Assembly: GCA_902763505.1 (NCBI GenBank)
Contig: CACWSO010000016.1
Location: forward strand, 1-49,408
Reading direction: 5' to 3'
Length of the DNA: 49,408 nt
Origin: an uncultured Eubacteriales bacterium
GTDB taxonomy: Bacteria; Bacillota; Clostridia; Peptostreptococcales; Anaerovoracaceae
The notes under the pieces were generated by a model. It was not told where the DNA came from. It did not search any database and saw only the letters and a program-made list of their open reading frames with translations. Of this stretch, positions 1-49,408 are shown one piece after another (within the stretch, counting starts at the first letter, position 1; every line of letters starts with the position of its first letter). The position numbers and the translations under genes are program-made.

Positions 1-103
1 CAAGCTGATCACACCGATCGCGATCGAAGAAGGACTGAGATTCGCTATCAGAGAAGGCGGCAGAACAGTAGGATCCGGCGTTGTAACTGAAGTTATCGAG
101 TAA
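1..103 (+). CDS. tuf: Elongation factor Tu, C-terminal end (partial)
   Basis: The window opens inside a gene whose last 33 codons read as the end of EF-Tu: [19 protein letters not shown] followed by a GVVTEVIE-type terminus and a TAA stop. This is the third (beta-barrel) domain of the GTPase that delivers aminoacyl-tRNA to the ribosome. The reading frame starts at the second base of the window, and the upstream part lies outside it. A strong terminator follows 27 bases after the stop, so this gene ends its transcription unit. Identity rests on the very conserved C-terminus. Confidence 0.95.
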
Positions 104-129
104 TCACGGACAAAATCCAAAATATTCCA

Positions 130-157
130 AAGACGACCTTTATAGGTCGTCTTTTTT
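130..157 (+). terminator. Rho-independent terminator after tuf
   Basis: A perfect 10-bp stem (AAGACGACCT / AGGTCGTCTT) with a TTAT loop runs into a T tract. It separates tuf from the yhaM group. Confidence 0.92.
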
Positions 158-158
158 A

Positions 159-167
159 TGGTAAAAT
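159..167 (+). promoter_or_regulatory. Probable extended -10 promoter for yhaM
   Basis: TGG-TAAAAT matches the extended -10 form TGnTAnnnT and lies just past the tuf terminator, about 45 bases before the yhaM start. No good -35 box is visible at 17 bp, so the call relies on position and the extended -10. Confidence 0.4.
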
Positions 168-211
168 ATCAATACCTATGGGGTAAAGGGAGCTGAGAAA
201 GGTGAAGATAA

Positions 212-1168
212 ATGAAAGATATTTTTGTAAGCAATCTTAAGACTGATGAAGAGATCACGACCTACTTGATGGTGAAGGCCATTGCACTGAAGGTGGGGTC
301 AAACAGAAAGACCTATCTGGATCTGGTTCTGGGTGACAGCAGCGGAGAAATCAATGGGAAGAAATGGGACATCGCCGATGAAGAGATTCCTGGACTTGAG
401 CGTATCAAGGAAGGGAACATCATTAAGGTACGCGCTCTGGTCACTGAGTGGAACGGCATGAAACAGCTGCGGATCTCCCGCATCAGACTGACAGGCGCTG
501 AGGATGAGCTGGATATTTCAGATTTCGTCAAAGCAGCTCCGGAAAAGCCGGAAGATATGTATGAATACATCTATAGCATTGCTGAAAGTCTGACTGATCA
601 CCAGCTGTCTGATCTTTGCAAAAAAGTACTGACGGACCATAAAGAGAAACTGATGTACTACCCAGCCGCCTCGAAGAACCACCATGCTGAGATGGCGGGT
701 CTTCTCTGGCATATTAAACGTATGCTTATGCTGGGTGACAAGGCGTGTCAGGTCTATACAAATCTCGACAGAGATCTTCTTCTGACAGGCGTGATTCTCC
801 ACGACACAGAGAAGATGACCGAGATACTATCGAATGAGTTGGGTATTTCCTCCGGGTATTCCTTTGAAGGCAAGATGCTGGGACATCTGGTGCTCGGCGT
901 GCGGGAACTCGACCGCGTCTGCGAGGAGATGGGAATCGATACAGAGAAGAAAGTCATGCTGGAACACATGATTATTTCCCATCACTACGAGCCGGAGTTC
1001 GGAAGCCCGAAGAAACCGCTCTTCCCGGAAGCGGAGATGCTGCATTACCTTGATATGATCGACGCCAAGATGTTCGACATGGAGGAAGCGGTCAGCAAGA
1101 CTGAGCCGGGCGAGTTCAGCGACAGAGTTTGGACCCTGGATAACAGAACAATTTATCGCAGGAAATGA
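212..1168 (+). CDS. yhaM: 3'-5' exoribonuclease YhaM family (OB-fold + HD domain)
   Basis: The 318-residue protein has the YhaM/CbfA layout. An N-terminal OB-fold nucleic-acid-binding segment covers about residues 10-90 (TYLDLVLGDSSGEINGKKWD). An HD phosphohydrolase-type domain follows, with metal-ligand motifs HHAEMAGLLWH, ILHDTEK and ISHHYEPEFGSP and a late MIDAKM element. Family members degrade RNA and single-stranded DNA 3' to 5' in the cytoplasm. The length matches the family (about 310-320). The start follows a purine-rich GGTGAAG site. It is the first gene of a co-directional group with the nucleotidyltransferase-like gene 27 bases downstream, and both are RNA 3'-end proteins by family. 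Function is assigned by motif and architecture only. Confidence 0.88.
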   Translation: MKDIFVSNLKTDEEITTYLMVKAIALKVGSNRKTYLDLVLGDSSGEINGKKWDIADEEIPGLERIKEGNIIKVRALVTEWNGMKQLRISRIRLTGAEDELDISDFVKAAPEKPEDMYEYIYSIAESLTDHQLSDLCKKVLTDHKEKLMYYPAASKNHHAEMAGLLWHIKRMLMLGDKACQVYTNLDRDLLLTGVILHDTEKMTEILSNELGISSGYSFEGKMLGHLVLGVRELDRVCEEMGIDTEKKVMLEHMIISHHYEPEFGSPKKPLFPEAEMLHYLDMIDAKMFDMEEAVSKTEPGEFSDRVWTLDNRTIYRRK

Positions 1169-1195
1169 GAACACTGCGGAAAGGATAATAGGTAG

Positions 1196-2461
1196 ATGAT
1201 CAAGCGACCAAAAGAGATAAACGAAATCGTCAAAAAGTTCGAGAAAGAAGGCAAGGACATTATCTGCGCCGGCCAATGCATGACCGGATCCATCATCGGA
1301 GAAGTACCTCTGGACTGGGATCTCTATACAGAAGTTTCGCAGGAGATAATCCGCGAGATGTTCCCGGAAGGAGAAGCCATCGGCAAGCGTACAACACGCC
1401 TGGACTACTCGTATTTTGTGGAATCACAGCATGTCAATGTTGCAGATAGATTCGACGGTGTTATCGCAGATATTATCACGCTGCAGGGACCGATCGAGGA
1501 ACAGCTTGAAATTTACGATTTCACATGCGAAGCAATGGGCGAGCACGCAAACGGCTCCCTCATTGATCCGTTCGGCGGACGCAAAGACATCAAGCAGAAG
1601 CTGCTGAAACCGGTCGGCGATATCAGGGCTAAGATGAAGAAACGCCCGGAGACTGCGTGGAAGGTCCTGCGTTATGTCGGACTTTATGGATTCGACCTGA
1701 ACAGGGATATCTACGAAGCGATTCAGTCCCACAGAGAACTGGTGACGATGGTGGATAAAGATATTATCCTGAGTGAGTTCACCACAGCAATCACAGGGGA
1801 TTACGCGGGAAAGATGTTGAAGATGCTCAAGGGACTGGGACTCCTCGAGGCAGTCATAGGTCCGGAAGGCAAATCCTCCTTCCCGAGAGAAGCCAAAGAC
1901 TACGATAAGCTTTGCGACAACATCGACAGGACGAAGAAGATTCCAATCAGAAGACTTGGACTCTTTTACCTTGTATTTGATAAGAACTATGCCAAGGCAC
2001 TGCATTACTTGCCGCAGGAAGAGGACAGCCTGGACTTTCTGGAGGATGCGAAGAGGCTTTGCCCGAAACTGCATTTCTGCAGAAATGATGAAGCGCTCAA
2101 GGACTTCATCTGCCAGTTCGGATGGAAGAAGTACAATTTCTACGACAAGCTGCTCAAAGCGCAGAATATTGTCTTTGAACTGGATAACCAGCAGCAGGTC
2201 GCCCGTGATGCGATCATCAAACTGATTCTCGAACAGCACCAGCCGATCTTCAAGGAAGATATGGTCATCGATGCGGACGATATCATAGAAGCAGGCATTA
2301 CAGACGATCCGGAAAGAGCGGATTATCTGCTGGATCTGTTGCTCACTCCAGTGCATAGGGATATGAGTAACAATGAAAGAGACAAACTTCTCAAGTTTGC
2401 GAGGGCGTTCAACAAGAGCCGCATCCGCAGAACGTTCAGAGATGTAACATGGCTGAGATAA
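1196..2461 (+). CDS. Divergent CCA-adding enzyme/poly(A) polymerase-like protein with degenerate signature motifs
   Basis: This 421-residue protein follows the class II nucleotidyltransferase (CCA-adding/poly(A) polymerase) layout. A head motif at residues 26-45 ends in DWDLYT, keeping the two catalytic carboxylates (D40, D42). YDFTCEAMG at 107-115 sits where the family has RRDFTINAMA, GGRKDI follows, and then WKVLRYVGLYGF where the family has a DPxRxLRA-type motif. The flexible-loop GGxVRD signature reads GQCMTG here, so the conserved Arg and Asp are lost. The Arg before DFT is replaced by Tyr, and the Arg of the third motif is also missing. No HD domain is present. The last 13 bases overlap recD2. 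It may be a paralogue with altered nucleotide selection, a non-catalytic RNA-binding protein, or a decaying gene. The intact frame and normal length argue against decay. Confidence 0.7.
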   Translation: MIKRPKEINEIVKKFEKEGKDIICAGQCMTGSIIGEVPLDWDLYTEVSQEIIREMFPEGEAIGKRTTRLDYSYFVESQHVNVADRFDGVIADIITLQGPIEEQLEIYDFTCEAMGEHANGSLIDPFGGRKDIKQKLLKPVGDIRAKMKKRPETAWKVLRYVGLYGFDLNRDIYEAIQSHRELVTMVDKDIILSEFTTAITGDYAGKMLKMLKGLGLLEAVIGPEGKSSFPREAKDYDKLCDNIDRTKKIPIRRLGLFYLVFDKNYAKALHYLPQEEDSLDFLEDAKRLCPKLHFCRNDEALKDFICQFGWKKYNFYDKLLKAQNIVFELDNQQQVARDAIIKLILEQHQPIFKEDMVIDADDIIEAGITDDPERADYLLDLLLTPVHRDMSNNERDKLLKFARAFNKSRIRRTFRDVTWLR

Positions 2462-4707
2462 AAGAGTACGAAGGCGCAATCGCCGAGATGATATTTCATA
2501 ACAGTGAAAACGGCTACACAGTAGCCGTTTTTGAGATGGAGGAAGATTACTTCACGATCGTAGGCAATATGCCGGGTGCAGCTCCGGGCAAAAGCTACCG
2601 CGTGCAGGGAGAGTTCGTTGAAGATCCAAGGTACGGGGAACAGTTCCGTGTGAGCACCTTTGAGGAGATCATGCCGTCGACAAAAGAAGGCATCAAGGAG
2701 TTCCTCTCCTCAGGGACCATCAAGGGCGTCGGGAGGAAGACCGCATCTGCGATTGTAGCAAAATTTGGTGAAGATACTTTTGATATCATTGAAAACCATC
2801 CGGAGAGGCTCAAGGAAATATCAGGAATCGGCGATAAAGTTGCCCTCAGAATTTCTGAAGCCTTTGCGCTTCACAGAGAGTTCGCCAGAGTCAGCATGAC
2901 GCTGCAGCAGTACGGAATCACCGCCGCGCAGACGTTGAAACTGTACGAGGCTTACGGTGCAGACACGGTGGAAACGGTACTGGAGAATCCGTACCGTCTG
3001 GCCGATGACATTTTCGGAATCGGATTCAAGAAGGCGGATGCCATCGCGTCCAAGATAGGAATCGCGCCGGATGATGCCTTCCGCATCAGAGGCGGCATTC
3101 AATTCACATTGAGCTGGTTTGCGGGAGAAGGAAACACCTATCTGCCAGAGGCAGAACTCTGCGAAAAAGCGGGAAGTCTCCTGGATCAGCCCCGTGACCT
3201 CATCGCCAGTCATCTGGAGCAGATGGCTTTTTTCGGGGATGTACATATTGATTTGATTGAGGGTCAGAGAGTCGTTTATCTGGCTGCTTACTACATGGCG
3301 GAACAGAATGTTGCCGGAAGGCTGCGGAGCCTTGTAAACGCAGATTTGAAGCCGATACAGGGCAGTCCTGAGGCGCTCATCGAGAGAACCGAGAAGGCGA
3401 CGGGGATTATGCTCAGCGAGCAGCAGAAACGCGCTGTTATGAACTGCCTTGGAGAAGGCGTTTCCGTCATCACCGGCGGACCGGGCACAGGAAAAACGAC
3501 CATTATCAACACCATCATCAACATCCTGGAGGACAGCGGTCTGAAGACAGCCATCGCTGCGCCGACAGGAAGAGCAGCAAAGCGCATTACAGAGACCAGT
3601 GGGCACGAAGCTTCGACCATACACAGACTTCTGGAGTATTCCTTCTATGAAGGTGAGAAGGGATCTTTCGGGAGAAACGCAGAGAATCCGCTGGAGTATG
3701 ATGCAATCGTCATCGATGAGGCATCGATGATTGATCTGATGCTCATGAATGCACTCGTGAACGCTATCTTGCCGGGCAGCAGATTCATCATAGTAGGCGA
3801 TGATGACCAGCTTCCTTCTGTAGGAGCGGGCAATGTTCTGCGGGATATCATCGCAAGTGAGTATGTGCACTGCACCAAGCTTAGCGAAATCTTCCGGCAG
3901 GCAGGGGAGAGTATGATCGTCGTCAACGCTCATAGGATCAATCACGGGGAATACCCTGATTGCAACAGCAAAGGCAAGGACTTCTTCCTCCTCCGCCGCA
4001 AAAGCGAGAAGGAGATGCTTGAAACGATTAAGGACCTGTGCCTCCGCAGATTGCCGGAGTACTACGGAGATCTTGTTCCCGGCGGGCTGAAACCGGTTCG
4101 GGACATCCAGGTGCTGACGCCGGTCAGAAAGGGAACCCTTGGCTGCATCAATCTGAACAAAGAACTGCAGCAGATATTGAATCCGCAGACATTCGACGAC
4201 TTTGGCGATCCGGAGAAAGCCGAAAAGACTTACGGTGATAAACTCTTCCGTGAAGGTGACAAGGTCATGCAGATCAGAAATAACTACGAACTGGAGTGGA
4301 AAAATCGGGAAGACTTCACCGACGGAGAAGGTATCTTCAATGGTGATGTGGGCTTCGTACAGACTATCGACCCGGAGTTCAACGAGATGACAGTGGTGTT
4401 CGATGACATCCGTTTCGTGAAATACAACTTCAGCCAGCTGGATGAAATAGAACTCGCCTATGCAGTAACCGTGCACAAGAGTCAGGGAAGCGAATTCCCG
4501 ATCGTCGTTATGCCGATGAGTTGGTTCCCGCCGGTCCTTGCGACTCGCAACCTCCTCTACACCGGAGTGACAAGAGGCAAGGAAGTCGTCGTACTCGTCG
4601 GCTCCGAGGACAAGATGAACGGCATGGTTGACAACAACCGCATCAGCCAGCGATATTCAGGACTGGCGTGGAGACTGAAGAAGTTTTTTGATATTTTTAA
4701 GGAATGA
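2449..4707 (+). CDS. recD2: RecD2-type ATP-dependent DNA helicase (RecD/TraA family)
   Basis: This 752-residue SF1B 5'-3' DNA helicase has an N-terminal OB-like region and tandem helix-hairpin-helix segments (about 80-200; IKGVGRKTASAI, ISGIGDKVALRI, IFGIGFKKADAI). Walker A is GGPGTGKTT at 343-351, Walker B/DExx is VIDEASMID near 422, and GDDDQLPSVGAGN follows. The C-terminal motif AVTVHKSQGSEF lies near 670, followed by LYTGVTRGK. The long N-terminus without RecB or RecC partners nearby is typical of RecD2, which acts in replication-fork repair and mismatch tolerance. Its ATG lies 13 bases inside the preceding gene, so translational coupling is likely. Length is standard for the family. Confidence 0.95.
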   Translation: MAEIKEYEGAIAEMIFHNSENGYTVAVFEMEEDYFTIVGNMPGAAPGKSYRVQGEFVEDPRYGEQFRVSTFEEIMPSTKEGIKEFLSSGTIKGVGRKTASAIVAKFGEDTFDIIENHPERLKEISGIGDKVALRISEAFALHREFARVSMTLQQYGITAAQTLKLYEAYGADTVETVLENPYRLADDIFGIGFKKADAIASKIGIAPDDAFRIRGGIQFTLSWFAGEGNTYLPEAELCEKAGSLLDQPRDLIASHLEQMAFFGDVHIDLIEGQRVVYLAAYYMAEQNVAGRLRSLVNADLKPIQGSPEALIERTEKATGIMLSEQQKRAVMNCLGEGVSVITGGPGTGKTTIINTIINILEDSGLKTAIAAPTGRAAKRITETSGHEASTIHRLLEYSFYEGEKGSFGRNAENPLEYDAIVIDEASMIDLMLMNALVNAILPGSRFIIVGDDDQLPSVGAGNVLRDIIASEYVHCTKLSEIFRQAGESMIVVNAHRINHGEYPDCNSKGKDFFLLRRKSEKEMLETIKDLCLRRLPEYYGDLVPGGLKPVRDIQVLTPVRKGTLGCINLNKELQQILNPQTFDDFGDPEKAEKTYGDKLFREGDKVMQIRNNYELEWKNREDFTDGEGIFNGDVGFVQTIDPEFNEMTVVFDDIRFVKYNFSQLDEIELAYAVTVHKSQGSEFPIVVMPMSWFPPVLATRNLLYTGVTRGKEVVVLVGSEDKMNGMVDNNRISQRYSGLAWRLKKFFDIFKE

Positions 4708-4716
4708 GGTAAGGAA

Positions 4717-5784
4717 ATGGCAAATACGAAAAAACTGATTGCAGCAATACTGATTCCTGTTATGGCGTTGGCCATGACGCAGATGACTGCTTTTGCAGGA
4801 GAGAACACAGCGGAAGAACCGACCTACCCTGCGGGATCCTACAAGGCAATGGATACAAATGGCCCGGAGGATCCGACTTCTTCGACAGAGCCGGGATCTT
4901 CCACAGAACCGACGACAGAGCCGACCTCTTCGACGGAATCGGAACCAACCACGGAACCGACAACGGAGCCTACGACAGCTCCGCAGCCGGTCGTTCCGAA
5001 AGCAGCCGTCACGAAAAAAGGCCCGGGGCTCTTCGTTTCCTGGGGTTCGATACAAGGTGCGGATTACTATGAAGTGTACAGAAGCTACATCAGTAGTTCC
5101 AGAGGAAGTTTGATCAAAAAGGTCACCGGAAGTACGGCGTATACAGACAATGCGGTAGCATCCGGGAAGCGGGCGTATTATCAGGTGCGCGCACATAAGA
5201 CCGACGGTACCTTTACCGGTTATTCAGGGGCGGTGTCCGATGTTATCTACCGGGTGTATATCGAAACGGGACATGGAATCGATGCCAGAGGGAGATGGGA
5301 TCCGGGATGCAAATGGAAGAAATATCAGGAAGCAAAGCTGATGATCCCGATCTGTCAGTCTATGACCAAATACCTGCGCGCAAAGGGCGTGTATGTATAT
5401 ACGGATGCCTTCAACGGCAACCGGACCAACTTGAAATGGCTGATGAGAAACCTGAAAGGATACAATGTCAGCGTTTTGGTCAATGTGCATTGTGACTACA
5501 AAAAGGCGCCGCGGGGAACCCTGCCTTTGTATCGGTATGCAGACCAGAAGAGACTGGCGCAGTGTCTTAACACAGGTGTACACAAAACGGTGAAGATCAG
5601 GAACAGGGGACTGAAAGCGCGCAAAAATCTCGCTTGTCTGAACCAGACGCACAGTTACTGCACATCGTGCCTGTTTGAAACCGGCAATATTCGAAAAGAC
5701 AACAAGATTCTGCGCAAGCAGTATGACGCCTACGGCAAAGGGCTGGCAATGGGGGTATGCAGCTACCTGGGCGTGAGGTGGTAA
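4717..5784 (+). CDS. Secreted N-acetylmuramoyl-L-alanine amidase-like protein with Thr/Glu/Pro linker
   Basis: The 355-residue protein starts with a signal peptide (KK charge, hydrophobic core, AFA-GE cleavage site near residue 26). A low-complexity linker follows, about residues 45-92, built from TEPT/STEP/TTEP units, which is typical of wall-spanning proteins. Residues 93-175 resemble a fibronectin type III module (LFVSWGSIQGADYYEVYRS, YYQVRA). The C-terminal half resembles an Amidase_3 zinc amidase: ETGHG, YQEAK, VNVHCDY and CLFETGN fit the His-Glu-His ligands and the catalytic Glu. Such enzymes cleave the MurNAc-L-Ala bond in peptidoglycan. It starts 9 bases after recD2 behind a GAGGTAAGGAA site, so it is probably co-transcribed. 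The zinc-site assignment is by eye. Confidence 0.72.
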   Translation: MANTKKLIAAILIPVMALAMTQMTAFAGENTAEEPTYPAGSYKAMDTNGPEDPTSSTEPGSSTEPTTEPTSSTESEPTTEPTTEPTTAPQPVVPKAAVTKKGPGLFVSWGSIQGADYYEVYRSYISSSRGSLIKKVTGSTAYTDNAVASGKRAYYQVRAHKTDGTFTGYSGAVSDVIYRVYIETGHGIDARGRWDPGCKWKKYQEAKLMIPICQSMTKYLRAKGVYVYTDAFNGNRTNLKWLMRNLKGYNVSVLVNVHCDYKKAPRGTLPLYRYADQKRLAQCLNTGVHKTVKIRNRGLKARKNLACLNQTHSYCTSCLFETGNIRKDNKILRKQYDAYGKGLAMGVCSYLGVRW

Positions 5785-5828
5785 AGAGATAAAGAAAATC
5801 AGAATACGGAATAAATAAGGGGATCATA

Positions 5829-6692
5829 ATGGGAATCAGAGATGTTGTTGCCCGGATATTTGAAGAGATATCCGAGGCGGTTTTTCCGTCTAATATTTAT
5901 TGTATCAAATGCGGCAGCCTGATCGACAGGAGCCGCATTTATGCACTCTGCGATCGATGCGTCAGGGAGATGCATTGGATTACCGGGGGCACCTGCGACT
6001 GCTGCGGCAAAGCGCTGCCGGATACTTACCGTGGTGTAGGCCCGGACGGCAGGCGACTTTGTTACGATTGCATGATGCGTGATCATTCTTTCACGAAGGG
6101 TTGGAGCTGCCTGAGTTACGGTCTTCACGAACGTGAACTCATGATGGACATCAAGTACAACGGCAAAGGCTACATCGCCAGCAAGATGGGAGATGTCATG
6201 TTCGACCGAATGGAGACACTCATCGACGCGGCTCGAGAAGGGGATTCCAGCGCCTTTCCGTCTATTGATGTGATTATTCCGGTTCCAGTGAGTGGGAAGC
6301 GGATGGTCAAGAGAGGATACAACCAGTCGGAGCTCATGGCACGGCAGTTTCTGCGCAGGTGGAAACAGCATCTGCATAACTATGCGACTGGGGATGCGCC
6401 GGGTATCTCTGTACCGAGACTCGAGCCCCATGTGCTCGTGCGGCAGAAAGCAACGGTGATGCTGCGCAGCCTAAATCCGGAGGAACGGAGACTTGCGCTG
6501 CATGATGCTTTTGCAGTCAATCCGGATTTGCGCGGACGAATCGAGGGCAAAAACATATTGCTGATAGACGATATATATACGACTGGCGCCACAGCAGACG
6601 CATGCAGCAAGGTGTTGCTGGAAGAAGGCGCTGCGGCGGTCTACCTGCTCACACTTTGCTCAGGAGGTAATCGGAAACCAAAGGATGAGTAA
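5829..6692 (+). CDS. comFC: ComF family phosphoribosyltransferase-like protein
   Basis: This 287-residue protein has a Cys-rich N-terminus (CIKCGSL, LCDRCVRE, CDCCGKAL, CYDCMM), the double zinc-finger of ComF proteins. A type I phosphoribosyltransferase-like domain follows, with IIPVPVSGKRMVKRGYNQSE and the PRPP-binding loop LLIDDIYTTGATADAC near residue 245. In Bacillus and relatives ComFC is needed for uptake or processing of transforming DNA together with ComFA. No ComFA helicase is adjacent here, though recD2 lies two genes upstream. The length is slightly above the usual 220-240 because of the Cys-rich part and a short insertion (about residues 180-200). A dedicated hpf promoter follows the gene. 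Confidence 0.9.
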   Translation: MGIRDVVARIFEEISEAVFPSNIYCIKCGSLIDRSRIYALCDRCVREMHWITGGTCDCCGKALPDTYRGVGPDGRRLCYDCMMRDHSFTKGWSCLSYGLHERELMMDIKYNGKGYIASKMGDVMFDRMETLIDAAREGDSSAFPSIDVIIPVPVSGKRMVKRGYNQSELMARQFLRRWKQHLHNYATGDAPGISVPRLEPHVLVRQKATVMLRSLNPEERRLALHDAFAVNPDLRGRIEGKNILLIDDIYTTGATADACSKVLLEEGAAAVYLLTLCSGGNRKPKDE

Positions 6693-6742
6693 GAGGACTG
6701 CAGGTTCTTGCGAAATGGATACAATTACCCTATTGTTTCACA

Positions 6743-6771
6743 TTGTAAGGTTTGGCTAACTGTGGTACAAT
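6743..6771 (+). promoter_or_regulatory. Sigma-A-type promoter of hpf
   Basis: TTGTAA and TACAAT are separated by exactly 17 bp. The predicted start near 6778 lies downstream of an earlier in-frame ATG, so translation must begin at the later ATG at 6818. Confidence 0.72.
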
Positions 6772-6817
6772 GAATAAAAAGCGACACAAGGTATTGTGTC
6801 TGAAGGAGGTTGTTATT

Positions 6818-7345
6818 ATGAAAACTGTTATAACCGGCAAGAATTATGCTCCTAGCGAGAAACTTAAGGAAACCATCGAGAAGAAGTTCGCGAAGCTGGA
6901 CAAGTACTTCTCAGATGAAATCACGGCAAACGTAATGACAATTAAAGAGAAGAGCAGGTATAAGGTCGAAGCAACGATCAATACGAAGGGTACGATCTTC
7001 AGAGCAGAAACCATCTCAGGGGATCCGTATGACTGCGTAGACCGCTGCATCGAGAAACTCTCCACTCAGATGAGCAAGTTCAAGACAAAGCTCCAGAAAA
7101 AGTACAAAGGCCAGAAGGACTTTGGTTTTGAGGAACTGCCTGAGTTCGAAGAAGAGCAGGAAGAGATCAACGTCGTAAGATCCAAGAAGTTCCAGCTTGA
7201 GCCGATGAACGTAGAAGAGGCGATCATGCAGATGGAAATGCTGAACCACGACTTCTTCGTATACCTCAACATGGAAACAGATTCCGTAAACGTCGTTTAT
7301 AAGAGAAAAGACGGAAATTACGGATTGCTGGAAACAACCTATTAA
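6818..7345 (+). CDS. hpf: Ribosome hibernation promoting factor, long form
   Basis: This 175-residue protein has the N-terminal S30AE/RaiA fold (residues 1-100: MKTVITGKNYAPSEKLKETI, then KLDKYF and VEATINTKG). The C-terminal dimerisation domain is at about 120-175 (VVRSKKFQLEPMNVEEAIMQ, FFVYLNMETDSVNVVYKRKD). Long HPF binds idle 70S ribosomes and pairs them into 100S dimers in stationary phase. The ATG at 6818 is chosen because a strong GAAGGAGG site lies 8 bases before it and because the promoter places transcription start after the earlier in-frame ATG at 6752. It is monocistronic, with its own promoter and terminator. A minus-strand RNA gene converges on it. Confidence 0.95.
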   Translation: MKTVITGKNYAPSEKLKETIEKKFAKLDKYFSDEITANVMTIKEKSRYKVEATINTKGTIFRAETISGDPYDCVDRCIEKLSTQMSKFKTKLQKKYKGQKDFGFEELPEFEEEQEEINVVRSKKFQLEPMNVEEAIMQMEMLNHDFFVYLNMETDSVNVVYKRKDGNYGLLETTY

Positions 7346-7372
7346 TTCGCAAGCCGAACAAACGGAACAACA

Positions 7373-7396
7373 GGAGACCCGAAAGGGTCTCCTTTT
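7373..7396 (+). terminator. Terminator of hpf
   Basis: An 8-bp perfect stem GGAGACCC/GGGTCTCC with a GAAA tetraloop is followed by TTTT. It sits 28 bases after the hpf stop. Confidence 0.88.
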
Positions 7397-7431
7397 AAGT
7401 CTTGTGATACGTTTTACGATTAGTCCAGCAA

Positions 7432-7646
7432 TAAAAAACGCTCTGCATATGACCCAGCTGACCTGATCTTTGCCCCCACACTCGCCTTGGCCGGGATTTT
7501 CCCGAGGACTTACTTCTAAACTACGCCATGATTGCCGCTTACTCTTCTTCAGCGGTTTACGTGGGACCTTTTGCCCGTAGCTGGCCTGGCCTTTCAATCA
7601 CAGACCTGGATCATATGCAGAGCATTTCTGCTTTGTATTTGTTGCC
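7432..7646 (-). ncRNA. Structured small RNA convergent with hpf (raiA-motif or 6S-like candidate)
   Basis: On the minus strand a complete small-RNA gene is visible. A consensus promoter lies upstream, and about 215 nt of non-coding sequence are closed by an 18-bp terminal stem (7440-7457 with 7606-7623; GCTCTGCATATGA core, one G-U pair). The 3' arm runs straight into six T residues, as in a terminator. Inside are a CCGCT/AGCGG hairpin (7535-7555), a CGGGA/TCCCG hairpin (7491-7504) and a long-range CTACG/CGTAG pairing (7576-7580 with 7521-7525), which suggests a branched fold. The size fits the raiA RNA motif, known from Firmicutes near raiA/hpf genes, and also 6S RNA, though 6S is usually rod-shaped. 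SRP RNA, tmRNA and RNase P signatures were not found. That it is an RNA gene is well supported; the family is not settled. Confidence 0.7.
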
Positions 7647-7651
7647 TTTGG

Positions 7652-7681
7652 ATTATACGACAGGGTCAGGGGATTTGGCAA
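7652..7681 (-). promoter_or_regulatory. Promoter of the minus-strand RNA gene
   Basis: Read on the minus strand, TTGCCA (7676-7681) and a perfect TATAAT (7652-7657) are spaced by 18 bp. The predicted start is at G 7645/7646, 22 bases before the RNA's terminal stem. Confidence 0.75.
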
Positions 7682-7728
7682 GAGGCATTAAAATCATTAA
7701 TATTCATTAACAATCGATAGGTATTCAG

Positions 7729-7758
7729 TTGAAAACACACCACTAAATATAGTACAAT
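7729..7758 (+). promoter_or_regulatory. Promoter of the cdaA-cdaR-glmM-glmS operon
   Basis: TTGAAA and TACAAT are 18 bp apart, with a predicted start near 7765 and the cdaA ATG 27 bases further on. This rules out the GTG at 7762 as the start codon. Confidence 0.7.
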
Positions 7759-7791
7759 ATAGTGACGAATTATACACAGCAGGGAGACGAA

Positions 7792-8718
7792 ATGAACGAT
7801 ATTATTCAGTTTTTTGTGAATATTTTCTCGGATTTTGAGATATCAGACGCGGTAGATATTATTATCGTTACTTTTGTTGTGTATTATCTGCTCAAACTCA
7901 TTTTGGAGACCCGTGCCCAGCAGATTATCAAGGGAATTCTTGTGCTGGTGGGAGCGACCTTTGTTTCTGATGTTTTGGAACTGCATACCCTGAACTGGAT
8001 GTGCAAGGGGGCACTGACTTTGGGAGCCGTTGCGGTGCTGATTGTGCTGCAACCGGAGCTTAGAAGGGCGTTGGAATTCATGGGACGAGGCCGTATCGTC
8101 AGCGGCATCGGAAGCGGAAACAAGGAGAGCAGCAAGAGAGCGGTCGAAGCAATCACCGATGCTGTGGAGAAGTTCAGCAGTGAGAAGACCGGGGCGCTCA
8201 TCGTATTCGAAAGACAGACGATGCTGGAGGATTATGCAGAGACAGGAACGGTGCTGGACGCCTTCATATCTTCACAGCTTCTCGGCAATATCTTCTATGA
8301 GGGATCACCGCTCCATGACGGTGCTGTGATAATTTCCGGGACAAAGATCTATGCGGCAGGATGCGTCCTTCCTCTATCCACAAACAGAAACATCAGCAAG
8401 GAACTCGGCACACGCCACAGAGCGGGCCTCGGAATCACTGAAAACTCCGATGCAGTGACACTGATTGTTTCTGAAGAGACCGGGATCATCAGCATGGCAG
8501 AAGACGGAAAGCTGGAGCGCTTTCTCGATACCAAGACTGTCGAGAAGAGGCTGTTGGATATTTACCTGAACAACAGAGCAATCGGAGGAAAGATATCTAA
8601 TATTTCAAAGGTTCGTTCAAGACTGGACAAAACAGCCGATGACATGACCAAGAGAAACGAATTGGTTTACGGAAAGTCAAACAGCAGCCGGGGAAAGGAG
8701 GACGACGATGAAAAGTAA
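7792..8718 (+). CDS. cdaA: Diadenylate cyclase CdaA (c-di-AMP synthase)
   Basis: This membrane enzyme of 308 residues joins two ATP into cyclic di-AMP. About the first 90 residues hold three hydrophobic helices (IIVTFVVYYLLKLIL, GILVLVGATFV, LTLGAVAVLIVLQ). The DAC domain follows, with its two signatures LHDGAVIISG (near 173) and RHRAGLG (near 207) intact, and then TLIVSEETG. The ATG at 7792 is chosen for its GGGAGACGA site and the promoter position. The last codons overlap cdaR by 11 bases, as in other Firmicutes operons where CdaR regulates CdaA and GlmM binds it. c-di-AMP controls potassium and osmolyte transport. Confidence 0.96.
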   Translation: MNDIIQFFVNIFSDFEISDAVDIIIVTFVVYYLLKLILETRAQQIIKGILVLVGATFVSDVLELHTLNWMCKGALTLGAVAVLIVLQPELRRALEFMGRGRIVSGIGSGNKESSKRAVEAITDAVEKFSSEKTGALIVFERQTMLEDYAETGTVLDAFISSQLLGNIFYEGSPLHDGAVIISGTKIYAAGCVLPLSTNRNISKELGTRHRAGLGITENSDAVTLIVSEETGIISMAEDGKLERFLDTKTVEKRLLDIYLNNRAIGGKISNISKVRSRLDKTADDMTKRNELVYGKSNSSRGKEDDDEK

Positions 8719-9085
8719 TAAAGTCCTCATGCTCATATCCCTTCTGGTTGCCATCGGTCTGTGGATGTTCGTCATGGGAAATGTAGACCCGCAGATCAGC
8801 GAAAGAGTTTCAGGTGTAAAGGTCGAAATGGAAGGTACCGACACACTGGCGGATCAGGATCTCACTGCGACAATCAATAAACCGAAAGTCGTCAATGTAA
8901 CCATAGAAGGAAAACGTTCACAGGTAATCAAAGCCAAGAAAAAGGGCATCAAGGCTTATATCGATGTTTCGACCTGTGACTATGGCAAGAACGAAGCAGA
9001 GATTTATGTCAGAATTCCTGACGGTGCAAGTGGAGTATCAGTAGAAGATATATCATCAGAGACCGCGGTATTTACGGTAAGATAG
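8708..9085 (+). CDS. cdaR: Short YbbR-domain protein (CdaR-like)
   Basis: This 125-residue protein has one N-terminal membrane helix (LMLISLLVAIGLWMFVMG) followed by a single YbbR-like repeat facing outside (VNVTIEGKRSQVIKAKK, IKAYIDVSTCDYGKNEAEI). CdaR proteins of Bacillus carry about four YbbR repeats (roughly 480 residues), so this is a minimal version. It overlaps cdaA by 11 bases and precedes glmM by 39 bases, the conserved position of the CdaA regulator, so the role is inferred mainly from context. The frame ends cleanly with no leftover YbbR coding sequence before glmM, so it looks naturally short rather than broken. Confidence 0.82.
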   Translation: MKSNKVLMLISLLVAIGLWMFVMGNVDPQISERVSGVKVEMEGTDTLADQDLTATINKPKVVNVTIEGKRSQVIKAKKKGIKAYIDVSTCDYGKNEAEIYVRIPDGASGVSVEDISSETAVFTVR

Positions 9086-9124
9086 CGATACAGTCAATCG
9101 ATATAGCCAATAAGGAGGAAAAAG

Positions 9125-10474
9125 ATGGGAAGCTTATTCGGAAACGGAGATGTCAGGGGCGTTGCAAATACAGAGCTGACACCGGATCTGGCGTTTAAGC
9201 TTGGCAAGGCAACAGGTTATGTCCTGGGCAAGACCAAGGAGAAGCCAGTTTTTCTGATCGGTAAGGACACTAGAATATCCGGCGATATGCTGGAAGACGC
9301 GCTGAGCGCAGGCTTCATGTCAACAGGAGCGAGTGTCATCAAAGTAGGCGTTCTTCCGACGCCTGCAGTCGCGTATCTAGTCAAGGCGTATGGAGCAGAT
9401 GCTGGAGTTATCGTATCGGCATCTCACAATTCTTTCGAATTCAACGGAATCAAATTCTACAACAGCGAGGGCTTCAAGATGGACGATTCCTTTGAAGATG
9501 AAGTTGAGACGATCCTTCTCAGAAACATTCATATGGACAGCCATGTGTCAGGCGCAGGGGTAGGAAGATGTCTCGAAGCAGATGACGAGGCGGAAACGAA
9601 GTACGCTGATTATCTTGAATCTACGATTGACACGGATATTAAGGGGATGAAGCTGGTCATCGACTGCGCCAACGGTTCCGCATATGAGGTGGCGGAGAAG
9701 GTCTTCACGGATCTCGGGGCGGATGTTACCCTTATCGGGAACCAGCCTGACGGACTTAACATCAACGCCAAGTGCGGAAGCACGCATCCGGAACTGATCC
9801 AGAAGGAAGTTGTGGAGCGCGGCGCGTTCATGGGCTTTGCCTATGACGGGGATGCGGACAGACTGATTGCTTGTGATGAAAAGGGCAACCTCATCGATGG
9901 AGACAAACTGATGTGCATTTGTGCACGCATGCTCAAGGAGAAAGAAGAACTTCCGGATAATAAAGTCGTTTCCACATTGATGAGCAACATAGGTTTCCAC
10001 AGGTTTATGAAAGAGGAAGGATTCCAGCTGGAGATTACAGAGGTCGGTGACAGATATGTTCTGGATAAGATGCTCGAAGAAGGAGCCGTCTTCGGCGGCG
10101 AACAGTCGGGTCACATCATCTTCCTGAATCATGCGACGACAGGGGATGGAATCCTGAGCAGCCTGCAGCTTCTTCAGGCAATCATCCATACAGGAAAGAC
10201 AGCCAGCGAAGTAAACGAAGAAATAACAGTTTATCCTCAGGTACTGAAGAACGCGAGAGTCAAAATCGAGAATAGGTTCAAGTACAGCAGAGATGAGGAA
10301 GTCAACAAAGCTGTTGAAGAAATATGCGAAGAACTGGGAGAGGACGGAAGAGTACTCATCAGGCCGTCCAGCACAGAGCCGCTTGTGAGAGTGATGATCG
10401 AGGGGCAGGATATCGAAGATATTACAGCCAAGGCTCAGAAACTCGCCAGACTCATTACAAAACGCTTCAGTTAA
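9125..10474 (+). CDS. glmM: Phosphoglucosamine mutase
   Basis: This 449-residue protein is a full-length alpha-D-phosphohexomutase that converts glucosamine-6-P to glucosamine-1-P for UDP-GlcNAc synthesis. Visible elements are the phosphoserine loop VSASHNSFEFNG (near 98), the metal loop DGDADRL (near 241), the sugar loop GGEQSGH (near 322) and the phosphate-binding RPSSTEPLVRVM near the C-terminus. One oddity is that the N-terminal FGTDGVRG signature reads FGNGDVRG, and the C-terminal RPSGTEP reads RPSSTEP. The fold and all four active-site loops remain. A strong AAGGAGG site precedes the ATG. It is followed by glmS after 10 bases. Confidence 0.95.
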   Translation: MGSLFGNGDVRGVANTELTPDLAFKLGKATGYVLGKTKEKPVFLIGKDTRISGDMLEDALSAGFMSTGASVIKVGVLPTPAVAYLVKAYGADAGVIVSASHNSFEFNGIKFYNSEGFKMDDSFEDEVETILLRNIHMDSHVSGAGVGRCLEADDEAETKYADYLESTIDTDIKGMKLVIDCANGSAYEVAEKVFTDLGADVTLIGNQPDGLNINAKCGSTHPELIQKEVVERGAFMGFAYDGDADRLIACDEKGNLIDGDKLMCICARMLKEKEELPDNKVVSTLMSNIGFHRFMKEEGFQLEITEVGDRYVLDKMLEEGAVFGGEQSGHIIFLNHATTGDGILSSLQLLQAIIHTGKTASEVNEEITVYPQVLKNARVKIENRFKYSRDEEVNKAVEEICEELGEDGRVLIRPSSTEPLVRVMIEGQDIEDITAKAQKLARLITKRFS

Positions 10475-10484
10475 GGAGGGCAGT

Positions 10485-12314
10485 ATGTGCGGAATAGTAG
10501 GATATGTAGGCACTGACCATGCCAAAGAAAAAATCATCGATGGACTGAAACGTCTGGAATATAGAGGATATGATTCGGCGGGAATCGCCCTTCCAATCGA
10601 CGGAAAGATTCAGGTGCAGAAAGCCGTAGGCGAGATCAAAAACCTGGAAGCGAAAATCGCATCCCCGGACTTCGATGCGCCGGTCGGTATCGGACACACC
10701 AGATGGGCGACCCATGGAGAACCGACTGAAATCAATGCGCATCCGCATTTGAACATGGAAGAAACCATCGCTATCGTCCACAACGGCATCATCGAGAACT
10801 ATCAGGAGATCCGCGAGTGGCTCATAACTGAGTACGGTATCGTCTTCAAATCAGAAACGGATACGGAAGTCATCGCACATCTGATCGGACTCTTCTATGA
10901 TGGAGATCTGCTGGATGCAGTCAACAAGGCTGTTGCGGAAATGCGCGGCGCCTATGCAATCGCTGCCATCGCAGCAGACGAACCAGATAAGATCGTTGCC
11001 GTCAGAAAGGATGCGCCGCTTGTAGCGGGCATTGGCAAGGGCTTCAACTTCGTTGCTTCCGATATCCCTGCAGTGCTCAAGTATGTCAGGGACGTTTATC
11101 TCATTGAGAACAACGAGACTGTTGTCCTGACGAAAGATGATATCGTCATCTATGATGAGGACGGCAATGAAGTCGATAGGGAAGTTTACGTCGTCGACTG
11201 GAAAGCAGATGCTGCAGACAAGGCAGATTACGATCACTTCATGCTCAAGGAAATCCATGAGCAGCCAGCAGTCATCAGTGAGACACTCATGAGCAGACTG
11301 AATCCTGACGACTCCATCAGACTGGATGATATCAGCCTCACAAAGGAAGACATCGAAAACATCAACAAGATCTACATCGTCGCCTGCGGAACAGCATACC
11401 ATGCAGGACTGGTCGGTAAGATGGTCATCGAGAAGATGGCGCACATTCCTGTTGAAATCGATGTGGCATCAGAATTCAGATACAGGGATACGTTTATCGA
11501 TGACAAGACTTTGTTCATCGCGATCTCCCAGTCCGGTGAGACGCTGGATACATTGGCGGCTCTTCGTGACGCCAAGGACAGGGGCGCCCGCATCCTGAGC
11601 GTTGTCAATGCAGTCGGAAGTTCCATCGCGAGAGAGTCCCACGATGTCTTCTATACGCTGGCAGGACCTGAGGTGGCCGTTGCTTCTACGAAGGCTTACA
11701 CCACGCAGCTCATCTGCATGTATCTCATCGGTCTCTACATGGGCAGCACCAAAGGCACCATTGACAAAGAGTATTATGATTACATGCTGAACGAACTCAA
11801 GGCGCTTCCGGAGAAGGTCAACAAAGTCATCGAAAACGAACCGCTTCTCAAGGAACTGGCCGAGAGATATTACTACAAAGACAACGTCTTCTTCATCGGA
11901 AGAGGTTTGGACAGCGGCGTTGCATATGAGGGATCTCTGAAGTTGAAAGAGATTTCCTATATTCACTCATTTGCCATCGCAGCAGGAGAGCTGAAGCACG
12001 GCACCATTGCGCTGATGGATTCAGATACTCTGGTCATTTCACTGGCCACACAGGACAAGCTCTATGAAAAGATGGTTTCGAATATCGTTGAAGTCCAGGC
12101 GAGAGGAGCCCGTATCATAGGCCTCGCCAAGGAGGGCAAGACGGAAATTGAAAAGACCAGCGACGAGGTCATCTACATTCCGCAGTGCGCAGACGAAGTG
12201 GCGCCTGTTCTGGCGGTCGTACCGCTCCAGATATTCGCGTACTATGTCGCGCTCGAAAAGGGATGCAATATCGATAAACCGAAGAATCTGGCGAAGTCGG
12301 TAACAGTTGAATAA
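10485..12314 (+). CDS. glmS: Glutamine--fructose-6-phosphate aminotransferase (isomerizing)
   Basis: This 609-residue enzyme makes glucosamine-6-P from fructose-6-P and glutamine. It starts MCGIVGYVG, so Cys2 is the amidotransferase nucleophile after Met removal. Further glutaminase motifs are RLEYRGYDSAG and GHTRWATHG. Two SIS domains follow (ISQSGETLDTLAAL near 347; GRGLDSGVAYEGSLKLKEI near 470), and the protein ends KSVTVE, as usual. There is only a 10-base gap to glmM, so no glmS ribozyme fits upstream. Feedback control through that RNA is therefore absent here. A hairpin lies 12 bases after the stop. Confidence 0.97.
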   Translation: MCGIVGYVGTDHAKEKIIDGLKRLEYRGYDSAGIALPIDGKIQVQKAVGEIKNLEAKIASPDFDAPVGIGHTRWATHGEPTEINAHPHLNMEETIAIVHNGIIENYQEIREWLITEYGIVFKSETDTEVIAHLIGLFYDGDLLDAVNKAVAEMRGAYAIAAIAADEPDKIVAVRKDAPLVAGIGKGFNFVASDIPAVLKYVRDVYLIENNETVVLTKDDIVIYDEDGNEVDREVYVVDWKADAADKADYDHFMLKEIHEQPAVISETLMSRLNPDDSIRLDDISLTKEDIENINKIYIVACGTAYHAGLVGKMVIEKMAHIPVEIDVASEFRYRDTFIDDKTLFIAISQSGETLDTLAALRDAKDRGARILSVVNAVGSSIARESHDVFYTLAGPEVAVASTKAYTTQLICMYLIGLYMGSTKGTIDKEYYDYMLNELKALPEKVNKVIENEPLLKELAERYYYKDNVFFIGRGLDSGVAYEGSLKLKEISYIHSFAIAAGELKHGTIALMDSDTLVISLATQDKLYEKMVSNIVEVQARGARIIGLAKEGKTEIEKTSDEVIYIPQCADEVAPVLAVVPLQIFAYYVALEKGCNIDKPKNLAKSVTVE

Positions 12315-12326
12315 AAACGAATTATG

Positions 12327-12350
12327 GCGGCGGATCACAGCATCCGCCGC
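12327..12350 (+). terminator. GC-rich hairpin after glmS (weak terminator or attenuator)
   Basis: The stem GCGGCGGAT/ATCCGCCGC is 9 bp and perfect with a 6-base loop, but only GTGTTATAAA follows rather than a T run. Termination may be incomplete, so the next genes could be reached by readthrough. No convincing promoter was seen between here and 12394. Confidence 0.5.
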
Positions 12351-12393
12351 GTGTTATAAAGATCCACCTTCGGAAACCATTGGAGGGTAGTCA

Positions 12394-13530
12394 ATGAATA
12401 CAACGGACATTCTCAGGAGATTTCTGTTGGACAGTGATCCGGTAAGCTGTGAACCTTACGGCAACGGTCATATCAACAGTACATTCCTGGTACAGACAAA
12501 GAAGGGTACAAGATACATACTGCAGAGGCTGAGCGAAGAGGCGTTCAAAAATGTTCCCGAGCTGATGGAGAACATATCCGGCATCGCCCAGTTTCTTGAG
12601 GTAAAGGCAAAAGCAGAAGGAACGCCTTGCCACGTTCTGCCGCCGGTCAAGACGGTAGACGGGGAGACATACGTTCATGTCACGGAAGAGGCTGCCGATG
12701 CTGCTGCGGATGATGCTGCGGCCAGCCTTTCCGGATACTACAGAGTGACCCCGTTCGCAGAGAACTCCATCTGTCTGGAAAAGCCGGAATCCGACGAGGA
12801 CTTTTATCAGTGCGCGATTGCTTTTGGAACATTCATCTCAGAGCTCGCAGACTATCCTGCGGAAACGCTGCACGAGACGATTCCGAACTTCCACAACACG
12901 GTGGACAGATATAGAATCTTCCACGAGACGCTGGAAAGGGCGAAGAAGGATCCGGAGCTTGCGCCGAGAGTGGAGGCGGCGAAAGATGAGATTGCCTTTG
13001 TACTGGAGCGCGAGCACAGCGCAGGCGTACTGCAGGAGATGAGGGATTCGGGAAAACTTCCAACGAGGGTCACACACAACGACACTAAGCTCAACAATGT
13101 GCTCCTCGACAAAGACACGAGGCAGCTGCTCTATGTCATAGACCTGGATACAGTCATGCCGGGTCTGTCCCTCTATGATTACGGTGACTGCATTCGCTTC
13201 GGTGCCGCGACGGCTTCTGAGGACGAAAAAGATCTGTCGAAAGTCCATTGCGACCTTCACCTTTTCGAAGTGTTCACGAAAGGGTTTATCGAAAGCTGCA
13301 AGGGACTCACGGATCTGGAGATAGAAATGCTTCCGGTAGGAGCCAGAACCATAACACTGGAACTTGGAGTCAGATTCCTCACAGACTGGCTTGATGGAGA
13401 TAAATACTTTGCAACGAAATATCCGGGACACAATCTGGACAGATGCAGATCGCAGTTGGCCCTTGCCCTGGATATGGAGAGCAAGAGAGAAGAAATGAAG
13501 GAGATCGTAAATGAATTATCTGGGCATTGA
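12394..13530 (+). CDS. Phosphotransferase-family sugar kinase, NahK-like
   Basis: This 378-residue kinase has the choline/aminoglycoside-kinase fold. NGHINSTFLV near residue 25 matches the nucleotide-binding start seen in N-acetylhexosamine 1-kinases. The catalytic loop is THNDTKLNNVLLD (near 228), followed by the metal-binding IDLDTVMPGLSLYDYGD. NahK phosphorylates GlcNAc or GalNAc at C1, and the length and DLDTVMPG wording fit that family. The context (glmM, glmS, then ROK and nagA) supports an amino-sugar substrate. The ATG follows a GGAGGG site, and the 3' end overlaps the next gene by 20 bases. A different hexosamine or sugar substrate cannot be excluded. Confidence 0.78.
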   Translation: MNTTDILRRFLLDSDPVSCEPYGNGHINSTFLVQTKKGTRYILQRLSEEAFKNVPELMENISGIAQFLEVKAKAEGTPCHVLPPVKTVDGETYVHVTEEAADAAADDAAASLSGYYRVTPFAENSICLEKPESDEDFYQCAIAFGTFISELADYPAETLHETIPNFHNTVDRYRIFHETLERAKKDPELAPRVEAAKDEIAFVLEREHSAGVLQEMRDSGKLPTRVTHNDTKLNNVLLDKDTRQLLYVIDLDTVMPGLSLYDYGDCIRFGAATASEDEKDLSKVHCDLHLFEVFTKGFIESCKGLTDLEIEMLPVGARTITLELGVRFLTDWLDGDKYFATKYPGHNLDRCRSQLALALDMESKREEMKEIVNELSGH

Positions 13531-14914
13531 TCTGAATATGAAGAACATACCGGAACTCGATCAGGAGTTTATCCCGATGGGACCTTGGATGATCGAGTAT
13601 GAGAAAGAAGCTTCCAGACCGATTGGCATCGCAATCGAACGAGAAGATGGTAAGGTTTCTGTTTTCGAGACGAAGCTGAGAGACAAAAGCTTCGAAGAAG
13701 CGAACCTCAGATATCTGGAGAGATATATTAAGTTCTGTCTCTGGAGTGTAGGCGGCTGGAAGGTCACGATTTGCGGCTGCGATGAAGAAGCGGCGAAGGT
13801 CAGAGAAGATTATGTCCTAGGCGGACCGCGTGATTTCGATGTAAACTTCATGATGAACACCTACGAGAGACCGTTTGAGTTTGAGATTTGCGACCCGGCG
13901 GATTTGCCTGCGGCCAATGATTCGGACAAGTCTGTTGGCGGACATCTGGAAGGATGCAGAATCGGCTTCGATGCAGGCGGTTCCGACAGAAAGGTTTCCG
14001 CAGTAATCGACGGCGAGACAATCTATTCTGAGGAGGTCGTATGGCACCCGAAACTTTCGGAGGACATTTCATATCAGTACGACGGCATTGTTGATTCCTT
14101 CAAGACAGCGGCTTCCAAGATGCCGCGCGTCGATGGCATCGGCGTTTCCACAGCCGGCGTTCTCATCGGCAACGCGCCGATGGTATCCAGCATCTTCCTG
14201 AAGATCTCCAGAGACAACTGGGATGAAGTGAAGACTGTCTACGACAGAGCGGCGCGTGAAATCGGAGATGTTCCGATCGTCGTTGCCAACGATGGTGATG
14301 TGACGGCTTTGGCAGGAGCCATGAGCATGGATGTCGCTCCGGTGATGGGCATCGCCATGGGAACCAGTGAAGCGGGCGGATACGTCAATGCGGATAGAAA
14401 CGTGCTCGGATGGTTCAACGAACTTGCCTTTGCACCGGTGGATCTGAATCAGGAATCCATGGCGGATCCATGGTCAGGAGACAACGGCGTAGGCGCAACC
14501 TACTTCTCACAGGATTCGGTCATCAAGCTGGCGCCTGCGGCAGACATCGAGCTGGACGAAGCCCTCGCACCGGCAGAAAAGCTCAAAGTGGTGCAGAACA
14601 TTCTGGACGGCGCCGACGCGGCAGAGAATCCGAAGAAGGAAGGAGCCGAAGCGATCTTCAGAACAATCGGATGCTACCTGGCGCATACACTGGTGCTCTA
14701 TGGACTGTTCTACGATCTGAAGTACGTCCTGATTCTCGGACGTGTTGCTTCAGGACGCGGCGGTGAGATCCTTGTAGGCGAATGCAACAGAGTGCTCGCT
14801 GATGAGTACCCTGAACTGAACAGCAAAATCACAGTTATGCTTCCGGATGAGAAGATGAGAAGGGTGGGACAGTCCGTTGCGGCTGCCAGCCTCCCGGAAG
14901 TCGTTACGCCATAA
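13511..14914 (+). CDS. Atypical ROK-family protein with N-terminal extension
   Basis: This 467-residue protein carries a ROK/ASKHA kinase-like core from about residue 148: IGFDAGGSDRKVSAV (phosphate-1), IGVSTAGVLIG, VANDGDVTALAGAM (catalytic-Asp position) and a C-terminal LILGRVASGRGGEI. It differs from ordinary ROK sugar kinases in two ways. About 145 extra residues precede the core, with no helix-turn-helix that I can recognise, and the CxCGxxGC zinc motif is absent. Its position between a NahK-like kinase and nagA suggests action on GlcNAc or a related sugar, such as making GlcNAc-6-P for NagA. It overlaps the preceding gene by 20 bases. A sensor role without catalysis is an alternative. 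Confidence 0.72.
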   Translation: MNYLGIDLNMKNIPELDQEFIPMGPWMIEYEKEASRPIGIAIEREDGKVSVFETKLRDKSFEEANLRYLERYIKFCLWSVGGWKVTICGCDEEAAKVREDYVLGGPRDFDVNFMMNTYERPFEFEICDPADLPAANDSDKSVGGHLEGCRIGFDAGGSDRKVSAVIDGETIYSEEVVWHPKLSEDISYQYDGIVDSFKTAASKMPRVDGIGVSTAGVLIGNAPMVSSIFLKISRDNWDEVKTVYDRAAREIGDVPIVVANDGDVTALAGAMSMDVAPVMGIAMGTSEAGGYVNADRNVLGWFNELAFAPVDLNQESMADPWSGDNGVGATYFSQDSVIKLAPAADIELDEALAPAEKLKVVQNILDGADAAENPKKEGAEAIFRTIGCYLAHTLVLYGLFYDLKYVLILGRVASGRGGEILVGECNRVLADEYPELNSKITVMLPDEKMRRVGQSVAAASLPEVVTP

Positions 14915-14943
14915 CGGCGGAAATATCACGCCATAACGGCGGA
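14906..14943 (+). repeat. 16-bp direct repeat at the ROK/nagA junction
   Basis: ACGCCATAACGGCGGA occurs at 14906-14921 and again at 14928-14943. The first copy holds the stop codon of the ROK gene, and the second supplies part of the GGAGG site of nagA. It looks like a small tandem duplication. Confidence 0.85.
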
Positions 14944-14953
14944 GGTGAATAGA

Positions 14954-16096
14954 ATGATTTACAGAAACGCAGAAGTTTTTATCGATGGACAGTTCCGAAT
15001 CTGCGACTTTGAGGTCAAAGGCGACAAGATCGTGGCGTTGGGAAATCCATATCTGCCGGCGATCAATGAAGCGGCAGGGGATGAAGAAACAAATCTCGAC
15101 GGTTACTATGTGATTCCGGGTCTGGTTGATGTGCACACCCACGGCAGCATGAATGCGGACTTCTCCGATGGAGACTACGAAGGTCTGAAATCCATGGCGG
15201 AGTATCTTGCAAAATCGGGAGTGACTTCCTTCGCGCCTGCCGGGATGACTTTGCCTTACGAAACGCTGGCGGTTGCTTTTGCAACTGGTAAAAAACTTCA
15301 TGATGAGTGCCCGGAGGGCTGTGCAAGGCTCATGGGTATTCACATGGAAGGACCGTTCTTCTCAGAGAAGAAGAAGGGTGCGCAGAACGGGGCGTACCTG
15401 CGGGATCCGGATTTCGATGCGTTCAAAGAGCTTTATGATGGATGCGATGGGCTCGTCAGAATCGTCGATGTCGCTCCGGAACTTCCGGGGGCAACAGAAT
15501 TCACTGCAAAGGCAGCAGAACTGACGACCGTTTCCATCGCGCACACCGATGCGACTTATGAGGAAGCATGTGCGGTACTGGATGCAGGAGCTAAGCATCT
15601 GACGCACCTGTACAATGCGATGCCTCCGATCCATCACCGCAAACCGGGCGTGATCGGAGCAGGTTCAGAGAGAGATAATGTCATAGCTGAACTCATCTGC
15701 GATGGATATCACATTCATCCAAGTTCCATCAGAATGGCGTTCAAATTATTCCCGGGACGTATTTGCCTGATCAGCGACTCCCTTAGATGCTGCGGCATGC
15801 CGGAAGGAAAGTATGAACTTGGCGGACAGGACGTATTCCTGAAGGGCGGGGTTGCACGTCTTGAGGACGGCACCATTGCCGGATCAGCAAGCAACGTTTA
15901 TACTTGCATGCTGAACGCCATCGAGTACGGTGTTCCGAAGGAGGCGGCAGTAGCGGCGGCAACCATTACACCGGCTCGTGAGATCGGAGCAGATGATCAG
16001 ATTGGATCGATTGCAGAAGGTAAGTTCGCAGACTTCATCATCTGCAGGGAAGACTTGAAACCACAGAGAATATTCCTGGGCGGAGTAGAATTATGA
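14954..16096 (+). CDS. nagA: N-acetylglucosamine-6-phosphate deacetylase
   Basis: This 380-residue amidohydrolase removes acetate from GlcNAc-6-P to give GlcN-6-P. Motifs in order are VDVHTHGSMNADF (metal HxH near 57), HMEGPFFSEKKKGA, SIAHTDATYEE, KHLTHLYNAMPP and LISDSLRCCGMPEG with the catalytic Asp (near 275). The usual GSASNVYTCMLNAI-type C-terminal element is present. The ATG at 14954 is preferred over an upstream in-frame GTG, which lies inside the GGAGGTG ribosome site. It shares 4 bases (ATGA) with the next gene. The product feeds the same pool as GlmS. No nagB (GlcN-6-P deaminase) is in the window. Confidence 0.93.
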   Translation: MIYRNAEVFIDGQFRICDFEVKGDKIVALGNPYLPAINEAAGDEETNLDGYYVIPGLVDVHTHGSMNADFSDGDYEGLKSMAEYLAKSGVTSFAPAGMTLPYETLAVAFATGKKLHDECPEGCARLMGIHMEGPFFSEKKKGAQNGAYLRDPDFDAFKELYDGCDGLVRIVDVAPELPGATEFTAKAAELTTVSIAHTDATYEEACAVLDAGAKHLTHLYNAMPPIHHRKPGVIGAGSERDNVIAELICDGYHIHPSSIRMAFKLFPGRICLISDSLRCCGMPEGKYELGGQDVFLKGGVARLEDGTIAGSASNVYTCMLNAIEYGVPKEAAVAAATITPAREIGADDQIGSIAEGKFADFIICREDLKPQRIFLGGVEL

Positions 16097-17358
16097 GATA
16101 CGATATACGCGACATCAACCTGGCACCTTACGGCCATACAAAAATAGAATGGGTCAGGAACAACATGCCTTTGCTGAATGGTCTTGAGGAAGAGTTTCTT
16201 AAGACAAAGCCATTCGAGGGCGTGAAAATCAGTCTGTCGATTCATCTGGAAGCAAAGACAGCGTACCTATGCAAAGTGCTTGCTGCCGGAGGTGCCCAGA
16301 TGGCGGCGACAGGCAGCAACAACTTGAGCACGCAGGATGACATCTGTGCGGCGTTGGTGGAAGACGGCATCAGTGTGTTTGCTTATCACGGCGCAACAGA
16401 AGAAGAATACAACAGGCACATTGAGATGTGTCTGGAGCAGAAGTCGAACATCATCATCGATGACGGCGGGGATCTGGTAGGACTTGTGCACGGAGCGCGT
16501 CCGGATCTGGCGGAAGAAGTGTGGGGCGGCTGCGAAGAAACGACCACTGGAATCATCCGTCTCCGAGCGATGGAACGCGACGGCATGCTGAAGTTCCCGA
16601 TGTTGGCTGTAAACGATGCGGACTGCAAGCACCTCTTCGACAACCGTTACGGAACGGGACAGAGCGTCTGGGACAGCATCATGCACAACACCAATCTGAT
16701 TGTTGCCGGAAAGTGCGTCGTCGTAGTTGGATATGGATGGTGTTCCCGCGGCATCGCTATGAGGGCGGCGGCACTGGGAGGCAGAGTGATCGTAACGGAG
16801 ATCGACCCAATCAAAGCCATGGAAGCTAAGATGGACGGCTACGATGTCATGCCGATGGCAAAGGCAGCACCGCTCGGAGATATCTTCATCACGGCGACAG
16901 GCTGCAAGCATACGATTACGGTTGAGCACATGCTTACCATGAAAGACCGTGCGATCCTCGCCAATGCAGGTCACTTCAATGTGGAAATTGATATGGCAGG
17001 ACTGGAAGAGGCCGCCGTTTCAAAAAAGGAGACCCGCGAGAACATCACAGGTTACACTCTTGAAAACGGCAAGATGGTGAACGTGATCGGCGAAGGCAAG
17101 CTTGCCAATATCGCCGCCGGAAACGGACATCCTGCGGAGGTCATGGATTTGAGTTTCGCAGTGCAGGCTATGAGCGCACTGTATATCCTGGAACATCGTG
17201 ACGAGATTGCACCGGCACCCGGCAAGCCGGCAAAAGTCATCGACGTTTCTGAAGAGATCGACGACATCATCGCCCGTCGGCGCCTGGCTGCCTGGGGCAT
17301 TGAGATCGATAAACTGACACCGGAACAGGAAGCATATCTGAACAGCTGGCAGCTGTAG
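16093..17358 (+). CDS. ahcY: Adenosylhomocysteinase (S-adenosylhomocysteine hydrolase)
   Basis: This 421-residue NAD-dependent enzyme splits S-adenosylhomocysteine into adenosine and homocysteine. Visible elements are SIHLEAKTAYL (active-site His), TGSNNLSTQDDI, IIDDGGDLVGLVH, CEETTTGIIRL, the Lys/Asp segment CKHLFDNRYGTGQS, and the Rossmann motif VVGYGWCSRGIAMR followed by VTEIDP. The length suits the shorter form that lacks the insertion found in animal and many bacterial versions. Small departures from the family are DSIMHNTN in place of DGIxRAT and CSRG in place of CGKG. The gene is translationally coupled to nagA by ATGA, an unusual partner. Most Clostridia recycle SAH by the Pfs/LuxS route instead. 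Confidence 0.9.
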   Translation: MRYDIRDINLAPYGHTKIEWVRNNMPLLNGLEEEFLKTKPFEGVKISLSIHLEAKTAYLCKVLAAGGAQMAATGSNNLSTQDDICAALVEDGISVFAYHGATEEEYNRHIEMCLEQKSNIIIDDGGDLVGLVHGARPDLAEEVWGGCEETTTGIIRLRAMERDGMLKFPMLAVNDADCKHLFDNRYGTGQSVWDSIMHNTNLIVAGKCVVVVGYGWCSRGIAMRAAALGGRVIVTEIDPIKAMEAKMDGYDVMPMAKAAPLGDIFITATGCKHTITVEHMLTMKDRAILANAGHFNVEIDMAGLEEAAVSKKETRENITGYTLENGKMVNVIGEGKLANIAAGNGHPAEVMDLSFAVQAMSALYILEHRDEIAPAPGKPAKVIDVSEEIDDIIARRRLAAWGIEIDKLTPEQEAYLNSWQL

Positions 17359-17444
17359 GGCAGCAACTGCAGCACTGGCAGCCGCACCACTGGAAGCCGC
17401 AAGACGGCGGCTGTAAGGATGTCAGTCATGAGATAGAATGATAA

Positions 17445-17474
17445 AAGGAACTTGCTTGGCAAGTTCCTTTTTTG
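17445..17474. terminator. Bidirectional terminator between ahcY and gltX
   Basis: A perfect 11-bp stem AAGGAACTTGC/GCAAGTTCCTT with a TTG loop is followed by Ts on the plus strand. An A run sits on the other side, so it can serve both convergent genes. Confidence 0.92.
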
Positions 17475-17477
17475 CTT

Positions 17478-19253
17478 CTAGCCGATGAGTTCGCTGATGC
17501 GGGCTCTGACTCGATCCTCTCCAAGAATCTGCTGGATGGTCCAGACATCCGGTGACTGGCTTCTGCCCATGACGGCGATACGGATTACGGTGCTCACATG
17601 AGCGACGGAGCCTTTGTATTCGTCTGGATGTTTCTTGTAATCCTTCGGCTTGACGGCATATCCGAGATCTGCGGTAATTGTTCTGATCTTTTCGAACCAC
17701 TGGGACTGGTCGTCACTGTGGTCGTAGGTTTCCAGATAGCGCTTCAGTATTTCCTTCGCGTCTTCATCGCTGACCTGCTCAGGAATCTGCTCTTCGATGA
17801 AGAAGTAATCATCGTAGAAGTAGCTGATGAAGTCGAAGATCTGCTTCGCATAGATGAGGTCTTTTCTTGGTTTTGCATCATCCCTGCCGATGTTCAGGAT
17901 CTTTGTGAGATATTCCTTGTCCTCAAGCAGCGGCACCGCCTTAGGCTTGAACTCACGCGCCCATTCCAGCATGAAATCGGCCAGCTCGTCTGCCGGAATC
18001 TTCAGCAGAACATCCTTGGAAATATCATTGAGCTTATTCAGGTCGAACAGTGCGCCTGCGCTGCTCATCTTCTCTGTTGTAAAGGTGAACTCATCCAGGT
18101 CTGCGTCAGGATTTGCCATGCGCCATTCCTCAAAATCAGAGTTGAGAATGGTCATGAGATATTCCTTGACGGCCTGCGGATGATATCCTTCCTGACGGTA
18201 GTAATCCAAAGAGAGCTCAGGGTCTTTGCGCTTGCTGAGTTTTCTCTTGTTGCCTGTTTCATCATCCAGCTTCATCAGTACTGCAGTGTGGCAGTATGTC
18301 GGAAGCTGGAAGCGCAGCGCTTCGAACAGCTCCACATGGATAGGGAGTGACATGAGCCATTCTTCTCCGCGGACAACATGTGTTGTTCTCATCAGATGGT
18401 CGTCGATGACGTGGGCAAAGTGATACGTCGGAATGCCGGTCGCTTTCAGAATGACCACATCCTGGTCATTGGAAGGCATGGCAACTTCGCCGCGCACTGC
18501 GTCATTCACGATGATGTACATGACGCCGTCACGATTCTGATATGTTACATTGCCGGAGTTACCCTGGCAGGTTGCGCCGTTTTCCATGCAACAGTTCTCA
18601 GGGCTGATGGCGTTGCCTTTGGATTTGAGTCTGACGACGTACGGCTTGCCCGCATTGATGTTTGCTTCGATTTCTTCATAGGACAGATTGCGGCTCTTTT
18701 CAGCGTATTTTCCATAGATGCCAGTCGTCTCTTTGGCCGCTTCCTGCTGCGCTCTGATTTCTGCCAGTTCCTCTTCTGTCAGGAAACAAGGATAGGCTTT
18801 GCCCTGGCTGACCAGATGCTTCACGAAGGCCTGATAGATCGGTCCGCGCTGTGACTGATAGTAAGGGCCGTAGTCGCCGGAGTCTGTCGGTTCGCCGTCT
18901 TCAGCGGCAGGACCGCAGCCTGCGCCTTCGTCGAAGTTGATGTCAAAGAATTTCAGTGAGTTGATTACTGTATCAACGGCGCCTTCTACATAACGCTTGT
19001 CATCAGTATCTTCGATTCTCAGGTAGAATGTGCCCGGTGTTCCATCCTCTGCCTTGCTCTGATGTGCCAGTCTCTCGTCAACGAATGCGCCATAGAGATT
19101 CCCTAGGTGGATGAATCCGGTTGGGCTTGGTCCGAGACGTGTGATGATTGCGCCGCCTTCTGCGTTTGCACGCTGCGGGAACATCGCCTCATAATCTTCC
19201 GGTGTTTTATCGATCTGCGGAAACAGCAGCTCCGCCAGTTTGTTGTAGTCCAT
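17478..19253 (-). CDS. gltX: Glutamate--tRNA ligase, long form
   Basis: This class I synthetase charges tRNA-Glu. The signature sites are GPSPTGFIHLGNLYGAF (HIGH-like, near 42-55), RIEDTDDKR and KRKLSKRKDPE (KMSKS-like). THVVRGEEWLMS and the tRNA-stem region follow. At 591 residues it is about 100 longer than the usual bacterial enzyme, with extra sequence in the Cys-containing middle (NCCMENGATCQGNSGNV, near 222) and in the C-terminal half. The first motif is also more divergent than in standard GltX, so this is a clostridial variant subfamily. The start is set by AAGGAG 6 bases before the ATG. No second gltX or gatCAB is in the window, so discrimination against tRNA-Gln cannot be judged. 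Confidence 0.9.
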   Translation of the reverse strand: MDYNKLAELLFPQIDKTPEDYEAMFPQRANAEGGAIITRLGPSPTGFIHLGNLYGAFVDERLAHQSKAEDGTPGTFYLRIEDTDDKRYVEGAVDTVINSLKFFDINFDEGAGCGPAAEDGEPTDSGDYGPYYQSQRGPIYQAFVKHLVSQGKAYPCFLTEEELAEIRAQQEAAKETTGIYGKYAEKSRNLSYEEIEANINAGKPYVVRLKSKGNAISPENCCMENGATCQGNSGNVTYQNRDGVMYIIVNDAVRGEVAMPSNDQDVVILKATGIPTYHFAHVIDDHLMRTTHVVRGEEWLMSLPIHVELFEALRFQLPTYCHTAVLMKLDDETGNKRKLSKRKDPELSLDYYRQEGYHPQAVKEYLMTILNSDFEEWRMANPDADLDEFTFTTEKMSSAGALFDLNKLNDISKDVLLKIPADELADFMLEWAREFKPKAVPLLEDKEYLTKILNIGRDDAKPRKDLIYAKQIFDFISYFYDDYFFIEEQIPEQVSDEDAKEILKRYLETYDHSDDQSQWFEKIRTITADLGYAVKPKDYKKHPDEYKGSVAHVSTVIRIAVMGRSQSPDVWTIQQILGEDRVRARISELIG

Positions 19254-19313
19254 TGATTGCTCCTTATATTATGTTTGTTTGATTAATTCTGCATGAATGA
19301 AACATGCGCATCC

Positions 19314-19322
19314 ATTATAACA
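19314..19322 (-). promoter_or_regulatory. Extended -10 promoter of gltX
   Basis: On the minus strand TGT-TATAAT is a perfect extended -10 about 60 bases before the gltX ATG. The -35 is weak (TTCTTA at 16 bp). The short leader holds only a 5-bp GCATG/CATGC hairpin; no T-box was seen. Confidence 0.6.
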
Positions 19323-19343
19323 CATGTAGATAACATAAGAACA

Positions 19344-19373
19344 ATAAAAGAGCCGGTCAAACGGCCGGCTCTT
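19344..19373 (-). terminator. Terminator of the hydantoinase gene
   Basis: The stem AAGAGCCGG/CCGGCTCTT is 9 bp, followed on the minus strand by TTTTATTG. It lies 23 bases after the stop and upstream of the gltX promoter. Confidence 0.82.
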
Positions 19374-19395
19374 CATTGATACATTTTCTTGAAGC

Positions 19396-20823
19396 CTAGA
19401 AAGTAGGGCCCTTGTGGTGTACTTTCTTCTGCTTGATGAACTTGCCTGCGCCCTGTTCGCCGACGAAGTCTTTGCCGTCGAATACCAGTTTGCCGTGGCT
19501 GAATACTGCGCAAGGATATCCTTTGCACTCAACGCCTTCCCAAACAGTGTGGTCAAGAGCACCATGCTGGTTCTGCTTGTTGTTGATAACAACCTTCTTC
19601 TTAGGGTCGTAAACAACGATATCAGCATCGAGACCAACTTCGATAGCGCCCTTGCAGTAGTCCATACCAAACAGCTTAGCCTGGTTAGTGGAAGCGATTT
19701 CTACTGCCTTGTTGAATGAGATCTTGCCCTTGTTTGCTTCGGACAGGATGAATGGATACATGTTCTCAACACCAGCGCATCCATTAGGAATAGTAGTGAA
19801 GTTGCCCTTCTTGCCATCCTTTGTCTTCTTGCCCCAATCCTTTTCCTTCTTGAGGAACGGACAGTGGTCTGTTGACAGAGTGGATACAACACCGTTTCTG
19901 ATACCATCCCAAAGAGCATCCTTTGATTCTTTGCCCTTCATTGGAGGTGAGCATACGAAGTCCTGAGGACGGAGCTTGAATTCAGGTCTGCCATCCTTGT
20001 AAACTTCCTTAGTGAAGTACAGATACTGTGGGCAAGTTTCTGCGAAGATTGGATAACCTTCTGCTCTTGCCTTTGCAACTGCAGCAACACCCTGAGCGTT
20101 GTCCAGGTGAACGATGTAGAGAGGAGCGCCTGCCATCTTAGCCAGGTTGATAGCTCTTTCGTCTGCTTCACCAGCAACAGCTTCGTTCTTTGACATGTAG
20201 TGATACCAAGGTGAAATCTTCTTTTCGCTCAGATACTTCTTAACGAGATAGTCGTTAACGTTCTTGTTCTCAGCATGTACGCCTACCAGTGCGCCAATTT
20301 CCTTAGCCTTGCAGAGAGTTGCATAGAACTGACCATCGTCAACGCCGAAGTCATAAACCATGAACACCTTGAAGGAGGTTACGCCCATGTCGACAACCTT
20401 TTCCATGTCGTCCAGCATTTCCTGTGTCGTTACATCGCCTACGCCCATGTGGATGGAGTAGTCAACAGCAGGTCCCTGTGAGTCTGCGAGTTCCAGTTTT
20501 TCCTTCAGGAACTTTGACATCTTCACGCCTACAGGCTGTGTTTCAAAGTTGATGATCGTTGTTGTTCCGCCGCAGGCAGCAGCTCTGGTGCCTGTGAAGT
20601 AATCATCCGTTGAAATCGTTCCGCCGAATGGCATTGCCATATGAGTATGACCATCAATTGCGCCCGGCAGAATCAGCTTGCCCTTAGCATCGACAACTTC
20701 TGCACCAGCTTCTGGTTTCAGATTAGTTCCGATTGCGGAAATCTTGCCGTTCGTTACAGCAACGTCAGCTTTGAATGTGCTCTTCGCTGTTACGACTTTT
20801 CCGCCTTTGATTAATAAATCCAT
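19396..20823 (-). CDS. hydA: Dihydropyrimidinase / D-hydantoinase
   Basis: This 475-residue metal-dependent amidohydrolase opens cyclic imide rings (dihydropyrimidines or 5-substituted hydantoins). Motifs are GHTHMAMPFGG (metal HxH near 58), SFKVFMVYD with the Lys that is carboxylated in this family (near 150), VGVHAENKN, YIVHLDNAQG and LSTDHCPF with the catalytic Asp (near 315). The length is typical. The start follows a GGAGGG site. The NCS1 permease lies upstream on the same strand, 164 bases away with a hairpin between. Pairing with that transporter points to uptake and ring opening of a pyrimidine, hydantoin or allantoin-like compound. No N-carbamoyl amidase is adjacent to finish the pathway, so the exact substrate is unknown. 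Confidence 0.92.
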   Translation of the reverse strand: MDLLIKGGKVVTAKSTFKADVAVTNGKISAIGTNLKPEAGAEVVDAKGKLILPGAIDGHTHMAMPFGGTISTDDYFTGTRAAACGGTTTIINFETQPVGVKMSKFLKEKLELADSQGPAVDYSIHMGVGDVTTQEMLDDMEKVVDMGVTSFKVFMVYDFGVDDGQFYATLCKAKEIGALVGVHAENKNVNDYLVKKYLSEKKISPWYHYMSKNEAVAGEADERAINLAKMAGAPLYIVHLDNAQGVAAVAKARAEGYPIFAETCPQYLYFTKEVYKDGRPEFKLRPQDFVCSPPMKGKESKDALWDGIRNGVVSTLSTDHCPFLKKEKDWGKKTKDGKKGNFTTIPNGCAGVENMYPFILSEANKGKISFNKAVEIASTNQAKLFGMDYCKGAIEVGLDADIVVYDPKKKVVINNKQNQHGALDHTVWEGVECKGYPCAVFSHGKLVFDGKDFVGEQGAGKFIKQKKVHHKGPTF

Positions 20824-20861
20824 AATATTGTCCCTCCTTTAGTCAAGAAAGTGATAATACA

Positions 20862-20888
20862 AAGGGCCTTTGATGTTCAAAGGCCCTT
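20862..20888 (-). terminator. Strong hairpin between the NCS1 permease and hydA
   Basis: A perfect 12-bp stem AAGGGCCTTTGA/TCAAAGGCCCTT with a 3-base loop. On the minus strand the following bases (TGTATTATC) are only moderately T-rich, so it may be a partial terminator or an mRNA-stabilising hairpin inside a two-gene unit. Confidence 0.65.
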
Positions 20889-20987
20889 GCAGTTTATATA
20901 AAGTTTTAACATAGACTTTATACAGTTGTGAGACTAATCAGTCTCGTGAGACAAAAGCCTCAAATGTTCTGTTGGTCACAGGGGAGC

Positions 20988-22559
20988 TTACGCAGCTCTC
21001 TTTGTGAATGCTTCGTGCTCTTCTTCAGTTACGAATGAATTTCCAGCCAGGCTCGTCTTCATCAGGATGATGTAGAGGATGAAGGCTACGAAGAATGACC
21101 ATACGTAGTTGATGGAGTTAACGAATGAGAAGAACGGACCGGATGCTCCGAAGTAGAGCAGCAGTGGCAGGATGAATGCGCAAACCCATGAGATTACAGC
21201 AGCCCAGTTCCAACCACCGGAGTACCAGTATCTGCCCTGAGGACCCTTGAACAGGTCATTAACGTCGATTCTCTGCTTCTTAACAATCCAGTAGTCAGCG
21301 ATCAGGATAGCAGCGATAGGTGACAGGATTGTTCCGTAAGCGTTCATCCAAGTGAAGTATGCAGCACCGGAACCATAGATCCACCATGCCTGCAGGATGA
21401 AGAATGCGAACAGTACAGTAATAACTACGCCCATCTTGTAGCTGATCTTCTTAGGGTTGATGTTAGCAATTCCGTTTGCAGGAGCTACTACGTTAGCAGC
21501 TACGCAAGTAGTAATTGTAGCAGCTACAGTACCCAGAGCGGAAATCAGTACAATCAGCTTGTTGTCCAGATAGTACAGAACCATGGTCGGGTCGAACATT
21601 GCTTCGCCGAACGCAACCTTGGAAGCCTGAGCATAGTATGCACCAACGAATGCGCAGAACGCCATTGGGATAGGCATACCAAGCATCTGGCCCCAGAACT
21701 GGTCTTTCTGTGATCTTGCATATCTTGAGAAGTCAGGAATATTCAGAGCCAGTGTAGCCCAGAATGCGATGTTGCCCATGAGACCTCCCATGTATACCAT
21801 CCACCAGCCGCCGTTAGCTTCGATCAGAGCATCGTCATTGCCCATGCTCATTACTTCCCAGAATCCCATCTGTCCGTGGATGAGGGAGTATGACCATGCC
21901 AGCAGTGCGATCATTACAGCGATCAGGATAGGGCCGCCCCAGTTCTGGATGAATTTGATTCTATCCATGCCGTGGTAAGCTACCCACCAGATGAAGAACA
22001 TGAAGATGATGTAGCCGATGAACTGTCCTACCATTACAGGAGCCATGCCGCCCCAGGAAGGAAGGCTCATCATCCAGTTCTGATCTGCGAACTTGCTGAT
22101 GAATACACCGATGATAGCGCCGACAGCGCCGCCGCCTACCCAAGCCTGTACAGAACACCATCCGCAAGCGGTGAGTGCCCTCAGCAGTGCCGGGATCTGA
22201 GCTCCGATGGAGCCGAATGTCAGTCTCGCGAAGAGCGGGAACGGAATACCATACTTAGTACCAACGTTGGAGTTCAACTGAATTGGAATAAGGATGGCGA
22301 TGTTTCCGAGCGCTACGTTCAGAACTGACAGCCATGGGGATACGCCCATGCCGATAAGTCCTGATGCCAGTGAGAGGGATGGGATACAAATCGACATACC
22401 AACCCACAGCATCGTGATGTTGTACGTGGTCCATTTTCTTTCAGCTACTGTGGTTGGCTTCAGGTCTTCGTTATAATACGAAGAACTTGACAGCTCCGCA
22501 CGTGCTTCTTCTGAAAGTTCAAACAGGCCGTTCGTTTCAACTTGAGTGTAAGTTGCCAT
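20988..22559 (-). CDS. NCS1-family cytosine/purine/hydantoin permease
   Basis: This 523-residue integral membrane protein has about 12 hydrophobic segments. Its N-terminal region (LKPTTVAERKWTTYNI, then MLWVGMSICIPSLSLASGLI) is the hallmark of nucleobase:cation symporter-1 proteins such as Mhp1 and PucI. GNIAILIPIQLNSNVGTKYG and FARLTFGSIGAQIPALLRA match the family's helix 2-3 region, and PDFSRYARS is its helix 6-7 loop signature. It probably imports the substrate of the hydantoinase downstream, driven by sodium or protons. GGAGGTG precedes the ATG. Whether the substrate is hydantoin, allantoin, uracil or cytosine cannot be told from sequence by eye. Confidence 0.93.
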   Translation of the reverse strand: MATYTQVETNGLFELSEEARAELSSSSYYNEDLKPTTVAERKWTTYNITMLWVGMSICIPSLSLASGLIGMGVSPWLSVLNVALGNIAILIPIQLNSNVGTKYGIPFPLFARLTFGSIGAQIPALLRALTACGWCSVQAWVGGGAVGAIIGVFISKFADQNWMMSLPSWGGMAPVMVGQFIGYIIFMFFIWWVAYHGMDRIKFIQNWGGPILIAVMIALLAWSYSLIHGQMGFWEVMSMGNDDALIEANGGWWMVYMGGLMGNIAFWATLALNIPDFSRYARSQKDQFWGQMLGMPIPMAFCAFVGAYYAQASKVAFGEAMFDPTMVLYYLDNKLIVLISALGTVAATITTCVAANVVAPANGIANINPKKISYKMGVVITVLFAFFILQAWWIYGSGAAYFTWMNAYGTILSPIAAILIADYWIVKKQRIDVNDLFKGPQGRYWYSGGWNWAAVISWVCAFILPLLLYFGASGPFFSFVNSINYVWSFFVAFILYIILMKTSLAGNSFVTEEEHEAFTKRAA

Positions 22560-22603
22560 AAAACACCTCCATTTGAAAATTAGAAATATATTATTACGAC
22601 AAG

Positions 22604-22632
22604 ATTATACTACAAAGTGTGAAAAAAGTAAC
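22604..22632 (-). promoter_or_regulatory. Promoter of the NCS1 permease gene
   Basis: The minus strand reads GTTACT - 17 bp - TATAAT, with a perfect -10 about 45 bases upstream of the permease ATG. Confidence 0.55.
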
Positions 22633-22769
22633 GCTTTTTTGATAAGTTTTAAAGGAATTTAAGGCGAGGAATTCATGTATACAATACACTGTAACCGATT
22701 ACAAAAAACATACGCATAATTGTTGGAAAAACGCATCGATAACCGCAAGATTATCACTTTTCTAAGCGG

Positions 22770-22775
22770 TATAAT
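22770..22775 (+). promoter_or_regulatory. Possible -10 box for nth
   Basis: A perfect TATAAT lies 58 bases before the nth ATG with no recognisable -35. The remaining 22610-22830 is AT-rich and holds nothing else I recognise. Confidence 0.35.
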
Positions 22776-22832
22776 TGAACCACAGCAAAGGCAATAAAAC
22801 GAGTCGTAAAACGAAAGGAAAATAGATCACAG

Positions 22833-23573
22833 ATGGCGCGCGTTTCCAAGAAAAAAGCAGTCGAAATATTAGATCTTTTGAGAGAAGAATATCCCGAAGC
22901 AGGGTGTGCCCTTGCGCATGTAAATGTGTTTGAACTGATCGTCTGTGTCGTGCTGTCTGCACAGACAACCGACGCCAGTGTCAACAAGGTTTCCCCTGCG
23001 CTGTTCGCAGCATATCCTGATGCGGCAGCCCTTGCGGCAGCTGAGCAGGAGGACGTGATAGAGATCATCAAAACGATTGGAATGTACAAAACCAAGTCGA
23101 AGAATATCATCGCTTTGGCGAAGGCGCTTTGCGAAAAACACGGCGGTCAGGTACCGGAAGATTTTGATGCGCTCGTCGCCCTTCCGGGTGTTGGAAGGAA
23201 GACCGCAAACGTCGTCCTCGCAGTAGGGTTCGGACATCAGAAAATCGCCGTGGATACACACGTTTTCAGAGTGTCCCACCGCATCGGTCTGGCATCAGAA
23301 AACAGCTCCGGCCAAGAAGAAAAAACTGCAGAGCAAAAGGGCAAAAAAACTTCAGGCAGCGGCACCAAAAACGACACGAAAGTCAGCGCGAAAAACGCCG
23401 GAGAAAAGAATGTTTTGGAGACAGAAAAAGAGCTCATGAAGATCCTGCCGGACGACCGCTGGACAGAAGCCCATCACAGCCTGATCTGGCACGGCCGCAG
23501 ATGCTGCACCGCACGAAATCCGAAGTGCGACACCTGCCCGATCGCACACCTCTGTAAGAAGAACGGATTATAG
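22833..23573 (+). CDS. nth: Endonuclease III with a low-complexity insertion
   Basis: This 246-residue DNA glycosylase/AP lyase removes oxidised pyrimidines. The helix-hairpin-helix LPGVGRKTANVV carries catalytic K123, and VDTHVFRV carries D141. The [4Fe-4S] cluster cysteines at 225, 232, 235 and 241 keep the C-x6-C-x2-C-x5-C spacing. Between IGLA (153) and VLETEKELMKILP (194) the protein has about 38 extra residues rich in Lys, Glu, Ser and Gly, where E. coli Nth and relatives run straight on. The insertion stays in frame and is hydrophilic, so it probably forms a disordered loop between the glycosylase domain and the FeS cluster domain. Start chosen by the GGAAAA site and the family N-terminus. 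Confidence 0.93.
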   Translation: MARVSKKKAVEILDLLREEYPEAGCALAHVNVFELIVCVVLSAQTTDASVNKVSPALFAAYPDAAALAAAEQEDVIEIIKTIGMYKTKSKNIIALAKALCEKHGGQVPEDFDALVALPGVGRKTANVVLAVGFGHQKIAVDTHVFRVSHRIGLASENSSGQEEKTAEQKGKKTSGSGTKNDTKVSAKNAGEKNVLETEKELMKILPDDRWTEAHHSLIWHGRRCCTARNPKCDTCPIAHLCKKNGL

Positions 23574-23584
23574 GATGAACATAG

Positions 23585-23786
23585 AATGAACGGTGGCGAC
23601 AGTGCCGATGCGGATTCCGCAGGAGCTGGTACAACCATTCGCGAAATGAATAAATGAAATAGCAAAACCCCGAGATTGTTTGAGTGACATAGTCACGAGT
23701 TTTCTCGGGGTTCTATTTCATATGAATGAGCGTTTATGGTTGTCAGCGACGAGGACCAAGCAGAGGCACTGTCGCCACCGTTCATT
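23585..23786. repeat. 202-bp imperfect palindrome with perfect 22-bp terminal arms
   Basis: The arms at 23585-23606 and 23765-23786 are exact reverse complements (outer sequence AATGAACGGTGG). Inward, matches continue in patches: GCTG, ACAACCAT, ATGAAATAG and AACCCCGAGA each recur on the opposite side. A terminator hairpin lies at the centre. It fills the whole gap between the convergent nth and serA genes, and the right arm reaches the serA stop codon. No clear target-site duplication was seen. It may be a MITE-like element or a very long bidirectional terminator. Confidence 0.85.
23666..23712. terminator. Central hairpin terminator of the palindrome
   Basis: AACCCCGAGA pairs with TCTCGGGGTT, with a smaller inner GTGAC/GTCAC hairpin in the loop. 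It can work for both nth and serA transcripts, though neither side carries a long pure T run. Confidence 0.72.
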
Positions 23787-24921
23787 AGATAATTCTTTCT
23801 CTAATCACACCTGCAACCTGCAGATCAATCGTCTTATCTTCCAGATCAGCCAGAATGTAGGAGTATTCACCGCGTGTTGCAGAAACGACGTTAGCAAGTT
23901 GCAGCTCATTGAGCTTGAACATAACATCTGACTCTGCGCTGGCTTTGCAGATGACGGAGAGACGAGGGCAGTCCTTCTTCGGTCCCAGTGATAAAGCCGG
24001 CATGTTGACGGAGTTTCTGATGTTGCCGTTTTCAATGTAATCCATAACCTGTGTGACAGCCATTGTTGCGCAGTTGTCTTCTGCTTCTGCGGAGGAAGCG
24101 CCCAGATGCGGCAGCACGATGATTCCAGGTTCATCTGAATTCAGCACGGCATCATCTGCGAAGTCTGTCACGTACTTAGCGATCTTACCGGATGCGAGAG
24201 CAGCCAGAAGATCATCATCGTTCATCAGTTTGTCACGTGCGAAGTTCAGGAAGATCACGCCGTCCTTCATCTGCGCGAATGCTTCTGCGTTCATCATACC
24301 CTTTGTAGCATCGTTGGCAGGTACGTGGATGGAGACGTAATCGCATTCCGGATAGAGCTGAGCCAGATCATCGACGACCTTCACTTCAGCAGGGAGCTGT
24401 GCCTTGACTGCATCTGTCAGAAACGCATCATATCCGATGACGTTCATGCCGAGGGCCAATGCGGAGTCTGCTACGAGACGGCCGATTGCGCCCAGGCCGA
24501 TGATGCCCAGAGTCTTGCCCATGATTTCTGTACCGGCAAACTGGCCTTTGCCTTTTTCGATCTGTTTGCCAACGCCTTCGCTGCCTTTGAGCGTCTTAGC
24601 CCATGCGATTCCGTCAGGTACGTTACGAGCTGCCATGATCATTCCGCAGATGCACAGCTCTTTGACTGCGTTTGCATTTGCGCCGGGAGCGTTGAATACA
24701 ACGATGCCGAGTTCGCTGCATCTGTCGACAGGAACGTTGTTTGTGCCTGCACCGGCTCTGCCGATGGCAAGGAGTTCATCTGAGAAATCCATCTCATGCA
24801 TGTCATAGCTTCTGAGAATGATTCCGTGTGCCTCGTTCTGATCCTCAACGATTACATAATCGTCGGTGAGATTGTTCAGACCTACAGGGGAAATTTTGTT
24901 GAAAGTTCCGATTTTGTACAT
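23785..24921 (-). CDS. serA: D-3-phosphoglycerate dehydrogenase
   Basis: This 378-residue D-isomer-specific 2-hydroxyacid dehydrogenase makes 3-phosphohydroxypyruvate, the first step of serine synthesis. Elements are GRAGAGTNNVPVDRC (substrate region), the NAD site LGIIGLGAIGRLVADSA (near 140), FLNFARDKLMNDDDL (catalytic Arg region) and LPHLGASSAEAE (catalytic His). About 65 C-terminal residues (CPRLSVICKASAESD onward) look like a reduced ACT-type regulatory domain, shorter than in E. coli SerA. It is divergent from serC, and no serB is in the window. AGAGGTGA precedes the ATG. Confidence 0.94.
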   Translation of the reverse strand: MYKIGTFNKISPVGLNNLTDDYVIVEDQNEAHGIILRSYDMHEMDFSDELLAIGRAGAGTNNVPVDRCSELGIVVFNAPGANANAVKELCICGMIMAARNVPDGIAWAKTLKGSEGVGKQIEKGKGQFAGTEIMGKTLGIIGLGAIGRLVADSALALGMNVIGYDAFLTDAVKAQLPAEVKVVDDLAQLYPECDYVSIHVPANDATKGMMNAEAFAQMKDGVIFLNFARDKLMNDDDLLAALASGKIAKYVTDFADDAVLNSDEPGIIVLPHLGASSAEAEDNCATMAVTQVMDYIENGNIRNSVNMPALSLGPKKDCPRLSVICKASAESDVMFKLNELQLANVVSATRGEYSYILADLEDKTIDLQVAGVIRERII

Positions 24922-24948
24922 TTATGTCACCTCTTTATTTTAAATACA

Positions 24949-24962
24949 CCGGCATAGGCCGG
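24949..24962 (-). promoter_or_regulatory. Small GC hairpin in the serA leader
   Basis: CCGGC/GCCGG with a 4-base loop lies about 28 bases upstream of the serA ATG, in an otherwise AT-rich leader. Function unknown; it could affect translation or be fortuitous. Confidence 0.35.
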
Positions 24963-25052
24963 AGGTTCTAATTACCTGAAAGATATTCTAACATAAATGA
25001 AGCGAAATATGGGATAAAAAACAAAATACACGCACAAAAGAATCGCGCTCCA

Positions 25053-25061
25053 TGATATAAT
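25053..25061 (+). promoter_or_regulatory. Extended -10 promoter of serC
   Basis: TGA-TATAAT is a perfect extended -10 about 68 bases before serC, with a weak -35. It would drive serC and the two genes behind it. Confidence 0.5.
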
Positions 25062-25129
25062 GATTTTGCATCATAATAATGAATAGAAACAGATAAATTT
25101 TTATAATCTAATACACGGAGGTAACAATA

Positions 25130-26218
25130 ATGAAAGAAAGAGCTTATAACTTTTCGGCAGGTCCATCCATGCTTCCGGAAGAAGTTATCAGAGACGTCGC
25201 TGACAATCTTCTGAACTACCATGAGTGTGGTGAGTCCGTCATGGAAATGTCACACAGATCAGCAGAATTCAAAGAGATCCTGGCTGATGCAGAAGCGAAC
25301 CTCAGAGACATTATGAACATTCCTGATAACTACAAGGTCATGTTCATCCAGGGCGGAGGAACACTGCAGTTTGCGATGGTTCCGCTGAATCTGGCTGTAA
25401 ATACGAAGAAGATCGACTTCCTTCTGACAGGAAACTGGGCGAAGAAAGCATACAAAGAAGCAGTTAAGATGGGATACGACGCAAAGGTCGTCGCATCATC
25501 AGAGGAAGATACTTTCACATATATTCCTAAGGTCGAGAAGGGTGACTTCAGAGAAGATGCGGATTATGTTCACATCTGCTTCAACAATACAATTTACGGA
25601 ACACACTTCCCATACATCCCGGATACGGGAGACATTCCGCTCGTAGCTGACATGTCATCCTGCATCCTCTCAGAGGAAGTAGATGTTACGAAGTTCGGCA
25701 TCATCTGGGCAGGCGTTCAGAAGAACATCGCACCATCAGGCGTAGCGATTGCAATCGTAAGAGAAGATCTGATCGGCAAAGCAGCAGCAGATATTCCTAC
25801 TTATCTCGATTACCAGATCCATGCTGAGAACGATTCCGCATACAACACTCCGAACTGCTTCTCAATCTATGTAGCAGGCGAAGTATTCAAGTATCTGAAG
25901 AGAAACGGCGGACTGGCCGCCATGAATGAGAAGAACGTCAGAAAGGCAGCCAAACTCTACGATTACATCGACGGCAGCGGCTACTACAAGTGCCCTGTAA
26001 GAAAAGAAGACAGATCTCTGATGAACGTTGTCTTCGTCATCGGCGACAAGGACATCGAGAAGAAATTTGTTGCTGACGCAAAGGCAGCAGGTCTGCACAA
26101 TCTCGGCGGACACAGATCCATCGGCGGAATGAGAGCTTCGATCTACAACGCTATGCCGGAAGAAGGTATCGATGCACTGATCGAATTCATGGAGAAATTC
26201 AAAGCGGAAAACGCATAA
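25130..26218 (+). CDS. serC: Phosphoserine aminotransferase
   Basis: This 362-residue PLP enzyme converts 3-phosphohydroxypyruvate and glutamate to phosphoserine. It opens with YNFSAGPSMLPEEV, the family start. MSHRSAEFKEI and IQGGGTLQFAMVPLNL are further signatures, the PLP lysine is in IWAGVQKNIAPSG (near 199), and the C-terminus has GHRSIGGMRASIYNAMP. The start follows CACGGAGG. It is divergent from serA, so the two serine steps are probably co-controlled from the 208-base gap between them. The next gene is only 16 bases downstream. Confidence 0.97.
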   Translation: MKERAYNFSAGPSMLPEEVIRDVADNLLNYHECGESVMEMSHRSAEFKEILADAEANLRDIMNIPDNYKVMFIQGGGTLQFAMVPLNLAVNTKKIDFLLTGNWAKKAYKEAVKMGYDAKVVASSEEDTFTYIPKVEKGDFREDADYVHICFNNTIYGTHFPYIPDTGDIPLVADMSSCILSEEVDVTKFGIIWAGVQKNIAPSGVAIAIVREDLIGKAAADIPTYLDYQIHAENDSAYNTPNCFSIYVAGEVFKYLKRNGGLAAMNEKNVRKAAKLYDYIDGSGYYKCPVRKEDRSLMNVVFVIGDKDIEKKFVADAKAAGLHNLGGHRSIGGMRASIYNAMPEEGIDALIEFMEKFKAENA

Positions 26219-26234
26219 AAGATCAAGAAAGAAC

Positions 26235-27770
26235 ATGGAGAACAGAAAGCATAAGATAATTAAAAGTCTGACAGCATTTGTTTTCGCGGCGGCACTGGCT
26301 CTTACAGGGACAGTGCCGTCTTTTGCAGCAGAGAAAACCTTCGAAGGGGCCGGAGAGTTTCCTGACACGACATCAACTTCTGTCATTGTGATGGATGCCG
26401 GCAGCGGAGAAGTGCTGTACGAGAAAGACGCCCACAAAAAGAGAGACCCGGCGAGCATGACGAAAATCCTGAATCTGCTCGTGTGTCTGGACACCCTTGA
26501 CTTCGATCAGGAAGTGACAGTGGAGAAAAATACGACGGGCGAGGGCACAGACATCAATCTTCAGAAGGGCGAGAAGATCACCATACGCAATCTCGCTTAC
26601 GGGATGATGCTGGCTTCTGCAAACGATGCGGCTGAGTATCTGGGATATCTGGCAGGAGACGGAGATATCGATGCATTTTGCGACATGATGGATGCAAAAG
26701 CAAAATCCCTCGGCGCGACAGACACGGATTACAAGAATCCGAATGGGCTGAACCCGGACAAAGTGAACAACGTCACGACGGCTTATGACCTTGCCCTGAT
26801 GGTAAGAGAAGGCATGAAGGACAAGCGCTTCAGAGAGATCGTCGGCACCAGAGAGTATACGATCGACGCCACGAACAAGTCGAAGAAGCGGAAACTCCAC
26901 AATTCGAACATGTGCCTCTACAGCGAAGAAATTCAGAAGGTCGCTGACGGCGACAAAGAGGCTCTGAAGAAATACATAGAGAAGTACAAGAGCAACCCGG
27001 ACAACTATGTTCCGGAAGACGAGGCGGAGCTGCCGGATATCGTGCGGAATGCTGCAAAGGCAAGAGCAGAGCTGATGTACAAGCCTTGCATTGGTGTGAA
27101 GACCGGATACACCAGCTCAGCCGGAGACTGCTTTGCCGGTTTTGCGAAAAAAGGCGACATGGAAATCATTGCGGTCGTCATGAATGCACCGCATGCGAAG
27201 AACAAATTCCAGGATGTGAAGAAACTCTGGAAGTATTCGTTTGCTAACTTCAAAAGCTACACCGCCCAGAGCTCTGATGATTTCAAGTATCAGATGAAGG
27301 TGAAGAGAGGGTCGCTGAGAGAAGTTGATCTGGGCATCAAGAATGACCTCAAAGTCACAGCACTGAAGAGGGACAATCCGGAAGAAACCGTCACCACCGA
27401 AGTGGAATTGACTGAGGAGAAACCGATGGCACCTGTGAAGAAGGGGGCTGTCGTTGGAAGACTCGTGGCATATGAAAATGGAGAGGAAGTCTCCAGTCAG
27501 GATCTGATTTCCCTCGAAACGGCGGAGGAAGGTGGACCGTTGTCATACATCGGCATCGCGGATGAAGACGTGCCGAAGTTCTTCATCCTGCTCGGACTGG
27601 CGATCGTGGTTCTGATCATCGTACGGTATATGATCAAGACATCAAAAAAGAACAAAGCGAGAAGACGCAGACGCGCCGAACGGAGAGAAGCCGAGAAGCG
27701 GGAAGCTGAACAAAGAGAACCAAAAAGAGAGACAATAAGAAGAGACAATGAACGTTCCGGAAAACATTAA
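26235..27770 (+). CDS. D-alanyl-D-alanine carboxypeptidase (peptidase S11, DacF/PBP5-like)
   Basis: This 511-residue secreted and membrane-tethered penicillin-binding protein trims the terminal D-Ala from peptidoglycan side chains. A signal peptide (AFVFAAALALTGTVPSFAA) is followed by the three active-site motifs SMTK (S74-K77), SAN (128-130) and KTG (289-291). About 50 extra residues, charged and helical in character (roughly 228-280), lie between LHNSN and GVKTG, where relatives have a short loop. A C-terminal beta domain is followed by one membrane helix (FFILLGLAIVVLIIV) and a highly charged Arg/Glu tail of about 45 residues. That C-terminal anchor differs from the amphipathic helix of classical PBP5. 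Its end overlaps uvrC by 23 bases. Confidence 0.92.
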   Translation: MENRKHKIIKSLTAFVFAAALALTGTVPSFAAEKTFEGAGEFPDTTSTSVIVMDAGSGEVLYEKDAHKKRDPASMTKILNLLVCLDTLDFDQEVTVEKNTTGEGTDINLQKGEKITIRNLAYGMMLASANDAAEYLGYLAGDGDIDAFCDMMDAKAKSLGATDTDYKNPNGLNPDKVNNVTTAYDLALMVREGMKDKRFREIVGTREYTIDATNKSKKRKLHNSNMCLYSEEIQKVADGDKEALKKYIEKYKSNPDNYVPEDEAELPDIVRNAAKARAELMYKPCIGVKTGYTSSAGDCFAGFAKKGDMEIIAVVMNAPHAKNKFQDVKKLWKYSFANFKSYTAQSSDDFKYQMKVKRGSLREVDLGIKNDLKVTALKRDNPEETVTTEVELTEEKPMAPVKKGAVVGRLVAYENGEEVSSQDLISLETAEEGGPLSYIGIADEDVPKFFILLGLAIVVLIIVRYMIKTSKKNKARRRRRAERREAEKREAEQREPKRETIRRDNERSGKH

Positions 27771-29676
27771 GGAAGCGCTCAAACAACTGCCGGATACGCC
27801 GGGAGTTTATATGCACAAAGATAGCCTTGGCAACGTCATCTACGTTGGCAAGGCTATTAGTCTGCGAAACCGCGTGCGGCAGTACTTCCAGTCGTCGCGG
27901 AACATGGATCCGAAGGTTCGGAGCATGGTCAGCCAGATCAGCGAGTTCGAATACATCACCGTGGACAGCGAGATGGAAGCGTTGATTTTGGAATGCAACC
28001 TCATCAAAAAACACCGGCCGAAGTACAACATCCTGCTCCGGGACGACAAGTCCTATCCTTATATAAAGGTAACAAACGAAGAATGGCCGCGAGTCATTAA
28101 GACCCGGAACGTGCGCAAAGACGGCGGCAGCTACTTCGGACCTTACAGCGATGCAGGTTCGGTGAACCGGATCGTGGATCTGCTCAATTCCAGTTTTGCC
28201 TTGAAACGGTGCAGCGCGGTTGCTTTCCCGCAAGGATTTCGGCCATGTCTCAATTACCATATCAACCAGTGCAGGGGAATCTGCACGGGAAGCGTGAGCC
28301 GCGAGGAGTACGATGAAGCCGTCGCAGGTGCAGTTGATTTTTTGCGCGGACATTCAGCGCCTCTGATCAGCACCATAAAAAAGCGCATGAAGGAAGCTTC
28401 GGACAGACTGGATTATGAGGAAGCGGCAGAATACCGCGATTACATCGCCGCAGCGGAAGCGCTCAACGAAACGCAGCGTGTCGTCCTGCATCATTCCAAT
28501 GAAGCGGATATCATCGTGCGCGTCGGAAAAGACGACAAAGCCACCGATTCATTTGCGGTCTTCTCCGTGCGGGAAGGGAAACTCGTGGAGCGGGAAACCT
28601 TCAGCATGGATATGTCTTCCTCCATAGATAGCGACAGCAAAAGCATTCTGGAGGCATTCATTAATCAGCACTACAGCAGAGTGCCGGATGTTCCGCGGGA
28701 GATCATCGTAGCGCAGCTGCCATCGGGCAGCGCTGTGCTGGAACAGTATCTTTCCGAAATCTCAGCTCACAGCGTGAAGATTTTGAAGCCGGAGCGCGGC
28801 GAGAAGAAGGCGCTTCTGAAACTGGCGTTAAATGATGCGGCAGTTCTTGCGGAGACCATTGACAGAAAAGCAAAAGCAGCCGCGGAGAGAAGAGATGAAC
28901 TGGGTAGAGAAATCTGGGACGTCCTCTGCGCCATGGGAGCGGAGTCCGGTCCATACGACGGCCGACAGTTCAGAGCAGAGGCTTATGACATATCCAACAC
29001 CAACGGCATCGATACCGTCGGGGCGATGGTCGTTTACGAAGGCCTGAAAGCGGATAAGCAGAGTTATCGTAAGTTCCGCGTTAGGACAGTGGAAGGACAA
29101 GACGACTACGCCTCCATGCGGGAAGTGTTGTCGAGAAGATTCCTGCGGGTCTTCAGCGGGGACGACAAGTTCGCAGTCCTGCCGGATATCATTTTCATGG
29201 ACGGCGGCAAAGGTCACGTCACCACGGCGCTCGAAGTGACAGAGGCAACAGGCTTCGACATTCCTGTCGTCGGCATGGTGAAGGACGATCACCACAGAAC
29301 ACGCGGGCTGATCGTGCGCCGACCAGATGGAGAGGAATGGATCGAGATCACACTGGCAGATAAGCCGCTGCTCTATAAATATATCGGTACGATGCAGGAG
29401 GAAGTGCATCGATTCGCGATCACATACCACCGCAAACTGCGGAGCAAAAAACTGGAGCACTCCGTACTGGACGAAATCGAAGGCATCGGACCAAAGCGCC
29501 GGAAAGCCCTGCTTGCTGCCTTTGGAAGCGTAAAGGAGATCAAGAAGATTGCCACGGGCAGTAAAACTGGCAGCGACGCAGGGATTGCAGATGGCCCTGT
29601 AGAACGCCTCGCACGCGTGGACGGCATGGACCGGAGAGCGGCCGAAAAGGTTATCGCATTTTTCAAGAACAGGTGA
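27748..29676 (+). CDS. uvrC: UvrABC system protein C
   Basis: This 642-residue dual-incision nuclease acts in nucleotide excision repair. The N-terminal GIY-YIG domain is visible as TPGVYMHKDSLGNVIYVGKA. A Cys cluster segment (CLNYHINQCRGICTG) follows, then the UVR motif (RLDYEEAAEYRDYI). The RNase H-like 5' nuclease domain has AYDISNTNGIDTVGAMVVYE and IFMDGGKGH, and a C-terminal helix-hairpin-helix reads IEGIGPKRRKALLAAFGS. Length is slightly above the usual 590-620. The start lies inside the carboxypeptidase tail and implies translational coupling. No uvrA or uvrB is in the window. Confidence 0.96.
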   Translation: MNVPENIKEALKQLPDTPGVYMHKDSLGNVIYVGKAISLRNRVRQYFQSSRNMDPKVRSMVSQISEFEYITVDSEMEALILECNLIKKHRPKYNILLRDDKSYPYIKVTNEEWPRVIKTRNVRKDGGSYFGPYSDAGSVNRIVDLLNSSFALKRCSAVAFPQGFRPCLNYHINQCRGICTGSVSREEYDEAVAGAVDFLRGHSAPLISTIKKRMKEASDRLDYEEAAEYRDYIAAAEALNETQRVVLHHSNEADIIVRVGKDDKATDSFAVFSVREGKLVERETFSMDMSSSIDSDSKSILEAFINQHYSRVPDVPREIIVAQLPSGSAVLEQYLSEISAHSVKILKPERGEKKALLKLALNDAAVLAETIDRKAKAAAERRDELGREIWDVLCAMGAESGPYDGRQFRAEAYDISNTNGIDTVGAMVVYEGLKADKQSYRKFRVRTVEGQDDYASMREVLSRRFLRVFSGDDKFAVLPDIIFMDGGKGHVTTALEVTEATGFDIPVVGMVKDDHHRTRGLIVRRPDGEEWIEITLADKPLLYKYIGTMQEEVHRFAITYHRKLRSKKLEHSVLDEIEGIGPKRRKALLAAFGSVKEIKKIATGSKTGSDAGIADGPVERLARVDGMDRRAAEKVIAFFKNR

Positions 29677-29727
29677 AGCGGAAGAAGATTCGACAGGGGA
29701 GCGGAATAGCCAGGAACAAACTTAATG

Positions 29728-29756
29728 TTGTGAAAAACACTCACTGATGGTATAGT
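29728..29756 (+). promoter_or_regulatory. Promoter of the DUF1292 gene
   Basis: TTGTGA - 17 bp - TATAGT, with an extended TGG before the -10. It is placed 43 bases upstream of the small gene. Confidence 0.7.
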
Positions 29757-29798
29757 AACCCTATCACAAAAGACGAAAACCGAAAGGAGAAATATAAT

Positions 29799-30080
29799 AT
29801 GGCAGAAGACAAAGAATTATACGGATACGAAGAGGACGATATCATCACTCTGGAGTATGACAACGGTGAGGAAGAAGAGTGCGGAATCGTAGGCGTATTC
29901 GATGTGGACGGCAAGGATTACATCGCGCTGAATCCACTGGGAACCGGAGAGGTATACATCTACGGATACAAAGAGTATGAAGAGGATTTCGAATTGATCG
30001 ATGATCTTACGGACGAAGAATTCGAGAAAGCGATCAAAGAGTTTGAAAGCCTGATTGACGCTGAGCTCATTGAACAGTAA
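29799..30080 (+). CDS. DUF1292 family small acidic protein
   Basis: This 93-residue, strongly acidic protein has the DUF1292 core: DIITLEYDNGEEEECGIVGV, then YIALNPLGTGEVYIYGYKEY and an acidic end (LIDDLTDEEFEKAIKEF). The family is widespread in Firmicutes, often beside yrrK and yrvM-type genes, and has no assigned biochemical role. Here it is monocistronic with a clear promoter and terminator and an AAAGGAG site. The beta-rich core with glycine turns suggests a small globular protein. No further function can be read from the sequence. Confidence 0.88.
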   Translation: MAEDKELYGYEEDDIITLEYDNGEEEECGIVGVFDVDGKDYIALNPLGTGEVYIYGYKEYEEDFELIDDLTDEEFEKAIKEFESLIDAELIEQ

Positions 30081-30108
30081 GTGCAGCAAGCAAAAGCAAC
30101 AAAGATGA

Positions 30109-30137
30109 ATAGGCGCCAAAGGGCGTCTATTTCTTTT
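30109..30137 (+). terminator. Terminator of the DUF1292 gene
   Basis: ATAGGCGCC/GGCGTCTAT is a 9-bp stem including one G-U pair, with a 4-base AAAG loop, followed by TTCTTTT. Confidence 0.82.
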
Positions 30138-30189
30138 ATAAGAGAGATTCTATAAAGGAATTCATTCATAAAGGAAGAAGGTAGTTTTC

Positions 30190-30927
30190 ATGAAGGTGGA
30201 ACAGGAGTTTTTCATCGGCGTACTTGATGTGGATGCTGAAAAGAGAGTGAAAAATACTGCTCTATTGCATATTCTTTCGGACATGTCCATGTATCACGGA
30301 GTCGTTGCAGGCCACACAAAGCCCGACCGCAAGAGCGACATTTCCTGGATTGTGTTGAACTGGATCATGAAGGTGTATCGCAGACCGACCATGTTCAGCA
30401 CGGTGCGGGCAGTGACGTGGGCGAGAGATTATACGAGAACACGGGCGACCCGTGACTACATCATCTACGATGAAGAAGATAATATTGTGGCAGAAGCGAT
30501 TTCGGAATGGGTCGCGGTGGATGTTGCTACTGGCAAACTTCTGCGCCTCACGCCGGAATTGGTGGCGCCATTTGAGATGGAGCCGGAAAGCAAAACGATT
30601 ACGGATTATGAGATCCCATCTCTGCGCCACATTGATTCAAATGTACAGATCAGGGGTGAGATGGAAATCAACCGCATGATGTTCGATTACAACGGCCATG
30701 TACACAACAGCGTGTATCTGGATCTGGCGCAGCAGATTCTGCCGGAAGAACAGTATCACCACAAATTTAAAGAAGTGGTGATACTCTATAAACACGGTAT
30801 CACCACTCAGGGTAAAGTTCTGCTGGAATATTCAGTTGAGGACGACCGCCACATCGTTGCGATCCGACAGGAGTCGGACAACCAACTGCATGCGTTAGTC
30901 ATTTTTTCTGATGGAACATCTGATTAG
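30190..30927 (+). CDS. Acyl-ACP thioesterase (FatA/FatB-like, two hot-dog domains)
   Basis: The 245-residue protein has two hot-dog folds in tandem. The N-terminal half has SWIVLNWIMKVYRRPTMFST, WARDYTRTRATRDYIIYDEE and ISEWVAVDVATGKLLRL. The C-terminal half has MMFDYNGHVHNSVYLDLAQQ, where the Asp, Asn and His correspond to the active-site residues of the plant enzymes (family wording NxHVNNxxY). It would release free fatty acids from acyl carrier protein in the cytoplasm. The length matches bacterial members. The stop codon overlaps that of dapB on the other strand. An acyl-CoA ligase at 36198 could re-activate the product, but the two genes are not in one operon. Confidence 0.87.
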   Translation: MKVEQEFFIGVLDVDAEKRVKNTALLHILSDMSMYHGVVAGHTKPDRKSDISWIVLNWIMKVYRRPTMFSTVRAVTWARDYTRTRATRDYIIYDEEDNIVAEAISEWVAVDVATGKLLRLTPELVAPFEMEPESKTITDYEIPSLRHIDSNVQIRGEMEINRMMFDYNGHVHNSVYLDLAQQILPEEQYHHKFKEVVILYKHGITTQGKVLLEYSVEDDRHIVAIRQESDNQLHALVIFSDGTSD

Positions 30928-31637
30928 TCGAACAGCAGTGTTTCCATCGTGTAGAGGCCAGGTTCTTTTTCGATGAGTTTCCTGGCTGCGGCGATGGCGC
31001 CGTCTACTAAAATCTGACGGCTGCCCGCCTTGTGGGTAATCTCAAAAACTTCATCATTTCCGAAGAAGTCGACGCGGTGTTCGCCCGTAACAGTGCCGCC
31101 GCGCAGGGCGTGCATGCCGATTTCACGGCTGGTGCGTTCGCCGCAGTTTCCGCTTCTTCCGTAGACGCGTTCATACTCGCCTTCCGGATCGATCACATCA
31201 GCGAGGGATTTGGCAGTGCCGCTTGGAGCGTCTACTTTTTTATTGTGATGCGTTTCTGTGATTTCAATGTCCCAGTCAGGAAGAGCCGCCTTGACCTGCG
31301 GCAGAATGTGCATGAACAGATTGATGCCCAGAGAATAATTTGACGCCCAGATAACAGGGACCTTTTTCGCAAGCTCAGCCAGAAGCTGATGCTGTTCTTC
31401 TGTCATATTGGTGGTTCCGCTCAGCAGCGGTGTTTCTGTGCGGGCGGCATAAGCTACCACTGTATCAGTCAGAGACGGATTGCTGAAATCCATAATAACA
31501 TCTGCAATTTTTTTATCGGAATTCAGATTCTCAACATTCTCGATGTCGATCCATCCGGCGATTTCATCGCCTGCCTTTACAAGGGTATCTTCAATCAGCC
31601 GGCCCATGCGGCCGTAACCAGTGATCAAAACTTTCAT
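30924..31637 (-). CDS. dapB: 4-hydroxy-tetrahydrodipicolinate reductase
   Basis: This 237-residue enzyme carries out the second step of the diaminopimelate/lysine branch. The NAD(P) motif is ITGYGRMGRLIEDTL (near 5-19). The signature ETHHNKKVDAPSGTA (near 145) holds the catalytic His-His and Lys. GEHRVDFFGNDEVFEITHKA follows. It is shorter than the E. coli protein (about 270), as in other compact clostridial forms. AAGGAG precedes the ATG, and the gene sits 12 bases after dapA in the same unit. Its stop codon overlaps the convergent thioesterase stop, with no terminator between. Confidence 0.95.
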   Translation of the reverse strand: MKVLITGYGRMGRLIEDTLVKAGDEIAGWIDIENVENLNSDKKIADVIMDFSNPSLTDTVVAYAARTETPLLSGTTNMTEEQHQLLAELAKKVPVIWASNYSLGINLFMHILPQVKAALPDWDIEITETHHNKKVDAPSGTAKSLADVIDPEGEYERVYGRSGNCGERTSREIGMHALRGGTVTGEHRVDFFGNDEVFEITHKAGSRQILVDGAIAAARKLIEKEPGLYTMETLLFD

Positions 31638-31649
31638 TCTTGTATCTCC

Positions 31650-32543
31650 TTAGATGATTCCCAGCTTCTGCATTTCAGCACGCAGGATTTCTCTGTTGGC
31701 ATCGCTCATCGGGCAAAGCGGCATTCTGAATCCGCCGACGCCCATGCCTGCCATGTTCATGGCTTCCTTGATCGGAATCGGATTGACTTCAATGAAGAAG
31801 TCGTTAATCAGTGTCATATATTCGAGCTGCATGTCGATGGCTTTCTGTGTATTGCCTTCCAGGAATGCATGGGTCATTTCCACAGTCTTATCCGGCTGCA
31901 GGTTCGCCCATACGGAGATGCAGCCTGCGCCGCCGAGCGCCATCATCGGGATGGTGATATCATCGTTGCCGCTCCAGATGTTGAAGTCCATGTCCTTTGT
32001 TGCCTTTGCAAGTTTGGCTACATAGCTCATGTCGCCGGTCGCTTCCTTGACGCCTGCGATGTTGTCCTTCTTGGCGAGTTCCGTCATGACATCGATCGGA
32101 ATGTTGATGCCGGTTCTGCCCGGAATGTTGTAGACGACAACCGGAATATCTACAGAGTCTGCTACGTCAGCGATATGGTGGTAGAGACCCGTCTTGTTGG
32201 CTTTGTTGTAGTACGGTGAGATGCAGAGCAACGCATCAACACCAGCGTCTGCGAATCTCTTGGCCTTTTCAAATGAAGTCCTTGTATCGTTGGAGCCGGC
32301 ATTTGCCATCAGCGGCATCCTGCCTTTGCAGACCTCAACGCTGCGCTTGACGATTTCGTAGTCCTCTTCCCAGGTGAACGTTGGTGATTCACTGGTCGTG
32401 CCGAGAATCAGAACGCAGTCCGTCTTGTTCGCAATGTGGAACTCGAGCAGTTCTTCGAGCTTGTCGTAGTTAATGCTCTTGTCTTCGTTGAACGGTGTGA
32501 TCAGGGCTACCATTGAGCCTTTTATATCAAAGCTGCTTGCCAT
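31650..32543 (-). CDS. dapA: 4-hydroxy-tetrahydrodipicolinate synthase
   Basis: This 297-residue TIM-barrel aldolase condenses pyruvate with aspartate semialdehyde. Motifs are MVALITPFNEDKSINYDKL, LGTTSESPTF, SPYYNKANKTG (catalytic Tyr) and NIPGRTGINI. The Schiff-base lysine lies in GVKEATGD. The ATG at 32543 is chosen because an AGGAGG site lies 7 bases upstream of it and the length then fits the family. A longer in-frame start at 32624 would place the promoter inside the coding region. It is followed by dapB and divergent from murE, so lysine/DAP synthesis and DAP incorporation start from one shared gap. Confidence 0.96.
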   Translation of the reverse strand: MASSFDIKGSMVALITPFNEDKSINYDKLEELLEFHIANKTDCVLILGTTSESPTFTWEEDYEIVKRSVEVCKGRMPLMANAGSNDTRTSFEKAKRFADAGVDALLCISPYYNKANKTGLYHHIADVADSVDIPVVVYNIPGRTGINIPIDVMTELAKKDNIAGVKEATGDMSYVAKLAKATKDMDFNIWSGNDDITIPMMALGGAGCISVWANLQPDKTVEMTHAFLEGNTQKAIDMQLEYMTLINDFFIEVNPIPIKEAMNMAGMGVGGFRMPLCPMSDANREILRAEMQKLGII

Positions 32544-32606
32544 ATCAATACCTCCTAAAAATAATTGTCTGCAGTACAAAACCATGAAACCCATGATTTC
32601 GTTTAT

Positions 32607-32635
32607 ATTATACAACAAAACCACTAGATGTTGAA
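32607..32635 (-). promoter_or_regulatory. Promoter of dapA-dapB
   Basis: The minus strand reads TTCAAC - 17 bp - TATAAT, about 65 bases before the dapA ATG. Confidence 0.55.
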
Positions 32636-32647
32636 TAACTAAGATTC

Positions 32648-32676
32648 TTAAAGATTGTAATGTTTTGTGTTATAAT
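32648..32676 (+). promoter_or_regulatory. Promoter of murE
   Basis: TTAAAG - 17 bp - TATAAT with an extended TGT before the -10. The predicted start near 32683 leaves about 35 bases before the preferred murE ATG. Confidence 0.6.
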
Positions 32677-32717
32677 CATCATGGATTATTATTGCAATGG
32701 AGGCAAATGAAAATACA

Positions 32718-34244
32718 ATGAAGCTGAGAGAATTATTGGAAGATCTGAAATACGAAATACTGAGCGAGGGCAAGGCGGGCCTGGATACGGAGGTCACGGA
32801 CATCGTGCTGGACTCGAGAAAAGCAGAGCACGGATGCTTGTTCACCTGCGTCAAAGGAGCAGTCGTCGACGGCCATAAATTTGCGGCGGACGTTGCAAAG
32901 GCAGGTGCAGGGGCAATCATCGTAGAGGATGCGATCGATCTGCCTGCCGGTACAGCACCAGTCGTCGTAAAGGTTCCGGACAGCCGTTATGCGCTGGCAT
33001 GTGTGAGTGCAGCTTGGTTTGGTCATCCGGCGGAGAAACTGACGACCATCGGCATCACGGGTACCAAGGGCAAAACCACTACGACATACATGGTCAAGGC
33101 CATACTCGAAAACATCGGTCACAAGGTTGGTCTGATTGGTACGATCGAGGCGGACACGGGTTCCCGGACGATACCGGCAGCCAACACGACACCGGAGTCC
33201 TATCTGGTGCAGAAGTACTTCGCCGAGATGGTGGAGAATGGATGCGACAGCGTGGTCATGGAAGCATCCTCGCAAGGATTCATGCTCCACAGAACAGCGG
33301 GATTTACCTTTGACTACGGTATCTTCACGAATATTGAACCGGATCACATTGGTCCGAATGAACATAGAGATTTCGAGCACTATCTGGAATGCAAGAAGAT
33401 GCTCCTCAATCAGTGCCGTGTAGGAATCGTCAACAGAGACGACGAGCATCTGGCGCAGATTCTGGAGGGAGCAGGGTGTCAGATCGAAACCTATGGAATC
33501 GGTGCTCCCGGAAGCGAACCGGGCAGCGCGTCTAACGCGGCGGAGCTGGTAGATCCGGAGCACGACCTCAGAGCTGAGGATATGGAGCTCGTCTCCCATC
33601 CGGGATATCTGGGCATCAAGTACCACGTGAAGGGCATGATGGATTTCCCTGTTGAGATCGACATCCCGGGCAAGTTCAGCGTTTACAACTCGCTGACTGC
33701 CATCGCCATCTGCAGACACTTCGGCGTCAGCCCTGAGGCGATCACCGAAGCCCTGAAGGACATCCACGTCAAGGGCCGTGTCGAACTCATCAAAGTCAGC
33801 GATGATTTTGCACTGATGATCGACTATGCACACAACGCCATGGCGCTGCAAAGCCTGCTGGAGACTCTGCGAGAGTACAATCCGCACAGGCTTGTAACGG
33901 TATTTGGCTGCGGCGGAAACCGCGCCCGCGACAGACGGTTCGAAATGGGAGAAGTGTCAGGAAGACTGGCGGATCTGACGATCATCACAAGCGACAATCC
34001 GCGTAATGAAGATCCGCAGGCGATCATCGATGACATCAAGGTCGGCATCGGAAAGACCGACGGCAAATATGTGGAAATCATCAACCGCAAAGACGCTATG
34101 AAGTACGCCATCGAGCACGGTGAGCCGGGCGACATCATCATCTGCGCAGGCAAAGGCCACGAAACGTATCAGGAAATCAACGGCGTGAAATACGATATGG
34201 ACGAACGCGTTCTCATCAAGGAAATATTGGAGGAACTGAAATGA
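32718..34244 (+). CDS. murE: UDP-MurNAc-L-Ala-D-Glu--meso-DAP ligase
   Basis: This 508-residue Mur ligase adds the third stem-peptide residue. The ATP loop is GITGTKGKTTTTYM (near 113-126). NTTPESYLVQKYF and MEASSQGFMLHR follow, the central domain has IDYAHNAMALQSLLE, and the C-terminal DNPRNEDPQAI holds the DNPR motif typical of meso-DAP-specific enzymes. This agrees with dapA/dapB across the gap. Two in-frame starts exist. The ATG at 32718 gives the usual MKLRELL beginning but has its GGAGG 14 bases upstream. The ATG at 32697 has no ribosome site. The former is preferred but not certain. It overlaps the next gene by ATGA. Confidence 0.93.
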   Translation: MKLRELLEDLKYEILSEGKAGLDTEVTDIVLDSRKAEHGCLFTCVKGAVVDGHKFAADVAKAGAGAIIVEDAIDLPAGTAPVVVKVPDSRYALACVSAAWFGHPAEKLTTIGITGTKGKTTTTYMVKAILENIGHKVGLIGTIEADTGSRTIPAANTTPESYLVQKYFAEMVENGCDSVVMEASSQGFMLHRTAGFTFDYGIFTNIEPDHIGPNEHRDFEHYLECKKMLLNQCRVGIVNRDDEHLAQILEGAGCQIETYGIGAPGSEPGSASNAAELVDPEHDLRAEDMELVSHPGYLGIKYHVKGMMDFPVEIDIPGKFSVYNSLTAIAICRHFGVSPEAITEALKDIHVKGRVELIKVSDDFALMIDYAHNAMALQSLLETLREYNPHRLVTVFGCGGNRARDRRFEMGEVSGRLADLTIITSDNPRNEDPQAIIDDIKVGIGKTDGKYVEIINRKDAMKYAIEHGEPGDIIICAGKGHETYQEINGVKYDMDERVLIKEILEELK

Positions 34245-35620
34245 AAGAATATGACATCATTATAGTAGGTGCTGGTGCAAGCGGCGTATTCATGAGCTAC
34301 GAACTGGCAAAGCTGAATACCAGCGCGCGTGTGCTTGTGCTCGATAAAGGCAGCGATCTGGACGGCAGAGTCTGCCCGATCAAGGCAGGTAAGACTAAGA
34401 CCTGCGTCAAGTGCAATCCGTGCCATATCATGAATGGATACGGCGGTGCCGGAACACTGTCCGACGGAAAATACAACATCACAACTCAGTTTGGCGGCGA
34501 CCTGCACAACTATGTAGGTCTGGACAAGGCCATGGAACTGATGGAGTACGTGGACGAAGTGCTTTGCAGCATGGGCGGCGCTGATGCGAAGCTGTATTCA
34601 ACGGGCAATTCCGAACTGAAGACAGAGTGTCTCAAACACGACCTGCACCTTTTAGAGGCGAAGGTCAGACATCTGGGAACGGACAGAAACGTCAGAATCC
34701 TGGGCAAAATGTTCGACTACTGCAAAGACAAGATCGACATGGAGTTCCACACAGTAATTGAGGATGTGGAACGTCAGGAAGACGGCACCTTCATCGTGAA
34801 GACGGACAAAGGTGAAGTATTCTCCTGTAAGGATCTGGTGCTGGCAACGGGTCGTTCCGGTTCTAAGTGGATTTCACAGATCTGCGACAAGATGGGCGTC
34901 GAGCAGAAGAAGAACCGCGTGGACATCGGCGTCAGGGTAGAGCTTCCGGCGGAAGTATTCAAGCATATCACAGATGATGTTTATGAAAGCAAGATCATCT
35001 ATCAGACAGATAAATACAATGATCTGGTCAGAACGTTTTGCATGAACCCGTACGGCGAGGTCGTATCAGAGAACACGAACGGTATCGTCACAGTGAATGG
35101 ACACAGCTACGACGATCCGTCCCTGCATACACAGAACACCAACTTCGCACTGCTCGTATCGAATCACTTCACGGAACCGTTCGACGACAGCAATGAGTAC
35201 GGTGAGTCCATCGCCAAGCTGTCCAACATGCTGGGCGGCGGTGTTCTGCTCCAGAGATTCGGAGACCTGGTGAAGGGACGCCGTTCCAGCGAACGCAGAA
35301 TGCGCAAGTGTTTCACGCAGCCGACGCTGCAGGCGACTCCTGGTGACTTGTCTCTGGTTATTCCGAAGAGACAGCTGGACGATATCATCGAGATGATCTA
35401 TGCCCTCGATAAAATCGCGCCGGGAACAGCCAATGAAGATACACTGCTCTATGGTGTGGAAGTCAAGTTCTACAATTCTGTCGTCAAAGTTGATGGAAAT
35501 CTGGAAACGGCAGTGCCGCACATGTATGCGCTGGGAGATGGTTCCGGCGTGACCCACTCACTGTCACAGGCTTCCGCCAGCGGAGTATACGTAGCGAGAA
35601 TTCTGGCGGAGAAGTATTGA
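34241..35620 (+). CDS. FAD-dependent oxidoreductase with CxxCxxC motif
   Basis: This 459-residue flavoprotein has an N-terminal Rossmann motif DIIIVGAGASGVFMSYELA. A cysteine motif, CVKCNPCHIMNGYGGAG, lies near residue 53. LVLATGRSGSKWI follows in the middle, and a C-terminal FAD-contact segment reads MYALGDGSGVTHSLSQA. It resembles the uncharacterised FAD-dependent dehydrogenase group COG2509. Three closely spaced cysteines next to the FAD domain suggest redox or metal chemistry, but no substrate can be named. It is coupled to murE by ATGA and followed by a second cysteine-motif protein 31 bases downstream. Confidence 0.78.
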   Translation: MKEYDIIIVGAGASGVFMSYELAKLNTSARVLVLDKGSDLDGRVCPIKAGKTKTCVKCNPCHIMNGYGGAGTLSDGKYNITTQFGGDLHNYVGLDKAMELMEYVDEVLCSMGGADAKLYSTGNSELKTECLKHDLHLLEAKVRHLGTDRNVRILGKMFDYCKDKIDMEFHTVIEDVERQEDGTFIVKTDKGEVFSCKDLVLATGRSGSKWISQICDKMGVEQKKNRVDIGVRVELPAEVFKHITDDVYESKIIYQTDKYNDLVRTFCMNPYGEVVSENTNGIVTVNGHSYDDPSLHTQNTNFALLVSNHFTEPFDDSNEYGESIAKLSNMLGGGVLLQRFGDLVKGRRSSERRMRKCFTQPTLQATPGDLSLVIPKRQLDDIIEMIYALDKIAPGTANEDTLLYGVEVKFYNSVVKVDGNLETAVPHMYALGDGSGVTHSLSQASASGVYVARILAEKY

Positions 35621-35651
35621 GAGAAAACAGAGTATTGAGAAGGAGATATCC

Positions 35652-36146
35652 ATGAGCGAAACAGTAAAAACGGAAAACACTGCACCTGCACCTGCCAAAC
35701 CTGATCCAAACGCATGGAAAGAGCAGTTGGTCGGAAAGAGCGACAAGGTTGTGAAAGCCGTTACAAATCATCACAACAAATACAACTGCGCACAGTCGGT
35801 GGCGTGCGCTTTTGCAGAAGACCTGGGAATGGATGAACAGACCGTGTTCAGAATGATGGAAGGGTTCGGCTTTGGCATGGGCTCGATGCATGAATGCGGG
35901 GCTGTCTCTGCGATGGCAGCAGTGGCAGGACTGAAGGAGTCGGACGGCAACCTGCAGTCGCCTGCTTCCAAGAAGGCAAGCTACAAAGCCTCCAAGGCGA
36001 TGCTGAAGGCCTTTGAAGAAAAGAACGGTTCTACAATCTGCAGTGTGATCAAAGGTGTTGAAACGAAAAAAGTTCTCCGCAGCTGCGACGGCTGCGTGGA
36101 GGACGCAACGGAAATCATTGAACGGTATTTAAGAGGGGAACTTTAA
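35652..36146 (+). CDS. C_GCAxxG_C_C family putative redox protein
   Basis: This 164-residue protein has the family pattern of dispersed cysteines: YNCAQSVACAFAEDLG, then GFGFGMGSMHECGAVSAMAA, then a C-terminal TICSVIKG and SCDGCVED. The family is annotated as probable redox-active or metal-binding and often sits beside flavoproteins or transporters. The central motif reads ECGAVSAMAAVAG rather than the strict GCAxxG. The first 35 residues are Pro/Ala/Lys-rich and unlike the family, suggesting an added tail. A GAAGGAGAT site precedes the start. Adjacency to the FAD protein suggests the two work together (inference). Confidence 0.75.
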   Translation: MSETVKTENTAPAPAKPDPNAWKEQLVGKSDKVVKAVTNHHNKYNCAQSVACAFAEDLGMDEQTVFRMMEGFGFGMGSMHECGAVSAMAAVAGLKESDGNLQSPASKKASYKASKAMLKAFEEKNGSTICSVIKGVETKKVLRSCDGCVEDATEIIERYLRGEL

Positions 36147-36197
36147 GAAATAATACGTAATAAAGCAAAGTAAAGGAAAGCGAAAAGGAGAACTGTA

Positions 36198-38003
36198 ATG
36201 TCTGGCGTGAGTGAAAAGAGGAGGAAGGCAATTGCCTGGGCTGAAGAAGTTGTATCCTATGTGGATAATGACCCGCGTCCTATTGTCAAGTGCAAGGAAT
36301 CCAGACCAATTACCGACATCAAGGATCTGCTGGTTTCAAGTACAAAACTGTATGGGGACAACGTTGCATATTTGCAGAAGTGGGACAGAAAAGGAGAATA
36401 TGAACCAATTACCTACAAGGAAGTCCTCGCCGATGTAAATGGCATCGGAACGTGGATGATGGACAAGGGCCTGACCGGAAAGAGAGTTGCGGTCATTGGA
36501 CCGAACTGCTACCAGTGGTGCAGCACGTACCTGGCCGTTACCGGAGGCATCGGGTGTATCGTTCCGTTGGATAAACAATTAAATGCCGACGAGTTAAAAA
36601 ACCAGATCCAAAGATCTGAAGTATCTGCGGTCGTATTTGATGATGATCATCTGGAAACATTCCAAAAGATCAAAGCAGATGGCGATACAAACCTTGAACT
36701 GCTTGTGGCTTTCGATGCTGACGAGGAAAAGGACGGCGTCTATGCCTGGAAGCAGATCAAAGAAGAAGGCAAGAAGCTGATAGAAGCCGGCAATTCCGAT
36801 TACGTGAATGCGGAAGTGGATAATGAAGTCATGAGTATCCTGATATTCACATCCGGCACAATGGGCAAGCCAAAAGGCGTCATGCTCAGCCAGAAAAACG
36901 TGTGCGCCGAGCTGATGATCGCACCGACAACCTTTGAACTCAGACAGGATGACATCTATCTGTCCTTCCTGCCTTTGCACCATACTTACGAGTGCACTTG
37001 CTGCTTCCTGATGGCGCTGTACAAAGGATCAGCCGTTGCATTTTGCCAGGGACTTACATACATCACGAAGAATCTGAAGGAAGTCAGACCGACCATGATG
37101 CTGGCAGTGCCGGCACTCTATGAGAAGATGTACCAGAGAATATGGAAGAGTGCGCGTCAGCAGGGAAAAGATGCAACACTTCGGAAGGTCATCAAGATCA
37201 ACCGTTTCACAAAGAAGTTCCATATCGACCTGGGAGATAAATTCTTTAAGGATATCCGCGATGTGTTCGGCGGCAGAATGAAAACGCTCATCTGCGGCGG
37301 CGCCAAAATCGATCCGCAGATCCTGGACGGACTTCAGGATTTCGGGTTCAATGCCCTTCAGGGTTATGGCCTGACAGAGGCGGCCCCTATGGGTGCGTTC
37401 AATCCGCAGGATGCGCCAAACTCCAGGTCCATCGGTGTGCCGTTCCCGGGACAGGATATCAAGACGATCAATGTCAACGAGGAGGGCATCGGAGAAATCT
37501 GCATCAAAGGCCCGAACATTATGCTTGGATACTTTGATGATCCGGAAGAGACAGCGAAGGTCCTCGATGAGGAAGGCTGGTTCCATACGGGTGATCTGGG
37601 TTATGTCGATACAGATGGTTATGCATATCTGACAGGCCGCGCCAAGAACGTTATCGTGACGAGAAAAGGCAAGAACATCTATCCGGAAGAGATTGAATAC
37701 CTGATCAATCTGATTCCTTTTGTGGAGGAGTCATATGTGTTTGGCGCTGCGGAAGATGAGGGTGATGACACCTTGCTTGTGGCTTCTGTCAAAGTTGATG
37801 ATGGGGAAATGGCAGAGCTTCTTGGACCGGATTATACTGATGATGACGTCAAGCGGGAAATCTGGAAGGAAATCGACAAGATCAATGCAGAAGCTCCTAT
37901 GCACAGAAAAATCAGGAGAGTCATTCACCGGAAAACCGATTTCATACACAACACCTCTTCCAAGCTCATGAGAATGGTCGAGGAAAATAAGCTGGAAGAG
38001 TAA
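36198..38003 (+). CDS. Long-chain acyl-CoA synthetase / AMP-dependent ligase
   Basis: This 601-residue ANL-superfamily enzyme activates a fatty acid with ATP and transfers it to CoA. Motifs are IFTSGTMGKPKGVMLSQKN (P-loop, near 218), FLPLHHTYECT, GYGLTEAAPMG, GWFHTGDLGYVDTDGYAYLT (near 465) and GRAKNVIVTRKGKNIYPEEI. The C-terminal lysine position is in SSKLMRM. Layout and length fit FadD/Faa-type long-chain ligases. GAAAAGGAG precedes the ATG, and it closes the murE-led unit before a strong terminator. With the acyl-ACP thioesterase 5 kb upstream it could recycle free fatty acids (inference). Confidence 0.9.
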   Translation: MSGVSEKRRKAIAWAEEVVSYVDNDPRPIVKCKESRPITDIKDLLVSSTKLYGDNVAYLQKWDRKGEYEPITYKEVLADVNGIGTWMMDKGLTGKRVAVIGPNCYQWCSTYLAVTGGIGCIVPLDKQLNADELKNQIQRSEVSAVVFDDDHLETFQKIKADGDTNLELLVAFDADEEKDGVYAWKQIKEEGKKLIEAGNSDYVNAEVDNEVMSILIFTSGTMGKPKGVMLSQKNVCAELMIAPTTFELRQDDIYLSFLPLHHTYECTCCFLMALYKGSAVAFCQGLTYITKNLKEVRPTMMLAVPALYEKMYQRIWKSARQQGKDATLRKVIKINRFTKKFHIDLGDKFFKDIRDVFGGRMKTLICGGAKIDPQILDGLQDFGFNALQGYGLTEAAPMGAFNPQDAPNSRSIGVPFPGQDIKTINVNEEGIGEICIKGPNIMLGYFDDPEETAKVLDEEGWFHTGDLGYVDTDGYAYLTGRAKNVIVTRKGKNIYPEEIEYLINLIPFVEESYVFGAAEDEGDDTLLVASVKVDDGEMAELLGPDYTDDDVKREIWKEIDKINAEAPMHRKIRRVIHRKTDFIHNTSSKLMRMVEENKLEE

Positions 38004-38018
38004 TAAAAAACAACAAAA

Positions 38019-38043
38019 GGGCGCCCGTCAGGGCGCCGTTTTA
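38019..38043 (+). terminator. Terminator after the acyl-CoA ligase
   Basis: The stem GGCGCCC/GGGCGCC (7 bp, GTCA loop) is flanked by AAAA upstream and GTTTTAA downstream. It may also serve the convergent racemase gene. Confidence 0.82.
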
Positions 38044-38079
38044 ATTAGCGATCGTTCCGCAATTTATTTCGCAATCCGT

Positions 38080-39186
38080 TTAGCAGTAAACCTTCTCAAT
38101 GTTCGCTGAGTTGGTGAGATAGACCATAGTCGAGTACTTCAGATCGAATTCAATGATATCACCGACTTTCAGATCGCCGCCGTTATCTACCAGGTCCTGA
38201 ATGTCCAGAATGGTGTGGTCGGAAGATGCTCCCAGAATTTCAACACCTTCCATGCGTGGCAGGAGATCATCCGGATCACCGTAGTCACACTTGCCCAGGG
38301 CGATCAGAGCACGGCGTCTGATACCGCGGTCCACATATTCTATCTGGTGACCGAAAGCGTCGAAGCCGCGTTCGCCGACCGGATGGGACGGCTTGTCTTT
38401 GACTTCGATCACTTCTGCCTGCAGTGTGAAAATGTCCTGATGCATCTTGCTCAGGTCGTATCCATAGAGGACCGGCAGGTCGTATGCCAGCAGGATCGCC
38501 TCACCGATGCGCAGCATGTTGACGCGCTCCGGCAGGTTGCCGTCGAGGACTCTCATGAAGGAACTGGTCGCTCCGCCGGAAATGATTTCGAGAGGACGGC
38601 CGATTTTAGCTTCGATATTTTCAGCGATTTCGATGAGTTCGCCGATCTTTTCCGGTGTGGCTACGATGGAACCATAGCAGCCAACATTGAAACCGACACC
38701 TGCCAGATGCAGGTTCTTCAGGTCATTTTCTACGGCGAGAGCTGCTTCAGCCATTTCATCCTTATCCCACCAGCCTTCACGCAGATCACCGCAGTCAGCC
38801 ATGAGGATGACATTGTGGATTTTGCCTTGCTCGCCGGCGCACTTGTTCAGCGCTTCCAGAACGACCATCTCGCTGTTCAGACTGTAATCGCAGTAGGTTA
38901 CGATGTCTTCTGCTTCGCTGAGCATCGGGATTCTGACCATGAGCAGCGGAGTTTTGAATCCTTCTTCTTTCAGCGCAGCCAACTGTTCCAGCCTTGAGGA
39001 AGCGATGAATTTCACGCCTGCTTTCTCGTATTCACGGGCGCATGGAACAAGTCCTGTGCAGCCCTTGATGACCCCTGCGATTTCAACGCCGTCGCGTGCG
39101 CAGAGATCCTTCACATATTCTATGTTATGTCTGAGTTTGCCCAGATCCACTACCAGCTTCGGGTAGCCGTGTTTGATGTATGACAT
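38080..39186 (-). CDS. PLP-dependent amino-acid racemase (alanine/ornithine racemase family)
   Basis: This 368-residue protein has the fold-type III (alanine racemase N-terminal-like) layout. LVVDLGKLRHNIEYVKDLC and IAGVIKGCTG carry the PLP lysine near residue 37. LMADCGDLREGWW and ISGGATSSFMRVLDG match the phosphate-binding part, followed by EHTIL-like SDHTILDIQD. The form with DCGDLREG and GGATSS resembles ornithine racemase (Orr) and YhfX-type proteins rather than biosynthetic alanine racemase. The start at 39186 is set by AGGAGG 9 bases upstream. Amino-acid-fermenting Clostridia use such racemases for D-amino-acid pathways. The substrate here is not proven. Confidence 0.8.
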   Translation of the reverse strand: MSYIKHGYPKLVVDLGKLRHNIEYVKDLCARDGVEIAGVIKGCTGLVPCAREYEKAGVKFIASSRLEQLAALKEEGFKTPLLMVRIPMLSEAEDIVTYCDYSLNSEMVVLEALNKCAGEQGKIHNVILMADCGDLREGWWDKDEMAEAALAVENDLKNLHLAGVGFNVGCYGSIVATPEKIGELIEIAENIEAKIGRPLEIISGGATSSFMRVLDGNLPERVNMLRIGEAILLAYDLPVLYGYDLSKMHQDIFTLQAEVIEVKDKPSHPVGERGFDAFGHQIEYVDRGIRRRALIALGKCDYGDPDDLLPRMEGVEILGASSDHTILDIQDLVDNGGDLKVGDIIEFDLKYSTMVYLTNSANIEKVYC

Positions 39187-39246
39187 TTCTATGTTCCTCC
39201 TGTTGAAGTATAGCTTCAGCTTCGGCAAAGCTTCGCCTGCATCATC

Positions 39247-39255
39247 AGTATATCA
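39247..39255 (-). promoter_or_regulatory. Extended -10 for the racemase gene
   Basis: The minus strand reads TGA-TATACT, about 60 bases upstream of the racemase ATG, with no clear -35. Confidence 0.4.
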
Positions 39256-39330
39256 TAGATTTCGATATGCAAAGGCAGGAAAATGCGGTAAACTGAAGAG
39301 ACCCTAACAGGTTCAAACAGGAGGAAAACC

Positions 39331-40347
39331 ATGAAGACGGTACGCATCGCCCTCATCGGGTATGGAAATGTTGGAAAAGCATTCGCTGCGATGCTTTTGC
39401 GAAAAGAGGATTACATCCGTGAAGCCTTTGATGCAAAGGCGATCATCACCGGGATCTGCACAAAGAGCCGCGGCGTTTGTCTGTGCCCCGATGGAATCGA
39501 TACAGAAACACTCACGGACGACATGTTCAACAAAGAGCTTGATGATTTTGCATTAATCGATTCGGGCGAGTATGATGTCATGATCGAATTGACGCCGATC
39601 AACATCATGACGGGACAGCCTGCGACGGACCATATTCGGCGCGCGCTGCAACTGGGAAAGCACGTCATTACAGCAAACAAAGGACCGATCGCATGGTATT
39701 ATCGTGAGCTGCGCGATCTGGCGAAGAAACAGGGCGTTGGGTTTTGTCATGAAGCGACGGTCATGGACGGAACGCCGGTGTACAACCTGACGAAGGAAAC
39801 GCTCAAAGGCTGCCGGATCACAGAAGTCAGCGGCATCTTCAACGCGACGACGAATTTCATCCTGACGGAGATGGAAAAAGGCGTCAGCTTCGAGGACGCT
39901 GTGGAAGAAGGACGGCGACAGGGTTTTGTAGAAGCGGACGCAAGCATGGACATCGACGGATGGGATGCATCGGCCAAGCTGACGGCGCTGATGAATGTGC
40001 TGATGGATGTGGAAATCACGCCGTTGGACATCGACAGAACCGGCATCGGCGGGATCACCAAAGACGATATCGATGCAGCGAAAGCTCAGGGCAAACGGAT
40101 CAAACTGCTCTGCCGCGGAAGAGTGGAAGACGGCAAACCGGTTGGGACGGTCAAGCCGACCTGGGTGGACGAGCACACGCTGCCGGCAATCATGGATGCG
40201 ACCTCTTCCTATGTGACGATCGACACAGATCTCATGGGAGCCACCACAGTCATCGAAGAACCATTCGAACCGGAGATCGATCACACTGCCTATGGTGTGC
40301 TGAGTGATCTCTTCCGGATCCTGACAGATTACGAAAACGGATTCTGA
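39331..40347 (+). CDS. hom: Homoserine dehydrogenase without ACT domain
   Basis: This 338-residue NAD(P)-dependent enzyme reduces aspartate semialdehyde to homoserine. The Rossmann motif is IALIGYGNVGKAFAAML. VITANKGPIAWYYREL carries the lysine contacting the cofactor, FCHEATVMDGTPVYN follows, and EADASMDIDGWDASAKL (near 205) carries the catalytic Asp and Lys. It ends soon after the catalytic domain, so the C-terminal ACT domain that gives threonine feedback inhibition in many bacteria is missing. CAGGAGG precedes the ATG. The racemase is divergent. No thrB, thrC or aspartokinase is adjacent. Confidence 0.88.
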   Translation: MKTVRIALIGYGNVGKAFAAMLLRKEDYIREAFDAKAIITGICTKSRGVCLCPDGIDTETLTDDMFNKELDDFALIDSGEYDVMIELTPINIMTGQPATDHIRRALQLGKHVITANKGPIAWYYRELRDLAKKQGVGFCHEATVMDGTPVYNLTKETLKGCRITEVSGIFNATTNFILTEMEKGVSFEDAVEEGRRQGFVEADASMDIDGWDASAKLTALMNVLMDVEITPLDIDRTGIGGITKDDIDAAKAQGKRIKLLCRGRVEDGKPVGTVKPTWVDEHTLPAIMDATSSYVTIDTDLMGATTVIEEPFEPEIDHTAYGVLSDLFRILTDYENGF

Positions 40348-40380
40348 TGGATTACTACATATTATCTTGGATGACGTTCG

Positions 40381-40409
40381 TTGACACACCTACATATTTC
40401 ATGTAGAAT
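40381..40409 (+). promoter_or_regulatory. Consensus promoter upstream of greA-lysS
   Basis: TTGACA - 17 bp - TAGAAT is one of the best sigma-A matches in the window. The expected start (about 40416) falls inside the left arm of the hairpin that terminates hom. Confidence 0.82.
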
Positions 40410-40410
40410 G

Positions 40411-40439
40411 AAAGCACTCGCAGGACGAGTGCTTTTTTT
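40411..40439 (+). terminator. Terminator of hom, overlapping the greA start region
   Basis: AAAGCACTCG/CGAGTGCTTT is a 10-bp perfect stem with a 5-base loop and a run of 7 Ts that overlaps its 3' end. Transcripts arriving from hom carry the full stem. Those starting at about 40416 keep only the inner ACTCG/CGAGT pairs. Confidence 0.9.
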
Positions 40440-40539
40440 GGTGTACTTTTGACACTAAACGCATGGCTGAACACACATCGAAAAAGCAGTTCGAACGGGG
40501 TAAATAAAGCGTTCTTTATGCGCGAAAAAGGAGTAGAAA

Positions 40540-41025
40540 ATGGAAGAATTCATGAACGAAGAATTACTGTTAACTCAAGAGGGTTACGATAACATCGTTG
40601 CCGAACACGAAGAGCTGGTTTCAGTCAAACGTGCAGAAGTTGCAGCAAGAATCAAGGAAGCGATCTCGTACGGAGATATTTCCGAAAATGCTGAATACGA
40701 TTCAGCGAAGAACGAGCAGGCCGAACTGGAAGAGCGTATCCACCAGCTGGAAGAGATGCTCAGAAAAGCCAAGATCGTTCAGGAAGATGATGTAAAAGGC
40801 GATAAGGTCAACATCGGCCTTAAAGTTACAGTCAAAGATATAGATACAGGAGACAAAGAGGTATTCTCTATAGTTGGCGCCACTGAATCTGATCCATTCA
40901 ACGGCAAAATCTCTACAGAATCCTCTGTTGGTAAAGCGCTCATTGGAAAGAAAAAAGGCGAAACAGTCGCAATCGAGGTTCCGGACGGAATCATCAACTA
41001 CAAGATCATGAAGATCGAGAAGTAA
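40540..41025 (+). CDS. greA: Transcription elongation factor GreA
   Basis: This 161-residue protein rescues backtracked RNA polymerase by stimulating transcript cleavage. The N-terminal coiled coil carries LLTQEGYDNIVAEHEEL and the tip motif YGDISENAEYDSAKNEQ, whose acidic residues reach the polymerase active site. The C-terminal FKBP-like domain has FSIVGATESDP and KISTESSVGKALIGKKKGE. Start chosen by AAAAGGAG 8 bases upstream of the first ATG; a second in-frame ATG follows four codons later. It is co-transcribed with lysS, 35 bases downstream, an arrangement common in Firmicutes. Confidence 0.97.
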   Translation: MEEFMNEELLLTQEGYDNIVAEHEELVSVKRAEVAARIKEAISYGDISENAEYDSAKNEQAELEERIHQLEEMLRKAKIVQEDDVKGDKVNIGLKVTVKDIDTGDKEVFSIVGATESDPFNGKISTESSVGKALIGKKKGETVAIEVPDGIINYKIMKIEK

Positions 41026-41060
41026 GCGAAAGCAACAAGCGAGATGGAAAGGACAATACA

Positions 41061-43025
41061 ATGAGCGAAGAAAGAACAGAATTCGAAATCACCGAACAGG
41101 AAAGAAACGAACAGTCACAGATCAGAAGAGATAAGCTGGCTGAGCTGCAGGCCGCAGGCCGCAACCCGTTCCTTCAGGAGACATGGGAACAGACAGCTTA
41201 TTCACAGGATATCAAGGATAACTTCGAAGAGTATGACGGCAAGGAAGTATCCATCGCCGGCAGAATGATGGCGAAGCGCGTCATGGGCAAGGCATCCTTC
41301 ATTGATATCCAGGACTACAAAGGCAGAATCCAGTGCCACGTCAAGAGAGACGTTCTCGGCACAGATGAATACAAGTGGTTCAAGGCTTCAGATATCGGCG
41401 ACATCTTCGGCATCGTCGGTAATGTGTTCATGACGAACAGAGGAGAGATCACCGTAGAAGTAACCAAGATGGTACTGCTCTCCAAGTCCCTGCAGGTGCT
41501 CCCAGACAAGTGGAGCGGACTGAAGGACATGGACATCAGATACAGACAGCGTTACGTCGACCTGATCGTCAATCCTGAAGTCAAGGAAAGCTTTATCAAG
41601 AGAGCTGCAATCATCAAGGAAATCAAGAGAACCATGGAAGAAGACTTCGGATACCTCGAAGTCGACACACCGATCCTGACAACCATTGCAGGCGGTGCAA
41701 ACGCAAGACCGTTCAACACATTCCACAACACGCTGCATCTGCCGATGAAGCTGAGAATCGCCAACGAACTCTACCTCAAGAGACTGGTTGTCGGCGGTCT
41801 GGACAGAGTCTATGAGATGGGCAAGATGTTCAGAAACGAAGGAATGGACAAGAACCACAATCCTGAGTTCACTTCTATGGAAGCATATTATGCATACGGC
41901 AACATGGAGACGACCATGCGCGTTACCGAAGCAGTTATCTCCAATGCCGCAAAGGCAGCAACCGGCAACATGATCATCAACTATCAGGGCAAGGAGTTCG
42001 ATCTGACTCCGCCTTGGAAGACAGTGGACATGACGGATGCGGTAGCTGAGATCACTGGCGTCAACTTCCATGAAATCGACAATGATGAAGACGCACGCGC
42101 TGCAGCCATCGGTTACGGCATGGATGCGGAAGATGTGGAAGGACTGTCCAGAGGCAAACTCATCGCGGAGATGTTTGAAGAGTACTGCGAAGATTATCCG
42201 GGATTCCTCGATGGACCGATCTTCGTCGTCGGACATCCGGTCGAGATTTCACCTCTCGCGAAGAGAGACCCGAAGGACCCGAGAATCACAAGAAGATTTG
42301 AAGCATACATCAACGGCTGGGAAGTTGCGAATGCATTCTCCGAGCTCAACGACCCGATCGACCAATACGAGAGATTCGTAGAGCAGCAGCATGAGCTGGA
42401 CTGCGGTATCGACGACGAGGCACATCCAATGGATATGGACTTCGTAAACGCGCTGGAAGTTGGACTTCCTCCAACAGGCGGACTGGGCATCGGCATCGAC
42501 AGAGTCATCATGCTCGTAACGGATGCGCCAACTATCAGAGACGTCATCCTCTTCCCGACCATGAAGCCGCTTGACGAGCCGGGTAAGGCAAAGGCCTCAG
42601 CGCCGGCTCCGGAGATTGCAGATACCGTTCCGGCGGAATCGGTCGAGATCGATTTCTCCAAGGTCGTTATCGAGCCGCTCTTCGAGGAAGAAGTAGACTT
42701 TGAAACATTCAGCAAGTCAGACTTCCGCGTTGTCAAGATCAAGGAATGCTCAGCAGTTCCAAAGAGCAAGAAGCTGCTCCAGTTCGTCGTTGACGACGGA
42801 ACCGGCGAAGACCGCGTCATCCTGTCCGGCATTCATGAATGGTATGAGCCGGAAGAGCTGGTAGGAAAGACAGTCCTCGCGATTACGAACCTGCCAACAC
42901 GCAAGATGATGGGAATCGATTCCTGCGGCATGCTGCTGTCAGCAATCCACGAAGAAGAAGGGAAGGAAATGCTGAACTTCATCATTCTGGACGACAAGAT
43001 TCCGGCAGGAGCCAAGATCTACTAA
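41061..43025 (+). CDS. lysS: Lysine--tRNA ligase (class II) fused to a C-terminal tRNA-binding OB domain
   Basis: Residues 1-510 form a complete class II LysRS: an anticodon OB-fold (VSIAGRMMAKRVMGKASFID), motif 2 MFRNEGMDKNHNPEFTS (near 257) and motif 3 GLGIGIDRVIML (near 474). A linker rich in Ala, Pro and Glu follows (about 511-540). The last 110 residues then match the EMAPII/Trbp111 type tRNA-binding domain usually found at the end of MetRS: FETFSKSDFRVVKIKECSAV, SKKLLQFVVDDG, VGKTVLAITNLPTRKMMG and SCGMLLSA. Total length 654 compares with about 490-505 for ordinary LysRS. The frame is continuous, so this is a real fusion. The extra domain should raise general tRNA affinity. A terminator follows. 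Confidence 0.95.
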   Translation: MSEERTEFEITEQERNEQSQIRRDKLAELQAAGRNPFLQETWEQTAYSQDIKDNFEEYDGKEVSIAGRMMAKRVMGKASFIDIQDYKGRIQCHVKRDVLGTDEYKWFKASDIGDIFGIVGNVFMTNRGEITVEVTKMVLLSKSLQVLPDKWSGLKDMDIRYRQRYVDLIVNPEVKESFIKRAAIIKEIKRTMEEDFGYLEVDTPILTTIAGGANARPFNTFHNTLHLPMKLRIANELYLKRLVVGGLDRVYEMGKMFRNEGMDKNHNPEFTSMEAYYAYGNMETTMRVTEAVISNAAKAATGNMIINYQGKEFDLTPPWKTVDMTDAVAEITGVNFHEIDNDEDARAAAIGYGMDAEDVEGLSRGKLIAEMFEEYCEDYPGFLDGPIFVVGHPVEISPLAKRDPKDPRITRRFEAYINGWEVANAFSELNDPIDQYERFVEQQHELDCGIDDEAHPMDMDFVNALEVGLPPTGGLGIGIDRVIMLVTDAPTIRDVILFPTMKPLDEPGKAKASAPAPEIADTVPAESVEIDFSKVVIEPLFEEEVDFETFSKSDFRVVKIKECSAVPKSKKLLQFVVDDGTGEDRVILSGIHEWYEPEELVGKTVLAITNLPTRKMMGIDSCGMLLSAIHEEEGKEMLNFIILDDKIPAGAKIY

Positions 43026-43048
43026 TTTCAGCAAATCAATGTGTATTT

Positions 43049-43080
43049 AAGACGTGGCCTATGCAGGCCGCGTCTTTTTT
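43049..43080 (+). terminator. Terminator of greA-lysS
   Basis: AAGACGTGGCCT/AGGCCGCGTCTT is a 12-bp stem with one G-U pair and a 4-base loop, ending in TTTTTT. Confidence 0.93.
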
Positions 43081-43123
43081 ATAGGTTCCAAGTTTTTAAT
43101 ATATCTAGACAGTTTGCTACCTG

Positions 43124-43151
43124 TTGACCGAAATTCCAATATATGTAATAA
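43124..43151 (+). promoter_or_regulatory. Probable promoter of the nuclease-like gene
   Basis: TTGACC - 16 bp - TAATAA in AT-rich sequence, about 48 bases before the gene start, which has a GGGGCAGAAAGGG site. Confidence 0.45.
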
Positions 43152-43198
43152 TACCAAATAATTAACATTTCAAACATAAGGGGCAGAAAGGGATTGTT

Positions 43199-43990
43199 AT
43201 GGGAAATTACAACATACTATATGAAGATATTCAGGAAAGACTTCGTTTTTTATCAACACTGATCGATAATGTGGAAACGGCCATCAAGGAGGCACCAGGC
43301 GGAACACTTAAAATCCGCAACCGAAAAAACGGGACCAGTTACTACAGCGTAACCAATAATAGTGAAATCTATTTGCCGCAGAAAAATGTTGAACTCATTC
43401 AAAGCTTAGCACAGAAGTCCTATGATAAAAAAATTCTCAGAGCTGCAAAAACAGAACTGCTGGCGCTTGAGAAATTAAGCAATTACTACAGCAGTAACCC
43501 GGCAGTAGAAGAATGGTATGGCAAGCTTTCTCCTGCTCGCCAAAGTCTCGTGCATCCAGTGGTTCTGACAGATAAACAATATATAGCAAAATGGAAGAAA
43601 GAACACCCGCCTCGATCTTCAGGGAAACCGGAAACTGTATATGAAACAATAAAAGGGGACACCGTCAGATCAAGGGCAGAAATACTTATCGCAGACCGCC
43701 TTTTCACTAGAAATGTCATATATCAGTATGAAACACCTCTCATCCTTAATGGCGTCGAGTATCACCCGGACTTTTGTGTACTCAACCTCCGAAAGCGCAA
43801 GACTTTGTATTGGGAACACTTAGGCATGATGGATGAACTGGACTATTTGGAAGATAATATTTTCAAACTCAACAGATACGCAAAACACAATATTATTATC
43901 GGAAAAAATCTGATTATTACATTTGAAACCGCCACACAGCCTTTCAATACGGCTCAGATTGACCAGATGATACAGGCGTTTTGCATATAG
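43199..43990 (+). CDS. PD-(D/E)XK nuclease-like accessory protein
   Basis: This 263-residue protein is not from a family I can name. The N-terminal 90 residues are helical and charged (ERLRFLSTLIDNVETAI). YYSVTNNSEIYLPQKNVELI then resembles a small sheet. The C-terminal part fits a PD-(D/E)XK core: VRSRAEILIADRLF (acidic helix residue), VEYHPDFCVL (the Asp), YWEHLGMMDELDY (the E-x-H position where ExK is usual) and then helices. PDF...WEHxGMMD occurs in nuclease domains of phage and defence-type proteins. Lower GC and frequent AT-ending codons set it apart from neighbours and suggest acquisition. It has its own promoter and no partner gene. The degenerate repeats follow directly. Confidence 0.6.
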   Translation: MGNYNILYEDIQERLRFLSTLIDNVETAIKEAPGGTLKIRNRKNGTSYYSVTNNSEIYLPQKNVELIQSLAQKSYDKKILRAAKTELLALEKLSNYYSSNPAVEEWYGKLSPARQSLVHPVVLTDKQYIAKWKKEHPPRSSGKPETVYETIKGDTVRSRAEILIADRLFTRNVIYQYETPLILNGVEYHPDFCVLNLRKRKTLYWEHLGMMDELDYLEDNIFKLNRYAKHNIIIGKNLIITFETATQPFNTAQIDQMIQAFCI

Positions 43991-44061
43991 CATTTATATT
44001 TCTTCGGCATCATGATGCCTTTTGCTTTAGGATAATACTATTATTTCAAAAGCAATAAAAA

Positions 44062-44312
44062 GGGGTTATTGATTTTGGAAGCAAATAACACATTTTAGTC
44101 GTTTATTGTTATATGGGGTTATTGCACGCATAACTGCTGATATCAGCATAGCACTTACTATTATTGTTTAAGAAAACAGGGTTATCTATGATAGGTGGAG
44201 ATGTTGCGCGATGAGGCTGGATAACACATTTTTTCATGAATGAATAATAGAGGGTGATTTTGCAAGAAAAATGATAATCCGTTTTCTCGATCAAAAAGAA
44301 TTAGGGGTTATC
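44062..44312 (+). repeat. Degenerate array of GGGTTAT...ATAAC hairpin units
   Basis: Within the 540-base gene-free stretch 43991-44530, RGGGTTATY-like starts recur at 44062, 44115, 44177, 44251 (GGGTGAT variant) and 44304, spaced 53-74 bases. Several are followed by ATAAC, so that GTTAT/ATAAC hairpins can form. An exact 12-base ATAACACATTTT occurs at 44085-44096 and 44221-44232. The units are too divergent for a CRISPR array and carry no open frame. They may be remnants of a repeat family or protein-binding sites. AT-rich sequence fills the rest. Confidence 0.55.
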
Positions 44313-44381
44313 ACATTCATGATGAATGCGTAATAGTAATGCGCGATCAATAACATAGGACGGGAAACATCATAGTGGTTG

Positions 44382-44410
44382 TTGACAAAGGTGAAGGGCA
44401 GGCGTAAAAT
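44382..44410 (+). promoter_or_regulatory. Promoter of the aminotransferase-aldolase-TetR-kinase operon
   Basis: TTGACA - 17 bp - TAAAAT, a near-consensus sigma-A promoter. The expected start (about 44417) lies inside the palindrome that overlaps the -10. Confidence 0.82.
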
Positions 44411-44441
44411 GAACTCGTGAATATATATTCACGAGTTCATT
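44408..44441. promoter_or_regulatory. Perfect 34-bp palindromic operator
   Basis: The half-site AATGAACTCGTGAATAT is followed immediately by its exact reverse complement. It covers the end of the -10 box and the transcription start, the standard place for a repressor. A TetR-family gene is third in the operon, so autoregulation is the simplest reading. The palindrome has no T run, which argues against a terminator. Confidence 0.85.
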
Positions 44442-44530
44442 GTTGAATCGAGTAAGTCAGTAATACGATTGTGTTCCGGAATCCGTTTGAAGAGGAATCA
44501 GGCACGCAACTTTTAAGGAGGAAATGACAT

Positions 44531-46015
44531 ATGGCATATGATGGTTTTGCAATCGATGAATATCTGGATGCGGAGGCGATTTGCGCGCAGTTGGATGTGC
44601 TGAAGGACGGACCGATCTACGGAGTGAAGCCGGAAGCGCTGAAAGAGTACGAGGAAGAGTATTTTGAAAAGAAGTGCCAAGGTTCAAAAACGCGTATCGC
44701 AGAAGCGAAGCAGATCATACCGGGCGGCGTACAGCACAACCTGGCGTTCAACTATCCGTTCCCGATGGTGATGACAAAGGCAGAAGGCGCGAAGCTCTAT
44801 GATATCGACGGCAATGAATACTACGACTTGCTGCAGGCTGGCGGCCCGACTGTACTGGGATCGAACCCGCCGAGCGTCAGGGAGAAGGTCATCGAACTGC
44901 TGAACACGTGCGGACCATCAACGGGACTGTTCCATGAATATGAATACAAACTGGCGAAGCTGATCTCGGATCTGGTTCCATCTGTTGAAATGTTCAGGAT
45001 GCTGGGGTCCGGAACAGAAGCAGCCATGTGCGCGGCGAGAGTCGCCAGACTGAAGACGAAGAAAAAGAACATCCTCAAGATGGGAGGCGCTTATCACGGA
45101 TGGTCGGACCAGCTGGCATACGGCATCAGAATTCCGGGCACAAAGGGCATCCAGTCCAGAGGAATTCCAAGCTATGTATTCAGTCACACCGATGAGTTCT
45201 TCCCGGGAGATCTGGATGATCTGGAGAAGAAACTGAAGAAGCACAAACTGGACGGCGGTACCGCTGCCGTTTATCTGGAGCCGGTTGGACCGGAAAGCGG
45301 AACAAGACCGATCACAAAGGAATTCGTCAGAGGCGTCGAGGAGCTGGCGCATGCATACGGCGCGCTGCTGATCGTCGATGAAGTCGTGACCGGATTCAGA
45401 ATCGGAACCGGCGGGGCGCAGGAGTATTTCGGCATCGATCCGGATCTGACCATATTCGGTAAGGTCATCGCAGGCGGATATCCGGGTGCTGGCGGCATCG
45501 GCGGACATCTCGACTGCATGCAGCATCTGGGCGCAGGACTCGATTCATCCGGAAAGAAAGTCAAGAAAGCACTCTGCGGCGGCACCATGGCGGCAACACC
45601 GATCTCGTGCTGCGCAGGTTACTATACGATCAAAGAAATCGCTGAGACAAATGCATGTGAGAAGGCCGGCCGCATGGCCGACAGGCTCATCGCAGGATTG
45701 AAGGAGTCCGCGGCAAGGCACAATCTCCCATTCGTAATCTTCAACCAGGGATCCATCTGCCATGTTGATACAGTTGGAACGATGCACTACGCAATCGACT
45801 GGAGCAAACCTTGGCAGCTGCCGAAGATTCTCAAGGAGACCGGCAGACGTCAGAAAGAGATGGAACACATGGGAGCCGCTTATATGGCGGAAGGAATTGT
45901 GACTCTCGCAGGTTCAAGACTATATACAAGCGCGGCTTATGATGAAGAGATGATCGACGATCTCATCAGAAGGTTCGACCGCGTATTTGCCAAGTGCGGC
46001 AGACTGGAGGGGTAA
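44531..46015 (+). CDS. Class III aminotransferase (glutamate-1-semialdehyde aminomutase-like)
   Basis: This 494-residue fold-type I PLP enzyme resembles HemL: IIPGGVQHNLAFNYPFPMV, GAKLYDIDGNEYYDLLQAGG, RMLGSGTEAAMCAARVARLK, MGGAYHGWSD, LLIVDEVVTGFRIGTGG and FGKVIAGGYPGAGGIGG, with the PLP lysine near residue 311. It differs from true HemL in a longer N-terminus (about 55 residues before the usual start) and in its surroundings, which are carbohydrate genes rather than haem genes. It probably moves an amino group on an aldehyde, ketose or amino-polyol-type substrate, or acts as a PLP lyase as some relatives do. AAGGAGG precedes the ATG. It is the first gene of the operon under the palindromic operator. 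Confidence 0.82.
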   Translation: MAYDGFAIDEYLDAEAICAQLDVLKDGPIYGVKPEALKEYEEEYFEKKCQGSKTRIAEAKQIIPGGVQHNLAFNYPFPMVMTKAEGAKLYDIDGNEYYDLLQAGGPTVLGSNPPSVREKVIELLNTCGPSTGLFHEYEYKLAKLISDLVPSVEMFRMLGSGTEAAMCAARVARLKTKKKNILKMGGAYHGWSDQLAYGIRIPGTKGIQSRGIPSYVFSHTDEFFPGDLDDLEKKLKKHKLDGGTAAVYLEPVGPESGTRPITKEFVRGVEELAHAYGALLIVDEVVTGFRIGTGGAQEYFGIDPDLTIFGKVIAGGYPGAGGIGGHLDCMQHLGAGLDSSGKKVKKALCGGTMAATPISCCAGYYTIKEIAETNACEKAGRMADRLIAGLKESAARHNLPFVIFNQGSICHVDTVGTMHYAIDWSKPWQLPKILKETGRRQKEMEHMGAAYMAEGIVTLAGSRLYTSAAYDEEMIDDLIRRFDRVFAKCGRLEG

Positions 46016-46017
46016 TC

Positions 46018-47073
46018 ATGATATATCAGAAGACGCAGGCAGAGCAGATCCTTCTGAAAGCCTGCAAGGAACTTATGGACAGCGGACTGATCGCACGCAC
46101 CTGGGGCAACGTCAGCATCCGCCTGTCTAAGGATCTGTTCCTCATCACACCGAGCGGCAGAGCATACGAAACACTGACGGCATCTGATCTGGTAACAGTG
46201 AAAATCAGCGATCTTTCCTATGAAGGCGATATCAAACCGTCCAGCGAGAAAGAGATCCATGCATCCGTCTACAAACTCAGAAAGGATGCGGATTTTGTCG
46301 TGCACACGCATCAGCCGAATGCTTCGGCGTTGAGCGTACTCGGTGAGGATTTTTCACTGACAGAGACGAACGGAAATCTCAGGGCAGAGCGAATCGTAAC
46401 AGAAGAAGAACGTCAGATTCTCGGGACGATCATTCCGACTGCAAAGTACGGTATATCTTCAACGAAGCCTCTCGCAGCCAATGTGAGGAGGGCGATCAGA
46501 AGGAATCCGGAAGCGAATACATTTCTCATGAAACACCACGGCGCCCTTTGCATCGGTTCAGATTATGAGGAAGCTTTCAAAGCGGCGTACACATTGGAAA
46601 AAGTCTGTGGGAGAATCTTCGAGATCCGCTGCGGATGCAAAATGCCGACAGAATCAGGGGAAAGCATAGAAGGTGATATCGACAAAGGCTACATGATGCA
46701 CGTCAGAACGCCGTATATCATGCGCATGAGCAGACGCGGCAAATCGGTAAAAGCCTATCTGGATGATCAGGCGCAGATCGGCGGACGCAGCACGAAGTGC
46801 ATCGAGCCCGGAGATAAAGAGGCTCTGAGGGAACTGGCAGGAGAGGGCGGCGCAGTCCTGCTCAAAAACGACGGCGCGCTCATCATAGCGGAGTCAAAGG
46901 ATGAAGCGGAAGCAGTGGCCATCGTATTGGAAAAGAATTGCCAGGCCGCCATGATTGCCCTTAAGAAGGGCATCAAGCCAGTGGATAATGCCAGTGCGGA
47001 TCTGGAGCACTTATTCTACGTGAACAAATACTCAAAACGAAAGGACGAGGGGCATGCTGAAGAAATTGACTGA
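46018..47073 (+). CDS. Class II aldolase/epimerase-like protein with a degenerate second copy
   Basis: Residues 1-215 of this 351-residue protein form a class II (AraD/FucA) aldolase domain: GLIARTWGNVSIRL, SSEKEIHASVY (catalytic acid), VVHTHQPNAS (metal His near 96-98) and FLMKHHGALCIGS (metal His near 173). Residues about 220-345 contain a second, partial copy. VLLKNDGALIIAESKDEAEA lines up with FLMKHHGALCIGSDYEEAFK, but the HH pair is replaced by ND. The second unit therefore cannot bind the metal in the same way. The start at 46018 is set by GGAGGGG, 2 bases after the aminotransferase stop. It probably cleaves the sugar phosphate made by the FGGY kinase (inference). Confidence 0.82.
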   Translation: MIYQKTQAEQILLKACKELMDSGLIARTWGNVSIRLSKDLFLITPSGRAYETLTASDLVTVKISDLSYEGDIKPSSEKEIHASVYKLRKDADFVVHTHQPNASALSVLGEDFSLTETNGNLRAERIVTEEERQILGTIIPTAKYGISSTKPLAANVRRAIRRNPEANTFLMKHHGALCIGSDYEEAFKAAYTLEKVCGRIFEIRCGCKMPTESGESIEGDIDKGYMMHVRTPYIMRMSRRGKSVKAYLDDQAQIGGRSTKCIEPGDKEALRELAGEGGAVLLKNDGALIIAESKDEAEAVAIVLEKNCQAAMIALKKGIKPVDNASADLEHLFYVNKYSKRKDEGHAEEID

Positions 47074-47686
47074 AGACCAGCAGGCCGCCATCATCGAGAA
47101 AGCCACATGTGAGTTCGCAGAAAAAGGCTACAAAGGCGCAGGTCTCAACCGCATCGCGAAGAGTGCAGGCGTCAGCGTCGGAGTCATCTATAAATACTAC
47201 AAAGACAAGGAAGAGCTCTTCCAGGCCTGTGTAGGCAAAAGCATCGCATACCTTGATGAAGTGCTGAGCAACGCAGGACAGGAAGGCAGCGATCTGCCGG
47301 AGATGATTCGATCCCTCATCGGTCAGACGCAGATTGCCTGCAGGGAGCATCCGGAGTACTTCCGCATGTATCACCAGATTACGATGGAGGACGATTCTGA
47401 ACAGGCGCGGAGCATGGCGGCGATTATCGAAGAGCCTTCTGCAAAGGCGTACAAGGCAGTCTTGAAGAAAGCACGCGAAGCAGGAGAGATTGACGAGGGG
47501 CTGGATACAGGCGCGGGAGCATTATTCTTTGACAACCTGATGATGATGCTCCATTACTCTTACAGCTGCACATACTATTCTGAGAGAATGAACATCTACT
47601 GTGGTAAACGGTTTGCGGCAAGTGAGAAAAAGATGAATGATCAGATGGTTCGTTTCATACTGAACGGACTGGGATATCAGGAATAA
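47054..47686 (+). CDS. TetR/AcrR family transcriptional regulator
   Basis: The 210-residue protein has an N-terminal helix-turn-helix of TetR type: AAIIEKATCEFAEKGYKGAG, then IAKSAGVSVGVIYKYYKDKE and LFQACVG, at about residues 8-57. The rest is an all-helical ligand-binding and dimerisation domain, ending near FILNGLGYQ. It overlaps the aldolase gene by 20 bases and sits inside the operon, an unusual place for a TetR repressor, which is usually divergent. The perfect palindrome over the operon promoter is the likely binding site, giving feedback control released by a pathway compound (inference). Confidence 0.9.
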   Translation: MLKKLTEDQQAAIIEKATCEFAEKGYKGAGLNRIAKSAGVSVGVIYKYYKDKEELFQACVGKSIAYLDEVLSNAGQEGSDLPEMIRSLIGQTQIACREHPEYFRMYHQITMEDDSEQARSMAAIIEEPSAKAYKAVLKKAREAGEIDEGLDTGAGALFFDNLMMMLHYSYSCTYYSERMNIYCGKRFAASEKKMNDQMVRFILNGLGYQE

Positions 47687-47714
47687 CTGATTTGATTGAG
47701 AAGGAGTGAGACAA

Positions 47715-49316
47715 GTGCTTTTACTCGCATACGATATCGGAACAACCGGCGTGAAGACATGTCTGTTTGATGTGGATCAGCAGATCCGCATGGTAGGCAG
47801 CGCTTCATGCGGTTATGAGCTCTATACATTCCCGGATGGCGGAGCAGAGCAGCATGCGGATGAGTGGTGGCAGGCTATGTGCGCTAGCACGAAGCAGCTT
47901 ATAACAGAAAACAGCGTTGATCCTGCGCAGATCGAAGGGATCTCTTTCTGTTCTCAGATGCAGGGCTTGGTTCTCGTCGACCGAGAAGGACAGCCGGTAA
48001 GGCATCCTATGAGCTATATGGATCAGAGGGCACATTGGGAAATCGAAGAAGGACTCAGGAGAGGCGTCAAAATCGCGGGCATGAATGCAGGGAAACTGTT
48101 GAAATCCCTGCACGCCACTGGTGCTGTCTCAGGTAGTGTCAAAGATCCAATGTGGAAATACCTGTGGGTCAGAAACAATGAACCGGATGCTTTTGCACGA
48201 GTGTATAAGTGGCTCGATGTAAAGGAGTATCTAATTTGCCGGTGCACCGGCAGGATGGTGATGACGGAAGACAGCGCCTTTTCCACGATGCTCTGCGATA
48301 CAAGGGGCGGGACAAGAACATGGAGCGAAGAGCTTTGCCATATGTTCGGCGTGGATACAGCGCACCTTGCGGAAATCGTTCGGACCACAGACCTGATCGG
48401 CGGTCTGCGCAGGCAGCAGGCGGAAGAACTCGGTCTCACAGAAGGGACACCGGTATACGGCGGCGGCGGTGACGCGTCGCTCATCGGTATCGGTGCGGGA
48501 TGCGTTAAGCCTGGCGATACGCATATCTACTGCGGCACATCAGGATGGGTCGCGACGATTACGGAAAAACAGATGGTCGACACATCGAGCATGATGGCGG
48601 CGATCGTCGGCGCACAGCCGGGACTCTACAATTACTTTGCGGAAATGGAGACGGCTGGAAAGAGCTTGGAATGGGTCAAGGATCATCTGGCGCTTGATGA
48701 AATCGGCGTCTACATGGAAAAGAGAGAGATCACCGGAAACAAGGAACACATCTATACGAGTCTTTACGATTATATGTCTGAGGTCGTGGCCTCCTGTCAG
48801 CCTGGTGCGGGAGGTGTCATCTTCACGCCTTGGCTGCACGGAAACCGCTGCCCATTTGAGGACGCAAATGCCGCAGGCATATTCTTCAACATTTCACTGG
48901 ATACGGGAAAGACGGAGATGATCCGTGCCGTTGTGGAAGGCGTCTGTTACCATCTGCGTTGGATGCTGGAATGTCAGGAAAAGAAAGTGAAGGCAGCTGA
49001 CACAATCCGGTTCTGCGGGGGTGGTGCATTGTCGCCTGCCATATCACAGATTCTGGCTGACATTCTGAACAGACAGGTCGAAGTACCGGCGCAGCCGCAG
49101 AACGTAGGCTCTGTCGGTGCAGCCCTTACGGCGGCCGTTGGGGCGGGAGCAATCGGCAGCATCGAAGAGATCTCCGGCCTGATCAAACCGGCTGCGACCT
49201 ACTATCCGGGCAGCTGCGGAGAGGAAGGCCGCGCAGCCTATGAAAGAAACTATCAGGTATTTACAAAGCTCCACAGCAGCAACAAAAAGCTGTTTGAACA
49301 AATCAATATGAGGTGA
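47715..49316 (+). CDS. FGGY-family carbohydrate kinase (xylulokinase-like)
   Basis: This 533-residue ASKHA kinase phosphorylates a sugar or polyol. Motifs are LLLAYDIGTTGVKTCLFD (phosphate-1), SFCSQMQGLVLVDREGQPV, the FGGY-core YCGTSGWVATITE, METAGKSLEWVKDHL and the C-terminal RFCGGGALSPAISQILADIL. The closest look is to xylulokinase-like members, but the FGGY family covers many sugars and substrate cannot be read by eye. The GTG at 47715 is preferred because AAGGAG lies 8 bases before it; an in-frame GTG at 47706 overlaps that site. It is the last complete gene in the window. The operon may continue beyond 49408. Confidence 0.87.
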   Translation: MLLLAYDIGTTGVKTCLFDVDQQIRMVGSASCGYELYTFPDGGAEQHADEWWQAMCASTKQLITENSVDPAQIEGISFCSQMQGLVLVDREGQPVRHPMSYMDQRAHWEIEEGLRRGVKIAGMNAGKLLKSLHATGAVSGSVKDPMWKYLWVRNNEPDAFARVYKWLDVKEYLICRCTGRMVMTEDSAFSTMLCDTRGGTRTWSEELCHMFGVDTAHLAEIVRTTDLIGGLRRQQAEELGLTEGTPVYGGGGDASLIGIGAGCVKPGDTHIYCGTSGWVATITEKQMVDTSSMMAAIVGAQPGLYNYFAEMETAGKSLEWVKDHLALDEIGVYMEKREITGNKEHIYTSLYDYMSEVVASCQPGAGGVIFTPWLHGNRCPFEDANAAGIFFNISLDTGKTEMIRAVVEGVCYHLRWMLECQEKKVKAADTIRFCGGGALSPAISQILADILNRQVEVPAQPQNVGSVGAALTAAVGAGAIGSIEEISGLIKPAATYYPGSCGEEGRAAYERNYQVFTKLHSSNKKLFEQINMR

Positions 49317-49408
49317 CTAGCTATTAAAAGTCAAGGTATTTTTGAAAGAATGAAAATGTAAAAAAGAGTATAGCAAATAAGCCCTTCAAGGCTGCTGCTT
49401 TGAAAAGC

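What the first reader, a model, noticed from the sequence alone, without database searches (positions are those of the whole stretch)
7432..7681. Complete small-RNA gene on the minus strand, convergent with hpf
A consensus promoter, a 215-nt non-coding body, an 18-bp closing stem and a T run are all present on the strand opposite hpf and cdaA. The raiA motif RNA is named for its association with raiA/hpf genes, usually upstream and co-directional. Here the RNA is downstream and opposed. If it is raiA RNA the arrangement is unusual; if 6S RNA, its branched fold is unusual; otherwise it may be a new class.
Basis: partly seen in the sequence, partly recalled or inferred. Interest (0 to 1): 0.75.

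Follow-up and report, generated by a model that had tools for sequence, protein, structure and literature searches.

The report
raiA (ModT) RNA facing hpf

Summary
Window 7449-7614 (minus) matches Rfam raiA (RF03072, ModT) end to end, 131 bits against a gathering score of 101, E 4e-32. It is not 6S RNA: that gene lies on another contig. It is not a new class. Facing hpf is uncommon, not unique: of 37 genus genomes with hpf in reach, 31 are co-directional and 6 convergent, 3 of these arranged like the window; a review notes opposite orientations (PMC11477304, passage). P6 is the published short 'variant 1' (PMC11751092, section 11). What I did not find in the passages and sections read: in this bacterial family the closing helix P1 runs about 10-15 bp beyond the Rfam model, with strong covariation, rarely seen outside the family, and a U tract sits at its base in 22 of 42 genus loci against 3-7 at downstream control offsets, with no local hairpin in the window. 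P1 may therefore double as the intrinsic terminator. The RNA persists in 15 genomes at least 90% complete with neither Spo0A nor GGDEF hits, which argues against sporulation or c-di-GMP synthesis as its general role.

The parts
7676..7681 (-). -35 box TTGCCA
7652..7657 (-). -10 box TATAAT, spacer 18; predicted start of transcription near 7645 (inferred)
7449..7614 (-). raiA/ModT RNA core, RF03072 model positions 1-209, 131.1 bits
7615..7629 (-). 5' arm of the P1 extension (15 pairs outside the Rfam model)
7434..7448 (-). 3' arm of the P1 extension, running into the U tract
7606..7614 (-). P1a 5' arm, pairs with 7449-7457
7576..7582 (-). pk-1 5' half (P3 loop AGCUACG), pairs with 7519-7525
   Evidence: pk-1 described in PMC11751092 section 11
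7519..7525 (-). pk-1 3' half (pk-loop CGUAGUU)
7485..7507 (-). short P6 stem-loop (variant 1), in place of the P6/P7/P8 domain
   Evidence: variant named in PMC11751092
7433..7438 (-). U tract at the base of P1, proposed intrinsic terminator tail
6818..7345 (+). hpf, long-form ribosome hibernation factor (PF02482 + PF16321)
7369..7396 (.). hairpin behind hpf, likely its terminator; on the minus strand a possible stop for read-through raiA transcripts (inferred)
5829..6692 (+). comFC-like gene (double zinc ribbon PF18912; phosphoribosyltransferase match just below its cut-off)
7792..8718 (+). cdaA, c-di-AMP synthase (PF02457, PF19293), divergent from the RNA

Best explanation
The feature is a stand-alone raiA (ModT) RNA gene. 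A housekeeping-type promoter makes a transcript of about 214 nt that folds into the compact raiA core: P1, the P3 arm, the seven-pair pseudoknot pk-1, P4/P5 and a short P6. In this family P1 is lengthened (in the window to about 24-27 bp) and often ends in a U tract, so closing P1 probably also terminates transcription. The RNA acts in trans, most likely as a folded RNA or RNA-protein particle that tunes the exit from exponential growth, as reported for other species; it does not act in cis on hpf, which it faces. Shown here: family identity, conserved structure, covarying long P1, U tract at its base, promoter-like sequence, arrangement. Inferred: transcription, termination through P1, trans action, particle. 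The confidence below is for the identity as a stand-alone raiA RNA gene; for termination through P1 I give about 0.55, for the particle acting on growth transition about 0.5.
For: RF03072 match 131.1 bits, complete 1-209. Match in 45 of 49 genus genomes (44 over cut-off) and 131 of 148 sampled family genomes (130 over cut-off). Covariation: 93.3% of cells paired against 74.4% shuffled and at most 45.0% when slid; pk-1 100% paired with changes on both sides at 4 of 7 pairs. P1 extension of at least 8 bp: 38 of 42 genus, 73 of 101 other variant-1 and 6 of 8 variant-2 members of the family, against 0 of 7 from other families of the order, 3 of 42 from other orders of the class, 0 of 22 in the phylum sample. 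U tract (6 or more T in 8) at the stem base in 22 of 42 genus and 44 of 109 other family loci; five downstream control offsets 3-7 and 3-17, a 5'-flank control 0 and 12. No local hairpin in the window: z +1.46 for the last 76 nt. Distance of the -10 box grows with the extension in the 42 of 154 family loci where a strict scan finds a promoter (rho 0.57, p 8e-5). In print: sigma-A promoter, trans complementation (PMC11706538, sections read).
Against: No expression data for this organism. 20 of 42 genus and 65 of 109 other family loci lack a strong U tract at the stem base. A first, stricter measure that counted only letters after the last pair was weaker: 5 or more T in 8 in 14 of 42 genus, 27 of 109 family and 9 of 49 class loci; I then widened the window to include paired U. 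In 12 of 69 other family loci with a tract a stable local hairpin precedes it. With a start about 6 nt past the -10 box, the whole extension is transcribed in 31 of those 42 loci, not all; within the genus alone the correlation is not significant (9 loci, rho 0.39, p 0.3). A-rich 5' flanks can inflate the outermost A-U pairs. Mismatched partners give 8 bp or more in 25.5% of genus and 27.3% of variant-2 cases because the sequences are related (2.1% in the diverse family set). The molecular mechanism of raiA RNA is unknown.
Confidence: 0.9

Rival explanations
1. The RNA is a cis-acting element (riboswitch) for hpf or cdaA, as the Rfam type label 'Cis-reg; riboswitch' would suggest.
For: Rfam label; it most often sits upstream of hpf: 109 co-directional of 121 family loci with hpf in reach.
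Against: Here it is downstream of hpf on the opposite strand, has its own promoter-like sequence, ends in a U tract before hpf, and is divergent from cdaA. Trans complementation in print (PMC11706538, discussion part 1).
Confidence: 0.02
2. It is 6S RNA with a branched fold.
For: Long closed stem and size.
Against: No 6S match in 7300-7780 at E up to 10; the genome has a 6S RNA at G000:C1:101878-102057, 77.7 bits.
Confidence: 0.005
3. Its main local role is to control hpf by convergent transcription or antisense read-through.
For: The 3' ends face each other with one strong hairpin between them; convergent forms sit on separate branches of a quick tree read by eye.
Against: Most relatives with hpf in reach are co-directional, and many loci have no hpf in reach; the U tract should stop most transcripts (inferred).
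Confidence: 0.04
4. P1 is long only for stability or to protect the ends from nucleases; the 3' end is made by Rho, by processing, or at the hpf hairpin.
For: 20 of 42 genus loci lack a clear U tract; a strong hairpin follows about 40 nt later; the first, stricter U count was weak.
Against: U enrichment lies at the stem base in the family and is not seen at the short P1 of the class sample (8 of 49, downstream controls 7-17).
Confidence: 0.35

Closest known systems
raiA motif RNA / ModT, Rfam RF03072
   Same: Full-length match, P1, P3, pk-1, P4/P5, invariant loop letters, own promoter-like sequence, comFC and hpf as neighbours.
   Different: Faces hpf; P1 lengthened by about 15 bp and running into a U tract.
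raiA variant 1 (short P6; 32% of sequences in PMC11751092, section 11)
   Same: P6 region of 21-23 nt in 44 of 45 genus members (1 not detected).
   Different: Nothing that I can see in P6.
ModT of Clostridioides difficile
   Same: Same core, housekeeping-type promoter; short isoform of 215 nt.
   Different: C. difficile has P7/P8 and a second 3' end making a 260-nt isoform (PMC11706538, sections 6, 7); here the only later hairpin I see is the one behind hpf.
6S RNA, RF00013
   Same: Size and a closed long stem.
   Different: No model match; separate 6S gene in this genome.

Membership tests
raiA / ModT RNA (RF03072) | Covariance-model score at or above gathering (101.3) | tested here: met
   131.1 bits, model 1-209, E 4e-32
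raiA / ModT RNA (RF03072) | P1, P3, P4/P5 helices conserved and covarying | tested here: met
   61 relatives. P4 (3 of 3 pairs) and P3b (2 of 3) never vary, so they are compatible but not tested; the two innermost P5 pairs are weak (24 and 14 unpaired rows)
raiA / ModT RNA (RF03072) | Pseudoknot pk-1, seven pairs between P3 loop and pk-loop | tested here: met
   100% of cells paired, changes on both sides at 4 of 7 pairs
raiA / ModT RNA (RF03072) | Pseudoknot pk-2 and tertiary contacts | not tested
   Two pairs only in print; not counted here
raiA / ModT RNA (RF03072) | P6 as variant 1 or variant 2 | tested here: met
   Variant 1 by length and helices P6a/P6b
raiA / ModT RNA (RF03072) | Own sigma-A type promoter | tested here: met
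   11 of 12 letters; a sequence match only
raiA / ModT RNA (RF03072) | Abundant, stable, trans-acting transcript | not testable with these tools
   Needs RNA-seq, northern blot, deletion and complementation
6S RNA (RF00013) | Covariance-model match | tested here: not met
   No match in 7300-7780 at E up to 10; 6S elsewhere

The most novel reading that the evidence does not exclude
In this bacterial family the raiA RNA is its own terminator: the U tract only stops RNA polymerase when the 5' and 3' ends of the finished RNA have paired across a folded core of about 150 nt. Release would then be coupled to correct folding, a built-in quality check, and misfolded copies would read through toward the hpf hairpin (into hpf antisense where the genes converge).
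Probability: 0.35. Interest if true: 0.6.

Novelty: new variant of a known kind. Interest (0 to 1): 0.42.

Why it matters
raiA/ModT is reported among the most abundant RNAs in some clostridia, has solved structures, and still has no known molecular job. This locus adds three usable constraints: it is placed where it cannot act in cis on hpf; its family keeps it in genomes with neither Spo0A nor GGDEF hits, so sporulation and c-di-GMP may be local outputs rather than its core role; and its natural variants (short P6, long P1, and a 110-121 nt form seen in passing) point to which parts of the fold are dispensable.

Tried and rejected
6S RNA and new class: rejected. Short P6 as a new discovery: dropped after reading that it is variant 1 in print. 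Loss of P7/P8 tied to loss of sporulation: not tested directly, since the variant-2 members form one clade (FastTree support 1.0) and give too few events; raiA presence is not associated with Spo0A or GGDEF among 85 good genomes (Fisher p 0.65 and 0.17; only 5 of the 85 lack raiA, so the test is weak). P1 lengthening as compensation for the lost P7/P8: not supported, since 6 of 8 variant-2 members of the family have it too. Inverted repeats with one arm on each side of the hpf-raiA pair, as a cause of the flips: none in window 6650-7830 at 11 nt or more. A regex finder for raiA cores found only 22 of 192 sequences and was replaced by the Infernal coordinates. A first cdaA reference had the wrong frame, corrected. 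The hairpin-type terminator scan finds nothing at the 3' end, as expected for a loop of about 150 nt. Two class RNAs counted with a short P6 region (L177, L180) are 201-207 nt long and probably mis-detected by my pattern.

Rows left out: of 131 family hits, 110 were fetched, 3 were genus members already held, 18 were not fetched; of 51 hits outside the family, 50 were fetched; the covariation alignment used 61 of 118 eligible RNAs of 160-168 nt (about every second one, window first). Two partial hits (G034, G161) are below cut-off; G034 is kept in the 45, among the 8 without hpf in reach.

Full report
What is there. On the minus strand, TTGCCA-18-TATAAT (7681-7652) is followed by a region whose ends pair over 24 bp counting G-U and stop in a T run at 7438-7433. 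The only Rfam match at gathering score in the 49-kb window is RF03072, raiA RNA, at 7449-7614 minus, 131.1 bits (gathering 101.3), E 4.1e-32, end to end. At E up to 10 the three other hits in 7300-7780 are far below their cut-offs. The window genome has one copy of this stretch and a separate 6S RNA. Neighbours: a comFC-like gene, hpf (PF02482, PF16321), then cdaA (PF02457).

Conservation. RF03072 is found in 45 of 49 genomes of the genus (44 over cut-off), 131 of 148 sampled genomes of the family (130 over cut-off), 57 of 291 of the class sample (6 of these belong to the same family) and 34 of 299 of the phylum sample (25 over cut-off). An exact-pattern scan of named genomes gave two metagenome-assembled records, a 'Clostridiales bacterium isolate SIG260' and a 'Bacillota bacterium isolate RGIG2549 Goat_Jejunum-6'; their contig lengths equal those of G006:C36 and G010:C59.

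Structure. I placed the helices of the published cryo-EM fold (PMC11751092, section 11 read; positions matched by me from the text and the Rfam line) on the window sequence and counted pairs on 61 relatives. 93.3% of 3748 cells pair (shuffled 74.4%; slid by 1-3 columns 31.8-45.0%), 47 of 62 pairs have changes on both sides, and the covariation score is 0.551 against 0.195 shuffled and at most 0.119 slid. All seven pk-1 pairs hold in all 61 rows. P4 and two of three P3b pairs never vary and so say nothing. The two innermost P5 pairs are poor in this alignment (24 and 14 rows unpaired).

P6. The RNA lacks about 43 model positions. The P6 region measures 21-23 nt in 44 of 45 genus members (1 not detected). 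In the other 110 family members 86 are at most 37 nt, 7 are 51-89 nt (one of these holds a run of N), 17 were not detected by my pattern. In the 50 class RNAs outside the family 26 are 51-89 nt, 4 are 139 nt or more, 2 read as 23-24 nt (probably mis-detected) and 18 were not detected. The short form is the 'variant 1' stem-loop that PMC11751092 gives as 32% of raiA sequences. Eight family members with RNAs of 206-207 nt keep the long form and form one clade (FastTree support 1.0).

Long P1 and the terminator. Outside the Rfam model the two flanks keep pairing. In 42 genus loci, pairs -1 to -13 form in 81-98% of rows, with changes on both sides at every one; in 109 loci of other genera of the family, 72-93% over the same 13 pairs against shuffled means of 39-59%. 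Extension of at least 8 bp: genus 38 of 42, other variant-1 family members 73 of 101, variant-2 clade 6 of 8; other families of the order 0 of 7, other orders of the class 3 of 42, phylum sample 0 of 22. Mismatched-partner controls give 25.5% in the genus and 27.3% in the variant-2 clade (close relatives) but 2.1% in the diverse variant-1 set, so that set is the stronger evidence.

At the stem base a U tract (6 or more T in 8) is present in 22 of 42 genus and 44 of 109 other family loci; at five downstream control offsets the counts are 3-7 and 3-17, in a 5'-flank control 0 and 12. In the class sample, with its short P1, the base is not enriched (8 of 49; downstream controls 7-17, highest 30-40 nt downstream; 5' flank 3). 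A first, stricter count of only the letters after the last pair was weaker: 5 or more T in 8 in 14 of 42, 27 of 109 and 9 of 49. A stable local hairpin precedes the tract (5 or more T) in only 2 of 29 genus and 12 of 69 other family loci, and the window's last 76 nt fold worse than shuffles (z +1.46). A strict scan finds a promoter in 42 of 154 family loci; there the -10 box moves outward with the extension (rho 0.57, p 8e-5; 33 class loci, rho 0.01). It lies outside the extension in 39 of 42 and at least 6 nt outside in 31 of 42; within the genus alone (9 loci) the trend is not significant. I conclude that the lengthened P1 is transcribed in most members where this can be judged and, in many, is probably the terminator stem. 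I did not find this in what I read: sections 4, 6, 7, 10 and part 1 of 11 plus passages of PMC11706538, section 11 plus passages of PMC11751092, passages of PMC12286853 and PMC11477304. The synteny paper (Soares et al., PNAS 2024) is not held and I have not read it.

Arrangement. The usual order is comFC> raiA> hpf> and, in this family, often cdaA>. With hpf in reach (flanks of up to 1.5-4 kb): genus 31 co-directional, 3 'comFC> raiA> <hpf cdaA>', 3 'comFC> hpf> <raiA cdaA>' as in the window; hpf not in reach in 8 of 45. Other genera of the family: 78 co-directional, 3 convergent, 3 with hpf upstream and divergent, 26 not in reach. Class outside the family: 35 co-directional, 15 not in reach. 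Phylum sample: hpf in reach in 6 of 28 loci outside the family, all 6 co-directional. The two convergent orders are inversions of each other as a unit. On a quick tree they fall on separate branches: G000/G006 with G010 (whose contig ends before hpf), G035, and G020/G029/G031 (topology read by eye, no test). A review says the motif is 'sometimes in the opposite orientation' (PMC11477304, passage), and the ModT authors note variable orientation and distance (PMC11706538, introduction). A flipped gene with its own promoter-like sequence and U tract fits a trans-acting RNA.

Function. In print, deletion in C. difficile delays the transition to stationary phase, lowers sporulation and raises c-di-GMP; of four orthologues tested, two complement fully and two in part (PMC11706538, sections 10 and 11 part 1). 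Here, among 85 family genomes at least 90% complete and at most 5% contaminated, 80 have raiA; 29 of 30 without any Spo0A_C hit and 28 of 28 without a GGDEF hit still have it, and 15 have raiA with neither. The window genome has GGDEF (3 hits) but no Spo0A_C hit. So sporulation and c-di-GMP synthesis are unlikely to be the general function; a more basic growth-transition role is likelier. Absence in a draft genome can be a gap, but 15 such genomes make gaps an unlikely full explanation.

Verdict. A now identified member of a known family in an uncommon orientation, with one feature worth a specialist's time: a family-wide, covarying long P1 that probably ends transcription of the RNA it closes.

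Noticed in passing
L238, L239, L240, L242, L246-L260 (match begins near base 1501 of each locus): A 110-121 nt 'mini-raiA': end-to-end but sub-threshold RF03072 matches (38.9-58.9 bits, gathering 101.3) in 19 of 26 genomes of one class (families f114 and f165); 3 other genomes of that class (families f187, f194) have full-length forms, 4 no match. P1, the P3 arm and apparent pk-1 halves remain; the P6 domain and the GAGTGTGGGGGCAAA stretch are gone. A TATAAT-like box lies just upstream in all 18 loci whose upstream letters were printed, and an open frame of 101-107 aa starts 21-41 nt downstream in all 19; the one piece tested matches PF13451 (treble clef domain). Aligned; covariation not counted.
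   Followed up: partly
window 7449-7614: Rfam types raiA as 'Cis-reg; riboswitch', which does not fit an RNA with its own promoter-like sequence that faces its neighbour.
   Followed up: yes
window 7792-8718 and relatives: cdaA (c-di-AMP synthase) lies in the flank of the RNA in 23 of 30 genus and 78 of 110 other family loci but in 0 of 50 class loci (flanks of 1.5 or 3 kb).
   Followed up: no
L182, L186-L188, L191: raiA RNAs of 337-348 nt in family f45; in the three measured (L182, L187, L191) the P6 region is 200-210 nt.
   Followed up: no
window 7016-7597 (minus): A 193-aa open frame runs antisense to hpf and across the RNA; most likely chance, since the RNA part is under structural constraint.
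   Followed up: no
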